A stretch of 40,166 bases of DNA, taken from a virus. This document shows positions 1 through 40,166 of the stretch, in pieces (the first letter of the stretch is position 1; every line of letters begins with the position of its first letter). The notes below the pieces were generated by a model. It searched no databases. It was given only the letters and a program-made list of their open reading frames with translations, and was not told the DNA's origin. A program made the position numbers and the translations under genes. The DNA lies in the IMG/VR virus record IMGVR_UViG_3300017613_001142, positions 64,001 to 104,166 of that record; one strand, given 5' to 3'.

Positions 1-447
1 AAACGCGGAACCAACAAGGGTTGAAGTTCCGACGTTAGCGGCGGCAAAAATCTGGCCAGCCAAACGTCGTTCCCAATTGATCATCAGTTTTTGCACCAGA
101 AATTTAGCTTTCCCTTCCCTTTGAGTCATAACCAACATAGGGTCGGCGTTGGCGGCGTCCTCAACGGTGATTGCGCCGCGCAAAGCATAATTCTGAGCGT
201 GATAAGTCAAGCTGCTGACATCAAATCCAACTAAATTCGCTTCCATACCCGGCGAACGTTTGTCGTTATCTTCTCTGAACCAGTCCTCTTGCGGCCAGCT
301 CAGAATTATATCAGTCTGTTTTTGCACACGAACGATAGGCGCGACACGGGGAGCAATAAATTGCTCGGTCATCACCAAGTTCTGTACAATGTTTGTAAGG
401 TGTTTGTCAACGTGTAGTTTATTAACACCTGTAGGCATAAAAGTCAT
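1..447 (-). CDS. Major capsid protein, N-terminal 149 residues (runs off the window)
   Basis: The minus-strand frame is open from the ATG at 447 to the window edge and starts MTFMPTGVNKLHVDKHLTN. The pattern LHVDxxLTN, then FIAPRVAPIV, VQKQTD and EDWFR at about residues 10-60, is typical of a family of siphovirus/Mu-like major capsid proteins that build the HK97-fold shell. A strong ribosome site (CGGAGG) lies 6-7 bases before the ATG. It is the last visible gene of the head module, directly after two decoration-like proteins and the protease/scaffold gene, which is the usual order. The C-terminal part lies outside the window. Confidence 0.85.
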   Translation of the reverse strand, partial: MTFMPTGVNKLHVDKHLTNIVQNLVMTEQFIAPRVAPIVRVQKQTDIILSWPQEDWFREDNDKRSPGMEANLVGFDVSSLTYHAQNYALRGAITVEDAANADPMLVMTQREGKAKFLVQKLMINWERRLAGQIFAAANVGTSTLVGSAF

Positions 448-468
448 TGTATAACCTCCGTGTTATTT

Positions 469-876
469 TTATCTGCCTGAAAATGTACAATCGACGAGAA
501 AATAAGGCGTTGCAAAATTAAAGAGACCAACCGCCACAACTCCACTTGCAACATCAGCACCTGTATGTTTTCCAACTACCCAAGTTCCTGAATCAGCGGG
601 AATCAAATAACCACTTTCTGTCGGTGATAATAAAATCCCACTTGAAGATATAGCAATTCCAGCCACATATTTCATTTTTCCAATATCAGCAAATGTGGCC
701 GTGTCGCCAGATTCCGCGCCAATTGTTAAAAGTCCATGCGCCGCTTGTCCATTATCAATAATATCGCCAATTTCGCCAGCAATCGTTTTGTATAATGGGC
801 CAGTTCCCTCAGTTGTGCTACTCAGATCATTTTTCGTTGTAAATGTCCAAGTTGTTTGATATCCATATGTAGACAT
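469..876 (-). CDS. Capsid decoration-like protein, copy 2
   Basis: This 135-residue protein is rich in Gly, Ser, Thr and Ala. It carries ADIGKMKYVAGIAISS, SGYLIPADSGTWVVGK and the ending FNFATPYFLVDCT. It aligns along its whole length with the next gene upstream (889-1299), so the two are paralogs. Small beta-rich proteins between protease/scaffold and capsid genes are usually capsid cement or head-decoration proteins, and the text resembles that class (DUF2190-like style), but I cannot name the family. AAGGAG lies 8-9 bases before the ATG. It probably coats or stabilises the capsid shell. Confidence 0.6.
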   Translation of the reverse strand: MSTYGYQTTWTFTTKNDLSSTTEGTGPLYKTIAGEIGDIIDNGQAAHGLLTIGAESGDTATFADIGKMKYVAGIAISSSGILLSPTESGYLIPADSGTWVVGKHTGADVASGVVAVGLFNFATPYFLVDCTFSGR

Positions 877-888
877 AGTACACTCTCC

Positions 889-1299
889 TTAATTACCCAT
901 CCATGTACAATCCACTGCAAACCAGGGAGTTGCAAAATTAAAATGACCAATGCCAACTTTGCCGCTAGAAACGTCATTCCCAATGCTTTTTCCGACAATC
1001 CATGTACCGGAATCAGCTGGAATAACATAACCGCTGGTTGTTACGGTCAGCAATGTCCCCTGTGAGGAAACAGCCGCGCCCGATGTGTATTTCATTTTAC
1101 CGGCGTCGGCGTAAGTGCCATCATGTGTGCCGGATTTAGCTGATGTGTACAACATACCATGCGCGGTTCTTCCGTCAGAAGCAAAATCACCGGTTTCACC
1201 GTTGATCGCTTTAAAAATCGCGCCAGTCCCCTTAATAGTACTAGTCAGATCGTTAGCAGATGTAAACTGCCAAGTCGTAATTTTATTAGAAACAGCCAT
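889..1299 (-). CDS. Capsid decoration-like protein, copy 1
   Basis: A 136-residue paralog of the downstream gene, sharing TTWxFTxxNDLxSTxxGTG near the N-terminus, DAGKMKYTSGAAVSSQGTLL in the middle, SGYVIPADSGTWIVGKS and HFNFATPWFAVDCTW at the end. I chose the ATG at 1299 (MAVSNKITTW) because CGGAGG lies 7 bases upstream; a TTG two codons earlier is less likely. The leader before this gene and the one before the capsid gene are nearly the same (AACACGGAGGTT). The role as decoration protein is inferred from position, size and composition. Confidence 0.6.
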   Translation of the reverse strand: MAVSNKITTWQFTSANDLTSTIKGTGAIFKAINGETGDFASDGRTAHGMLYTSAKSGTHDGTYADAGKMKYTSGAAVSSQGTLLTVTTSGYVIPADSGTWIVGKSIGNDVSSGKVGIGHFNFATPWFAVDCTWMGN

Positions 1300-1326
1300 G
1301 TTCAAACCTCCGTGTTAAACTGTTTA

Positions 1327-2019
1327 CTATTGATATTCGCTCTCAAGCCATTTTGAATAATCCAAAGCCAATTTAGGATTAAGCTGCAAAGCAAGTTCCT
1401 TTGCTTCTTCATAGTTAACTTGGCCGGGATTTTTTGCTTGAATTGTCACAATTTCATGCTCAAGTTTCTCGCTGAAATTGATAAATTGTCTACCTTCGCC
1501 TTCGTCCTGCAAATCATTGCCTTGTTCGCCTTTGGGCATTTTACCGGCGTAAGCTTTTCCGATTTCTTGAGCAAAACCCAAAGAAACCATCAAATCGCCA
1601 TCTGAATCTTTTTGTTCATCAAGATGAGATTCGATTTTTTTCAGCATAGCAGGCGGCAAAAGTCCGTCCTTAACGTCTTTCTGATAAGGCTCAAGTATTT
1701 CGCCCTTCTTAATGGAAAACTGCAATACTTTTTCCTTCTTTTCATATTCGGCGTTTTTCGCTTTCAGCTCTTCGAGTTCCTTTTCTTTATCGCTAAACGC
1801 GGTCACTTTCTTTTCAGCCTTTTCAGCCTTCTGGATAGCTTCGTCGCGTTCTTTAATCATCGCGTCGTCTTCGGACGCTTCGGCTTGCTCTTTGAACTGA
1901 ATGAGTTCTTTTTGTTCGGTTTTCAAGGTTTCGTTTTGTCCCTCTAATTTTTCGACTTTAGCCAAAAGCTTAGCGAAATCAGCCGGGTCGATTCCTTGAT
2001 TCTTTTTTTCGTCAGCCAT
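1327..2019 (-). CDS. Nested in-frame scaffold protein (internal start of the protease gene)
   Basis: The in-frame ATG at 2019 begins MADEKKNQGIDPADFAKLL and would give 230 residues of mainly coiled coil followed by the shared C-terminus. The sequence before it, TCAAGGAAGAT, is identical to that before the start of the virion gene ending at 3952, with the same spacing to ATG, so it looks like a functional ribosome site. Mu and lambda both make scaffold from an internal start in the protease gene (gpI/gpZ, gpC/gpNu3). A nested product here is therefore likely but is an inference. Confidence 0.6.
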   Translation of the reverse strand: MADEKKNQGIDPADFAKLLAKVEKLEGQNETLKTEQKELIQFKEQAEASEDDAMIKERDEAIQKAEKAEKKVTAFSDKEKELEELKAKNAEYEKKEKVLQFSIKKGEILEPYQKDVKDGLLPPAMLKKIESHLDEQKDSDGDLMVSLGFAQEIGKAYAGKMPKGEQGNDLQDEGEGRQFINFSEKLEHEIVTIQAKNPGQVNYEEAKELALQLNPKLALDYSKWLESEYQ

Positions 2020-2817
2020 AATATCTTCCTTGAATGTAGGCGTTTCAAAAAATAATTCATCTATAAAAGGTTCTGAAAACATAAACGAAATTGTCTCGTT
2101 TCCAGAAAAGTTTGTGTTCTCGCTTAACCATTTTTCAGCTTCGGCGCGTGTCGGCCATTGCTTTTTATCAAAATGGTACGCTTGCAACACGGCTGATTCA
2201 GGGTTGTCTGAATTGGAAACATTATCGGGTTTTAAATTCCCGGTAATTATTTGAATTCCTTGAACTTCCTCTAAATCGTTAGTTTGGAACGTATCGGATT
2301 GAAAATCATCAGACGGCTTAATTTTAGCTTGCCATTGATTTTCGGTATCGTCCCAGGACATCACGGCAAACTCAATCGTTTCCGGCGTCCCTTGTGAAAA
2401 AAAGTTTTGAAGTGCTTTTAAACTTTTAACAGCGGGATTGCTTTTCCCTAGCAATGCCACGGCGTCGATAAAAACGTTTTTATTGTTTGTTCCGGCGACT
2501 TCAATAGATAGTTTTGTCAGTTGTTTGCGCTTGATAGCGTTATATAACCAATCGGGAATATTTTTAAAATCAGCTATAATTTTTTGGCCTTTCAGGCGCA
2601 AGTTTTCAGCGATTCCAAAAAGCGGTTTTCCTTCTGACTCTCGTTTTAAAAACTCTTCGTCATGCCCTAGTTTAAGGATTGGTTTTATTTGTTTTTTCAG
2701 AGTGTTACTCAATAATCTCTGAATAAAATCCTTGGTAAATTTTATGCCTTTCTTTGGCCCGTTAGACGGGAACCAATGCCCCGGCGCGAAAATTTCAACT
2801 CCTTGTAGTGTTGCCAT
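1327..2817 (-). CDS. Head maturation protease with C-terminal scaffold region (Mu gpI-like)
   Basis: This 496-residue protein has two parts. Residues 1 to about 160 start with MATLQGVEIFAPGHWFP, contain LKLGHDEEFL and a LSIEVAG stretch, and match the style of Mu gpI-type phage proteases, which cleave scaffold during head maturation. After about residue 265 comes a long charged coiled coil with many Lys/Glu, typical of an assembly scaffold, then a globular end. It lies just upstream of decoration and capsid genes, as in Mu-like heads. An internal start at 2019 with its own ribosome site could make the scaffold alone. Catalytic residues cannot be assigned confidently by eye. Confidence 0.75.
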   Translation of the reverse strand: MATLQGVEIFAPGHWFPSNGPKKGIKFTKDFIQRLLSNTLKKQIKPILKLGHDEEFLKRESEGKPLFGIAENLRLKGQKIIADFKNIPDWLYNAIKRKQLTKLSIEVAGTNNKNVFIDAVALLGKSNPAVKSLKALQNFFSQGTPETIEFAVMSWDDTENQWQAKIKPSDDFQSDTFQTNDLEEVQGIQIITGNLKPDNVSNSDNPESAVLQAYHFDKKQWPTRAEAEKWLSENTNFSGNETISFMFSEPFIDELFFETPTFKEDIMADEKKNQGIDPADFAKLLAKVEKLEGQNETLKTEQKELIQFKEQAEASEDDAMIKERDEAIQKAEKAEKKVTAFSDKEKELEELKAKNAEYEKKEKVLQFSIKKGEILEPYQKDVKDGLLPPAMLKKIESHLDEQKDSDGDLMVSLGFAQEIGKAYAGKMPKGEQGNDLQDEGEGRQFINFSEKLEHEIVTIQAKNPGQVNYEEAKELALQLNPKLALDYSKWLESEYQ

Positions 2818-2819
2818 AA

Positions 2820-2996
2820 TTAACTCTCGTATTTATCTAATATAATAGAATAATTTCCTGATATTTTAATAGCCGGGTTCGCTCCTATGGCTCTCAATTC
2901 TAAATCTGACATCGGCAGCATTTTGCGATATGGATAAAAATCCACCCGTCCACTTTGATAAACTTCAATGATTTCTTGTGTTAACCATCCAACCAT
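2820..2996 (-). CDS. Small protein of unknown function in the head module (58 aa)
   Basis: Open frame from the ATG at 2996, starting MVGWLTQEIIEVYQSGRVDF and ending SIILDKYES. It overlaps the end of the preceding small gene by 16 bases in another frame and stops 2 bases before the protease ATG, which suggests translational coupling. Hydrophilic, with no known motif. Small genes at this place in phages often encode head-tail or capsid accessory proteins, but nothing in the sequence proves this. I found it by translating the gap. Confidence 0.55.
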   Translation of the reverse strand: MVGWLTQEIIEVYQSGRVDFYPYRKMLPMSDLELRAIGANPAIKISGNYSIILDKYES

Positions 2997-3142
2997 GACG
3001 CCATTGTAACTTCATCAGTAGCGATTTGAGAATTATATCCAGTCACTAAAAAACTAGAAAAACGATCTTCATATCCTTGCGCGAATATATTTACCCCATC
3101 ATCTCTAACTGGCGTACCGAAATACTCTTCAAATAAACTCAT
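2981..3142 (-). CDS. Small protein of unknown function in the head module (53 aa)
   Basis: Open frame from the ATG at 3142, starting MSLFEEYFGTPVRDDGVNIF. ACGAGG lies 5-6 bases upstream. It sits between the virion gene ending at 3158 and the 58-residue gene, overlapping the latter. The motif FGTPVRDDG recalls the start of small phage structural proteins, but I do not recognise a family. Confidence 0.5.
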   Translation of the reverse strand: MSLFEEYFGTPVRDDGVNIFAQGYEDRFSSFLVTGYNSQIATDEVTMASWLDG

Positions 3143-3157
3143 AAAACCTCGTGTTTG

Positions 3158-3952
3158 TTACCCCTCAAAAAATCCATTTTGTATCAAAACCATTTCTTGA
3201 GAAAGTGATATATTTGTCAATGAGTTCATCCCTAGTGAAATGATATGTATATCTGTTTTCGCTAAGTATTTTTTAGCGAATAAACGTCCTCTGTTAACCG
3301 CCGGATCGCCCGCGATTTCAAAATCAGTGATAAACCCGCCATCTACTTCGCGAGATGTAAATTTAATTCGTCCGCTTAATGGCCATGATTTACCCACATT
3401 CATACTAGGTGAATATACTAACAATGAATAACTATCAGGAACGGTATAAACTCCTGTTGTGCTAATGTTATCAAGCGCGCTCATGATAGAATAAGCAGTT
3501 GCAGGCGCACCTGTTGCAAACGCGCCTGTTCCCGCCGAAACAATCCCTAAATTAACTCCAAATGCGCCCCATTGAGTAGTTTCTATACTATTAATACGCC
3601 GAAATTCTTGTGCTAAGGGGACTGGAGTTGTGCCGTTCATTGACACCACTTCAGTGACAGGGTAATAATTATTATCAAGTCCCTCCACTCTCACTTTTTG
3701 CGCGCCGCCTCCCGCTACGGTATCAAATGCGCTTTGGCTCGCGAGAGCAACACTATTAACAGCGGTTTCTGAATTAGAGAACGCATAAAATGAATTAACC
3801 GGCCATATTGTTTGATTACCGCAAGTAACATCCGTTGCGCTGGCATTAAGTATTGTTAATGACATTTGTGGATAAGCGCCTAATGGCACCTGTGTGAAAA
3901 AATCAACTATAGGATTTCCAAAATAATCTCTGACTGCGTGTCCTTGTGGCAT
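3158..3952 (-). CDS. Putative virion structural protein (264 aa)
   Basis: The protein begins MPQGHAVRDYFGNPIVDFF and is rich in beta-formers and small residues. The segment KVRVEGLDNNYYPVTEVVS followed by MNGTTPVPL is a pattern seen in virion-associated proteins of many aquatic phages. It lies between the portal/Mu-F gene and the protease, so it is expected in the particle, perhaps at the neck or head surface. There is no enzymatic motif or signal peptide. The ribosome site AAGGAAG precedes the ATG at 3952. The exact role is unknown. Confidence 0.5.
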   Translation of the reverse strand: MPQGHAVRDYFGNPIVDFFTQVPLGAYPQMSLTILNASATDVTCGNQTIWPVNSFYAFSNSETAVNSVALASQSAFDTVAGGGAQKVRVEGLDNNYYPVTEVVSMNGTTPVPLAQEFRRINSIETTQWGAFGVNLGIVSAGTGAFATGAPATAYSIMSALDNISTTGVYTVPDSYSLLVYSPSMNVGKSWPLSGRIKFTSREVDGGFITDFEIAGDPAVNRGRLFAKKYLAKTDIHIISLGMNSLTNISLSQEMVLIQNGFFEG

Positions 3953-3974
3953 TTTATCTTCCTTGATAAAAGTT

Positions 3975-6209
3975 TTATCTAAATTCAGGCGCGGGTTGAA
4001 CTGATTTTACCACACGCGATTCTTTCCATTCGTCTAGGATTGTTATAGGGATAAGAACGGATCGGCAATTAAAATGATTTACGGGAGTAATCGTTGACCA
4101 TATCGGATTATTTATTTTAAATCTCCGTCCATGATATGTCTGACAAAAAACCGTCGTCCGATTATCTAAAATAGCCGAATATTCAAGACCATCGACAAAA
4201 TCCTTAACCGCCGGATCGGTATAAGTCGCAAGTTGCGCTTGAGTGAAAATATTAGTTATATTAGTTCTCGCTATTGTTTCCCATCTAGCAGTATCGAATT
4301 TCGCGCCTATTTGTTGATCAAGTTTTTCGATAATCTGAGTTATAGATTTTTCGTCTTTAATCCCCTCAACCATTACTCTATGAACCATCTCGCGTTCATC
4401 ATCTGTTAAATCCTTGGTATTCATGAATGATTCAGCATTGATATAATTTTCAGCCGCTTCCAGAGAAATACCATCAATAAAATTTAATACTGACCATTTC
4501 TTATCAGCACAACCTGTCGGCAAGCTAGTAGCCGCCGCAAACTTAACTTTATCTTGAATCTCTTTAGGTTGATCAATAACAGCTTCTTTTAACGAATCTT
4601 GACCGGCTTTCCTTCCTGATCTATATGAGAATTTTAGATTTTCTTTATTAATTGCTCGAAGTTCAGCCATGAGTTTTTTAGTCGGTAAACTTTCAAAACT
4701 CATCGCTATCTTATTGTAATCAATCTTGTTTTTATCTTTCGGCAAGTTTTTATAAATAACGCGAACACGTTTTTTAAATTCAGCGAATATTTTTTTATTT
4801 ACTCTCGCTAAATCCTGCGAATATGCCGCTTCAAGATTGTCAAACGTTTTTTCTATTTCCGCAAAATTCAAACGCTTTGAAAAATCACTCTCTTTTTCCG
4901 CGAACTTTTCAGATTCTTCTTCCTCTTCTTCCTCAATATCATCTTCGCCTTCTTCCTGTTCGCGAGCCGGATATTTTAATAAATCGCGCGTTCTGCTTTC
5001 GTCATCGAATGTGTTGACCACCGCGCCGTCCTTCGTCGCTTTAATCCACGCATCCGCCGCTTCTCGTTGTTGTTCAACAGTTAGTTCTTCAAAGCGATAA
5101 CGCGGAAAATCTTTAACTCCAAAATTCCACCAAGCGAGTTGAGAAAATAACTGTTCATTTAAGATTTCAGCGAGAGTGTCACTTTGTTCTTTTACTGTTT
5201 GCATAAACAAAGCAAGTTGAACTTTAGCTTGCGCGAAACTACCCGCCGTTTTTTCGTCTGATAATCCCAACAGATTAGGCATTAACACACTACGATTTAT
5301 AGCGCGGTTTTTTTGCATAATCGCGTTCTCAAATGCGTCTGTGTCAGTCCCTGAAATAACATCTATTTTATATCCTTGCGGAGCTTTAACCCCTGTTGAT
5401 TTAGTAATATTCGTTAATATCTTCCTGAAATCTTCATTCTCAAGCGGCGTTAAATTTGTTGCTTTTTCTTGGGGTTGAGCTACAATAAATCCACCAGCTA
5501 AACGCTCGATCCATATATTTTGAAATCTGGAAATTATATCTTTTTCCCAATACGCCCGATAAGCCGCCCTTAAATCAGATTCCCCCCAAATTGGATCAAG
5601 TTCAGGATAATTCACAAATATGATAAATTTAGCGGGATTTATTTTTTTATCAATCCCGTTAACATCCTGTCGTAATTCCTTGACATTGCCATAATCATCA
5701 ACACGATAGCTAAATGACCAATATGGTTTTTGCTTGATTTTAGAAATTATCCAACGATCAACACCTTGAACATTTTCAACCCGAAAAATTTTCTCAGAAA
5801 TTGAATAACCTTGGGCCTTCCCTATTAATATTGTTCTAAGAGCCTGCAACCATGAACCAATTAAAAGAGAGTTGATATTTTCTTCAAAAAATTCTATAAT
5901 TTCATCTTGAATAGGATCATCGTTTTGTTTTTCAAAAAACCAACTACGTGAAATTAATAGGTTGATTAATGTCTGAAACGACGCTTTAACTTGATCGTCG
6001 CGCAACATTTTCCTATATATATCAAACCCTTTGCGGCTCGTTAGTTCGTCTGGATTATATTGGTCAAAATTAGAAAATAGCGTTAAAAATGTAGAGTCAC
6101 CAGCTAATGCTGACTCTCTTCTGGTCGGTTTCATGGCTAATTCAGGATCAAGTTTTACGTCCTGTTTTTTTTCTTGAAACGGCAACCACCGCTTGATATT
6201 TTCAAACAT
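3975..6209 (-). CDS. Portal protein fused to Mu F-like head morphogenesis protein
   Basis: A single 744-residue frame. Residues 1 to about 420 resemble DUF935/Mu gp29-type portals (LTSRKGFDIYRKMLRDDQVK, IWGESDLRAAYRAYWEKD, NRAINRSVLMPNLLGLSDE). A Glu-rich linker (EEGEDDIEEEEEEESEK) follows near 430-445. The last ~290 residues end in the SPP1 gp7/Mu F signature: ARTNITNIFTQAQ, LEYSAILDNRTTVFCQTYHG and HFNCRSVLIPI. Portal and Mu F are usually separate adjacent genes; here no stop separates them. The gene starts directly after the TAG of the terminase nuclease cistron. The portal forms the packaging ring and Mu F assists head assembly. Confidence 0.85.
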   Translation of the reverse strand: MFENIKRWLPFQEKKQDVKLDPELAMKPTRRESALAGDSTFLTLFSNFDQYNPDELTSRKGFDIYRKMLRDDQVKASFQTLINLLISRSWFFEKQNDDPIQDEIIEFFEENINSLLIGSWLQALRTILIGKAQGYSISEKIFRVENVQGVDRWIISKIKQKPYWSFSYRVDDYGNVKELRQDVNGIDKKINPAKFIIFVNYPELDPIWGESDLRAAYRAYWEKDIISRFQNIWIERLAGGFIVAQPQEKATNLTPLENEDFRKILTNITKSTGVKAPQGYKIDVISGTDTDAFENAIMQKNRAINRSVLMPNLLGLSDEKTAGSFAQAKVQLALFMQTVKEQSDTLAEILNEQLFSQLAWWNFGVKDFPRYRFEELTVEQQREAADAWIKATKDGAVVNTFDDESRTRDLLKYPAREQEEGEDDIEEEEEEESEKFAEKESDFSKRLNFAEIEKTFDNLEAAYSQDLARVNKKIFAEFKKRVRVIYKNLPKDKNKIDYNKIAMSFESLPTKKLMAELRAINKENLKFSYRSGRKAGQDSLKEAVIDQPKEIQDKVKFAAATSLPTGCADKKWSVLNFIDGISLEAAENYINAESFMNTKDLTDDEREMVHRVMVEGIKDEKSITQIIEKLDQQIGAKFDTARWETIARTNITNIFTQAQLATYTDPAVKDFVDGLEYSAILDNRTTVFCQTYHGRRFKINNPIWSTITPVNHFNCRSVLIPITILDEWKESRVVKSVQPAPEFR

Positions 6210-7031
6210 CTAAAATAACCCCTCTTCGCCATTCATATAGTTCGCCATATTCGTATTTGCGCTATAATCCAAGTCTGAATGCTGTTGTCTATTCTTTATT
6301 TCTTCGTCGGCGTCTTCCGTTGTGTCGTACTCAACCCCTAAACATATTAGATCGATAGCGTCGCAAGTGGAGTCGGCTTGATCGTCATGTGAGTGAGTCA
6401 TTAGCGCTGTGATTTTCCTATGTTCTTCTTTGTAGTCGTGTAGAAAATCAGCGTTTTTCGGTAAATAAACTAACCCGCTGGCTATTGACGGCGTTGCATT
6501 GTAAAACCGGACGACTTTTGATATATTCCGTTGAATCGGAATAATCGGAAATTTACCTTCGCGTCTAATACGTTGAACTATGGAAGAACCAGAACTTTTG
6601 TCTTCCATGAACATTGCGCGTAAAACGCCAGAATGTATATTTACGTTTTTATTCCAGAAACTTAAAACTTGTAATTCAAGCTCATAAGCTTCGATTTTAT
6701 CCCGATATTGATCTATTAAATACGCTCTGTTTCCAGCCGCGCCCCACAATTGAAGGACTGTAAAATCGTTGTTTTCTTTATCTTTCTGAGCCGTGTCAGC
6801 CGTTATTATGCGATAATCGAAATTCGGTAAAACTTCGTAATATTGCCACCACTCAGTTTTATAAATCCCGCCGCCCTTCGGACTCGGAGATTGCTGATAT
6901 TGACCGCTATAAACATGCGGATTAGTCCGTTCTAAAACCTCAAGTTCTTCAACAGTATGTTTGTATTTCCATAATGCGCCGGGTTTGAGATTGTGTTCAA
7001 TCGGAATTGCATGTGTGTATTTTTGAGACAT
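6210..7031 (-). CDS. Terminase large subunit, C-terminal nuclease part (separate cistron)
   Basis: This 273-residue protein starts MSQKYTHAIPIEHN and contains the region normally following the ATPase of a large terminase: ELEVLERTNPHVYSGQYQQ and GGGIYKTEWWQYY, then the RNase H-fold nuclease with YRIITADTAQKDKEN (Asp79), AMFMEDKSSGSS and the late acidic motif HSHDDQADSTCDAI. The ATPase part ends 11 bases upstream in a different frame. No clear ribosome site precedes this ATG, so it may depend on coupling to the upstream stop. Its job is cutting concatemeric DNA during packaging. Confidence 0.85.
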   Translation of the reverse strand: MSQKYTHAIPIEHNLKPGALWKYKHTVEELEVLERTNPHVYSGQYQQSPSPKGGGIYKTEWWQYYEVLPNFDYRIITADTAQKDKENNDFTVLQLWGAAGNRAYLIDQYRDKIEAYELELQVLSFWNKNVNIHSGVLRAMFMEDKSSGSSIVQRIRREGKFPIIPIQRNISKVVRFYNATPSIASGLVYLPKNADFLHDYKEEHRKITALMTHSHDDQADSTCDAIDLICLGVEYDTTEDADEEIKNRQQHSDLDYSANTNMANYMNGEEGLF

Positions 7032-7042
7032 TTCATATTAAA

Positions 7043-7783
7043 TTACGCCGCTATCAACGCCGGTAAACAAAGATGGTGCCACATGTCACCGTTTCCGCCG
7101 TTGAGTAAAAACCCGCTTAAATCTTCCTCATGGAGCCTTTGCATAATAACTATAATCGGGGTTGTCCTTTGTTGTTCTAAACGGCTATTTATTGTATCAT
7201 TCATCCATTCATTAACGCGGATGCGCTTAACATCTGAATAAGTATCTTGCGCCTTGATTGGATCATCAATAATTAACGCTCCGTTAAATCCTGGACCAGC
7301 TTTCCCCGCTCCAAATCCTATAATTTGACCTCCCGCTGAAACCGCGTATAAACCGCCGCCGTTCAATATGTTCCATCGTTTTTTGGCGGTTGAGTCCGGC
7401 CTAATTTCCAATCCCCATAAATAACGAAACTCTTCAGATTCAACGATATCTTTAATTTTCGATGAATTTTCTAAGGCTAAATCATCCGAATAACTACAAT
7501 GAAGAAAACGACATTCTTTATTTTTAGCAAAACACCAAGCGACAAATCCAACGACGGATAAAATTGTTTTCCCGTACCTTGGCGGAATATTGATAATTAA
7601 TCGTGTAATTTCCCCGTTATAAACTTTATGAAGAACATTTGCTATTAAAACATGGTGCGGATTTATCATGAATTTAATACGTTCCTGAATTTTAAAAAAA
7701 AATCTATTGAACTTCAATAAATCATCTTCCATAGCATGTTTCAAAGCTATCGGATTATGTTTTTTAAATATTTCAGGCGTCAT
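7043..7783 (-). CDS. Terminase large subunit, N-terminal ATPase part (separate cistron)
   Basis: A 246-residue packaging motor ATPase. Walker A is PPRYGKT (67-73) and Walker B is LIIDDP (170-175). SAGGQIIGFGAGKAGPGFNG and the late coupling motif IVIMQRLHEEDLSGFLL are typical of phage large terminases. The frame stops after LCLPALIAA, exactly where the linker to the nuclease begins. The nuclease follows as its own frame 11 bases later. Together the two cistrons cover a normal-length terminase. It follows the small terminase after 2 bases. Confidence 0.9.
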   Translation of the reverse strand: MTPEIFKKHNPIALKHAMEDDLLKFNRFFFKIQERIKFMINPHHVLIANVLHKVYNGEITRLIINIPPRYGKTILSVVGFVAWCFAKNKECRFLHCSYSDDLALENSSKIKDIVESEEFRYLWGLEIRPDSTAKKRWNILNGGGLYAVSAGGQIIGFGAGKAGPGFNGALIIDDPIKAQDTYSDVKRIRVNEWMNDTINSRLEQQRTTPIIVIMQRLHEEDLSGFLLNGGNGDMWHHLCLPALIAA

Positions 7784-7785
7784 TT

Positions 7786-8175
7786 CTAAAAATCTTCGTC
7801 AAAGGCTTTTTTAACGTTTTCCGCTTCTTCCTTGGTGAGTTTTGGGAATCTATGCTCGTTTTTCGTTTTAGCGTCTATGTCGATTTGATCACGCCAACCG
7901 TAATTATTTTTGAGATTAAATATCGCGCCTTGCGTATTACGCAATAAAAATAAAGCCTCTTCGGCGTACGCTTCACAACGTAATTTTGCCTCGGAAATTA
8001 AATCAGCGTATTTATCGCGTTTCCCGTAATCACAAAGCAATTGACGGCTAGTTCCCAGGTAAACTGTTAACCCAGTGATAGTATAAGGTTTTTTTCTTCT
8101 ATCACACTCGCGGAAATAAGCGTTTAATTTTTTCTTTAATTCCGATGGAGTTTTAAACATTAATGGTTTAGGCAT
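7786..8175 (-). CDS. Terminase small subunit
   Basis: A 129-residue protein beginning MPKPLMFKTPSELKKKLNAY with ITGLTVYLGTSRQLLCDYGK (a helix-turn-helix-like DNA-recognition region at about 33-52), a helical oligomerisation region, and FNLKNNYGWRDQID near residue 95, a recurrent motif of phage small terminases. It binds the packaging site and passes DNA to the large subunit. First gene of the minus-strand head operon, below a TTGACA/TATGGT promoter. Confidence 0.85.
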   Translation of the reverse strand: MPKPLMFKTPSELKKKLNAYFRECDRRKKPYTITGLTVYLGTSRQLLCDYGKRDKYADLISEAKLRCEAYAEEALFLLRNTQGAIFNLKNNYGWRDQIDIDAKTKNEHRFPKLTKEEAENVKKAFDEDF

Positions 8176-8231
8176 AATTACAATGATTTATAATTTATTA
8201 AACTGTAATTTCTAGCGTTTTATAATTTAAG

Positions 8232-8260
8232 ACCATAGTTAATAAAAGATATTATGTCAA
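8232..8260 (-). promoter_or_regulatory. Promoter for the packaging/head operon
   Basis: On the minus strand TTGACA (8260-8255) is followed after exactly 17 bases by TATGGT (8237-8232), a sigma70-type promoter aimed at the small terminase gene at 8175. The gap 8176-8416 is a divergent control region; the plus-strand promoter at 8330 points the other way. No gene is visible in this gap. Confidence 0.6.
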
Positions 8261-8329
8261 GTACTTTAATTTAACAAGATTGATCTTAGTCATATAACTA
8301 TAATTTAAATAAATAATTTAATTTTAGGG

Positions 8330-8375
8330 TTGACATATTTAAAGCGCATCTATAGCCTATTATATAACGAGTCAC
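8330..8375 (+). promoter_or_regulatory. Repeated promoter cassette, copy A
   Basis: TTGACA at 8330-8335, then 30 bases, then AACGAGTCAC at 8366-8375. A TAGCCT element lies 17 bases after the -35, which would put the decamer near the transcription start; TATTAT occurs further down at 8358. The bases before the -35 (TTAATTTTAGGG) recur before the promoter at 8656. It drives the small gene at 8417. Confidence 0.6.
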
Positions 8376-8416
8376 ACAAAAGTGACCTAAACAAAAACAT
8401 TAACTAAGAGTGAAAA

Positions 8417-8647
8417 ATGATTTACAGAAATTTAGTAAAAGAAATTAAAAAAGCCGCCAAGCAACAAAAAATTGATAACATCCCCGCTTATATTTGTTAC
8501 CAAACAACACCTAAAGGGGACGAAGAAATTTTACAGAGTAATTTCTTAAGCGACTCCGACACAAAAACTTTAAAAGATACTCAATTAATAAAAGCTCTAG
8601 ACGCTGGATTGCTAAAAGATGATTGGGATACATTTTTGGTTGTTTAA
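8417..8647 (+). CDS. Small hypothetical early protein (76 aa)
   Basis: Starts MIYRNLVKEIKKAAKQQKID, hydrophilic, with an acidic C-terminal half. No known motif, membrane segment or signal peptide. It has its own promoter 80 bases upstream and is followed by another promoter, so it appears to be an independent unit. Individually controlled small genes of this type are often early host-takeover genes in phages; that role is inferred only from layout. Confidence 0.65.
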   Translation: MIYRNLVKEIKKAAKQQKIDNIPAYICYQTTPKGDEEILQSNFLSDSDTKTLKDTQLIKALDAGLLKDDWDTFLVV

Positions 8648-8655
8648 TTTTAGGG

Positions 8656-8701
8656 TTGACAAAATTAATCAGGCTAGTAAAATAGTCTTCAACACAGTCG
8701 C
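8656..8701 (+). promoter_or_regulatory. Repeated promoter cassette, copy B
   Basis: TTGACA at 8656-8661 with TAAAAT 16 bases later (8678-8683) is a good sigma70 promoter. AACACAGTCGC at 8691-8701 lies 29 bases after the -35, the place where the other cassettes have AACGAATCGC. The preceding TTAATTTTAGGG matches copy A. It drives the gene at 8741, which has AAAGGGA before its ATG. Confidence 0.65.
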
Positions 8702-8740
8702 AAAACAGACTGAAAAATAAAACCTCAAAGGGATAGTCAA

Positions 8741-8935
8741 ATGCAAGTAAATTCTAAAGAACACGACGAAATGATGAAGCAATTTGAAAAAGATCACGGC
8801 TACAGCGGTTATGAAAAAGAAGATCGCTCATGGTGGAATAAGGCGATTTTTTATCAAAACGGAGAAATTAACAAACTGTTTTTGATGTATAAAAGCGGCT
8901 ATTCTTTTGGAAGATGCGTTTATTTAAATCAATAA
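8741..8935 (+). CDS. Small hypothetical early protein (64 aa)
   Basis: Begins MQVNSKEHDEMMKQFEKDHG, is acidic at the start and has aromatic residues around DRSWWNKAIFYQNG. No recognised family, no membrane segment. It lies directly downstream of promoter copy B and is followed by a GC-rich hairpin at 8943, so it may be a short transcription unit of its own or be joined to the next gene. Confidence 0.65.
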   Translation: MQVNSKEHDEMMKQFEKDHGYSGYEKEDRSWWNKAIFYQNGEINKLFLMYKSGYSFGRCVYLNQ

Positions 8936-8942
8936 CCACCTC

Positions 8943-8957
8943 GGCGGCATAGCCGCC
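8943..8957 (+). other. GC-rich intergenic hairpin
   Basis: GGCGGC, loop ATA, GCCGCC form a perfect 6-bp stem between two small genes. There is no T-run after it, so it is a poor terminator. It may stabilise the mRNA end or separate the two reading frames. Confidence 0.45.
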
Positions 8958-8978
8958 TAACCTCAAAGGAAAATCAAT

Positions 8979-9305
8979 ATGTTTAATAAAAAAGAAATAG
9001 AATACAAATATCCCGGCACAATCCATAATACGGACGCCGAAGTAATTTATGCTATCAATAAGGTTGCGGATGAAGAAGTTGATAATTGGAAATTCAATCA
9101 CAGACATAGCGCGGAAGCATTGAAATATATTGTTCAAGAAGAAGCTCAACGAATTTGGTATGAACATGATTTTAAAGATAGGGTTTGCTCCGCTTTACCT
9201 GTCGCTGATTATCATAGATTTGCGGACGAAGTTTATTGGAGTAATGTTTTATTTGCGCGATTTGACACATTAAATCATGATGGCGAAAAGTGGATTTTGC
9301 AATAA
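8979..9305 (+). CDS. Hypothetical early protein (108 aa)
   Basis: Starts MFNKKEIEYKYPGTIHNTDA; mostly alpha-helical and charged, with several His and Trp residues (WKFNHRHSAEALKY). AAAGGA precedes the ATG by 7 bases. No domain recognised. It ends just before promoter copy C and may share the transcript from copy B. Confidence 0.6.
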   Translation: MFNKKEIEYKYPGTIHNTDAEVIYAINKVADEEVDNWKFNHRHSAEALKYIVQEEAQRIWYEHDFKDRVCSALPVADYHRFADEVYWSNVLFARFDTLNHDGEKWILQ

Positions 9306-9313
9306 TAAATGTA

Positions 9314-9358
9314 TTGACACAATTATTTTAAACTGAGATTCTACTTTTAACGAATCAC
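9314..9358 (+). promoter_or_regulatory. Repeated promoter cassette, copy C
   Basis: TTGACA at 9314-9319, then 29 bases, then AACGAATCAC at 9349-9358. GATTCT sits 17 bases after the -35. The block TTTTAAACTGAGA between them resembles TTTTAGATTGAGA in copy E, so similarity goes beyond the promoter hexamers. It drives the operon starting at 9396. Confidence 0.6.
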
Positions 9359-9395
9359 GTAAATCTTAATTAATAACCTGAATGGAGTTTTGAAA

Positions 9396-9962
9396 ATGAA
9401 TAAAGCTGAAAATTATAGAAAAAATCCAATATATAATACTGATTTCAGTAAACCGGCAAGTATGATCGTGACGGAATTGCGGAATAAATTAACGGATATT
9501 CGCGGGCAATTCTTTGATCTTGAGAGTGGATTGCCACAATTTAAGCATATCATAGATAGCATGGATGGCTTTTTGACGACTGGAATTGCAAATCTTTATC
9601 ATGCTATCCAAGAAATACAGGAAATTGAAATTAGTCGCGATGATAACAAATACGGAAAATCATTAAAATTTAGACCGCGTGGAATTGGTTTAGATAGTTG
9701 TCCTGGATGTTTTGTTTGTGGCGGCGAATCACAAATGATGAACAACATATCTGGTTTTGTCGATTCAAAAGAAGACGGAGAAAAAATTGTGTTTTGGTTT
9801 GAATCTGGCGCGCGGCTTGATTGCCGAAAAAGTGAGCCTGATTGGATTCAAGTTAAAATCGGAGCTTGTGAAAAACATTTGCCGAATCTTGAAAAATTGG
9901 ATAAAATGACACATATTCATAACGTTATCCGTGAATCTATGATTGAAGAGGCTATGAAATAA
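9396..9962 (+). CDS. Hypothetical protein with Cys cluster (188 aa)
   Basis: The ATG at 9396 follows TGGAG by 8 bases; an in-frame TTG six bases earlier is less likely. The text SCPGCFVCGGES near residue 105 gives Cys-X2-Cys-X2-Cys, suggesting metal binding, and a later Cys pair (RLDCRKS, GACEKH) may complete a zinc site. The N-terminal half looks helical. It resembles phage proteins of unknown function that carry a small zinc region. Its TAA overlaps the next ATG (TAATG), so the two are coupled. Confidence 0.65.
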   Translation: MNKAENYRKNPIYNTDFSKPASMIVTELRNKLTDIRGQFFDLESGLPQFKHIIDSMDGFLTTGIANLYHAIQEIQEIEISRDDNKYGKSLKFRPRGIGLDSCPGCFVCGGESQMMNNISGFVDSKEDGEKIVFWFESGARLDCRKSEPDWIQVKIGACEKHLPNLEKLDKMTHIHNVIRESMIEEAMK

Positions 9963-10489
9963 TGCAAATCTATTACACAGATAAAGACCCGGCGCGTTGC
10001 GCGGCTAATTTGCCCGATTCGCTGACAAATAAAATTTTAGTGGAAGTGGCTCAAATCCTATGTACCGTATGCCATAAATATGGGATTGACGCGCCATATA
10101 AAGCGACACATGAAAATCATCCTTTTGTGAAATGGGCTAGTGAAAGTTGGTTTCATTGGGCTTGGTTATATCAATATGCTAATGAATTACATATGAACTA
10201 TAGAGAAAGCCATAAAACTGATAGAATCCATAAATCATGGGCGATTGCTCATGAATTGCCGACGCCTATTAGATTGTTAATGAAACCTTTTGCTACTCCG
10301 CCGCGTGTCTTTATAAAAGAAGGTTTTCCGAAAGGAATATTACAAAAAACGAAAGGCCAACCTATTGAGATAGCATATCAAAAATATCTCAACTGGAAAG
10401 TCAACAATTGGAAACGCGAAGGGAAAAACAAACGTTTATACACTTGGACAAATCGTCCTCAACCCGAATTTATAACACTGGAAGATTAA
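9962..10489 (+). CDS. Phage protein resembling pyrimidine-dimer glycosylase-like family (175 aa)
   Basis: The N-terminus reads MQIYYTDKDPARCAANLPDS, then LVEVAQILCTVCHKYG, YKATHENHPFVKWASES and WAWLYQYANELHMNY. This pattern (DP..CA..L, E.AQ..C, YK.TH.NHP..KWA) belongs to a widespread phage family often annotated as pyrimidine-dimer DNA glycosylase/endonuclease V-like. The true activity of that family is not something I can confirm from motifs. It is translated from a TAATG overlap with the previous gene. Confidence 0.55.
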   Translation: MQIYYTDKDPARCAANLPDSLTNKILVEVAQILCTVCHKYGIDAPYKATHENHPFVKWASESWFHWAWLYQYANELHMNYRESHKTDRIHKSWAIAHELPTPIRLLMKPFATPPRVFIKEGFPKGILQKTKGQPIEIAYQKYLNWKVNNWKREGKNKRLYTWTNRPQPEFITLED

Positions 10490-10491
10490 AT

Positions 10492-10893
10492 ATGACAACC
10501 GATAGACATTATTATTTATACGCTAAACACTGGTATAATAAGACAAATACAATGGATGATCTTTTGAAAATTCATAGTGTTTGGAGTGGATTGCATGTCG
10601 ATGATTTAAACCCGACATTTGTTATAAATAGGCTTTTGGAACTTGCGCAAAAACATCTTGAACCGCCTATGTTTACTACGTTTATTATGGATATAAGAGC
10701 GGGGACAAAACCAGATTGGTTTGATGGAAGTTTTAAATCATTAGATGATTCAATATGTGATGAATGTTTGCGCATATTAAGGTTTACTATGATTGATTCT
10801 ATTAGCTTTAGACTCGGTTTTCCTGATTATCGCGTTTTACCTTATACAATAAAAAATAACTCTCCTATTTTTACACCCTGTTTTGGAATATAA
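10492..10893 (+). CDS. Hypothetical protein (133 aa)
   Basis: Starts MTTDRHYYLYAKHWYNKTNT just after the stop of the previous gene. Mostly helical and aromatic, with two Cys (SICDECLRI) that could bind metal. No family recognised. Part of the operon that begins at 9396. Confidence 0.6.
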   Translation: MTTDRHYYLYAKHWYNKTNTMDDLLKIHSVWSGLHVDDLNPTFVINRLLELAQKHLEPPMFTTFIMDIRAGTKPDWFDGSFKSLDDSICDECLRILRFTMIDSISFRLGFPDYRVLPYTIKNNSPIFTPCFGI

Positions 10894-10896
10894 AAT

Positions 10897-11157
10897 ATGA
10901 CAAAGAAAAACCCAAAAGGAGCCGGACGAAAACCACTAACTATGGACAAACGCGGCGACAAAAGAAATTATTACTTTTCAGCCATGATGCTGAAATTTTA
11001 CGAATGGCTCAAAACACAAAAAATTAAACCGTCTCACGCTATTGAGCTTGCGCTTTTAGACTCTGATTTGTTTGGAGAATTCGAGAGAGAAACGCAACTT
11101 GTCAGATCAGAAGTTGAAAAGCACCGCGCTAAACTTGCGGATAAAACAAAACTCTAA
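10897..11157 (+). CDS. Small basic protein, possible DNA binding (86 aa)
   Basis: Starts MTKKNPKGAGRKPLTMDKRG. The GAGRKP motif and basic N-terminus are like AT-hook or ribbon-helix-helix-type phage proteins (GxGRKP leaders are common in them), followed by a helical C-terminus. It begins 3 bases after the previous stop and is last in this operon, directly before a terminator hairpin. A regulatory role is possible but not shown. Confidence 0.6.
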   Translation: MTKKNPKGAGRKPLTMDKRGDKRNYYFSAMMLKFYEWLKTQKIKPSHAIELALLDSDLFGEFERETQLVRSEVEKHRAKLADKTKL

Positions 11158-11161
11158 ACAT

Positions 11162-11201
11162 GAAAAAGCCCGGCAATCGTATTTCCAACGACGCCGGGCT
11201 T
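11162..11201 (-). terminator. Terminator of thyX (minus-strand T-run)
   Basis: AAGCCCGGC (11166-11174) and GCCGGGCTT (11193-11201) form a perfect 9-bp stem with an 18-base loop. On the minus strand the stem is followed by TTTTTCA, so it ends the thyX transcript; it may also stop the converging plus-strand operon. Confidence 0.8.
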
Positions 11202-11238
11202 AATCCATATAGGAGTAAAACAAAAAACTTTTATAAAA

Positions 11239-12018
11239 CTAATCTTTTGATTTTATTGTGTCAAGCCACAAACGCATTAATTCTTTTTTATGCGGTCTTT
11301 TCTTGCCCCACTTCTCGCACTTCTGAGATTCATCACAATATCCTAATCGGTTTTCCCAACATTTAATGCCAAGCGCGGAAGATAGAAACGGAAACTGTTT
11401 CCGCATAATCTTGTAGATTTTCCAAGCCATTGTTCTGTGTTCTGTCTGACTTTTTTCGCAAAGTCTAACATCAAGAAAATTCTGCAAAGCCTCAAACCCG
11501 ATTGAAAATTGTTCGCGGCTTTCAGTTCCTATCGGCAATCCATAACGAGCGTCCTCTTGCGGAATTTTATAGAAATCAATCAATGAATCATAAAGATCAT
11601 ACGCCTGTTCTATTGATTCTTGAAAATACGATTCGGCGTTGTCTTCTGGATAATCTTTGTTGACTTCGCAGTTTTTTATTGACTCTGGAACAATAACGGG
11701 GTTGTCTTCTATGTTAATATATCTTTGACTCATTTCCGCGCGCTCAACCGCTATCGTATGCCTATTAAATTGGGCCGTTAATACCCGACTAACCCCCTCA
11801 ATCGTAAATACAAAATGAAGCTGTCTGAGTGGGCTTGTGTGACCTGTTTTGAATCGTTCTCTAAGAAATTTCTTAATTTGCTTCTCAGTAATCTTGCCGG
11901 ATTTTATTTCTTCTCTGATTTCTGAAACTGGTTTGGATGAATAGCAAATCCGATAGGCTGTATAAAGAATTTCGAGGAGTGGTTTTTGTTCGAGTGGGTA
12001 GATTAGATTTATTTTCAT
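11239..12018 (-). CDS. thyX: Flavin-dependent thymidylate synthase
   Basis: A 259-residue ThyX. It makes dTMP from dUMP with FAD, NADPH and methylene-tetrahydrofolate. The signature region reads FNRHTIAVERAEMSQRY, a variant of RHR-X7-8-S with Thr in place of the second Arg. Around it are RFKTGHTSPLRQLHFVF (FAD/substrate pocket) and IEGVSRVLTAQ. Late motifs EALQNFLDVR and QTEHRTMAWKIYK fit the family end. It is a lone gene between two convergent or divergent units, with its own terminator. It works with the dUTPase at 21424 and the reductase at 32789. Confidence 0.9.
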   Translation of the reverse strand: MKINLIYPLEQKPLLEILYTAYRICYSSKPVSEIREEIKSGKITEKQIKKFLRERFKTGHTSPLRQLHFVFTIEGVSRVLTAQFNRHTIAVERAEMSQRYINIEDNPVIVPESIKNCEVNKDYPEDNAESYFQESIEQAYDLYDSLIDFYKIPQEDARYGLPIGTESREQFSIGFEALQNFLDVRLCEKSQTEHRTMAWKIYKIMRKQFPFLSSALGIKCWENRLGYCDESQKCEKWGKKRPHKKELMRLWLDTIKSKD

Positions 12019-12025
12019 ATTTATG

Positions 12026-12071
12026 TTGACAGTTTTAAATTAGGTGAATAGTATTATATTTAACGAATCGC
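12026..12071 (+). promoter_or_regulatory. Repeated promoter cassette, copy D
   Basis: TTGACA at 12026-12031, TAGTAT 17 bases later, then AACGAATCGC at 12062-12071, 30 bases after the -35. It is followed by a leader ending in AATAGGAGTTTAGG before the ATG at 12111. The -35 lies 8 bases upstream of the thyX start on the other strand, so the two genes diverge. Confidence 0.7.
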
Positions 12072-12110
12072 AATACTGCGAAATTAATTAAAATCTAATA
12101 GGAGTTTAGG

Positions 12111-12326
12111 ATGAAAAACTTTAAAGTTGCAGTTACAATCAAACATAAAAATGAAAATTTTATTATGCCTATGTGGGATCACGTACACATGACATTGGAC
12201 GGTAATAAAAACGATTTGATAAATTTACAAAAACAACTTGAATTAGTAAAGCAAGATGTCAACAAAGCTGTAAATCAAAATTGTTTTAGATTGAAAGATG
12301 TTGATGTTATGATTGATTTTGTTTAA
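12111..12326 (+). CDS. Small hypothetical early protein (71 aa)
   Basis: Starts MKNFKVAVTIKHKNENFIMP; an alternating hydrophobic N-terminal strand pattern, a helical middle and a C-terminal strand. No family recognised. It has a dedicated promoter (copy D), strong ribosome site AGGAG and its own terminator hairpin at 12340, so it is a one-gene transcription unit. Its layout matches the gene at 12782. Confidence 0.7.
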   Translation: MKNFKVAVTIKHKNENFIMPMWDHVHMTLDGNKNDLINLQKQLELVKQDVNKAVNQNCFRLKDVDVMIDFV

Positions 12327-12339
12327 ATATATCTAACCC

Positions 12340-12370
12340 AGCGGCTTTCAACTAGCCGCTTTCCTTTTCC
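12340..12370 (+). terminator. Terminator shared by a convergent gene pair, copy 1
   Basis: AGCGGCT (12340-12346), loop TTCAACT, AGCCGCT (12354-12360), then TTCCTTTTCC. The T-rich tail is on the plus strand. The stop codon of the minus-strand gene ending at 12352 lies inside the hairpin. The same arms recur at 12970-12990. Confidence 0.75.
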
Positions 12371-12531
12371 TTGAAATCACTAAACCGCTCATCAAATTCA
12401 CTCAAAGCACTATCTGCCCAACTAGTAGGCGCGCTAACATCAACACAATTTTCAGATCGCGCCACGGCCACACACACTTCAATCCATAATCGCCGCCGCG
12501 CTAATTCGTGTTCAAAATTATAATCTTTCAT
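12352..12531 (-). CDS. Small hypothetical protein, HEL/HER family member 1 (59 aa)
   Basis: Starts MKDYNFEHELARRRLWIEVC and ends FDERFSDFKEKESG. The ATG at 12531 is preceded by AGAGGA 9 bases away. It is a paralog of the frame at 12982-13140, which has HERLRRELWIKV near its start and a similar acidic end. It follows a truncated copy of the 98-residue gene, overlapping its stop by 4 bases, just as 13370-13585 follows the full copy. Function unknown. Confidence 0.65.
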   Translation of the reverse strand: MKDYNFEHELARRRLWIEVCVAVARSENCVDVSAPTSWADSALSEFDERFSDFKEKESG

Positions 12532-12663
12532 ATTAATTTTTCCTCTAATAACCAAATCAACCTATCAGCCGCCAATCGAGCTAATGAATCATGTGATTTT
12601 CCCCATTTTTCAGGAATCGGCGGCACTTTGTTTTTCATGTTAGCATAATAAATTTTATAGCCA
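12526..12663. repeat. 138-bp direct repeat, copy 1
   Basis: This stretch matches 13580-13717 (offset 1,054 bp) with only two mismatches that I can see (at about 12624 and 12641). It covers the end of the 98-residue protein gene, its stop, the AGAGGA ribosome site and the start codon of the next small gene. It is a recent duplication. Confidence 0.9.
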
Positions 12664-12683
12664 AAACAATAGCTTGCTGGCAT
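12528..12683 (-). pseudogene. Truncated copy of the 98-aa gene (51 codons)
   Basis: The frame from the ATG at 12683 reads MPASYCFGYKIYYANMKNKV and continues PPIPEKWGKSHDSLARLAAD, then ends LLEEKLI. Its last ~44 residues match the C-terminal half of the protein at 13582-13878 almost exactly. The N-terminal half is missing and the first eight residues are unrelated. No ribosome site precedes the ATG, so I treat it as a remnant created by the 138-bp duplication; a short expressed version cannot be excluded. Confidence 0.65.
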
Positions 12684-12707
12684 TTGAAATTATTTTTAAT
12701 TATTGTG

Positions 12708-12752
12708 TTGACAGAAATATTTTAGATTGAGACTATTAATTTAACGAATCGC
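12708..12752 (+). promoter_or_regulatory. Repeated promoter cassette, copy E
   Basis: TTGACA at 12708-12713, GACTAT 17 bases later, AACGAATCGC at 12743-12752 (29 bases after the -35). The leader continues AATTAATAAATAATTTAAAG and GAGTTTAAG to the ATG at 12782. The decamer is identical to copy D. Confidence 0.7.
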
Positions 12753-12781
12753 AATTAATAAATAATTTAAAGGAGTTTAAG

Positions 12782-12961
12782 ATGAAATACGCAGTTAAAA
12801 CTAGATTCACTGATAACGGAAAAGTATCTTCTGTTGTTTTTGGATGTGATGACGATTTGCAACCAAGTTCAAAATGTGGCGCGGCCTACGATGAATATAT
12901 AGATGTTTTTGACACAAAAGAACAAGCTGAACAATTCAAAGAAGAAGCGTATAACGCATAA
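12782..12961 (+). CDS. Small hypothetical early protein (59 aa)
   Basis: Open frame MKYAVKTRFTDNGKVSSVVF, then a Cys-containing middle (GCDDDLQ, SKCGAAYDEY) and DVFDTKEQAEQFKEEAYNA at the end. Strong ribosome site AAAGGAG 7-8 bases upstream, dedicated promoter copy E and a terminator directly after. The KEQAEQF pattern with a strand-rich start recalls small phage proteins of the type found with host-takeover genes; no function can be given. Confidence 0.7.
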   Translation: MKYAVKTRFTDNGKVSSVVFGCDDDLQPSSKCGAAYDEYIDVFDTKEQAEQFKEEAYNA

Positions 12962-12969
12962 TCAATACA

Positions 12970-12999
12970 AGCGGCTAACCACTAGCCGCTACTTTCTTC
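12970..12999 (+). terminator. Terminator shared by a convergent gene pair, copy 2
   Basis: AGCGGCT (12970-12976), loop AACCACT, AGCCGCT (12984-12990), then ACTTTCTTCC. The arms are identical to the hairpin at 12340-12360 and only the loop differs. Again the stop codon of the minus-strand gene lies in the hairpin. Confidence 0.7.
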
Positions 13000-13140
13000 C
13001 TCTTCAAAGAACCTATCAAAATATCCCACAGCTTCATTAGCCGCAATTTCTCTCATATGTTTACTGTCAATGAAAACTTTTATCCAAAGTTCTCGCCTAA
13101 GCCGTTCATGGTTAATTTTTTCGTGGTCTTGTCTGATCAG
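12982..13140 (-). CDS. Small HEL/HER family member 2, start codon unclear (about 52 aa)
   Basis: The frame contains DHEKINHERLRRELWIKVFI and ends GYFDRFFEEEESSG, paralogous to 12352-12531. No ATG, GTG or TTG is available before the conserved part: the frame opens directly after the TAA of the upstream gene at 13144, to which it is in phase, and the only near-start codon is CTG at 13140. The first ATG (about residue 23) would remove half of the conserved region. So it uses a rare start, is read through from the upstream gene, or is a decayed gene. Confidence 0.45.
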   Translation of the reverse strand: MIRQDHEKINHERLRRELWIKVFIDSKHMREIAANEAVGYFDRFFEEEESSG

Positions 13141-13143
13141 GGG

Positions 13144-13359
13144 TTACCTGAATAAAAGTTTTTTAGCCTCTTCAATCTCTAGTTCTTCCTCTTTAGCAAA
13201 ATCAAACTCGCCGTTCTCATCGATCGGCTCTTCTTCCAATAAATCCCACTCTAACGCGCTATAAATAGATAAAAAATATCCGATTGTCTTTTCTTCGCTC
13301 CATTTATTTTCTTTGTGCCAAATTCTGAATAATTCAGCTATATCGGCGGACATGCTCAT
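13144..13359 (-). CDS. Small acidic hypothetical protein (71 aa)
   Basis: Starts MSMSADIAELFRIWHKENKW and ends in an acidic helix (EEELEIEEAKKLLFR). Rich in Glu and Asp. Sequence before the ATG (TTTAATTTAGGGTTAAAATT) looks like a remnant of the TTTAATTTTAGGGTTGACA block found before promoter copies A and B. The TAA is in the same frame as the next gene (see 12982). Function unknown; a DNA-mimic type protein is only a guess. Confidence 0.55.
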   Translation of the reverse strand: MSMSADIAELFRIWHKENKWSEEKTIGYFLSIYSALEWDLLEEEPIDENGEFDFAKEEELEIEEAKKLLFR

Positions 13360-13369
13360 AATTTTAACC

Positions 13370-13585
13370 CTAAATTAAATCGTATGTATTTCTTCCAAAA
13401 CAAATCTGCATAAAATTTCCCGCGCCTTTATTAGCCGTTTCATGGTCAATTCCTAAATCTTGCATTGCCACAGCAATATTTGCTTGCCAGCCAATAGCAT
13501 ATCCGTCATCATTTTGAATAGCATCAGATATAATTTTCATGGCATCTTCAATTGTGATCAATCTCATTTTATCGTTATTTTTCAT
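13370..13585 (-). CDS. Small hypothetical protein (71 aa)
   Basis: The start at 13585 (MKNNDKMRLITIEDAMKIIS) follows AGAGGA by 9 bases and overlaps the TGA of the 98-residue gene (ATGA), so translation is coupled. Helical, with WQANIAVAMQDLGIDHETAN and FMQICFG near the end. It holds the same place relative to the full 98-aa gene that 12352-12531 holds relative to the truncated copy. No family recognised. Confidence 0.65.
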   Translation of the reverse strand: MKNNDKMRLITIEDAMKIISDAIQNDDGYAIGWQANIAVAMQDLGIDHETANKGAGNFMQICFGRNTYDLI

Positions 13586-13717
13586 ATTAATTTTTCCTCT
13601 AATAACCAAATCAACCTATCAGCCGCCAATCGAGCTAATGAATCATGTGATTTTCCCCATTTTTCAGGAATCGGCGACACTTTGTTTTTCATGTCAGCAT
13701 AATAAATTTTATAGCCA
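13580..13717. repeat. 138-bp direct repeat, copy 2
   Basis: Partner of 12526-12663, with about 98.5 percent identity by eye. This copy lies in the intact gene, so it is probably the source. Confidence 0.9.
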
Positions 13718-13878
13718 TTATAATTTTTCTGAAAAATAATATTTCTTTCACCTATTTTATATGGCAATAACTCCAAAATTTCTTCGGCCACATATAGTTG
13801 ACTCTCCGAATTATTCCTAACGCCTAGCTCCCATAATCGGGTCTGTTGTTCGCGTGTACATTTATATTTATCTCTCAT
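13582..13878 (-). CDS. Hypothetical protein, intact copy of the duplicated gene (98 aa)
   Basis: Starts MRDKYKCTREQQTRLWELGV and ends DSLARLAADRLIWLLEEKLI. The N-terminal QQTRLWELGV and the WGKSHDSLARLAADRLIWLL end are reminiscent of phage hypothetical proteins of about 100 residues. It starts 3 bases after the guaA stop (TAATTTATTC on the other reading), so it belongs to the guaA transcript. The C-terminal half is duplicated at 12528. Confidence 0.65.
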   Translation of the reverse strand: MRDKYKCTREQQTRLWELGVRNNSESQLYVAEEILELLPYKIGERNIIFQKNYNGYKIYYADMKNKVSPIPEKWGKSHDSLARLAADRLIWLLEEKLI

Positions 13879-13881
13879 AAT

Positions 13882-15351
13882 TTATTCCCATTCTATAGTT
13901 CCCGGCGGTTTAGACGTTATGTCATAAACCACTCTGTTAATTTCTTCCACTTCGTTAACAATTCTGTTTGAAATTCTAGCCAATAAATCATGTGGCAATC
14001 GCGACCAGTCTGCGGTCATAGCGTCCACGGAGTCAACACAACGGATACAAATTGTATGCTGATATGTTCTGGCGTCTCCCATCACTCCAACTGATTTAAC
14101 TGGTAATAAAACGGCAAAAACTTGCCATATATCGTCATATAATCCGGCTTTTCTGATTTCATCAACCACGATAGAATCAGCCGCGCGTAAAATATCAAGT
14201 TTTTCTTCTGTAACTTCACCAATACATCGAATGGCTAAACCGGGGCCAGGGAAAGGATGTCTATTAATAATTTCATCCGACAATCCTAGCGCGCGGCCTA
14301 ACTCTCTAACCTCATCTTTAAACAACTCTTTTAGCGGCTCTATAAGCGTCATATTCATACTTTCAGGCAAGCCCCCGACATTATGATGGCTCTTAATTCC
14401 TTTTGATTCTATAACGTCTGAATAAAGTGTTCCTTGAGCTAAAAAGTTTATACCTTGAGAATTATCGGCTATTTCCTCGAAAGTTTTAATAAATATATCG
14501 CCAATAATTTTTCGTTTGTCTTCCGGCGACGATACCCACTCTAAATTATCTAAAAACCTTGAACTAGCGTCAATGAAAACAGGATTAAAACGTTTAATAA
14601 TTTCGTCCGCTTCACCTTCCCTTAATAAACCATTGTCTACAAATACACATATTAACTGATCACCAATCGCCCGTTTTAATAAAGCCGCCGTTACCGCCGA
14701 ATCAACGCCGCCACTTAAAGCGCATAAAACCGTTTCTTTGCCGACTTGATCTTTGATTTCTTTAACTTTTTTGTCAATGATTGCGCTCATAATCCAATTG
14801 GAGGCACATCCGCAAACACTAAAAATAAACGCGCCTATAATATACTTCCCGCATTCGGTATGTGAAACTTCAGGATGAAATTGTAGCCCATGAAATTTTC
14901 TTTTCATATCAACAATAGACGCATATATATTATTATCACTCTCGGCTACAATGTCAAAACCATCCGGCAATGATTCAATCGTATCTCCATGACTCATCCA
15001 AACAGAATTTTTCTCGCGCGGTTTATCAATTGTGATAACATTAGTTTGTCCATATTCCTGCTTTGCTCCACGAATCACTTTGCCGCCCAGCAATTTTACC
15101 ATCAACTGCATTCCATAACAAATACCTAAAACCGGGATTCCGGCGTTAAATATTTCGTCGTCGATAGTTGGCGCATTATCATCTAAAACCGAAGCGGGAC
15201 CACCTGACAAGATGATCCCTTTAGGTTTAGCTGACAAAATTTCATCAAGCGGCGTTTGCCAGTGTGTGATCTCACAATAAACTTTTTGTTCTCGTATTCG
15301 TCGAGCTATTAATTGTGTGTATTGCGATCCGAAGTCGATTATTTTTATCAT
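13882..15351 (-). CDS. guaA: GMP synthetase (glutamine-hydrolysing), complete
   Basis: Makes GMP from XMP, ATP and glutamine. The 489-residue protein has both domains. The class I glutamine amidotransferase has Cys78 in GICYGMQL and the His159/Glu161 pair in [11 protein letters not shown]. The ATP-pyrophosphatase has the PP-loop SGGVDS (213-218). The C-terminal dimerisation domain has [35 protein letters not shown] and ends [10 protein letters not shown], as in bacterial GuaA. I chose the ATG at 15351 ([13 protein letters not shown]); an ATG 30 bases upstream adds ten residues. All catalytic residues are present, so the enzyme should work. A complete guaA in a phage is uncommon. Confidence 0.95.
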
Positions 15352-15397
15352 AAAATTGTATCCGAAACTAAATGTTTCCAATTATCATCAATCATAT

Positions 15398-15844
15398 CTA
15401 TCTTTCTTGCATATCTTCAACCGAAACAACATCAATAATGTTAGTCACTTCGTCAATTTTAAAAAACTTGGCAAAAAACTTTCTTAACTCATTTAAAAAT
15501 TTTATAGTCAACTTATAATTAGCGACTAACTGTTTTATTTTATTGTCTTCCATATCAACCGATTCAATAATTTGCTCTGTCAGCTCTTCCAGTTTATTTT
15601 CCGCGTGTTCAGTGACTAAAACATACTGTTCAGCGGTCAATAGATTACGCATATACAAACGTCTGATTTTTTCCGGTTCTTTAGTTTGCAAGGCGATTTC
15701 ACAAACTTTTGATGACAATTTTGATAATACCGCTTCGGACATATAGCTGGGATTTTTTATAGGTTCAATCCCTGACTTATCCCTTTTAATACGCGGTATC
15801 TTTTTTTTCTTGCATATTCTCTTTTGATGTCTCGATAATCCCAT
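15398..15844 (-). CDS. Hypothetical helical protein (148 aa)
   Basis: Starts MGLSRHQKRICKKKKIPRIK with a very basic first 30 residues, then a helical, acidic remainder. The start overlaps the end of the upstream multi-HTH gene by 59 bases. A later Met (MSEAVLSK, at 15742) would remove the basic part. Neither start has a clear ribosome site. No family recognised; a basic tail suggests nucleic-acid contact. Confidence 0.55.
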   Translation of the reverse strand: MGLSRHQKRICKKKKIPRIKRDKSGIEPIKNPSYMSEAVLSKLSSKVCEIALQTKEPEKIRRLYMRNLLTAEQYVLVTEHAENKLEELTEQIIESVDMEDNKIKQLVANYKLTIKFLNELRKFFAKFFKIDEVTNIIDVVSVEDMQER

Positions 15845-16313
15845 ATTCTTTATTATAATTTGGTGTTTTCGCTCCTAATATCGCATCGTTCCTATGACCA
15901 CGTCGGTATCTTTCATGCACTACATGATAGTCAAGATTAGATTCAAACGCTATGTCAGTTAATAATTTTCCGCTATCTGATTTCAACCTATCCTTGCAAT
16001 ATTTATTATATTCGGACGTTGGCAAAAATGTAGTCTCCGTCACTTTGCCGCCTGTTGATTCTAATCTTTTATATAATGTGCTAACATCAATCCCAATTAC
16101 CGTAGCTATTTTGGCTAGATATTGCGGTTCTCCATGAAACATAAATTTTTTCCTTTTGAATTTTGGCGGATGCGATAATATTTCGTCTGTGATTTCCCCT
16201 TTGGCATTGCGAATATTACGATAAACCGTCACAAGGGGAAAACTTAAAATATTTGCTATTTCTTTGACGGTTCTAAATTTCCCCCTAAACTCATATTTTC
16301 GAGCTATTGTCAT
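15786..16313 (-). CDS. DNA-binding protein with three helix-turn-helix motifs (175 aa)
   Basis: Three HTH-like segments are visible: VKEIANILSFPLVTVYRNIR (about 16-35), LAKIATVIGIDVSTLYKRLE (about 65-84) and LTDIAFESNLDYHVVHERYR (about 117-136). The spacing suggests internal repeats separated by basic linkers. It starts 3 bases after the ssb stop, so it is co-transcribed. A regulator or DNA-structuring protein is likely; a small terminase-like fold is another possibility. Confidence 0.6.
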   Translation of the reverse strand: MTIARKYEFRGKFRTVKEIANILSFPLVTVYRNIRNAKGEITDEILSHPPKFKRKKFMFHGEPQYLAKIATVIGIDVSTLYKRLESTGGKVTETTFLPTSEYNKYCKDRLKSDSGKLLTDIAFESNLDYHVVHERYRRGHRNDAILGAKTPNYNKEYGIIETSKENMQEKKDTAY

Positions 16314-16316
16314 AGG

Positions 16317-16778
16317 TTAGAACGGCACGTCGTCCTCATCCGGTTCATTATTTCCGCCAAATCCGCCTTGATTTTGCTGTTGATTACTTTGGCTTTGCGA
16401 TTGTTGCTGTTGCTGATATCCGCCCTGATTTTGTTGTTGTCCGCCGTCTTGTTTGGAGTCGAGCAATTGTAAATTTCTAACAACTATCTCTGTAGTATAT
16501 CGCTCATTGCCCTCTTTGTCATTCCATTTTCGGGTTTGAAGTGATCCCTCGACATAGATTTTTGATCCTTTTCGACAGTATTGGCTCACTATTTCAGCCG
16601 TTCGATTCCAAAAACACAAGTTGATAAACTCAGTTTTTTCCTGCCGATTGCCTTGTTTGTCTTTGTATTTTTCGTTCATAGCCAAGCTATTATTTAAAAC
16701 ATTCGCGCCGCTTGGGGTTGCTTTCATTTCAATATCACGGCAAAGATTGCCGATTCCAATAAATTTATTGACTGACAT
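16317..16778 (-). CDS. ssb: Single-stranded DNA-binding protein
   Basis: Residues 1-105 form an OB-fold: MSVNKFIGIGNLCRDIEMKA, VLNNSLAMNEKYKD, TEFINLCFWNRTAEIVSQYC and GSKIYVEGSLQTRKWNDKEG. A Gln/Gly-rich linker follows, and the end EPDEDDVPF is the acidic tip that recruits partner proteins in bacterial SSBs. The start at 16778 has AAAGGA 9 bases before it. It protects ssDNA in replication and recombination, probably together with the helicase and nucleases of the plus-strand operon. Confidence 0.95.
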   Translation of the reverse strand: MSVNKFIGIGNLCRDIEMKATPSGANVLNNSLAMNEKYKDKQGNRQEKTEFINLCFWNRTAEIVSQYCRKGSKIYVEGSLQTRKWNDKEGNERYTTEIVVRNLQLLDSKQDGGQQQNQGGYQQQQQSQSQSNQQQNQGGFGGNNEPDEDDVPF

Positions 16779-16792
16779 ATTAATTTTCCTTT

Positions 16793-17017
16793 CTAAATTG
16801 TTTTTCGATAATTCTTTTGAGCAAATAAAAACTCCTTCCAAGTTAACGGTTTAGGACATTTTTCTTGTGGGATTCCATAGCAATCAAATCCAAACTCATC
16901 CCATGAATTAATTTTATAAGAATATCCCAAATCGCAAATATCATCTGTCCGCTCCATGACAATGGAACTACTCGCTTTGCATCTACGACAATTACGTTTT
17001 TGAGTATGAATGTTCAT
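16793..17017 (-). CDS. Small Cys-containing protein (74 aa)
   Basis: With the start at 17017 it reads MNIHTQKRNCRRCKASSSIV and later SYKINSWDEFGFDCYGIPQE and EKCPKPLTWKEFLFAQK. Cys-X2-Cys near the start and two later Cys could form a zinc site. The start overlaps the end of the zinc-ribbon gene 16992-17141 by 26 bases. A longer version from 17104 exists but would lie within that gene. Function unknown. Confidence 0.5.
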   Translation of the reverse strand: MNIHTQKRNCRRCKASSSIVMERTDDICDLGYSYKINSWDEFGFDCYGIPQEKCPKPLTWKEFLFAQKNYRKTI

Positions 17018-17141
17018 CGTGAATAAAAGCCTTGTCTGATTCATTAATCGCGCGACAATCTTTACATTTCGATTGATCGCCGAAATAAACTTTTTGAATT
17101 GCATGCGGTTTGCCGCATTTCGGACATTTAGCTATTTTCAT
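16992..17141 (-). CDS. Small zinc-ribbon protein (49 aa)
   Basis: Open frame MKIAKCPKCGKPHAIQKVYF, followed by SKCKDCRAINESDKAF. The pair CPKC (6-9) and CKDC (26-29), 16 residues apart, is a typical zinc ribbon. GAGAA just precedes the ATG at 17141. Such miniature zinc proteins are common in phages and may bind nucleic acid or host RNA polymerase; this is not shown here. Confidence 0.6.
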   Translation of the reverse strand: MKIAKCPKCGKPHAIQKVYFGDQSKCKDCRAINESDKAFIHDEHSYSKT

Positions 17142-17210
17142 TTCTCAATAAAATCCTTAAATTCAGTTTTCAAAAAATCGTTTATCAAATCCAAAAACTT
17201 ATCCGATTGA

Positions 17211-17816
17211 TTATTCAGTCGGTCTTTCTTGCGGATTCCCAAAATCAGCCGGTCGCACATCGCCGCATTCATCAAATAGTGGCCAATTTTCTTTGTCTAT
17301 CCACTTATAACACGCGCCTTGTGGCCGCATCTTTCTTTGTCTTGCGCAATACAATAATGCGCCGTCATCAGGCGCGTCTTTAAACGCTTGTTGCAATATA
17401 GGTAAAGTCTCGACTGTTATATCTTCCGCGTCGGAGCAACCCCACATAAAGAAATCATTGCATCCAATATAAAACTCGCTTAAATCCGATTGAGCTTCCA
17501 GACAATGCAAACTCTTATTTTCACTCAACACCAAAATCAGATCATAAACAAATTTTAATTTTTCGTCAATAATTTTTAAAAACTTATCCGATTCCTTTCT
17601 GTTAGAATCTTTCTCTTTTTCGGAAAGTTCTGAGTATGGGGTTTGCATCTGTCGTTGCCACCGTTCATAATCCCACGCGGTAATAGCATGAACGTATCTT
17701 TCAATACTAAATGCGCCGACTGCCACCAATTCACATCTTGAAAACAAATATTCCATCCATCCGATCCACTGATCGTGGCAAAGCGCGGCTAGTTTTTCTC
17801 TTAAATCAGTTTTCAT
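17211..17816 (-). CDS. Conserved phage protein, two-part (201 aa)
   Basis: The N-terminal half (LREKLAALCHDQWIGWMEYL; WDYERWQRQMQTPYSELSEK; KEKDSNRKESDKFL) is a recurrent phage protein of unknown function, with the LSExEKxSxRxEAD-like motif. The C-terminal part (YIGCNDFFMWGCSDAEDITV, LYCARQRKMRPQGACYK) looks like a second widespread phage hypothetical in which W-CAR-RKMRPQ is conserved. Here they are one frame, suggesting a fusion. It overlaps the upstream gene by 4 bases. Confidence 0.65.
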   Translation of the reverse strand: MKTDLREKLAALCHDQWIGWMEYLFSRCELVAVGAFSIERYVHAITAWDYERWQRQMQTPYSELSEKEKDSNRKESDKFLKIIDEKLKFVYDLILVLSENKSLHCLEAQSDLSEFYIGCNDFFMWGCSDAEDITVETLPILQQAFKDAPDDGALLYCARQRKMRPQGACYKWIDKENWPLFDECGDVRPADFGNPQERPTE

Positions 17817-18223
17817 AATTTCAAATCTTGCGGGTTAATAAGTTTAGCCTCAAAAATGAAAATCAAAAGTTGCGCTTCTCTGTGAGCCATTGGCGCATTT
17901 GGATTTTCTTTGTACCACTGTTGCATTTTATCTATTAGTCCACTGCTGAAAACATTCAACGCTTCTTCTATGTGAATTTTTTCAATTTGTTCGCGGATGC
18001 AAACCAATTCAGCACATGAATAGGCATTATACGCGCGAAATAAATTAAACGCCGGATGTTCTGATATGTTATTGCTCTTAGATTCAATATGTATCAGTTT
18101 AGGTGATCGTTTTCTGCAATCCCATAAAAAATAGCTTCTCAATTTATTAAGAGCGCGCTTTCCAATATATGTGCTAAGGATTTCTGCTTGCTGAAAAGTA
18201 CAAACTTGATTTTTGAGTTCCAT
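17813..18223 (-). CDS. Hypothetical protein (136 aa)
   Basis: Start chosen at 18223 (MELKNQVCTFQQAEILSTYI) because GGAG lies 7 bases upstream; an upstream TTG start is less likely. The middle is basic (YFLWDCRKRSPKLIHIESK) and the C-terminal half is helical. No family recognised. It is the first gene under the minus-strand promoter at 18259-18288. Confidence 0.6.
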   Translation of the reverse strand: MELKNQVCTFQQAEILSTYIGKRALNKLRSYFLWDCRKRSPKLIHIESKSNNISEHPAFNLFRAYNAYSCAELVCIREQIEKIHIEEALNVFSSGLIDKMQQWYKENPNAPMAHREAQLLIFIFEAKLINPQDLKL

Positions 18224-18234
18224 AAATTTCTCCA

Positions 18235-18263
18235 TTGACAAATTCAAATTAAAAACCTATTCT
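18235..18263 (+). promoter_or_regulatory. Promoter for the plus-strand replication operon
   Basis: TTGACA at 18235-18240, a 17-base spacer and TATTCT at 18258-18263, a near-consensus sigma70 promoter pointing at 18312 and the ~10 kb operon. The same seven bases (18258-18264) also hold the -10 of the opposing promoter. Confidence 0.75.
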
Positions 18264-18288
18264 AAAACTTTATTTAACAAATTGTCAA
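18259..18288 (-). promoter_or_regulatory. Opposing promoter for the minus-strand ssb-guaA operon
   Basis: On the minus strand TTGACA (18288-18283), an 18-base spacer and TAGAAT (18264-18259). It faces the plus promoter and shares its -10 position, so polymerase cannot open both at once. It leads into the genes from 18223 down to 12352. Confidence 0.7.
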
Positions 18289-18311
18289 TCTGAATTTTAT
18301 CGCAAATTAAT

Positions 18312-19727
18312 ATGAGTAAAAAAATAAAATTAAGCGGTCTAAAGTTCACTAATCACGCGCATTTCTCTAATTTGGAATGTAAATTTGACGGAACGATGAC
18401 ATATTTAATAGGGCTGAACGGTTCCGGCAAAACGACGATTATAAACGCAATGTGGACGGCTATTCACGGGATAGCGCAAAAAGGTCAGGATTGTGTGATC
18501 GGCGAACGTTTTAAATTTATCCAGTCCGGCGCAAAGTCGATGGATATTGAAGTGGCGTTGATTGATGAATCCCGAAATAACACTAAAATTCTCATAAAAC
18601 GTCACGTGACTCGAACGAGCAGCAAGCTAACGTTTAATGCTCCAAAAGATTACCCGATTAGCCATGAATGGTTGAAAAATCTATTGTCAGTCGCTTTTCT
18701 TTCCGCTAAACATTTCACACAAAAAAATAAAAAAGAGCAAGCGTTATTGCTCGGAATTGATACGGCGGAATATGACAAACAACTAGCTGAACTCAAACTT
18801 GAGAGGCAAGTTGTTAACCGTGAATTAAAAAATCTTGGTCAGTCTGAAAACGTCGAAAAAGTTGATCGTATTGAGATTGAAGAATTGCAAAAAGAAAAAT
18901 CGAAATTGCAAATAGATTTTGACATACAATATGTGTCTAATCAAGATCATAATCGAAAATTAGATAAAGCACAAGAAAAAAAACGTAAGACGCTATTTGA
19001 TAAGTGTGCTGAGTTTAACGCGCAACAAGAACAAATAAAACAAAAACTTGAGCATGTGAAAGATGCTTATGAAATCCTTGAAGCAAATGGATATAAAGGG
19101 ACTGAAGTAAATGAATGGATTAAATCATTACCGAAACCGCAAGATCGTAAAATATGGGAAGATTTAGTCGCAAAATTAACCGCGCCTGATTATATAGAAG
19201 AAATGCCAGATAAATCCGCGATTGAAGCAATTGATAAAAAAATCGTGGATGCTTACGAAATCAACCAGCAAGCGGCGGCGTATAGCAATTATCTAAAAGC
19301 TTTGCAAAGGCTGAAAGATAAAAAAGCGGAAATCACAAGACTAGACGAAAAGAAAAAACAGGTCATCGACAAACGAAACGCTTATATACAATCGTATGAT
19401 TTGCCTTTCGCTGGATTGACCATTGACGAAGACGGCGGATTGTTATATCAAAATCGTGAAATCCGCGAGCCATTTTTCAGTAAAGGTCAGCTTGAAATGA
19501 TTGTACATCAGCTTTACAGTAAAACAAACAGCGAGCTAAAAATACGATTTATTGATGACTTTGATTCGCTAGACGAAGAAAATCAGGTAAAATTAACTGA
19601 TTATCTAATCAATGAAGGTTTCCAGATTATAGTCGCTAAAGTCGGGCGCGCTGAAAACTCAAAAAATATCATCGCTTTAAGCGAAAAAACTCAAACTCCC
19701 GAAACTAAAAAACCTGAAATTTTATAA
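18312..19727 (+). CDS. SMC/Rad50/RecF-like ATPase (471 aa)
   Basis: Walker A GLNGSGKT (34-41) follows a KLSGLKFTNHAHFSNLECKF start typical of RecF/SbcC/Rad50 heads. The middle (about 150-350) is a long charged coiled coil. The C-terminal head carries FSKGQLEMIVHQL (signature-like) and IRFIDDFDSLDEENQVKL (Walker B and D-loop, about 410-425). The order head, coiled coil, head fits a short SMC-like ATPase, shorter than SbcC. Expected role: DNA end or fork processing. No SbcD-like nuclease sits next to it; the metallophosphoesterase at 23852 and VRR-NUC at 20639 are in the same operon. Confidence 0.8.
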   Translation: MSKKIKLSGLKFTNHAHFSNLECKFDGTMTYLIGLNGSGKTTIINAMWTAIHGIAQKGQDCVIGERFKFIQSGAKSMDIEVALIDESRNNTKILIKRHVTRTSSKLTFNAPKDYPISHEWLKNLLSVAFLSAKHFTQKNKKEQALLLGIDTAEYDKQLAELKLERQVVNRELKNLGQSENVEKVDRIEIEELQKEKSKLQIDFDIQYVSNQDHNRKLDKAQEKKRKTLFDKCAEFNAQQEQIKQKLEHVKDAYEILEANGYKGTEVNEWIKSLPKPQDRKIWEDLVAKLTAPDYIEEMPDKSAIEAIDKKIVDAYEINQQAAAYSNYLKALQRLKDKKAEITRLDEKKKQVIDKRNAYIQSYDLPFAGLTIDEDGGLLYQNREIREPFFSKGQLEMIVHQLYSKTNSELKIRFIDDFDSLDEENQVKLTDYLINEGFQIIVAKVGRAENSKNIIALSEKTQTPETKKPEIL

Positions 19728-19731
19728 AATT

Positions 19732-20649
19732 ATGAGCAAACAAACGCCGAAAGACACGCGATATGAAGTTGAAATCAGCAAGAAATTTGACGATATAAGA
19801 AAGTATATAGCTGATGGCTTATCGAATAATGAAGTGGCTCGCAAGCTTCGGATAAGCTGGGACACGATTAAATACTATATGAAAACATACCCTGAATTTG
19901 ATGAATTATTTAAACAACGTCCTCCGAAAAAACCACATAAATCCGATAAATACTACACTCACATTCAACCGCGACTCGGAGAGATTGAGCAATGGTTAAA
20001 AGACCGCGTTCCGCGCGGTGAAATTACGCGACGACTAGAAGTTGGGGACACAACCATGACTCGATGCAAAAGAATCCATCCTGAGTTGAATGAAATATTT
20101 TTGGACGACGATAAATTTAATCCGGGAACAAAAGAAAATAGTATAGATATGGAAGAGAAAAAGCCGAAATTGGATGATGAAATTTTGGAATCATTGAAAC
20201 TGTTAGCCAAAGGGTGTTTTCAAGATGTAATTGAAACCATTGAAGAAAAACAATATTCAGCAAATAATGAATATAAGGGCAAACGAGTTAAAACTATAAA
20301 ACGACAACTTGTAGTGCCTCCTAATATTGACGCTATAAAATTTTTGGCTGAATATCAACCGCGCGTTCAACCTGTAATCGCGCCGCCGCCGTCTTGCAGT
20401 TGTGATAAAAAAGAATTGGAAGATGTCCGCGATACAATCAGTCATATCAAGGAAACGCAAGAAAAAACAGTCGAAACTCTCCAACTTTTAAAACGAGACA
20501 TATCTAATAAACTTGTTGCGCAAGACATTGAAATAAAACAATACCTTGACAATAACAACTCATTAGAACAGCGTGTAAAAGAGCTTGAATCTATTGATGA
20601 TTTCGCGGAGCAAATATCAGGATGGTCGAGCGACGACGATGAACTCTAA
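19732..20649 (+). CDS. HTH-repeat and coiled-coil protein next to the ATPase (305 aa)
   Basis: Two related N-terminal repeats: FDDIRKYIADGLSNNEVARK with LRISWDTIKYYMKTYPEFDE, and LGEIEQWLKDRVPRGEITRR with LEVGDTTMTRCKRIHPELNE. Each is a helix-turn-helix-like unit that ends (Y/I)(K/H)PEL-(D/N)E-(L/I)F. A central part carries IKRQLVVPPNIDAIKFLAEY, reminiscent of small-terminase-like proteins, then a Cys pair (SCSCDKK) and a C-terminal coiled coil ending acidic (SSDDDEL). It starts 4 bases after the ATPase stop. A DNA-binding partner of the ATPase is plausible but unproven. Confidence 0.6.
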   Translation: MSKQTPKDTRYEVEISKKFDDIRKYIADGLSNNEVARKLRISWDTIKYYMKTYPEFDELFKQRPPKKPHKSDKYYTHIQPRLGEIEQWLKDRVPRGEITRRLEVGDTTMTRCKRIHPELNEIFLDDDKFNPGTKENSIDMEEKKPKLDDEILESLKLLAKGCFQDVIETIEEKQYSANNEYKGKRVKTIKRQLVVPPNIDAIKFLAEYQPRVQPVIAPPPSCSCDKKELEDVRDTISHIKETQEKTVETLQLLKRDISNKLVAQDIEIKQYLDNNNSLEQRVKELESIDDFAEQISGWSSDDDEL

Positions 20650-21019
20650 TGAACTCACAAAGAAGTTTCTGGCATGGTGGCAACCGCTTAATCCGCATAG
20701 TCGATTATGGCCAAATAGAACGGGTTTTTTTATAACCCGTGACGGCAAACGAATTGTCCCATGCGGGATTCCCCCGCCAATCCCTAAAAAAAGGAATACA
20801 GGCGGCGGCTCTGATTTAATAGGTATTTCTGCGACTGGTTTATGGATAGCTCGCGAAATAAAAACGATCAACGACACACTTAAACCACATCAAGCGGATT
20901 TTTTGAGCCTGATTAAAAGTCGAGGCGGCGACGCCGCGTTAGTGTGGGAAAATCCGTTAAATCCATCAGGGTTTGATGAAATTATATGGACTGAGAATAA
21001 AAGGTACTTAATAAAATGA
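20639..21019 (+). CDS. VRR-NUC domain nuclease
   Basis: The 126-residue protein starts MNSNELTKKFLAWWQPLNPH at the ATG overlapping the previous stop. The VRR-NUC/PD-(D/E)XK core is visible: GGGSDLIGISATGLWIAREI, with the E-x-K motif (REIKT), and LKPHQADFLSLIKSRGGDAA with ALVW. This family cuts branched or flap DNA in phages and repair. Asp in GGSDLIG and Glu-Ile-Lys form the expected active site. Confidence 0.85.
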   Translation: MNSNELTKKFLAWWQPLNPHSRLWPNRTGFFITRDGKRIVPCGIPPPIPKKRNTGGGSDLIGISATGLWIAREIKTINDTLKPHQADFLSLIKSRGGDAALVWENPLNPSGFDEIIWTENKRYLIK

Positions 21020-21423
21020 ACACAAAAGAACTGGCCGCATTATTAAACGGCAATGAATATAGAGAAGAAATCAGCCGCGATTTGGCGCGAAAAGCAAAAG
21101 AAAATCGACTTGTGGTGATTTTTGGAGCAAGCGATGATTTAATGGAATGGCGCGGGTTTATTAAAGATGAGTCAGACGTTTATGATGGCGGAACGCGATA
21201 TTTGACAAAAGACGGAATCTTGCATAATAAATGTTATGAAGATGATTGCCCGTATTTTGAAAAAGAAAAAGAAAAAGCGAATAAAATAGAAGCGGTTTGG
21301 TGTGAGTCGGACGAATACGAATGGACTTATATAACTGATATTTCGCATGAAACGTTTGATATTTATGAAGGCGGAGAAAAATATTGTCGTGGAATTGTAT
21401 TTTCTATGGATGATTTGAAATAA
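21016..21423 (+). CDS. Conserved phage protein with ASDDLMEWRG motif (135 aa)
   Basis: Contains RLVVIFGASDDLMEWRGFIK and SDVYDGGTRYLTKDG, a highly recurrent phage motif of unknown function, then a Cys-containing middle (NKCYEDDCPYFEKEK) and EAVWCESDEYEWTYITDI near the end. It overlaps the VRR-NUC stop by 4 bases and is followed by dUTPase 0 bases later. The function of the family is not known to me. Confidence 0.7.
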   Translation: MNTKELAALLNGNEYREEISRDLARKAKENRLVVIFGASDDLMEWRGFIKDESDVYDGGTRYLTKDGILHNKCYEDDCPYFEKEKEKANKIEAVWCESDEYEWTYITDISHETFDIYEGGEKYCRGIVFSMDDLK

Positions 21424-21909
21424 ATGAAAACAAAAGTTAACTTTATCCGAAAAAACGCGACTTTCCGCAAAGCGCATGAATCAGATTCAGGTTTTGATTT
21501 GACGGCCTGTGATTATAAATATAAAGGAAACGGTTTATGGCATATCCTGTTAGGCGTCGAAGTTGAACCGCCGAAAGGATTTTATTTTGAAGTTGTGCCA
21601 AGGTCGAGTTTTAGTAAGACACCATTCGTTTTTGCTAATGATTTAGGCATTATTGATCAATCCTATCGTGGTGAAATTTGCTTCCCCACACGCCATATTA
21701 ATTATGGTTTTTGGGAAGATAATAATACAAGCGATTCGTTAATAATGAAAGATAAAACAAATATCGAATCAGATATAAAAAAATGGCTTTCAGGAAAACG
21801 CATAGCTCAAGCCCTTTTACGTCCTTATATAACATCTCAAATCGAAATAACCAACAAATTAACCGAAACCGAAAGAGGAAAAAACGGTTTTGGAAGTTCA
21901 GGAGAATAA
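21424..21909 (+). CDS. dut: dUTP diphosphatase
   Basis: Hydrolyses dUTP to dUMP, keeping uracil out of DNA and feeding ThyX. All five trimeric-dUTPase motifs are present: HESDSGFDLTA (1), VPRSSFSKTP (2), LGIIDQSYRGEI (3, catalytic Asp), SGKRIAQALLRP (4) and ERGKNGFGSSG (5, C-terminal lid). Between motifs 3 and 4 is an insertion longer than usual (about 45 residues, including FWEDNNTSDSLIMKDK). 161 residues. Confidence 0.9.
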   Translation: MKTKVNFIRKNATFRKAHESDSGFDLTACDYKYKGNGLWHILLGVEVEPPKGFYFEVVPRSSFSKTPFVFANDLGIIDQSYRGEICFPTRHINYGFWEDNNTSDSLIMKDKTNIESDIKKWLSGKRIAQALLRPYITSQIEITNKLTETERGKNGFGSSGE

Positions 21910-21910
21910 T

Positions 21911-22291
21911 ATGAATCAAACTCAAAAAAAATATGCTTTGGAAAGAATTGATATTTTAACAATTCAAAAACTTAAAAAACTTAGAACGAAATATACAAGA
22001 CAAAGCAAATCTTTAACTAATAAAGAGCGTTATAATTTAATTAAAGCTGGCAAAGTTCCAATGCGCTCTGAAAAAGAATTTGATAAATTTAACTATCAAA
22101 AAGATCGCGTGAATAATGTTTTTGTCTTCTCAAAATACGAATGGGACACAACACTAAACACAAAAGAGTACAATCCGCGCAAAGAAAAAATACTAAACGA
22201 ATCACAAAAAATTAAAGACCAAATAATGCTAGGAGACGCGGAAAAAGCTTTGAAAATGATCCAAGAATTTGAAACTTTTAATGGGGAATAA
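21911..22291 (+). CDS. Hypothetical basic protein (126 aa)
   Basis: The start at 21911 follows AGGAGAATAAT. Lys/Arg/Asn-rich: LTIQKLKKLRTKYTRQSKSL and MRSEKEFDKFNYQKDRVNNV. Mostly helical, no domain recognised. The start signal is repeated before the next gene (GGGGAATAAT), so the two are probably translated similarly. Confidence 0.6.
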   Translation: MNQTQKKYALERIDILTIQKLKKLRTKYTRQSKSLTNKERYNLIKAGKVPMRSEKEFDKFNYQKDRVNNVFVFSKYEWDTTLNTKEYNPRKEKILNESQKIKDQIMLGDAEKALKMIQEFETFNGE

Positions 22292-22292
22292 T

Positions 22293-22910
22293 ATGAATAA
22301 AACAATCTACGTTGACTTAGAGAATTCAGGCGGTTTTAACACTAAAAAAGCAACGATTATTGAATTGGCGATGTTGTATGAAGATGGCGTTGAAAAAAAT
22401 AAAGCTGTGTTTCATAAATTCTGCAAACCAGACCCGAAGCCGGAAACATGGGGTAATCCTATTATCAAAGTTGGTAATAAAATGATAACTATTTCCGAAC
22501 ATACCGGCATAACATGGGAATACCTCGAAGAACACGGAATATCTGAACGTGAATTATATCAACAAGCCAAAGCGTTTCTTGATAAACGAATAGCCGCTCG
22601 CAATCCGAATGACAAAGCGATATTTGCGGCTTATAACGCGCCGTTTGACGCTCGTTTTATGCGCGCATTGTGGGAAAAACACGGCGATAAATATTATGGA
22701 TCATATTTTGAATCGGCTAATCTTGATATACTGGCAACGGTCGCGCTGGCTAGAAAAAACGGTGTTCTTCCAAAACTAGTGAACAATCAGCAAGAGACAG
22801 TCGCTAAACATTTAGGGATTGAATTCAACGCGCATTCAGCGATTGAGGACATAAAAGCCGGGCGTCAAATTCAAATGATTTTGGAGAAAAAGCTAAGGAT
22901 GGTGCAATGA
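22293..22910 (+). CDS. DnaQ-like 3'-5' exonuclease (DEDDh)
   Basis: The 205-residue protein has Exo I Asp8/Glu10 in IYVDLENSG, Exo II AAYNAPFDARFMRAL (Asp in NAPFD) and Exo III HSAIEDIKAGRQI (His and Asp). A 40-residue insertion lies after Exo I (including KVGNKMITISEHTGITWEYL), as in proofreading-type enzymes that bind a substrate strand. It may proofread or degrade DNA. The gene starts at ATG 22293 after GGGGAATAAT. Confidence 0.85.
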   Translation: MNKTIYVDLENSGGFNTKKATIIELAMLYEDGVEKNKAVFHKFCKPDPKPETWGNPIIKVGNKMITISEHTGITWEYLEEHGISERELYQQAKAFLDKRIAARNPNDKAIFAAYNAPFDARFMRALWEKHGDKYYGSYFESANLDILATVALARKNGVLPKLVNNQQETVAKHLGIEFNAHSAIEDIKAGRQIQMILEKKLRMVQ

Positions 22911-23140
22911 TAAATTGCAAAGATTGTCGTCATTTCAAACGTTTATATTTATTAGACGAAGAAAACGGCAAATTTAGCGTTCCTGCGGTTTCGGGAAAAT
23001 GTAAATTGTTATTCTCAATTTTACAACTTACAAACGATTTAACTTTTTTTAATTGCCGCGCGTCTAATAATGATGAGTCGGTCATGTTTGAAGTGAATGA
23101 AAGATTTGGATGTATGGCCGGAAAACAAAAGGAAAAATGA
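22907..23140 (+). CDS. Small Cys-rich zinc-type protein (77 aa)
   Basis: Starts MINCKDCRHFKRLYLLDEEN with CKDCRHF, then SGKCKLL, FFNCRAS and FGCMAGK. This Cys spacing (C-X2-C-x-x-F, later C, C, C) is a common small phage protein class, probably zinc-binding. Coupled by ATGA to the exonuclease upstream and to the next gene. Function unknown. Confidence 0.6.
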   Translation: MINCKDCRHFKRLYLLDEENGKFSVPAVSGKCKLLFSILQLTNDLTFFNCRASNNDESVMFEVNERFGCMAGKQKEK

Positions 23141-23655
23141 TTTATAAAACATGGTTTGGAAAGCATATTGATTTGAGTAAGATTGTTAGTATTTCGGATG
23201 CAGAAATTATAAAGCACGATTATGATATGATTGGATTTACTATACATTGCCAATTATTAGATCAACCAATTATTCATTGTCATGATAGTGATATTTGGAA
23301 GTCTTTTACTAATGTCAAAATTGTAGAACAAGAATTAAACGGCAATTACAAAGTAAGAAATGTATTGGGATTTCATGGCATTGATGGCAAAGATTATGCT
23401 GATTATCAATTATCTGAAAATTTAGATAAATTCAAACCAACTCATGAACTCCAACAAAAAATCGACGAACTTGTAAAAGTTTGGAAAGCTTTTAAAGAAT
23501 CTCAACAAAGTTGCGAGACTTGCGCTAATTATAGTAAGAAAAAAATTGATCCAATAATTTGCCCTGAATGTCAAAGTTCAGATATTTGGATAAGAGACAA
23601 ACCAAAACCATTCTCTTGGCGTTGCGGTAATTGTGATAATATATGGACTCCATGA
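23137..23655 (+). CDS. Hypothetical protein with C-terminal zinc ribbon (172 aa)
   Basis: Start MIYKTWFGKHIDLSKIVSIS at 23137, overlapping the previous stop. The N-terminal ~100 residues have a beta-rich pattern. Near the end, CETCANYSKKK, then CPECQSSDIWIRDKPK and SWRCGNCDNIWTP form Cys-X2-Cys pairs; CPEC with CGNC makes a zinc ribbon. A nucleic-acid or protein contact role is likely for the ribbon. Last bases overlap the next start. Confidence 0.6.
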   Translation: MIYKTWFGKHIDLSKIVSISDAEIIKHDYDMIGFTIHCQLLDQPIIHCHDSDIWKSFTNVKIVEQELNGNYKVRNVLGFHGIDGKDYADYQLSENLDKFKPTHELQQKIDELVKVWKAFKESQQSCETCANYSKKKIDPIICPECQSSDIWIRDKPKPFSWRCGNCDNIWTP

Positions 23656-23876
23656 AAAAGAAAGTTTATTGCAAAAACTGCAAACATCAAGGCTCACTAG
23701 GTTGGAATTATGATCGACAATGCAAAATTAAACCTAGACGCGGCGAACCGTATATGGTATATTTTGGACGTAAATACAGTTATTCAGACAAAAAAAATTC
23801 TAATCATAACTGTTTAGATTTTAAACCGAGTTGGAATTATAGATTTTGGAAATGGTTAAGAAAAAAGTTTTTTTAA
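23652..23876 (+). CDS. Small Cys-containing basic protein (74 aa)
   Basis: Starts MKKKVYCKNCKHQGSLGWNY with a CKNCKH motif, then RQCKIKPRRGEPYMVYFGRK and HNCLDFKPSWNYRFWKWLRK. Four Cys give a possible zinc site; the C-terminus is basic and aromatic. Same class of Cys-pair micro-proteins as 22907 and 26209. It overlaps the following phosphoesterase gene by 25 bases. Confidence 0.55.
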   Translation: MKKKVYCKNCKHQGSLGWNYDRQCKIKPRRGEPYMVYFGRKYSYSDKKNSNHNCLDFKPSWNYRFWKWLRKKFF

Positions 23877-24556
23877 CGGGCGACACCCATATTCCTATTG
23901 ATATTTCAAAACTCAATAGTAAGAACTTTCCTCAGCAAAAAGAACTGTCCAAGAATGATTATGTGATTATTTTGGGAGACTTCGGATTATTATGGAAACA
24001 TGAACCAGATGCGACTGAAAAATATTGGACGAAATGGCTTAATAAAAAACCTTGGACAACTTTATTTTTATGTGGAAACCATGAAAATTTTGACAAGTTG
24101 AATAGCCTCCCAGAAATTAAAATGTTTGGTTCTAAAGTCGGCCAAGTTTCATCTAGTATTTTTCATTTAAAACGTGGCAATATTTATGATATTAACAACA
24201 AGAAAATTCTAACTATTGGAGGCGCGGAATCTGTTGATAAGTTGCAAAGAACAATTGGATTATCTTGGTGGAGTGCCGAATTGTTATCTAGACAAGATAT
24301 TTATAATGCGCTAGATAATATCGATATTCATAACAAAACGGTCGATTATGTTTTATCTCATACGTGCCCGACAGAAGCTTTTAAATATTTTCCAGATATA
24401 GACGGCAAAGGCAATGATCCAACTATGCGACAACTAGAAGTTATCAAGGATGAATTGAATAAGTTCAAACATTGGTTCTTCGGTCACTTTCATGTAGACT
24501 TAAATATTAATAAAAAGTTTACATGTATTTTTCAAGATGTTATTAGAATAGATTAA
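23852..24556 (+). CDS. Metallophosphoesterase (calcineurin-like)
   Basis: The 234-residue protein has the two-metal phosphoesterase motifs in order: TGDTH (10-14), ILGDFGLLW, LFLCGNHENFDKL, YVLSHTCP and FFGHFHVDL. It matches the phage calcineurin-like family with SWWSAELLS in the middle. Substrates of these proteins vary (nucleic acids, cyclic nucleotides, phosphoproteins), so I do not assign one. It could supply the nuclease role to the Rad50-like ATPase, but the SbcD capping domain is not evident. Confidence 0.8.
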   Translation: MVKKKVFLTGDTHIPIDISKLNSKNFPQQKELSKNDYVIILGDFGLLWKHEPDATEKYWTKWLNKKPWTTLFLCGNHENFDKLNSLPEIKMFGSKVGQVSSSIFHLKRGNIYDINNKKILTIGGAESVDKLQRTIGLSWWSAELLSRQDIYNALDNIDIHNKTVDYVLSHTCPTEAFKYFPDIDGKGNDPTMRQLEVIKDELNKFKHWFFGHFHVDLNINKKFTCIFQDVIRID

Positions 24557-24560
24557 TAAA

Positions 24561-25535
24561 ATGCTAACATACAAAAATAGCGGCGTTGATATAGACACAG
24601 CCGACGCCACAAAACAAGAAATAGCCAAACATATTCAAACCACAGACGCTAGAGTTTTAAATAAGCTTGGCGCGTTCGCTTCATTGTTTAAAGCTGATTT
24701 TCCTAGAATAAAAAACCCTGTTTTAGTTTTTAAAACTGAGGAGCCAGGGAGCAAACAACTTTTAGCCGCGCAACATGGAAAACTATCAAGTATAGCTTAT
24801 GATCTAATTAATCATTTAATCAATGATATTATTGTGATGGGAGCGACGCCGTTAGCGGTTTTAGACACTATTATTTGCGGCAAAATCGAAAAAGATGTGG
24901 TCTCCGATCTAGTTGAACACATGGCTAACGCTTGCCGTTTGCAAAACTGTTCTCTAGTTGGCGGCGAAACTTCCGAACAACCCGGAGTTATTCGGGAAGG
25001 CCGATATATATTGTCAGCCGCTGGAATTGGAGTGGTTGATCAAAGTCAGATTATTGATGGCTCTAAAATTCAGGAAGGGGACATAATTATTGGCGTTGAG
25101 TCTAACGGGTTGCACACAAACGGATATTCCCTTGTTAGGCGGCTGTTATATGATATTCCTGATTTATCTCGTAATATGTCATTTATTGATGCTGTTCTAA
25201 AGCCACATTTGTGCTATTATCAAGCGGTTAAAGGAATACGAAGTATAATAAATGGTATGGCTCATATTACCGGTGGCGGGATAGATGGCAATATTAAAAG
25301 AATTATGCCTAATGGGTTGGGAGCTAAAATTAAATGGGATAAAATTATTGACGCCGCGCCTTTAGTTTTTTGCCAGATACAAAATGAAGGAGTTCCAATT
25401 ACTGATATGAAAAGAACTTTCAACATGGGTATCGGATTATGTTTGATGGTTAAGAAAAAACATAAAAATTTAGCTTTGGATTATATTTACAGCAATGGCT
25501 ATGAAGCTAATATCATAGGCGAAATTATAAAATGA
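24561..25535 (+). CDS. purM: Phosphoribosylformylglycinamidine cyclo-ligase (AIR synthetase)
   Basis: Closes the imidazole ring in step five of purine synthesis, using ATP. The 324-residue protein has GVDIDTADATKQ, LINDIIVMGATPLAVLDTI, LVGGETSEQPGVI, ESNGLHTNGYSLVRRLL, MAHITGGGIDGNIKRIMPNG, and MKRTFNMGIGLCL. It has TEEPGSKQLLA where many PurM proteins have a DGVGTK motif, a variant seen in some bacterial PurMs, as far as I recall. The length is normal and nothing is broken. With GuaA at 13882 the phage covers one early and one late purine step. Confidence 0.9.
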   Translation: MLTYKNSGVDIDTADATKQEIAKHIQTTDARVLNKLGAFASLFKADFPRIKNPVLVFKTEEPGSKQLLAAQHGKLSSIAYDLINHLINDIIVMGATPLAVLDTIICGKIEKDVVSDLVEHMANACRLQNCSLVGGETSEQPGVIREGRYILSAAGIGVVDQSQIIDGSKIQEGDIIIGVESNGLHTNGYSLVRRLLYDIPDLSRNMSFIDAVLKPHLCYYQAVKGIRSIINGMAHITGGGIDGNIKRIMPNGLGAKIKWDKIIDAAPLVFCQIQNEGVPITDMKRTFNMGIGLCLMVKKKHKNLALDYIYSNGYEANIIGEIIK

Positions 25536-25553
25536 TTGACTTCAAGGATAAAT

Positions 25554-25895
25554 ATGAGAACTTGGAAACCAAAAATAACTGATAAAATCATATCGTGTTA
25601 TGATGGAAAAGTCGCTCGATTCGTTCCCGCTAAAATTATTGCGGTTAGAGGTTGTTTTATTCAAGTTGAATACTCACCGTATATTAGTGATGATACAAAT
25701 GTATATCAACAATGGATGACTCGCATTAGTGAGATAGGATTTGGTGGGTACCTAAGAACAAAAAAGCCGGGATTAATGACTATGCTTTTTGGTAAAAATG
25801 AATGTCCCGGCGATTGGTATAGCGTGTTTAGGTTGTCTGATTGTCCTGATTATATCAAAAAATCATACGAGGAAAAATATGAGATCAAAAACTGA
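25554..25895 (+). CDS. Hypothetical protein (113 aa)
   Basis: The start at 25554 (MRTWKPKITDKIISCYDGKV) follows AAGGA. Beta-rich (FVPAKIIAVRGCFIQVEYSP) with TKKPGLMTMLFGKNECPGDW near the end. No family recognised. Its end overlaps the next start by 17 bases. Confidence 0.6.
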   Translation: MRTWKPKITDKIISCYDGKVARFVPAKIIAVRGCFIQVEYSPYISDDTNVYQQWMTRISEIGFGGYLRTKKPGLMTMLFGKNECPGDWYSVFRLSDCPDYIKKSYEEKYEIKN

Positions 25896-26028
25896 TTGGA
25901 AACGTATTGAAAACATGACAGATGAAGATATCGATTATTCTAATATGACTAAACTTAATGATGAGTTTTTTAAAAACGCCAAAGTGGTAATTCCCAAAAA
26001 GAAAAAGGATAAAAATGATAACAATTAA
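25879..26028 (+). CDS. BrnA-like antitoxin family protein without a visible toxin (49 aa)
   Basis: Starts MRSKTDWKRIENMTDEDIDY and ends FFKNAKVVIPKKKKDKNDNN. The motif TDW-x-R-x-x-x-M-TDEDIDYS...LNDEFF-x-x-A is the N-terminal signature of a family often listed as BrnA antitoxins. The DNA-binding C-terminal half is absent, and no BrnT-like toxin lies next to it. ACGAGG precedes the ATG. It may be an anti-toxin decoy or a truncated family member. Confidence 0.55.
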   Translation: MRSKTDWKRIENMTDEDIDYSNMTKLNDEFFKNAKVVIPKKKKDKNDNN

Positions 26029-26212
26029 ATTTTCATGGTGGTTATTGTGTTTGATTTTGTTTGCGGTTCCTTTTGTTATGAGATACGGACATAGATATTG
26101 TAAGGGATGGCTCGACCAAGTTATTATAGCGATACTGGTCAGCATAATTTCTTGGGCATCGGGTATCACTATGGTGATAGGTAAGATGTTTTTTGGATGG
26201 TTTGCTATATGA
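26015..26212 (+). CDS. Small membrane protein (65 aa)
   Basis: Two hydrophobic segments: FSWWLLCLILFAVPFVM (about 6-22) and VIIAILVSIISWASGITMVI (about 36-55), with a short basic stretch (RYGHRYCKG) between. Likely an inner-membrane hairpin. It starts within the end of the upstream gene in another frame. A holin is possible from size and topology but there is no lysin gene beside it. Confidence 0.55.
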   Translation: MITIKFSWWLLCLILFAVPFVMRYGHRYCKGWLDQVIIAILVSIISWASGITMVIGKMFFGWFAI

Positions 26213-26457
26213 AAAATTCACAAATGGCAAATACATTATGCAACGGCTGTGAATTTTGGCGGCAAAACATTATTAAATGCGTTGATGAACTCCCTAATTT
26301 AATTAATCCCGTGTCTAATTTTTGTGTTAATGAAAAAACATTGCCATATCCTAAGAATAGCGATATGTGGTGTCATGGCGAACCGCAACGATTAATAGGT
26401 TATGGGAAAGAAATCAAAAAACCTGAATGGTGTTTGATGTCATGCGAGAAGCAATAA
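26209..26457 (+). CDS. Small Cys-containing protein (82 aa)
   Basis: Starts MKNSQMANTLCNGCEFWRQN with CNGCEFW, then KCVDELP, NFCVNEKT, MWCHGEP and LMSCEKQ. Six Cys residues suggest metal binding. The ATG overlaps the stop of the membrane protein gene (ATATGA). Function unknown; it belongs to the series of Cys-pair proteins in this operon. Confidence 0.55.
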   Translation: MKNSQMANTLCNGCEFWRQNIIKCVDELPNLINPVSNFCVNEKTLPYPKNSDMWCHGEPQRLIGYGKEIKKPEWCLMSCEKQ

Positions 26458-26612
26458 CACTAATTTACAAAAAGGGGATAAAGGGTAGGCGTGATAGATT
26501 TATACAAATAAAACTTGATAATCTAACTCACAAACATCAAGTAATTAACGCTAAAAGTAAAAAAGATATTTCACATAAATTTGAACTTTACGAGCCTTTG
26601 TGCTTTGAATGA
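26442..26612 (+). CDS. Small hypothetical basic protein (56 aa)
   Basis: From the ATG at 26442: MREAITLIYKKGIKGRRDRF, then LTHKHQVINAKSKKDISHKF. Strongly basic. It overlaps the end of the previous gene by 16 bases and lacks a clear ribosome site. It ends before the helicase gene. Could be real and coupled, or chance. Confidence 0.4.
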   Translation: MREAITLIYKKGIKGRRDRFIQIKLDNLTHKHQVINAKSKKDISHKFELYEPLCFE

Positions 26613-26630
26613 CCATTAAGAGTTTAAAAA

Positions 26631-28106
26631 ATGACAATCCCAAAACTACGCGCCGACTATCAACAACCCCTCAAAAATAACACCTATAAAGCCATTCAAG
26701 ACGGCCATAATTCAATTCTTAATGTCCTGGCCACAGGCGGCGGTAAAACCATCATATTCGGCGATATAACGCGCGATTTCACCAAACGCGGCAAAAGAAC
26801 ATGGATTCTGACTCACCGTGAGGAAATCCGTCTTCAAACTATTGAAAAACTTTACAATTTTGGACTTCAAGCGGGACAAATAGCCGCTGGTCAACCCGTG
26901 ACTGGAAATTTGGTCCAGATTGCAAGTATTCAGACGCTTGTAAATCGACTTGAGGAACTTAAATATGTTGGTTTAACCCCGGACTTAATTCAAGTTGACG
27001 AATGTCATCACGCAATAGCTCCGACTTGGATAAAAATCATAGAAGCGTTTCCAAAGGCTATCAACATTGGGTGGACAGCGACGCCAACTCGTATGGATAA
27101 TACCGGATTAGGTAACATCTACACTCATATGAATGAAGGACCGCAATCGGCTTGGCTTGTCGATCATGGACATTTAACTGAGCCTGTGGTTTTTAGTTCT
27201 CCCGCCGCGTTAGCTTCAATGAATCAAAATTACGCGATTAAATCAGATGAATTTGATCTTGCGGCGCAAACTCGTTTTATGGGACAAAAAGCTGTTGTTA
27301 ATGAAACGCTCGAAATGTACGCGCGTTATTTTAACGGCGCGCCGTGTATTATATTTTGCGCGTCCGTCAAAGACTGTGACAAAGTCTCTAAGTCTATGAA
27401 CTCAATTGGATGGAAAACCGGTGTTGTAAAATCAGGCATGGACCCAGACTTAAGAAAAAATTACATATCAGGATTGGGAACTGGAAAATATAACGCGATA
27501 TGCTCTTATGAAGTAATCGGGGAAGGCGTCGATATTCCGATTCTAGCGGGTATTATTATGCGGCGGCTAACGAAAAGCATAACAATTTATCTTCAGCAGA
27601 CCGGACGCGCTCTTAGAAAGTATCCGGGGAAGGAAAACGCCATAATTATTGACCAAGCTGGTAATTATTACCTGCATGGACATCCATTATTGCAAAGAAA
27701 GTGGAGCTTAGACGGCAAGCCCATAAAAACAAGCGAGGGTGAAATAAAAAGTTTTACATGCCCTAACACGGTTTGCTTAGCGTTTTTAACGCCTGATCGC
27801 GTACAAGAAAATATTTGTCCGTATTGTGGATGTGACCTAGCAGAGCATAAACACAACAACAAAAAAAAGAAAATTTTACGGATTGTAAACGCTAAACTAC
27901 TAAAAGTGGAACGCCCGGAATATATCGCGCCGCCGACCGAAGATAAAATTATAAAACAGCCTAAAGTTTTGCTTGATAATATTGTGGCGGAAACAATAAA
28001 AAACGTGGACACAAGAAAAAATAATATTGAGTCCAGATTTGATTTTTTAGTGGATAATATGAAGGGATCGAAAATCAACAAGATGTGGGATAAATATGGA
28101 ATATGA
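26631..28106 (+). CDS. Superfamily 2 DEAD/DEAH-box helicase with C-terminal zinc ribbon
   Basis: The 491-residue helicase has motif I ATGGGKTI (34-41), Ia TWILTHREEIRLQT, motif II VDECHHAIAP (Asp123-Glu), motif III GWTATPTRMD, motif V VIGEGVDIPILAGI and VI YLQQTGRALRKYPGK. The RecQ/DEAD-like order fits a DNA helicase used in phage replication or repair. After about residue 380 comes a zinc-ribbon-like tail (FTCPNTVCLAFL; ENICPYCGCDLAE) and a C-terminal charged part. It is the last long gene of the plus-strand operon. Confidence 0.9.
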   Translation: MTIPKLRADYQQPLKNNTYKAIQDGHNSILNVLATGGGKTIIFGDITRDFTKRGKRTWILTHREEIRLQTIEKLYNFGLQAGQIAAGQPVTGNLVQIASIQTLVNRLEELKYVGLTPDLIQVDECHHAIAPTWIKIIEAFPKAINIGWTATPTRMDNTGLGNIYTHMNEGPQSAWLVDHGHLTEPVVFSSPAALASMNQNYAIKSDEFDLAAQTRFMGQKAVVNETLEMYARYFNGAPCIIFCASVKDCDKVSKSMNSIGWKTGVVKSGMDPDLRKNYISGLGTGKYNAICSYEVIGEGVDIPILAGIIMRRLTKSITIYLQQTGRALRKYPGKENAIIIDQAGNYYLHGHPLLQRKWSLDGKPIKTSEGEIKSFTCPNTVCLAFLTPDRVQENICPYCGCDLAEHKHNNKKKKILRIVNAKLLKVERPEYIAPPTEDKIIKQPKVLLDNIVAETIKNVDTRKNNIESRFDFLVDNMKGSKINKMWDKYGI

Positions 28107-28165
28107 AACCGCTGATTGATTTAACCGAAGTGGCAATTAAATATAATTATTGAGGAAAAATTTTA

Positions 28166-28384
28166 ATGGCATGTCCTGACTGTAAAAAAGAATTAGTATG
28201 CCCTTGTAAATCATGTATTGAAGGGCGCGGGGAAGGTGAATTTGATATGTGGATATGGTTGGAAGACGGGGAAACTATTAAGTGTCCCCTTTGTGGGTTT
28301 GAAGCACATGCGGACTATTGGCAAGATTATGAAATGAAAGAATGGTATAAGAAAAGAGAAAAGGAATTACAAATCAATCAATAA
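28166..28384 (+). CDS. Small zinc-binding protein (72 aa)
   Basis: Starts MACPDCKKELVCPCKSCIEG, later DGETIKCPLCGFEAHADYW. Cys pairs CPDC, CPC-KSC and CPLC could build two zinc sites. The ribosome site GAGGA precedes the ATG. It ends the operon and overlaps the convergent gene's end by 11 bases. Function unknown. Confidence 0.6.
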   Translation: MACPDCKKELVCPCKSCIEGRGEGEFDMWIWLEDGETIKCPLCGFEAHADYWQDYEMKEWYKKREKELQINQ

Positions 28385-28679
28385 ATCCTTCCTGTTTTAG
28401 AAATTCCATACTGATACAACCCGGCATTTTATTATATTGCCGGATAACGTCGCCCGTCTCGCATTCAATCCTAAGAAAAGCCTCATATCCTACAAAATTC
28501 ATGCGTTTTACTTTTTGGTAAATATTACAGTCTTCCTTACCACTCCGATTAGTGAAAATGCTTTTGTATCTTTGTATCAAATATTTGCCGACCTTCATTT
28601 CCGTAAGCAAATATTTTTTACCGGTTATCTCACCTGCGATTTCTCTTGTATGTTTCATTCCCTTAAACTCTTTTTTCAT
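28374..28679 (-). CDS. Hypothetical protein (101 aa)
   Basis: I chose the ATG at 28679 (MKKEFKGMKHTREIAGEITG), overlapping the previous stop by 17 bases; MKHTREI at 28658 is an alternative. Contains KYLLTEMKVGKYLIQRYKSI and ECETGDVIRQYNKMPGCISM. Mixed alpha/beta, no family recognised. Confidence 0.5.
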   Translation of the reverse strand: MKKEFKGMKHTREIAGEITGKKYLLTEMKVGKYLIQRYKSIFTNRSGKEDCNIYQKVKRMNFVGYEAFLRIECETGDVIRQYNKMPGCISMEFLKQEGFID

Positions 28680-28956
28680 CTTCCAATTTTGGTAATGTCG
28701 CATTAGCGTATTGTTGACCAAGTTCCCAAATTTCGACTTGTAATTCAGCTTCAAGCTCTGACAATAAATCCATTTGAGATACATAATAAATTTTCTTAGG
28801 CATGTATGCGTTTTTCTGCGCTATTTTGCCGCCTTTTTCCCAATCAATAGCATCCAACTTTACCAAGGATTTATTTAATTTGTTTCTTTTGGCTGTCAAC
28901 TGGTTTCTTTTGTTCTCCAATGCTTCCTGTACTGCGAGCATGTGTTCAACTTTCAT
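28663..28956 (-). CDS. Hypothetical coiled-coil protein (97 aa)
   Basis: Starts MKVEHMLAVQEALENKRNQL and is helical and charged (KRNKLNKSLVKLDAIDWEKG), then LLSELEAELQVEIWELGQQY. A coiled coil is likely across most of it. TTGGGA precedes the ATG. Co-transcribed with 28969 from promoter copy F. Unknown function. Confidence 0.55.
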   Translation of the reverse strand: MKVEHMLAVQEALENKRNQLTAKRNKLNKSLVKLDAIDWEKGGKIAQKNAYMPKKIYYVSQMDLLSELEAELQVEIWELGQQYANATLPKLEDEKRV

Positions 28957-28968
28957 TTTTCCCAATTA

Positions 28969-29232
28969 CTAAATTTTTACTTGATCATGCTTAGTGAAAG
29001 TTTCATTAAACTGAATAAATACTTCATCAGTATTCAATCTTACCATAACGCTTGCGTTTAAAACGATTTCAACAGTAGACCAACAAATATTGTCAAATTC
29101 TAAATAGTTTGGATTATCGATAGTCCATCGTTCGAATGCTAAATGCATGAAATCATTTTTACTGATAATGCAATTTTTAGTGTTTATGAAATTACCATAT
29201 TTTTGGATGTAATTAAATGTTTTTGCGTTCAT
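28969..29232 (-). CDS. Hypothetical protein (87 aa)
   Basis: Starts MNAKTFNYIQKYGNFINTKN and ends EVFIQFNETFTKHDQVKI; mixed, with a Trp-containing middle (FERWTIDNPNYLEFDNICWS). First gene under promoter copy F, with ribosome site TTAGGAGTTTAAT, as in the other cassettes. No domain recognised. Confidence 0.6.
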   Translation of the reverse strand: MNAKTFNYIQKYGNFINTKNCIISKNDFMHLAFERWTIDNPNYLEFDNICWSTVEIVLNASVMVRLNTDEVFIQFNETFTKHDQVKI

Positions 29233-29262
29233 ATTAAACTCCTAATTATCAGTTAAATTATC

Positions 29263-29308
29263 GTGACGTATTAGATATAATACTGGACTTCTAAAATAAT
29301 TATGTCAA
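29263..29308 (-). promoter_or_regulatory. Repeated promoter cassette, copy F
   Basis: On the minus strand TTTAATTTAGGGG precedes TTGACA (29308-29303); CAGTAT lies 17 bases on and TATTAT 20 bases on. Thirty bases after the -35 is AATACGTCAC (29272-29263), a degenerate version of the decamer. It drives 28969-29232. The layout matches copies A-E in the opposite direction. Confidence 0.55.
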
Positions 29309-29330
29309 CCCCTAAATTAAACTTTATTGC

Positions 29331-29365
29331 AAAAAAAAATCCCGACAGCCTAAACCGCCGGGATT
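29331..29365 (-). terminator. Terminator with nine-T tail (minus strand)
   Basis: On the minus strand AATCCCG (29365-29359) and CGGGATT (29344-29338) form a stem, followed by nine T (29339-29331). It ends the transcript coming from the tRNA/lipoprotein region, just before promoter copy F starts the next unit. From here to 29464 (about 100 bp) I see no gene longer than 15 codons. Confidence 0.8.
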
Positions 29366-29464
29366 CAATATCCAAAGTTAAAAATGCCAACTTCGGATTT
29401 AACCCAAATTCTTATACTGACAATCGCAGTGTTTTATTGCCTGCATAAGATGTTTGGATAGCCT

Positions 29465-29673
29465 TTAACCTTTTGCGTTTTTATAAAAAACACTTAATTC
29501 TTTCCAGCTCTCACAGTCTAAAAAATTCCGCTTCAAATACCATGAGCCGCCGTCAACCGCCAAATTTTTGCATGAACACCATTTAAAATCATGCCTATGA
29601 TGACTATTATAATGTCATTACATATCAGACACAAAGCCTGATTTATGCGAATATTACCTTTTATGGACTCCAT
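29465..29673 (-). pseudogene. Zinc-type phage protein with one-base frameshift (about 69 codons)
   Basis: The first frame from ATG 29673 reads MESIKGNIRINQALCLICND (CLIC pair) and then loses homology. The other frame, from about 29597, reads NSHHRHDFKWCSCKNLAVDG and continues GGSWYLKRN, CESWKELSVFYKNAKG. The halves together match a common phage protein type: C-X2-C, then RHDF-x-WCSC and VDGG. The 209-base span is one short of a multiple of three, consistent with a single-base deletion near 29595 (ATT-AT-AAT-AGT). Either a sequencing/assembly slip or real decay. Confidence 0.55.
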
Positions 29674-29679
29674 AAATAC

Positions 29680-29985
29680 CTAAAAAGACGCCACTTTCCC
29701 GACATATTTAAAAACTGTTTCATCGTCTCCAAAAATTTCTTTATAGGTTTTTTGGATATATGAGACTTTAGATATTTTGCGAATAATTTTTCGTTCAGGA
29801 TCAGCAAACGGAATAACATAAACTACATTGTTATCATTTTGGCTAGACATTAATGTTGACCACGGATATTTTGCGGCTAACAAATCAACCCGATCTTTAT
29901 TGGTTGTACATCCGCTAGGACGTTGACTGGTTCCGGTTAATAATAAATACGCTAATAGAATCGCCAAAAATCTTAATATGGACAT
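29680..29985 (-). CDS. Secreted or membrane-anchored protein, paralog 2 (101 aa)
   Basis: Starts MSILRFLAILLAYLLLTGTS, a signal-peptide-like hydrophobic stretch. A lipobox is not clear: TSGC-like text is absent and GC occurs later (PSGCTTN). The rest shares the pattern LAAKYPWS...NN-VVYVIP with the upstream lipoprotein (LAAIAYKYPYS...NNFIV), so the two are paralogs. Probably exported. Unknown role; superinfection exclusion or envelope change are guesses. Confidence 0.5.
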   Translation of the reverse strand: MSILRFLAILLAYLLLTGTSQRPSGCTTNKDRVDLLAAKYPWSTLMSSQNDNNVVYVIPFADPERKIIRKISKVSYIQKTYKEIFGDDETVFKYVGKVASF

Positions 29986-30284
29986 GCGCCTAAACCCCCT
30001 GTGGTAAAATCTTGATTTGGATCATAAACACTCCAATTACACATTAAAATTAAATTTTCATCAAAATCTATAACTTCTTTACTGTTCATCGCTGTGTCAT
30101 TAATCCATAATTCATGATAAGCCCCGGCTTGATTTTTGACAATAAAATTATTACCAGAATCTTCCATCCAAACGTCTGAATATGGATATTTATATGCGAT
30201 AGCCGCTAGTTTTGATTCTAGTGGTATGTCTCGACATCCCATTAATAAGAATAGTGTTAAAGAGATAATTAATATTTTTTTCAT
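29973..30284 (-). CDS. Lipoprotein, paralog 1 (103 aa)
   Basis: Starts MKKILIISLTLFLLMGCRDI: a lipobox LMGC at residues 14-17 gives lipid attachment at Cys17. Mature part: LAAIAYKYPYSDVWMEDSGN, FIVKNQAGAYHELWIND, later CNWSVYDPNQDF and GACPY. Two Cys near the end could form a disulfide. Overlaps the next gene by 13 bases. A phage lipoprotein of this kind may change the host envelope; function unknown. Confidence 0.6.
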   Translation of the reverse strand: MKKILIISLTLFLLMGCRDIPLESKLAAIAYKYPYSDVWMEDSGNNFIVKNQAGAYHELWINDTAMNSKEVIDFDENLILMCNWSVYDPNQDFTTGGLGACPY

Positions 30285-30306
30285 GTCATTTCAATGAGTT
30301 AAAAAG

Positions 30307-30378
30307 CTAGCCAGGGAAGGATCGAACTTCCGACAACCACATTAACAGTGTGGCGTTCTACCACTGAACTACTGGCCA
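30307..30378 (-). tRNA. tRNA-Asn (GTT)
   Basis: On the minus strand: acceptor TGGCCAG/CTGGCTA (7 pairs, one wobble), D-arm GTTC/GAAC, anticodon stem CCACA/TGTGG with loop CTGTTAA (anticodon GTT), T-arm GGAAG/CTTCC with TTCGATC. All stems pair. CCA is not encoded. Confidence 0.95.
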
Positions 30379-30393
30379 ATTTTAAAATAATTA

Positions 30394-30465
30394 TACCCTA
30401 TCGGAGAATCGAACTCCGGCTTGATGATCGAAAGTCAGATGTACTAACCACTATACTAAGTCGGC
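30394..30465 (-). tRNA. Degenerate tRNA-like element, Glu (TTC) anticodon
   Basis: The T-arm (CGGAG, TTCGATT, CTCCG) and D-arm (GTAT/GTAC) are good and the loop CTTTCGA would give anticodon TTC (Glu). But the acceptor halves GCCGACT and ATAGGGT pair at only four of seven positions and the anticodon stem TCTGA/TCATC has two mismatches. It is in the tRNA array, in the same orientation. It may be a decayed tRNA gene or a non-standard RNA. Confidence 0.55.
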
Positions 30466-30469
30466 TTAA

Positions 30470-30541
30470 ATGCGGGGCTGCGATTCGAACGCAGAACTTC
30501 GAGGTTATGAGTCTCGTACGCTACCATTGCGTCACCCCGCA
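30470..30541 (-). tRNA. tRNA with CAT anticodon (Met or Ile2 type)
   Basis: On the minus strand: acceptor TGCGGGG/CCCCGCA perfectly paired, D-arm ACGC/GCGT, anticodon stem CGAGA/CCTCG (one A-C mismatch) with loop CTCATAA (CAT), T-arm CTGCG/CGCAG. The first base pair is T-A and the discriminator base is T, both unusual. Could be elongator Met or an Ile tRNA modified at C34. Confidence 0.85.
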
Positions 30542-30549
30542 ATACAAAA

Positions 30550-30622
30550 CAGGTCATAAGATATTCGAACTCTTGTTTCGGGTTTTGGAGACCCGCGTCA
30601 TGACCAACTGGACCAATGACCT
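30550..30622 (-). tRNA. tRNA-Trp (CCA)
   Basis: On the minus strand: acceptor AGGTCAT/ATGACCT (perfect), D-arm GTCC...GAC, anticodon stem CGGGT/ACCCG with loop CTCCAAA (CCA, Trp). T-arm AAGAG/ATCTT pairs except at the base pair next to the loop (G-A mismatch). Confidence 0.85.
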
Positions 30623-30632
30623 TATCATAGTA

Positions 30633-30785
30633 TTATTCAAATATATCTTCGCCGATTTCATCACGAACGGCATGAAAAGCCGCGATGGTTTGTTTTGCTT
30701 GCGGCTCATTTTTCTCGTAATATTCAATGATGTAATCTAAAACGTTTTCAGTGATTTCAATTTCTTTTTCTGTTGGTCTATTCAT
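30633..30785 (-). CDS. Small acidic hypothetical protein within the tRNA array (50 aa)
   Basis: Open frame MNRPTEKEIEITENVLDYII, then YYEKNEPQAKQTIAAFHAVR and DEIGEDIFE. Helical and acidic. It sits between tRNA-Trp and tRNA-Leu, in the same direction. No clear ribosome site. Real coding looks plausible from amino-acid composition but is uncertain. Confidence 0.5.
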   Translation of the reverse strand: MNRPTEKEIEITENVLDYIIEYYEKNEPQAKQTIAAFHAVRDEIGEDIFE

Positions 30786-30805
30786 ATTTATTCATTATGT
30801 TATAA

Positions 30806-30889
30806 TAGGCGCGCCCGGATTTGAACCGGGACACTCCTGAAAGTACAAGATTTTAAGTCTTGAGCGTCTACCAATTCCGCCACGCGCCC
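30806..30889 (-). tRNA. tRNA-Leu (TAA)
   Basis: On the minus strand: acceptor GGGCGCG/CGCGCCT (first pair G-T), D-arm with GGTAGACGC, anticodon loop CTTAAAA (TAA), long variable arm (TACTTTCAGGAGT), T-arm CCCGG/CCGGG with TTCAAAT. The long variable arm is diagnostic for a class II tRNA-Leu. Confidence 0.95.
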
Positions 30890-30897
30890 GTCTTGAT

Positions 30898-31437
30898 TTA
30901 TTTCTTAATAGTTACAGTCGCTTCACCGTCTCTGTGAACACGATTTTTCTCATAATCAACTTTCACCGGCCAAGGGAAAATTGTAACTTTCGCCTCAATA
31001 TAAACCGGCTCTAATGACCCCGCTTTACCGACGCACATTACCCAAGTGGCGGATGTATTTTTTGAAGCGAATATACCGTTTGGCTCTGGCTGTTCAATAG
31101 TCACCGCCGTATCATAATTATATTTCAGACCCATTAATGGATTAGTCAAACTCACATCATACGGCAACCCATACCCCAAACTTGGACAATCATATTCAAT
31201 CATGCCATAATCAGACCGCCAAACTGCGTGAGTAGCCACTTTTTGATTTCTCAATTTATAAAGTTCAACCATCAAATGACGCTCAAGCGACCAATCGAAA
31301 GCGGGAACTGGTTGACCTTTAGCATATTGCGATTGCTGTTGGTTAACTTTCTTGGATTCTTTTCCTGCTTCGCTAGTTTCGCATTCAGCCGCGCCAAATA
31401 ACACGCAAGCCAACATTAAAATTATTATCTTTTTCAT
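30898..31437 (-). CDS. Exported phage protein with signal peptide (179 aa)
   Basis: Starts MKKIIILMLACVLFGAAECE, a signal peptide with a Cys at about residue 19. Conserved text PVPAFDWSLERHLMVELYKL and RNQKVATHAVWRSDYGMIEY recur in phage proteins found with small membrane proteins. Contains several Cys (YDCPSLGYG, VMCVGKAG). Likely periplasmic or outer-membrane. It lies between the tRNAs and a small membrane coiled-coil gene. Unknown function. Confidence 0.65.
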   Translation of the reverse strand: MKKIIILMLACVLFGAAECETSEAGKESKKVNQQQSQYAKGQPVPAFDWSLERHLMVELYKLRNQKVATHAVWRSDYGMIEYDCPSLGYGLPYDVSLTNPLMGLKYNYDTAVTIEQPEPNGIFASKNTSATWVMCVGKAGSLEPVYIEAKVTIFPWPVKVDYEKNRVHRDGEATVTIKK

Positions 31438-31438
31438 A

Positions 31439-31747
31439 TTATTTACTCCTCGCTACATTAAGTTGAATTCTTAAAGTTGCTGCTTGCGCTTCAAGATTAG
31501 TTCTGGTTTGTTCGTCAACATCACTTGAAAGTTTGCGTGTAATTTCGGCTAATTGAGCTTCAAAAGTTGCAATTTCAGTTTTTCGAGCTTCTTTGTATTG
31601 AAAACTATTCTCAAAAATCACACGTTCCGCGACTGCTCCGCCCCACATGCCTAGATAGCGTGTTGATCCGATAACTATAGACGCAACCACAATTAACATC
31701 AAAATCCAAAACCACCAACCAGCGAAATATTTCTTTTCTTTTTCCAT
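31439..31747 (-). CDS. Small membrane protein with coiled coil (102 aa)
   Basis: Starts MEKEKKYFAGWWFWILMLIV; one transmembrane helix at about 10-28 (FWILMLIVVASIVIGS), then a long charged coiled coil (AERVIFENSFQYKEARKTEI, LAEITRKLSSDVDEQTR). This topology (N-terminal helix, coiled coil in periplasm or cytoplasm) resembles spanin-like or phage envelope proteins paired with the upstream exported protein. Not enough for a name. Confidence 0.6.
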   Translation of the reverse strand: MEKEKKYFAGWWFWILMLIVVASIVIGSTRYLGMWGGAVAERVIFENSFQYKEARKTEIATFEAQLAEITRKLSSDVDEQTRTNLEAQAATLRIQLNVARSK

Positions 31748-31972
31748 TTATTCAGCCTCTTCAATTTCCTCTTGAGTTATAATTTTGGCGTCAACGCCGG
31801 ATTCCAAAATCATGTCAATCGTATCGCCGATTGCCCCCATTCCGTAAGTTCTCAATTCGTCCGGCGTCGCGCCTGTGATTTTCTCAACAATACTAGAATC
31901 GATTTCCATTTTAAACCAATCACGGATACCCTCGTCTTCCAAAACTTTTAAGATTAATTCTTTGTATTCCAT
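31748..31972 (-). CDS. Small acidic hypothetical protein (74 aa)
   Basis: Starts MEYKELILKVLEDEGIRDWF; helical, acidic, ending KIITQEEIEEAE. No domain recognised. First gene under promoter copy G, with ribosome site AAAGGAG 7-8 bases upstream, and followed by the membrane and exported proteins, which may form one operon of three. Confidence 0.6.
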   Translation of the reverse strand: MEYKELILKVLEDEGIRDWFKMEIDSSIVEKITGATPDELRTYGMGAIGDTIDMILESGVDAKIITQEEIEEAE

Positions 31973-32012
31973 TTTAAACTCCTTTAACGATTATTTAATT
32001 TCGGATTTACCA

Positions 32013-32055
32013 GATTTGTTAAAACTATCATCTCTAACTAAAACCATTCTGTCAA
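32013..32055 (-). promoter_or_regulatory. Repeated promoter cassette, copy G
   Basis: On the minus strand TTGACA (32055-32050) is followed after 29 bases by AACAAATC (32020-32013), a variant of the decamer, and GATGAT lies 17 bases after the -35. The leader then reads ATAATCGTTAAAGGAGTTTA to the ATG at 31972. It lies directly after a terminator (32060-32084), so it starts a separate unit. Confidence 0.6.
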
Positions 32056-32057
32056 CA

Positions 32058-32192
32058 TGAAAAAGCCGCCCCGAAAGACGGCTTCAAGAATTTCAAATAC
32101 TAGCGTTGACCGATTTAAAAACCTGATATTGGTCAATAATCAAGTTTCGATTCAACCGTTTCCGGTAAATATACGCCGATATTAAGAAGTAG
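32058..32192 (-). ncRNA. Candidate small noncoding RNA (about 135 nt)
   Basis: Between a strong promoter (TTGACA at 32227-32222, TAATCT at 32204-32199) and a T-tailed terminator (32084-32060) lies about 135 bp with no reading frame longer than a few codons. Predicted structure: a hairpin ACCG-GAAA-CGGT with a GNRA-type loop (near 32158), a longer arm TTGACC/GGTCAA (near 32132-32108) and the terminator hairpin. This is the usual shape of a phage small RNA. It sits in the gap 32086-32246, which otherwise holds nothing. Confidence 0.55.
32060..32084 (-). terminator. Terminator of the small RNA unit (minus strand)
   Basis: On the minus strand AAGCCG (32084-32079), loop, CGGCTT (32068-32063), then a T-run into the next promoter (TTTTTCATG). 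It ends the small noncoding transcript from 32192. Confidence 0.75.
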
Positions 32193-32198
32193 ACATAT

Positions 32199-32227
32199 AG
32201 ATTATGAGTTTGATTTGTTTTTGTCAA
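32199..32227 (-). promoter_or_regulatory. Promoter for the candidate small RNA
   Basis: On the minus strand TTGACA (32227-32222), 17-base spacer, TAATCT (32204-32199). It points away from the gene ending at 32247 and toward the terminator at 32060-32084. No coding frame follows. Confidence 0.65.
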
Positions 32228-32246
32228 GTTTATTTTCTATCATAAA

Positions 32247-32486
32247 TTAACACTCTCTATTTCTATGCGACTGACTTAGTTGTTTTTTTCCTTTCTGATA
32301 ATAACATGAATTAATGAAGTCAATATTATTCAAGCCGCATATTTCAAAATCATCTATCGTTTGTTGCGGAATATTCAAAACTTCCGCGTTCTCAGTCCAT
32401 TCAATATCACTAAGTTTCATTTTATTGATTCTTTGTCGTTCCGATTGCATCCATCTGACATACTCGATTGCTATTTGTGTTTTCAT
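32247..32486 (-). CDS. Hypothetical protein (79 aa)
   Basis: Starts MKTQIAIEYVRWMQSERQRI. Helical, with a basic ending (KGKKQLSQSHRNREC). TTGGAAAA lies before the ATG. Likely in the operon of 32489-39276. No family recognised. Confidence 0.6.
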   Translation of the reverse strand: MKTQIAIEYVRWMQSERQRINKMKLSDIEWTENAEVLNIPQQTIDDFEICGLNNIDFINSCYYQKGKKQLSQSHRNREC

Positions 32487-32488
32487 AA

Positions 32489-32788
32489 TTATTTTCCAAA
32501 AGATACTAAATTAACAAGTTGTTTTAAAAAATCAATAGGCATATCAGCGATTTCCTCCCAACTGCACCCATTTTGAAATTCTTTTATCAAAAACTTAATA
32601 AAACATCGCGCCGAACAAACGTCGATATCTTCTGTCTGAAAATCTTGTGGATATTGTCCGTGATAGACACAATCAAACCGCAACCAATCATTTGGTATTT
32701 TTTTTTGGTTGGTTTTCTTGCCGCAAACATCACATCGCCATCCAATTGTCACATCTCTTTTAATTGCGCGTTCTTCTGTTAATATCAT
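32489..32788 (-). CDS. Zinc-type hypothetical protein (99 aa)
   Basis: Starts MILTEERAIKRDVTIGWRCD; the text RCDVCGKKTNQKK and DVCSARCFIKFLIKEF gives Cys pairs for a zinc site. It starts 0 bases after the reductase stop. A small accessory protein of the reductase operon is possible, not proven. Confidence 0.6.
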   Translation of the reverse strand: MILTEERAIKRDVTIGWRCDVCGKKTNQKKIPNDWLRFDCVYHGQYPQDFQTEDIDVCSARCFIKFLIKEFQNGCSWEEIADMPIDFLKQLVNLVSFGK

Positions 32789-35700
32789 TTAACTACATCC
32801 CTGGCTCATCCCGCAAGTGACGCAAACGAAACAATTTCCGGTTCTTAAAAAATCTATGCTTCCACATTCTGAGCAAGGCGCATTGTTGCCGGAATCAATA
32901 TTTTGAGTGATTGGTTTATATTCAATTTCTTCTGATTCCGGCGCGTCTGGAATGAATTGTTTGGTGTTATTTAAATAGTGATATGACAAAATCCTAAACA
33001 CGGCGTCGAGCAAAGATGTAGCCATTTTTAACTGTGAATGTCCTTTGACAATGCCATGTGGCTCGAACTTAGTGAATGAAAATTTATCAACAAGCGTCTG
33101 TAATGATACCCCGGTTTGAAGCGCGTAAGATACTGATATGGCGAACTGATTCATTAATGATCTGACTGTTGACCCTTCTTTGTATTCCAAATCAATCCAA
33201 ATTTCTCCAAGTGTCCCGTCTTCATATTCACCGCTTCTTAAATAAAGTTTAGTCCCCCCGACTTTAAAACGCCATCGACGGCCAACACATTCGGCTGGAA
33301 GTTTGCGAGATTCGCCCCACTTGAGCTTAGGTATATCGTGTCCTAAGATTTCATCAACATTCTGTGAATGCTCTTTAGATATTTGAGTTAATACTTCGTC
33401 AACATCCTTTTTCTTCTCGACATTTAAAGGCTGTGAAGATTTAGAACCGTCCCGATAAACTGTGATCGCCTTTAATCCAAGTTTCCATGACTTCATGAAT
33501 ATATCCCATATGTCTTGGACTGTTGCGTCATGCGGCACATTCACCGTTTTGGATATAGCCCCGCTTAAAAACGGCTGAACAGCCGCAAGCATTTTAATAT
33601 GCCCATCACTTGAAATAAAACGTTTTCCGTTTCCGCTTGGCATGGCGCAGTCGAAAATTGGAAGATATTTTTCGCTTAATTTCCCTTCAATAGTATTATT
33701 TTCAGTGATATATTTAAGCATATCTTTGATTTGATAATCAGTAAATCCTGAAACTCTTAAAACTTCCTCAACCGACTGATTAACCATCTGAATTGAACCG
33801 CCGCCCGCTAACTTCTTATGACTAACAAGTGAAAAAGCTGGCTCTATCCCTGTTGTGTCGCAATCCATTAAAAGTCCTGTTGTCCCGACGGGAGCCAAAA
33901 GTGATGTTTGAGCGTTGCGGTAAGATTTATTTTTAACATTATCCCATATTTCTAGCACGTTATCATGTAAATAATCCAAATTTTCAGGAATGTCATTTTC
34001 AACTAACCTGCCACTGCAATTACTGTGAAACCCAATAACGTCTAGCATGCTATTTTGATTCTCTTTAAACTTCTGAAATGCTCCCAATTTTTCAGCAAGT
34101 TCCGCGCTAGTTTCATAAGCCGTCCCCGTCATAATCGAAGTAATCAAAGCGGCTAATGTTCTTCCTTCATCGCTGTCGTAAGGATAACCGGCAAGCATTA
34201 AAAGCGTTCCTAAATTGCTATAGCCTAACCCTAACGGTCTAAATTCATGGGAGTTTTTAGCAATTTCTTTTGTGGGATAGCTACCCAAATCGACTAAAAT
34301 ATCTTGAGCTGTTATAAAAATACGAACAGCGCGACGGAATGATTCAACGTCAAATTTTCCATCTTTCCAGAATTTTACGAGGTTGAGACTTGCGAGATTG
34401 CAAGCTGAATTATTTAAAAAAGAAAATTCCGAGCAGGGGTTAGTGCTTTCTTGTCTTCCTGATTCTTTGCAAGTATTCCATTTATTAATAGTAGTATCAA
34501 ATTGAATCCCAGGATCAGCAACCCTCCACGCCGCTTGACAAATAGCTGTAAAAATATCTCTCGCTTTATGAGTTTGATAAACTTTCCCATCCGTCCGATT
34601 AGTTGTTTGCCAATCGCCGTCTTCCTCCACTGCTTTCATAAACTCGTCGGTTAGCCTGACGGCATTATTGCTATTCTGGCCGCTAACAGTCGCATAAGCT
34701 TCGCCATTAAAATCAGAGTCATAACCTTGTTTTATAAGAGCTTCGGCTTTTTCTTCTTCTTTGATTTTCCAGTTAATGAAATCTAATATTTCTGGATGAT
34801 CGGCGTCTAAAGCCCTGAGTACCGCAGCCCTGCGAGTATTATGGACGAACACTCCACGCCCTTCAAAACTATCTAATTTAGCATTTGAGTTGCCGATTAA
34901 AAAATTATGGTTGTCAAATTCGTCTCGTGTTTCTATTGTTTTACATTCAACTTGTACATCATAAACAATCTGTGATTCTATTGGTTCAACTTTTAAAACT
35001 TTATGGTTTCTTGACTCTAATTCCTTGTAAAAATGATCATAATTTTTAAAATAACGATGCAAAGCAGATCCCCATGTTTGTTGTTCTTTGGGGCTAAACC
35101 CACTTTTATATTTTTTTACATAATAATCGTGACGTGATGCAAGAAATTTTGTTTGTGTGCTTATATCATATCCAATATTGATTAAATGGTATGCAGAATT
35201 CAGCATTTTAGATGATGTTGAGTTGCGACGCATAGTCTGGCGTTGTTCTTCTGTTCTATTAAGTAGCAATTCGCTTTGTTTTTTCTTGTAAGATGCTACT
35301 TTTTCTTTGTTTTTCCAGAAAGCAGCATTTTTATGCATTGCATTGTTTGCTCCTTTTTTGGGGAATTTTTGATTTGAAAAGATGTGTTTTCCTTGAGCTT
35401 TTTGAATTGCAATGCTCTTGCGACCTATAGCCTGTTTAACTTCTTTGGGTGTTAAATCTTTATGTAATTTGCCATGATCAGCAAAAGACATAGTCTTTAA
35501 ATTATTGACAGCATTATTTAATCTATTATGATCAACATGGTGAACAATTTTATTGTCAATGTCATTATCTAAAATATCACGCGCTAAAATTCTATGCATT
35601 TTCATATGCAAAGATTTCGGTAACCTAAATTGAGCATAACCGTCTTTGGAGATTTGACTATACGCCGCTTCTAATCTCATGCCAACTTTCAATTGATCAG

Positions 35701-36646
35701 CCGCTAAATATCTTTGATCTTTTAATAAAAAGGGGTGATCATGTGAAACTTCAAAAACTCCTTTGTCAGTAGTGACACGAACACATTTTTTAACGCTACT
35801 TTGAAAAGCTTGAGCTTTTTTGGCTTCGATGCGATCTTTAAGAATATTTTTAGAAAAGCAGATAAAATTTTTGTCCACTAAATCTACAACACGATTATAT
35901 CCTTCATTAGTCAATATTGGAGTATTAGCAGTCAAACAAGTTCCCCCACTCTTAATAGCACCAGCCGCCGAATCTAAAACTTTCAAAAAACTAATCAGCC
36001 CAGAACTCTTGCCACCACCAGCTAAATTCTCATGAGCGGCGCGCAACGTTGACATATTGGCACCTGAACCACCGCCATACTTAAAAATACTCGCTTCATT
36101 CTTAACCAACTCAAATATACTTAAAAGGTCATCTTCAACGCTCTGAATAAAACAAGCCGACGCTTGTGGTCTTTCATATTGATTTGCTGGTTGCCCAAAA
36201 CCATCAACCCCATCAAAAGCCCAATTCTGACCAGTCCCTGCAATTTTGTACTTATGCCAAAGACCGACATTAAACCAAACAGGGCTATTAAACGCGCCGT
36301 ATTGATTGATTAAAAGCCATTTGAGATCATTATTAAAATTAATAGCGTCATCGCCTTGAAAGTAACGTTGCTCTAACCCAAAAGCGGTTATGGTATCAGT
36401 AATGCGCTCAACAACCTGTTTCAAACTCCATTCATGACCACGTTCATTAGGAACGCCGGATTTACGACAATATTTTGAAGCAAAAATATCAGTCGCGAGC
36501 TGGCTCCAAGGCTTTGGAACTTCAACGCCTTTCATTTCAAACTTAACATTTCCTTCGGCGTCTGTAATTTTCGAGTCTCTAATATCCCATTCGACAGAGT
36601 CATAAACGTCGCCGTCTTGAGTGTGAAAATATTTTTCAAATTTCAT
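32789..36646 (-). CDS. nrdJ: Class II (B12-dependent) ribonucleotide reductase with intein
   Basis: Makes deoxynucleotides using adenosylcobalamin. The start is 36646 (MKFEKYFHTQDGDVYDSVEW), after AAGGA. Extein motifs: FNSPVWFNVGLW, SACFIQSVEDDLLSIFELVK, GGGSGANMSTLRA, NPCSEFSFLNNSACNLASLN (catalytic Cys and the NPC motif), LAPVGTTGLLMDCDTTGIEP and, near the end, MATSLLDAVFRILSYHYL and CSECGSIDFL with CFVCVTCGMSQGCS (redox Cys/zinc tail). The intein (residues 237-603) is spliced out, leaving about 918 residues, normal for long NrdJ. The host must provide or import B12. Confidence 0.95.
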   Translation of the reverse strand: MKFEKYFHTQDGDVYDSVEWDIRDSKITDAEGNVKFEMKGVEVPKPWSQLATDIFASKYCRKSGVPNERGHEWSLKQVVERITDTITAFGLEQRYFQGDDAINFNNDLKWLLINQYGAFNSPVWFNVGLWHKYKIAGTGQNWAFDGVDGFGQPANQYERPQASACFIQSVEDDLLSIFELVKNEASIFKYGGGSGANMSTLRAAHENLAGGGKSSGLISFLKVLDSAAGAIKSGGTCLTANTPILTNEGYNRVVDLVDKNFICFSKNILKDRIEAKKAQAFQSSVKKCVRVTTDKGVFEVSHDHPFLLKDQRYLAADQLKVGMRLEAAYSQISKDGYAQFRLPKSLHMKMHRILARDILDNDIDNKIVHHVDHNRLNNAVNNLKTMSFADHGKLHKDLTPKEVKQAIGRKSIAIQKAQGKHIFSNQKFPKKGANNAMHKNAAFWKNKEKVASYKKKQSELLLNRTEEQRQTMRRNSTSSKMLNSAYHLINIGYDISTQTKFLASRHDYYVKKYKSGFSPKEQQTWGSALHRYFKNYDHFYKELESRNHKVLKVEPIESQIVYDVQVECKTIETRDEFDNHNFLIGNSNAKLDSFEGRGVFVHNTRRAAVLRALDADHPEILDFINWKIKEEEKAEALIKQGYDSDFNGEAYATVSGQNSNNAVRLTDEFMKAVEEDGDWQTTNRTDGKVYQTHKARDIFTAICQAAWRVADPGIQFDTTINKWNTCKESGRQESTNPCSEFSFLNNSACNLASLNLVKFWKDGKFDVESFRRAVRIFITAQDILVDLGSYPTKEIAKNSHEFRPLGLGYSNLGTLLMLAGYPYDSDEGRTLAALITSIMTGTAYETSAELAEKLGAFQKFKENQNSMLDVIGFHSNCSGRLVENDIPENLDYLHDNVLEIWDNVKNKSYRNAQTSLLAPVGTTGLLMDCDTTGIEPAFSLVSHKKLAGGGSIQMVNQSVEEVLRVSGFTDYQIKDMLKYITENNTIEGKLSEKYLPIFDCAMPSGNGKRFISSDGHIKMLAAVQPFLSGAISKTVNVPHDATVQDIWDIFMKSWKLGLKAITVYRDGSKSSQPLNVEKKKDVDEVLTQISKEHSQNVDEILGHDIPKLKWGESRKLPAECVGRRWRFKVGGTKLYLRSGEYEDGTLGEIWIDLEYKEGSTVRSLMNQFAISVSYALQTGVSLQTLVDKFSFTKFEPHGIVKGHSQLKMATSLLDAVFRILSYHYLNNTKQFIPDAPESEEIEYKPITQNIDSGNNAPCSECGSIDFLRTGNCFVCVTCGMSQGCS
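34838..35938 (-). mobile_element. Intein with HNH homing endonuclease in nrdJ (367 aa)
   Basis: Starts at Cys (CLTANTPILTNEGYNRVVDL, block A) between IKSGGT and TRRAAVL, and ends VFVHN before Thr+1. Block B is GVFEVSHDHPFLLKDQRYL; blocks F/G are YDVQVECKTIETRDEFDNHN and GVFVHN. The middle has an HNH motif, VHHVDHNRLNNAVNNLKTM, with KLHKDLTPKEVKQAIGR near it. The junctions are in frame in the conserved reductase text, so splicing should restore it. HNH inteins are a known class in phage reductases. Confidence 0.93.
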
Positions 36647-37706
36647 TAATATCCTTAAAAGCAAGTTTGTAAATAAGTGGCAAAATATCTTTATCGTCTA
36701 ATTTTGCAAATAAATATGGAGCGTATTCTTTATGGGTTTTCATCACCCACAAAGCAAATTCTTTTCTAGTTATTTTTGGCGCGCACTCGAATAAAGCGTC
36801 TACATCCCTTAAAGTTCTTAAAATAATATCTTCAATCACTTCAATATGTTCATTCACATCATCAATAAATTCATCCGGGATAACATCTAAAATCGCCTGA
36901 ATATTATCATTTATATACGCTTCGAGCGTGTTTTTAAAAGAAATATTATGGATGATTTTATGAACTCTAAGATATTCTTTGCCTTTAAATTTAAAACGTT
37001 GTCCATCTTGGAACTCAACAACCCAACCTTCTGAATGGTAAGGTAAAGTTTCTAACCGATTAACAATATCTTGAATATTGTCAAATTCATAACGTTTCGG
37101 CAATGGGAATCCAAAAAACTTCGCTATAGCAACCAAAATTTTATCTTCAAGATATCCGCCAGTGATTTTATTCCGAACACCTATTAAATATAATGCTGTG
37201 TTTTGGCCATAATCGATTACAATTCTATTTTCAGGATAAATTATTTCAAACAAAAATGTCCACTGATTAAAATCGTCAAGTAAATTATCTATTCCTCTTA
37301 AATCATAGGTTCTATTAAAAAACTCAGTCGCCCATTGCGCTTGATCACCGTCAAAACTTCCGCGCGTCGCGATTTTAAATCCATCATCACGATATAAAAT
37401 ACCCAAAGAGCCATCAAGTTTTTCAGTAATCGTTTTTATAGGCGCGTTTGTAGTTCTGTTATTTTCCCCCCAATTAAAAAATTTATCAAATGGACGCGCG
37501 ACAATTTCACCTGTTTTTTTATTAATGATTAGACCACGGCTGACACGCTCCAAAAAATTCCATCTTCCTTCATATTGTGCTTCGTTGAGATAATTAAATA
37601 GGATTAGATCATCTTTTTCTTTAGTGTAGACATGACCAAAATCGCGCCAATCCTGAAAGCCATCAACAACTAGCTTTTGAATGTTTGATATTTTATTGAT
37701 TTCCAT
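36636..37706 (-). CDS. RNA ligase (T4 Rnl1-like)
   Basis: The 356-residue protein is a covalent nucleotidyltransferase. Motif I is TEKLDGSLGILY with Lys96 as AMP acceptor. Motif III is TFLFEIIYPENRIVIDYG. Motif IV/V: SEGWVVEFQDGQRFKFKGKE. The N-terminal part (SRGLIINKKTGEIVARPFDK, FFNWGENN) is typical of Rnl1. The C-terminal domain differs from the T4 anticodon-binding domain. It may repair tRNAs cut by host anticodon nucleases, consistent with the tRNA cluster in the same region. Its end overlaps the nrdJ start. Confidence 0.88.
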   Translation of the reverse strand: MEINKISNIQKLVVDGFQDWRDFGHVYTKEKDDLILFNYLNEAQYEGRWNFLERVSRGLIINKKTGEIVARPFDKFFNWGENNRTTNAPIKTITEKLDGSLGILYRDDGFKIATRGSFDGDQAQWATEFFNRTYDLRGIDNLLDDFNQWTFLFEIIYPENRIVIDYGQNTALYLIGVRNKITGGYLEDKILVAIAKFFGFPLPKRYEFDNIQDIVNRLETLPYHSEGWVVEFQDGQRFKFKGKEYLRVHKIIHNISFKNTLEAYINDNIQAILDVIPDEFIDDVNEHIEVIEDIILRTLRDVDALFECAPKITRKEFALWVMKTHKEYAPYLFAKLDDKDILPLIYKLAFKDINEI

Positions 37707-37986
37707 TTTCTAAATCCGTTAACTGTTGTTGTAATTCAGCTTTTCGATATTGATATTGCAACAATCCCACAGGATCATTGATTTTTCTTGATTCATCAAT
37801 AAATTCATCCATTTGCGCGATATGCGATTTTAAAAAGTCTTTTGTGCTTGGCGGCTTTTCAACTTCTAAAACAGTATAACGATTTCCTTTTACAGTGTAA
37901 TCATGAATTACGTTATTAACAACCATTCCGGCACAAAACTTCAATGTTTCAGTTTCTTGATCTGATGTTGTGAGTTTGATTTTCAT
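37693..37986 (-). CDS. Hypothetical protein (97 aa)
   Basis: Starts MKIKLTTSDQETETLKFCAG; a beta-rich first half and a helical second half (LQYQYRKAELQQQLTDLENG). Overlaps both neighbours by a few bases. No domain recognised. Confidence 0.6.
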   Translation of the reverse strand: MKIKLTTSDQETETLKFCAGMVVNNVIHDYTVKGNRYTVLEVEKPPSTKDFLKSHIAQMDEFIDESRKINDPVGLLQYQYRKAELQQQLTDLENGNQ

Positions 37987-38663
37987 TCTATAAAATGATT
38001 CCTATTTCCTTGAATTTTCCTAATTAAAATAGCTCGCGTCTTTTCCCATACGTCAATTGGATCAAGTTTATCCCATTTCTCAAACATTCGCAATTCCAAT
38101 TTTGAGAGTTTAATATATTCAGGATAAGTCTCTGACATGTAAAAATAAATCCTAGCTATATCACCCCTAATATCAGGTTTAGGCTCAACTATCCGCCGCG
38201 CTCGCTCAAAATCACAGTCACCATATTTCCGATATTCACCGGGGATCATGCCAAAGGAATAATTACGACGGTCTCCGTTAATTTCACCCACGGACGGAAC
38301 GATATTATACATGTCCGCTTCTATAAAATTGAATTCTCGGCTTGTTTTGCGGGCTTTTCGGCGGGATAATCCGTCTGTAAATCGCGACGCTGGTACTACA
38401 TGTTCCCACTCCAACCGCCGCGCCCGTTTGATATTTTTTCGCGGATTATAACCGCATGACTTAAATGAAATCCGTTTGCCTTCAAAAAGACATTTGCAAT
38501 AAAAAGTTTCCGGCTTTCGTTTCCAGATAATCGGAAGATATTCTTTGGCGGCGCGAAAATTTTTTATTTCGCGATTGCCTTTATATTCAGTTTTGCGGTC
38601 TAAAGTAAACGCAATAATAACCCAAACTGACAGCAACCCTAAAAAAATAATTGCCGTTTTCAT
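37983..38663 (-). CDS. EndA-like endonuclease I with signal anchor
   Basis: The 226-residue protein has an N-terminal hydrophobic helix (AIIFLGLLSVWVIIAF, about 4-19), then the EndA/Vvn nuclease: RLEWEHVVPASRF (general base His88), EADMYNIVPSVGEINGDRRN (metal ligand Asn and the N-x-x-R motif) and SFGMIPGEYRKYGDCDFERA. This family cuts DNA and RNA outside the cytoplasm or after lysis; in phages it can break down host DNA. The hydrophobic N-terminus suggests export or membrane attachment. Cys residues (CKCLF, SCGY) may form disulfides. Confidence 0.88.
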   Translation of the reverse strand: MKTAIIFLGLLSVWVIIAFTLDRKTEYKGNREIKNFRAAKEYLPIIWKRKPETFYCKCLFEGKRISFKSCGYNPRKNIKRARRLEWEHVVPASRFTDGLSRRKARKTSREFNFIEADMYNIVPSVGEINGDRRNYSFGMIPGEYRKYGDCDFERARRIVEPKPDIRGDIARIYFYMSETYPEYIKLSKLELRMFEKWDKLDPIDVWEKTRAILIRKIQGNRNHFIE

Positions 38664-38899
38664 TTAAAATGTATTTCGCGGCGGAAACGATTTGGAGTGT
38701 TACAGATTGCGCATTGATATGATTTAGTGGGAATAGGTTGTCCGGGGATTAATGATAGACTGGAAATTGGAGTCTTGCGCCAAGAATCTAGCGGCGAAAA
38801 CGCATGGCAATGATTGCATTTCACTTGGCAATCACATCGCGGATATTCTTGTTTTGGCGCGCGCAACGATTCAACTGATTTTACAGATAAAGTTTGCAT
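38660..38899 (-). CDS. Small zinc-type protein (79 aa)
   Basis: Starts MQTLSVKSVESLRAPKQEYP. Cys pairs CDCQVKCNHCHAFSP and CAICNTPNRFRR could build two zinc sites. It overlaps the EndA start by 4 bases. One of the Cys-pair micro-proteins in this phage. Function unknown. Confidence 0.6.
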   Translation of the reverse strand: MQTLSVKSVESLRAPKQEYPRCDCQVKCNHCHAFSPLDSWRKTPISSLSLIPGQPIPTKSYQCAICNTPNRFRREIHFK

Positions 38900-38907
38900 G
38901 ATTTCTC

Positions 38908-39276
38908 CTAGTTTGGCAATTCCGCTTTCTGAGCTAGTTCATTAGCGAGAGTAAAAAATTCTTTTTGTTTTTCTTCGCCGATTTCTTTGCTAACTAAATG
39001 CCGTAAAAATCCGACAAACAACCCCTCGCGTTTACGTTGTTCTGTCGAATTGTGTCTAGTTAATCGTTCTTCGCGGCGAATACCGGAAAGTTCTTTGTTG
39101 ATCTGACCGACTCTGATATTTCTCATTTTAATCGCGAGTTGCATTTTTTCAACCCAAACATTGTTGGAACGCTTTTTTTGAACTTTGCAATCGTATTTAT
39201 GTTGGACGATTTTATGTCTTATATCCGCCACTTCGGTTTGTAGTTGATTGATTTCTTCTGTAAGTTTATCTTTCAT
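38908..39276 (-). CDS. Coiled-coil hypothetical protein (122 aa)
   Basis: Start at 39276 (MKDKLTEEINQLQTEVADIR), 2 bases after the previous stop. The N-terminal ~45 residues are a coiled coil; the rest is basic (RLTRHNSTEQRKREGLFVGF) and helical. The GLFVGFLRHLVSKEIGEEKQ ending resembles a phage hypothetical class. No function can be given. Confidence 0.6.
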   Translation of the reverse strand: MKDKLTEEINQLQTEVADIRHKIVQHKYDCKVQKKRSNNVWVEKMQLAIKMRNIRVGQINKELSGIRREERLTRHNSTEQRKREGLFVGFLRHLVSKEIGEEKQKEFFTLANELAQKAELPN

Positions 39277-39278
39277 GA

Positions 39279-39482
39279 TTATTTTTTTGTAGCTATTCGA
39301 CATTCAAAAGTTTTAAACGCATAATTATTATCTTTTCTAACGAGTGGTTTTTGAAAAAGACGACATTCACATATAATGTCCCCGTTAGACTCATCATCTT
39401 TATCTAAAAAGTCACATAAAAACAAACCGTTTTCACAATATTTCGGATCATTAAAAATCTCAACCTCAACTTTAATTTTCAC
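39279..39482 (-). CDS. Small hypothetical protein, GTG start (67 aa)
   Basis: GTG at 39482 with AAGGAGTTTAAA before it, the same ribosome-site text used in the promoter cassettes. The frame reads MKIKVEVEIFNDPKYCENGL then FLCDFLDKDD and DIICECRLFQKPLVRKDN. Beta-rich, with Cys residues. First gene of the long minus-strand operon. Confidence 0.6.
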   Translation of the reverse strand: MKIKVEVEIFNDPKYCENGLFLCDFLDKDDESNGDIICECRLFQKPLVRKDNNYAFKTFECRIATKK

Positions 39483-39502
39483 TTTAAACTCCTTATTTCA
39501 AA

Positions 39503-39530
39503 TTGACAAAAAACAAATTAATTGTAATAA
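39503..39530 (+). promoter_or_regulatory. Plus-strand promoter facing an opposing promoter
   Basis: TTGACA at 39503-39508 and TAATAA 16 bases later (39525-39530). It points to the gene at 39577. The -10 touches that of the opposing promoter (39521-39526). Confidence 0.6.
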
Positions 39531-39549
39531 TTAAAAAATAATTTGTCAA
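39521..39549 (-). promoter_or_regulatory. Minus-strand promoter for the reductase/tRNA-ligase operon
   Basis: On the minus strand TTGACA (39549-39544), 17-base spacer and TACAAT (39526-39521), near consensus. It starts the operon from 39482 down to 32247. Confidence 0.75.
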
Positions 39550-39576
39550 CAACTTTTAACTGATTAGGAAAATATT

Positions 39577-39771
39577 ATGGCTAATACAATAAATCCACAT
39601 AGACAATTTAGAAAAGGCCGCAAAGGACGCCCCGTGACTCAAGTGAAAAGGGAAGATTTAAACGCCGCTATGATTGAATATTTCAAAAGCGGCGGCAAGA
39701 TTACACGATTTGAGCGCGTTGACGGGGAAGATGTGATTGTTTCTGAATCTCATCAAAACATAACCGGATAA
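39577..39771 (+). CDS. Small basic hypothetical protein (64 aa)
   Basis: Starts MANTINPHRQFRKGRKGRPV; a very basic N-terminus (RKGRKGR, like a DNA or RNA contact) then EYFKSGGKITRFERVDGEDV. TTAGGAAAA lies before the ATG. It has its own promoter facing the reductase operon, so it may be an early regulator; this is inference. Confidence 0.65.
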   Translation: MANTINPHRQFRKGRKGRPVTQVKREDLNAAMIEYFKSGGKITRFERVDGEDVIVSESHQNITG

Positions 39772-39871
39772 GTTTTTTAATCGTGATTTTTTGTTTTGTG
39801 GGCTTATTCAAAGACAATATTTCATGCGGTTCTTCTGAGTAACCCAAGATAGATTCAAGGTGTGATATCAT
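39701..39871 (-). CDS. Small hypothetical protein overlapping antisense (56 aa)
   Basis: From the ATG at 39871: MISHLESILGYSEEPHEILS then LNKPTKQKITIKKLIRL. It follows the hexapeptide-repeat gene's stop after 3 bases but overlaps the plus-strand gene at 39577 on the other strand by 71 bases. There is no ribosome site. Either real and coupled, or a chance frame. Confidence 0.35.
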   Translation of the reverse strand: MISHLESILGYSEEPHEILSLNKPTKQKITIKKLIRLCFDEIQKQSHLPRQRAQIV

Positions 39872-39874
39872 GTT

Positions 39875-40166
39875 TTAATCTCCATATATTTTGATAATTA
39901 AATCAATATAATTTTTATACTCTTCAATTTCAAATTGTGAATAATTATTTTTTTTGCCTACCTCTTGATATTGAGATTGCCATTCCTTAAAACTTTTTTG
40001 CACACACCCTATTGAAATCATCAACGGAGCGCAAATATTTATAAAATGTTGTGTCCCTTGAATTTGCAAAGGAGATTTTTCCCATTCCCCACTATAAACC
40101 CGCGCGTCACCATAAACCCGCGCGTCACCATAAACCCGCGCGTCACCATAAACCCGCGCGTCACCA
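39875..40166 (-). CDS. Hexapeptide-repeat protein, C-terminal end (upstream part outside the window)
   Basis: In frame from 40165 the text is repeated GDARVY units encoded by four 18-bp repeats, then SGEWEKSPLQIQGTQHFINI, ICAPLMISIGCVQKSF and EEYKNYIDLIIKIYGD. GDARVY repeats form left-handed beta-helices. The ending (SPLQIQG..HF.., IGC) is typical of phage proteins with VYGDA/V-repeats, found with or near tail or accessory genes. Its N-terminal part lies beyond the window edge. Confidence 0.75.
   Translation of the reverse strand, partial: GDARVYGDARVYGDARVYGDARVYSGEWEKSPLQIQGTQHFINICAPLMISIGCVQKSFKEWQSQYQEVGKKNNYSQFEIEEYKNYIDLIIKIYGD
40094..40165. repeat. Tandem 18-bp repeat (4 copies) coding for GDARVY hexads
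   Basis: The unit ATAAACCCGCGCGTCACC occurs four times without a mismatch (40094, 40112, 40130, 40148) and continues past the window edge. On the minus strand it encodes repeated GDARVY. Identical copies suggest recent expansion or slippage. Confidence 0.9.

Follow-up and report, generated by a model that had tools for sequence, protein, structure and literature searches.

Does the gap between two operons of a tailed phage hold a small RNA gene of its own, or only the end of one operon and the start of the next? The question arises in a 104,166-bp IMG/VR virus record, of which bases 64001-104166 form the window (the whole stretch of DNA that was analysed, 40,166 nt; coordinates are those of the window unless a locus is named). 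The record may be incomplete, and the virus is known from metagenome sequence alone. The portal, terminase, head protease, tail tape-measure and replication genes indicate a tailed phage, and the whole, possibly incomplete record yielded no tyrosine or serine recombinase, so the phage is presumed to be lytic. Its terminase large subunit is split: two neighbouring frames (6210-7031 and 7043-7783, minus strand) match consecutive segments of a single profile. The phage also carries glutamate dehydrogenase (L013 15588-16964, minus strand), GMP synthase (13882-15381, minus strand) and AIR synthetase (24561-25535, plus strand), which are unusual nitrogen and purine metabolism genes for a phage.

Setting and transcription signals of the locus

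The stretch of interest, here called unit A, is flanked by two operons on its own (minus) strand. The genes upstream are those for a class II ribonucleotide reductase and two small ones, the last of which encodes 79 aa (32247-32486) and has no relatives found; single-sequence searches with this neighbour and with the reductase returned none. The downstream operon begins with a 74-aa gene (31748-31972, no relatives in phages), followed by genes for 102 and 179 aa and then by tRNAs. The reductase gene (32789-36664, minus strand) is interrupted at about residues 241-609 by an HNH-containing insert, which is probably an intein and which is missing from the reductase of the related locus L002. Among the tRNAs, a fifth (30394-30465, minus strand) was found by Rfam and missed by ARAGORN. 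Behind the tRNA cluster there is a long noncoding gap (29313-29660, minus strand) with a strong terminator (29366-29337), a TATAAT-like site and a folding z of -4.4, possibly a larger noncoding RNA.

The promoter-like site of unit A lies in the 274-bp gap between the two operons, and all the elements that a preliminary description had assigned to a small RNA unit were found in their places on the minus strand. The predicted promoter (32199-32227) consists of TTGACA (32227-32222), a 17-bp spacer and TAATCT (32204-32199), and the -35 with this spacing lies 20 bp past the stop codon of the last upstream gene. It had been called consensus-like, which is true of the perfect -35 alone and not of the -10, which agrees with TATAAT at 3/6 positions only. 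Host-type promoters with poor -10 elements nevertheless look normal in this phage, because the same layout, in which TTGACA and a 17-bp spacer lead to a poor -10 (xAxxxT), precedes many of its genes as predicted promoters (for instance at G000 coordinates 749, 13937, 18506, 76026, 76708 and 93308). These recurring promoters often have AATTTAATTTAGGGG first; TTTAACGARTCGC comes after them, and the predicted mRNA often carries a small hairpin at its 5' end. A separate leader, TTGACAGCTATTTAACGGGAGGAGGAG, is conserved directly before the starts of several small genes (L014 about 12840, 13393, 13636 and 15173, minus strand).

Judged by the distance from the -10, transcription would start at about 32194-32190, giving a predicted noncoding RNA of about 135 nt (32057-32192, minus strand), of which about 107 nt precede the terminator. 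The T-tailed terminator of the preliminary description was borne out as an intrinsic terminator of 10 pairs at 32085-32062 (GAAGCCGTC-TTTCGG-GGCGGCTTT) with the tail TTTTTC. The same can be said of the missing coding frame: no ATG frame was found in the RNA, and the only frame noted has 20 codons, with a TTG start and without a convincing ribosome-binding site. The next operon has a promoter of its own, a member of the recurring class (32027-32055, minus strand; TTGACA, 17 bp, GATGAT, then TTTTAAC), which sits 7 bp past the terminator.

The main rival to a small RNA gene starts from this arrangement. In this view the ribonucleotide-reductase operon simply ends here in a structured 3' region, with an insulating terminator and a chance TTGACA upstream, and any short RNA is a 3'-end fragment. 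The terminator lies exactly between the two operons and directly before the next promoter, the -10 of unit A is poor, and at the matching position of L002 a hairpin is followed by a promoter, with no small-RNA unit. Conversely, a chance TTGACA would have to be perfect, correctly spaced and close behind the stop codon, the stretch is more than 100 nt longer than a terminator needs, and a second unit in the genome (unit B, below) repeats both the layout and a hairpin. This reading is unlikely, if less so than any of the other rivals considered here.

Predicted fold of the RNA

The whole of unit A has a minimum free energy of -36.5 kcal/mol (z -3.4 vs shuffles), and without the terminator the 5' domain retains -22.4 kcal/mol (z -2.3), a modest value; the terminator accounts for much of the folding excess. 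The fold ranks 12th among 192 tiles over the larger gaps of the phage, and several other terminator-bearing gaps fold as well as unit A. Within the 5' domain, a closing stem, P1, pairs 32188-32173 with 32106-32092 (probability 0.6-1.0), and a second arm, P3, pairs 32154-32139 with 32127-32107 (0.3-0.97, its outer part just 0.3-0.65); P1 and P3 together span 32092-32188 on the minus strand. Between them stands a GAAA-capped hairpin, AUUU-ACCG-GAAA-CGGU(U)GAAU (32151-32170, minus strand), the core of which, ACCG-GAAA-CGGU at 32166-32155, is formed by pairing of 32166-32163 with 32158-32155 (probability 0.76-0.99). Thus, the GAAA-capped hairpin and the second long arm (about 32154-32107) of the preliminary description are both present in the predicted fold; P1 and the hairpin are well determined, and the outer long arm is less so.

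The fold bears on a second rival, in which unit A is an attenuation leader: transcription would start at 32192, mostly halt at 32062 and read through under regulation into the gene at 31748-31972. A promoter, a structured leader and a terminator before a gene are what riboswitches and attenuators have, and unit B, with no evident promoter behind its terminator, fits this scheme better. For unit A, however, the scheme is made less likely by the separate promoter directly behind the terminator and by a terminator helix that is near certain (pair probabilities 0.73-1.0), with the upstream domain folding apart from it. As no riboswitch family was matched in Rfam either, attenuation is very unlikely here.

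Comparable units and a shared hairpin

To place unit A among its like, units were counted, each being an exact TTGACA-17-TANNNT promoter with a strict intrinsic terminator no more than 200 nt downstream. This criterion was set after unit A had been seen, so unit A is not independent evidence, while units B, C and D are. The 104-kb record holds 9 strict terminators, 14 such promoters and four units, whereas 519 kb of related loci hold 51 terminators, 64 promoters and a single unit (4/9 vs 1/51 units per terminator, Fisher p 0.001). Dinucleotide shuffles of the record (n=12) gave 0 units.

Unit B is a noncoding stretch of about 190 nt behind a helicase gene (L013 9524-9302, minus strand; the same coordinates in G000). 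Unit C comprises two tandem hairpins (L014 9190 to about 9080, minus strand) and unit D one hairpin (L014 19315-19215, minus strand). These last two are weaker candidates, because unit C has only a few bases between its predicted start and its first hairpin, while unit D overlaps a gene's stop codon. Unit D also displays the terminator-promoter boundary expected if unit A were the 3' end of the reductase operon. Units C and D were considered as relatives of unit A and set aside, having no sequence similarity to it.

Units A and B, by comparison, align locally over 24 columns (ATTT-ACCGGAAACGGTTGAATCG and ATTTGATCGAAACCGGTTGAATCG; unit B taken as L013 9302-9489), and this shared 24-nt hairpin ends in CGGUUGAAUCG. 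The alignment was equalled by 13/3000 and 2/1000 shuffles, or about 0.03 when corrected for the ten pairs tried. The 3' arm, CGGUUGAAU, is present in both and can form 8 pairs and a bulged U in unit A and 9 pairs in unit B; as read from the sequences, the two hairpins differ by one C-G to U-G change. The minimum-energy fold of unit A holds the core of the hairpin and that of unit B all of it. An 11-mer within it, CGGTTGAATCG (32148-32158, minus strand, in unit A), has two exact copies only in both strands of the 104-kb record, one in each unit, at 69 nt (A) and 60 nt (B) after the -35. The similarity is suggestive, not proof, because other genome windows match unit A at the same score by chance. 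The shared hairpin is the sole unusual point of unit A. As a side observation, roughly 10 pairs could form between unit B and TTGACAGCTAT, with G-U pairs allowed, which may be due to chance.

These comparisons bear on two further rivals. In one, the promoter-like and terminator sequences came together by accident and no functional RNA exists. No homologue was found (see below) and the fold is ordinary, both of which would suit an accident; the enrichment of units over related loci and shuffles and the recurrence of the hairpin in unit B argue against it, and it is about as improbable as attenuation. In the other, the short transcript is a primer or origin transcript and not a regulator. Short promoter-to-terminator transcripts do occur at some plasmid and phage origins, but no iteron-like repeats were found around units A and B and several such units exist in this genome, which leaves a role in replication the least probable of all.

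Conservation, targets and probable function

Searches for relatives of unit A gave nothing beyond the record itself. Rfam assigned no family at gathering or relaxed thresholds; the only sub-threshold match was RNAI (E 0.39), over the 3' part and the terminator. In 50,697 annotated phages there was no homologue, just terminator-like or chance matches of 25-29 nt. Across IMG/VR, an exact 23-mer of the RNA had no match, and the promoter-plus-motif and hairpin patterns gave one match each, both chance matches inside protein genes on different contigs. A single-sequence covariance model of the 5' domain, run on 33 records, returned itself and noise alone, and none of the 32 records with a shared neighbouring gene family gave a homologue. 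With a model of the hairpin, units A and B alone stood out, as they must by construction; the best other match (L031, 21 bits) was rejected, as it lies within a protein gene.

The closest relative, L002, has proteins with 76% identity to the 179-aa protein, 71% to the 102-aa protein and 64% to the larger part of the reductase. Its order is reductase, promoter, 102-aa gene and 179-aa gene, so both of these downstream genes are kept, and the two small genes, unit A and the 74-aa gene are absent there. Unit A thus lies in a stretch that is variable between relatives. Target prediction, which the preliminary description had proposed as a check, was run against 170 phage gene starts and yielded no target above shuffled RNAs, 24/40 of which did as well.

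From the promoter-like and terminator sequences, the missing coding frame, the shared hairpin and the separate downstream promoter, all read from the sequence, we infer an RNA that would be made, be stable and act in trans. The preferred reading, to which a probability of about 0.55 can be given, is that 32227-32057 on the minus strand is a small noncoding phage gene, a short transcription unit whose product is most likely trans-acting. Host RNA polymerase would start at about 32192 and make an RNA of roughly 135 nt, whose 5' domain (closing stem, GAAA-capped hairpin and long arm) would resemble a three-way junction. The transcript would stop at its own intrinsic terminator, and the next operon would restart from the separate promoter directly behind. 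Read-through from the upstream ribonucleotide-reductase operon would end at this terminator too, which means that the RNA could accumulate as the 3' end of that operon as well. The proposal of a standalone small RNA gene in the preliminary description is strengthened by a second unit sharing the hairpin, by the separate promoter after the terminator, by the frequency of units per terminator, by a fold above shuffles and by precedents in other phages, and it is weakened by the poor -10, by the lack of homologues and of a phage target in the searches above and by a fold that is ordinary for a terminator-bearing gap.

As to function, base pairing or protein binding by the RNA in trans would be the most likely. 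Together, units A and B would most likely target other RNAs or an RNA-binding protein, with the CGGUUGAAUCG hairpin as the recognition part. A bolder version would take the RNA genes built around this hairpin, at least units A and B, for a new family of phage RNAs that have one partner in common, possibly imitating the T-arm of tRNAs and acting on a tRNA- or ribosome-binding factor; this is speculative and improbable, though not to the degree of attenuation. The hairpin GGUUGAAUC was rejected as a true T-arm, since its loop is one base short of GGUUCGAAUC and its stem has no continuation.

Unit A resembles small RNAs of virulent phages in several respects. Bands C and D of T4 are, like unit A, small noncoding RNAs of a virulent phage. 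In T4 they belong to the tRNA cluster, whose transcript is processed to release them, whereas unit A stands about 1.2 kb upstream of the tRNAs, with a promoter-like site and a terminator of its own. The virulent Pseudomonas phage PAK_P3 makes two RNAs of about 100 nt, sRNA1 and sRNA2, found by RNA sequencing and with no function assigned; sRNA1 lies in a 200-bp gap near tRNA genes, and sRNA2 holds an 11-nt stretch known from tRNA T-loops (PMC4933390). Two RNAs in one genome, in intergenic gaps near tRNA genes, are a likeness to the present phage, and the T-loop stretch has a distant counterpart in the hairpin GGUUGAAUC, which is remotely like the T-arm GGUUCGAAUC. Unlike the PAK_P3 RNAs, unit A is known here from sequence alone, and a search of annotated phages found no real similarity to it. 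Noncoding transcripts also occur in Herelleviridae (PMC10383478). Lambda PreS and other prophage-derived trans-acting sRNAs are short RNAs encoded between genes (PMC12197685) whose trans action falls on mRNAs of the host or of the phage, and a trans action is proposed for unit A as well; several of them differ from unit A in having known targets and a known need for Hfq. The earlier remark that standalone small RNAs are rarely described in lytic phages is therefore fair, although the T4, PAK_P3 and Herelleviridae RNAs are precedents.

Knowledge of small RNAs in virulent phages goes back to T4 bands C and D (as cited in PMC4933390), with no function assigned so far. Unit A probably adds one more case to this known but poorly understood group. 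If no RNA is made from it, the locus would serve as a caution: where operons meet, promoter-like and terminator sequences can mimic small-RNA genes. With several such noncoding units in one phage, two of which share a hairpin, the defined motif of units A and B can be sought in transcriptomes of infection and can serve as bait for a binding partner.
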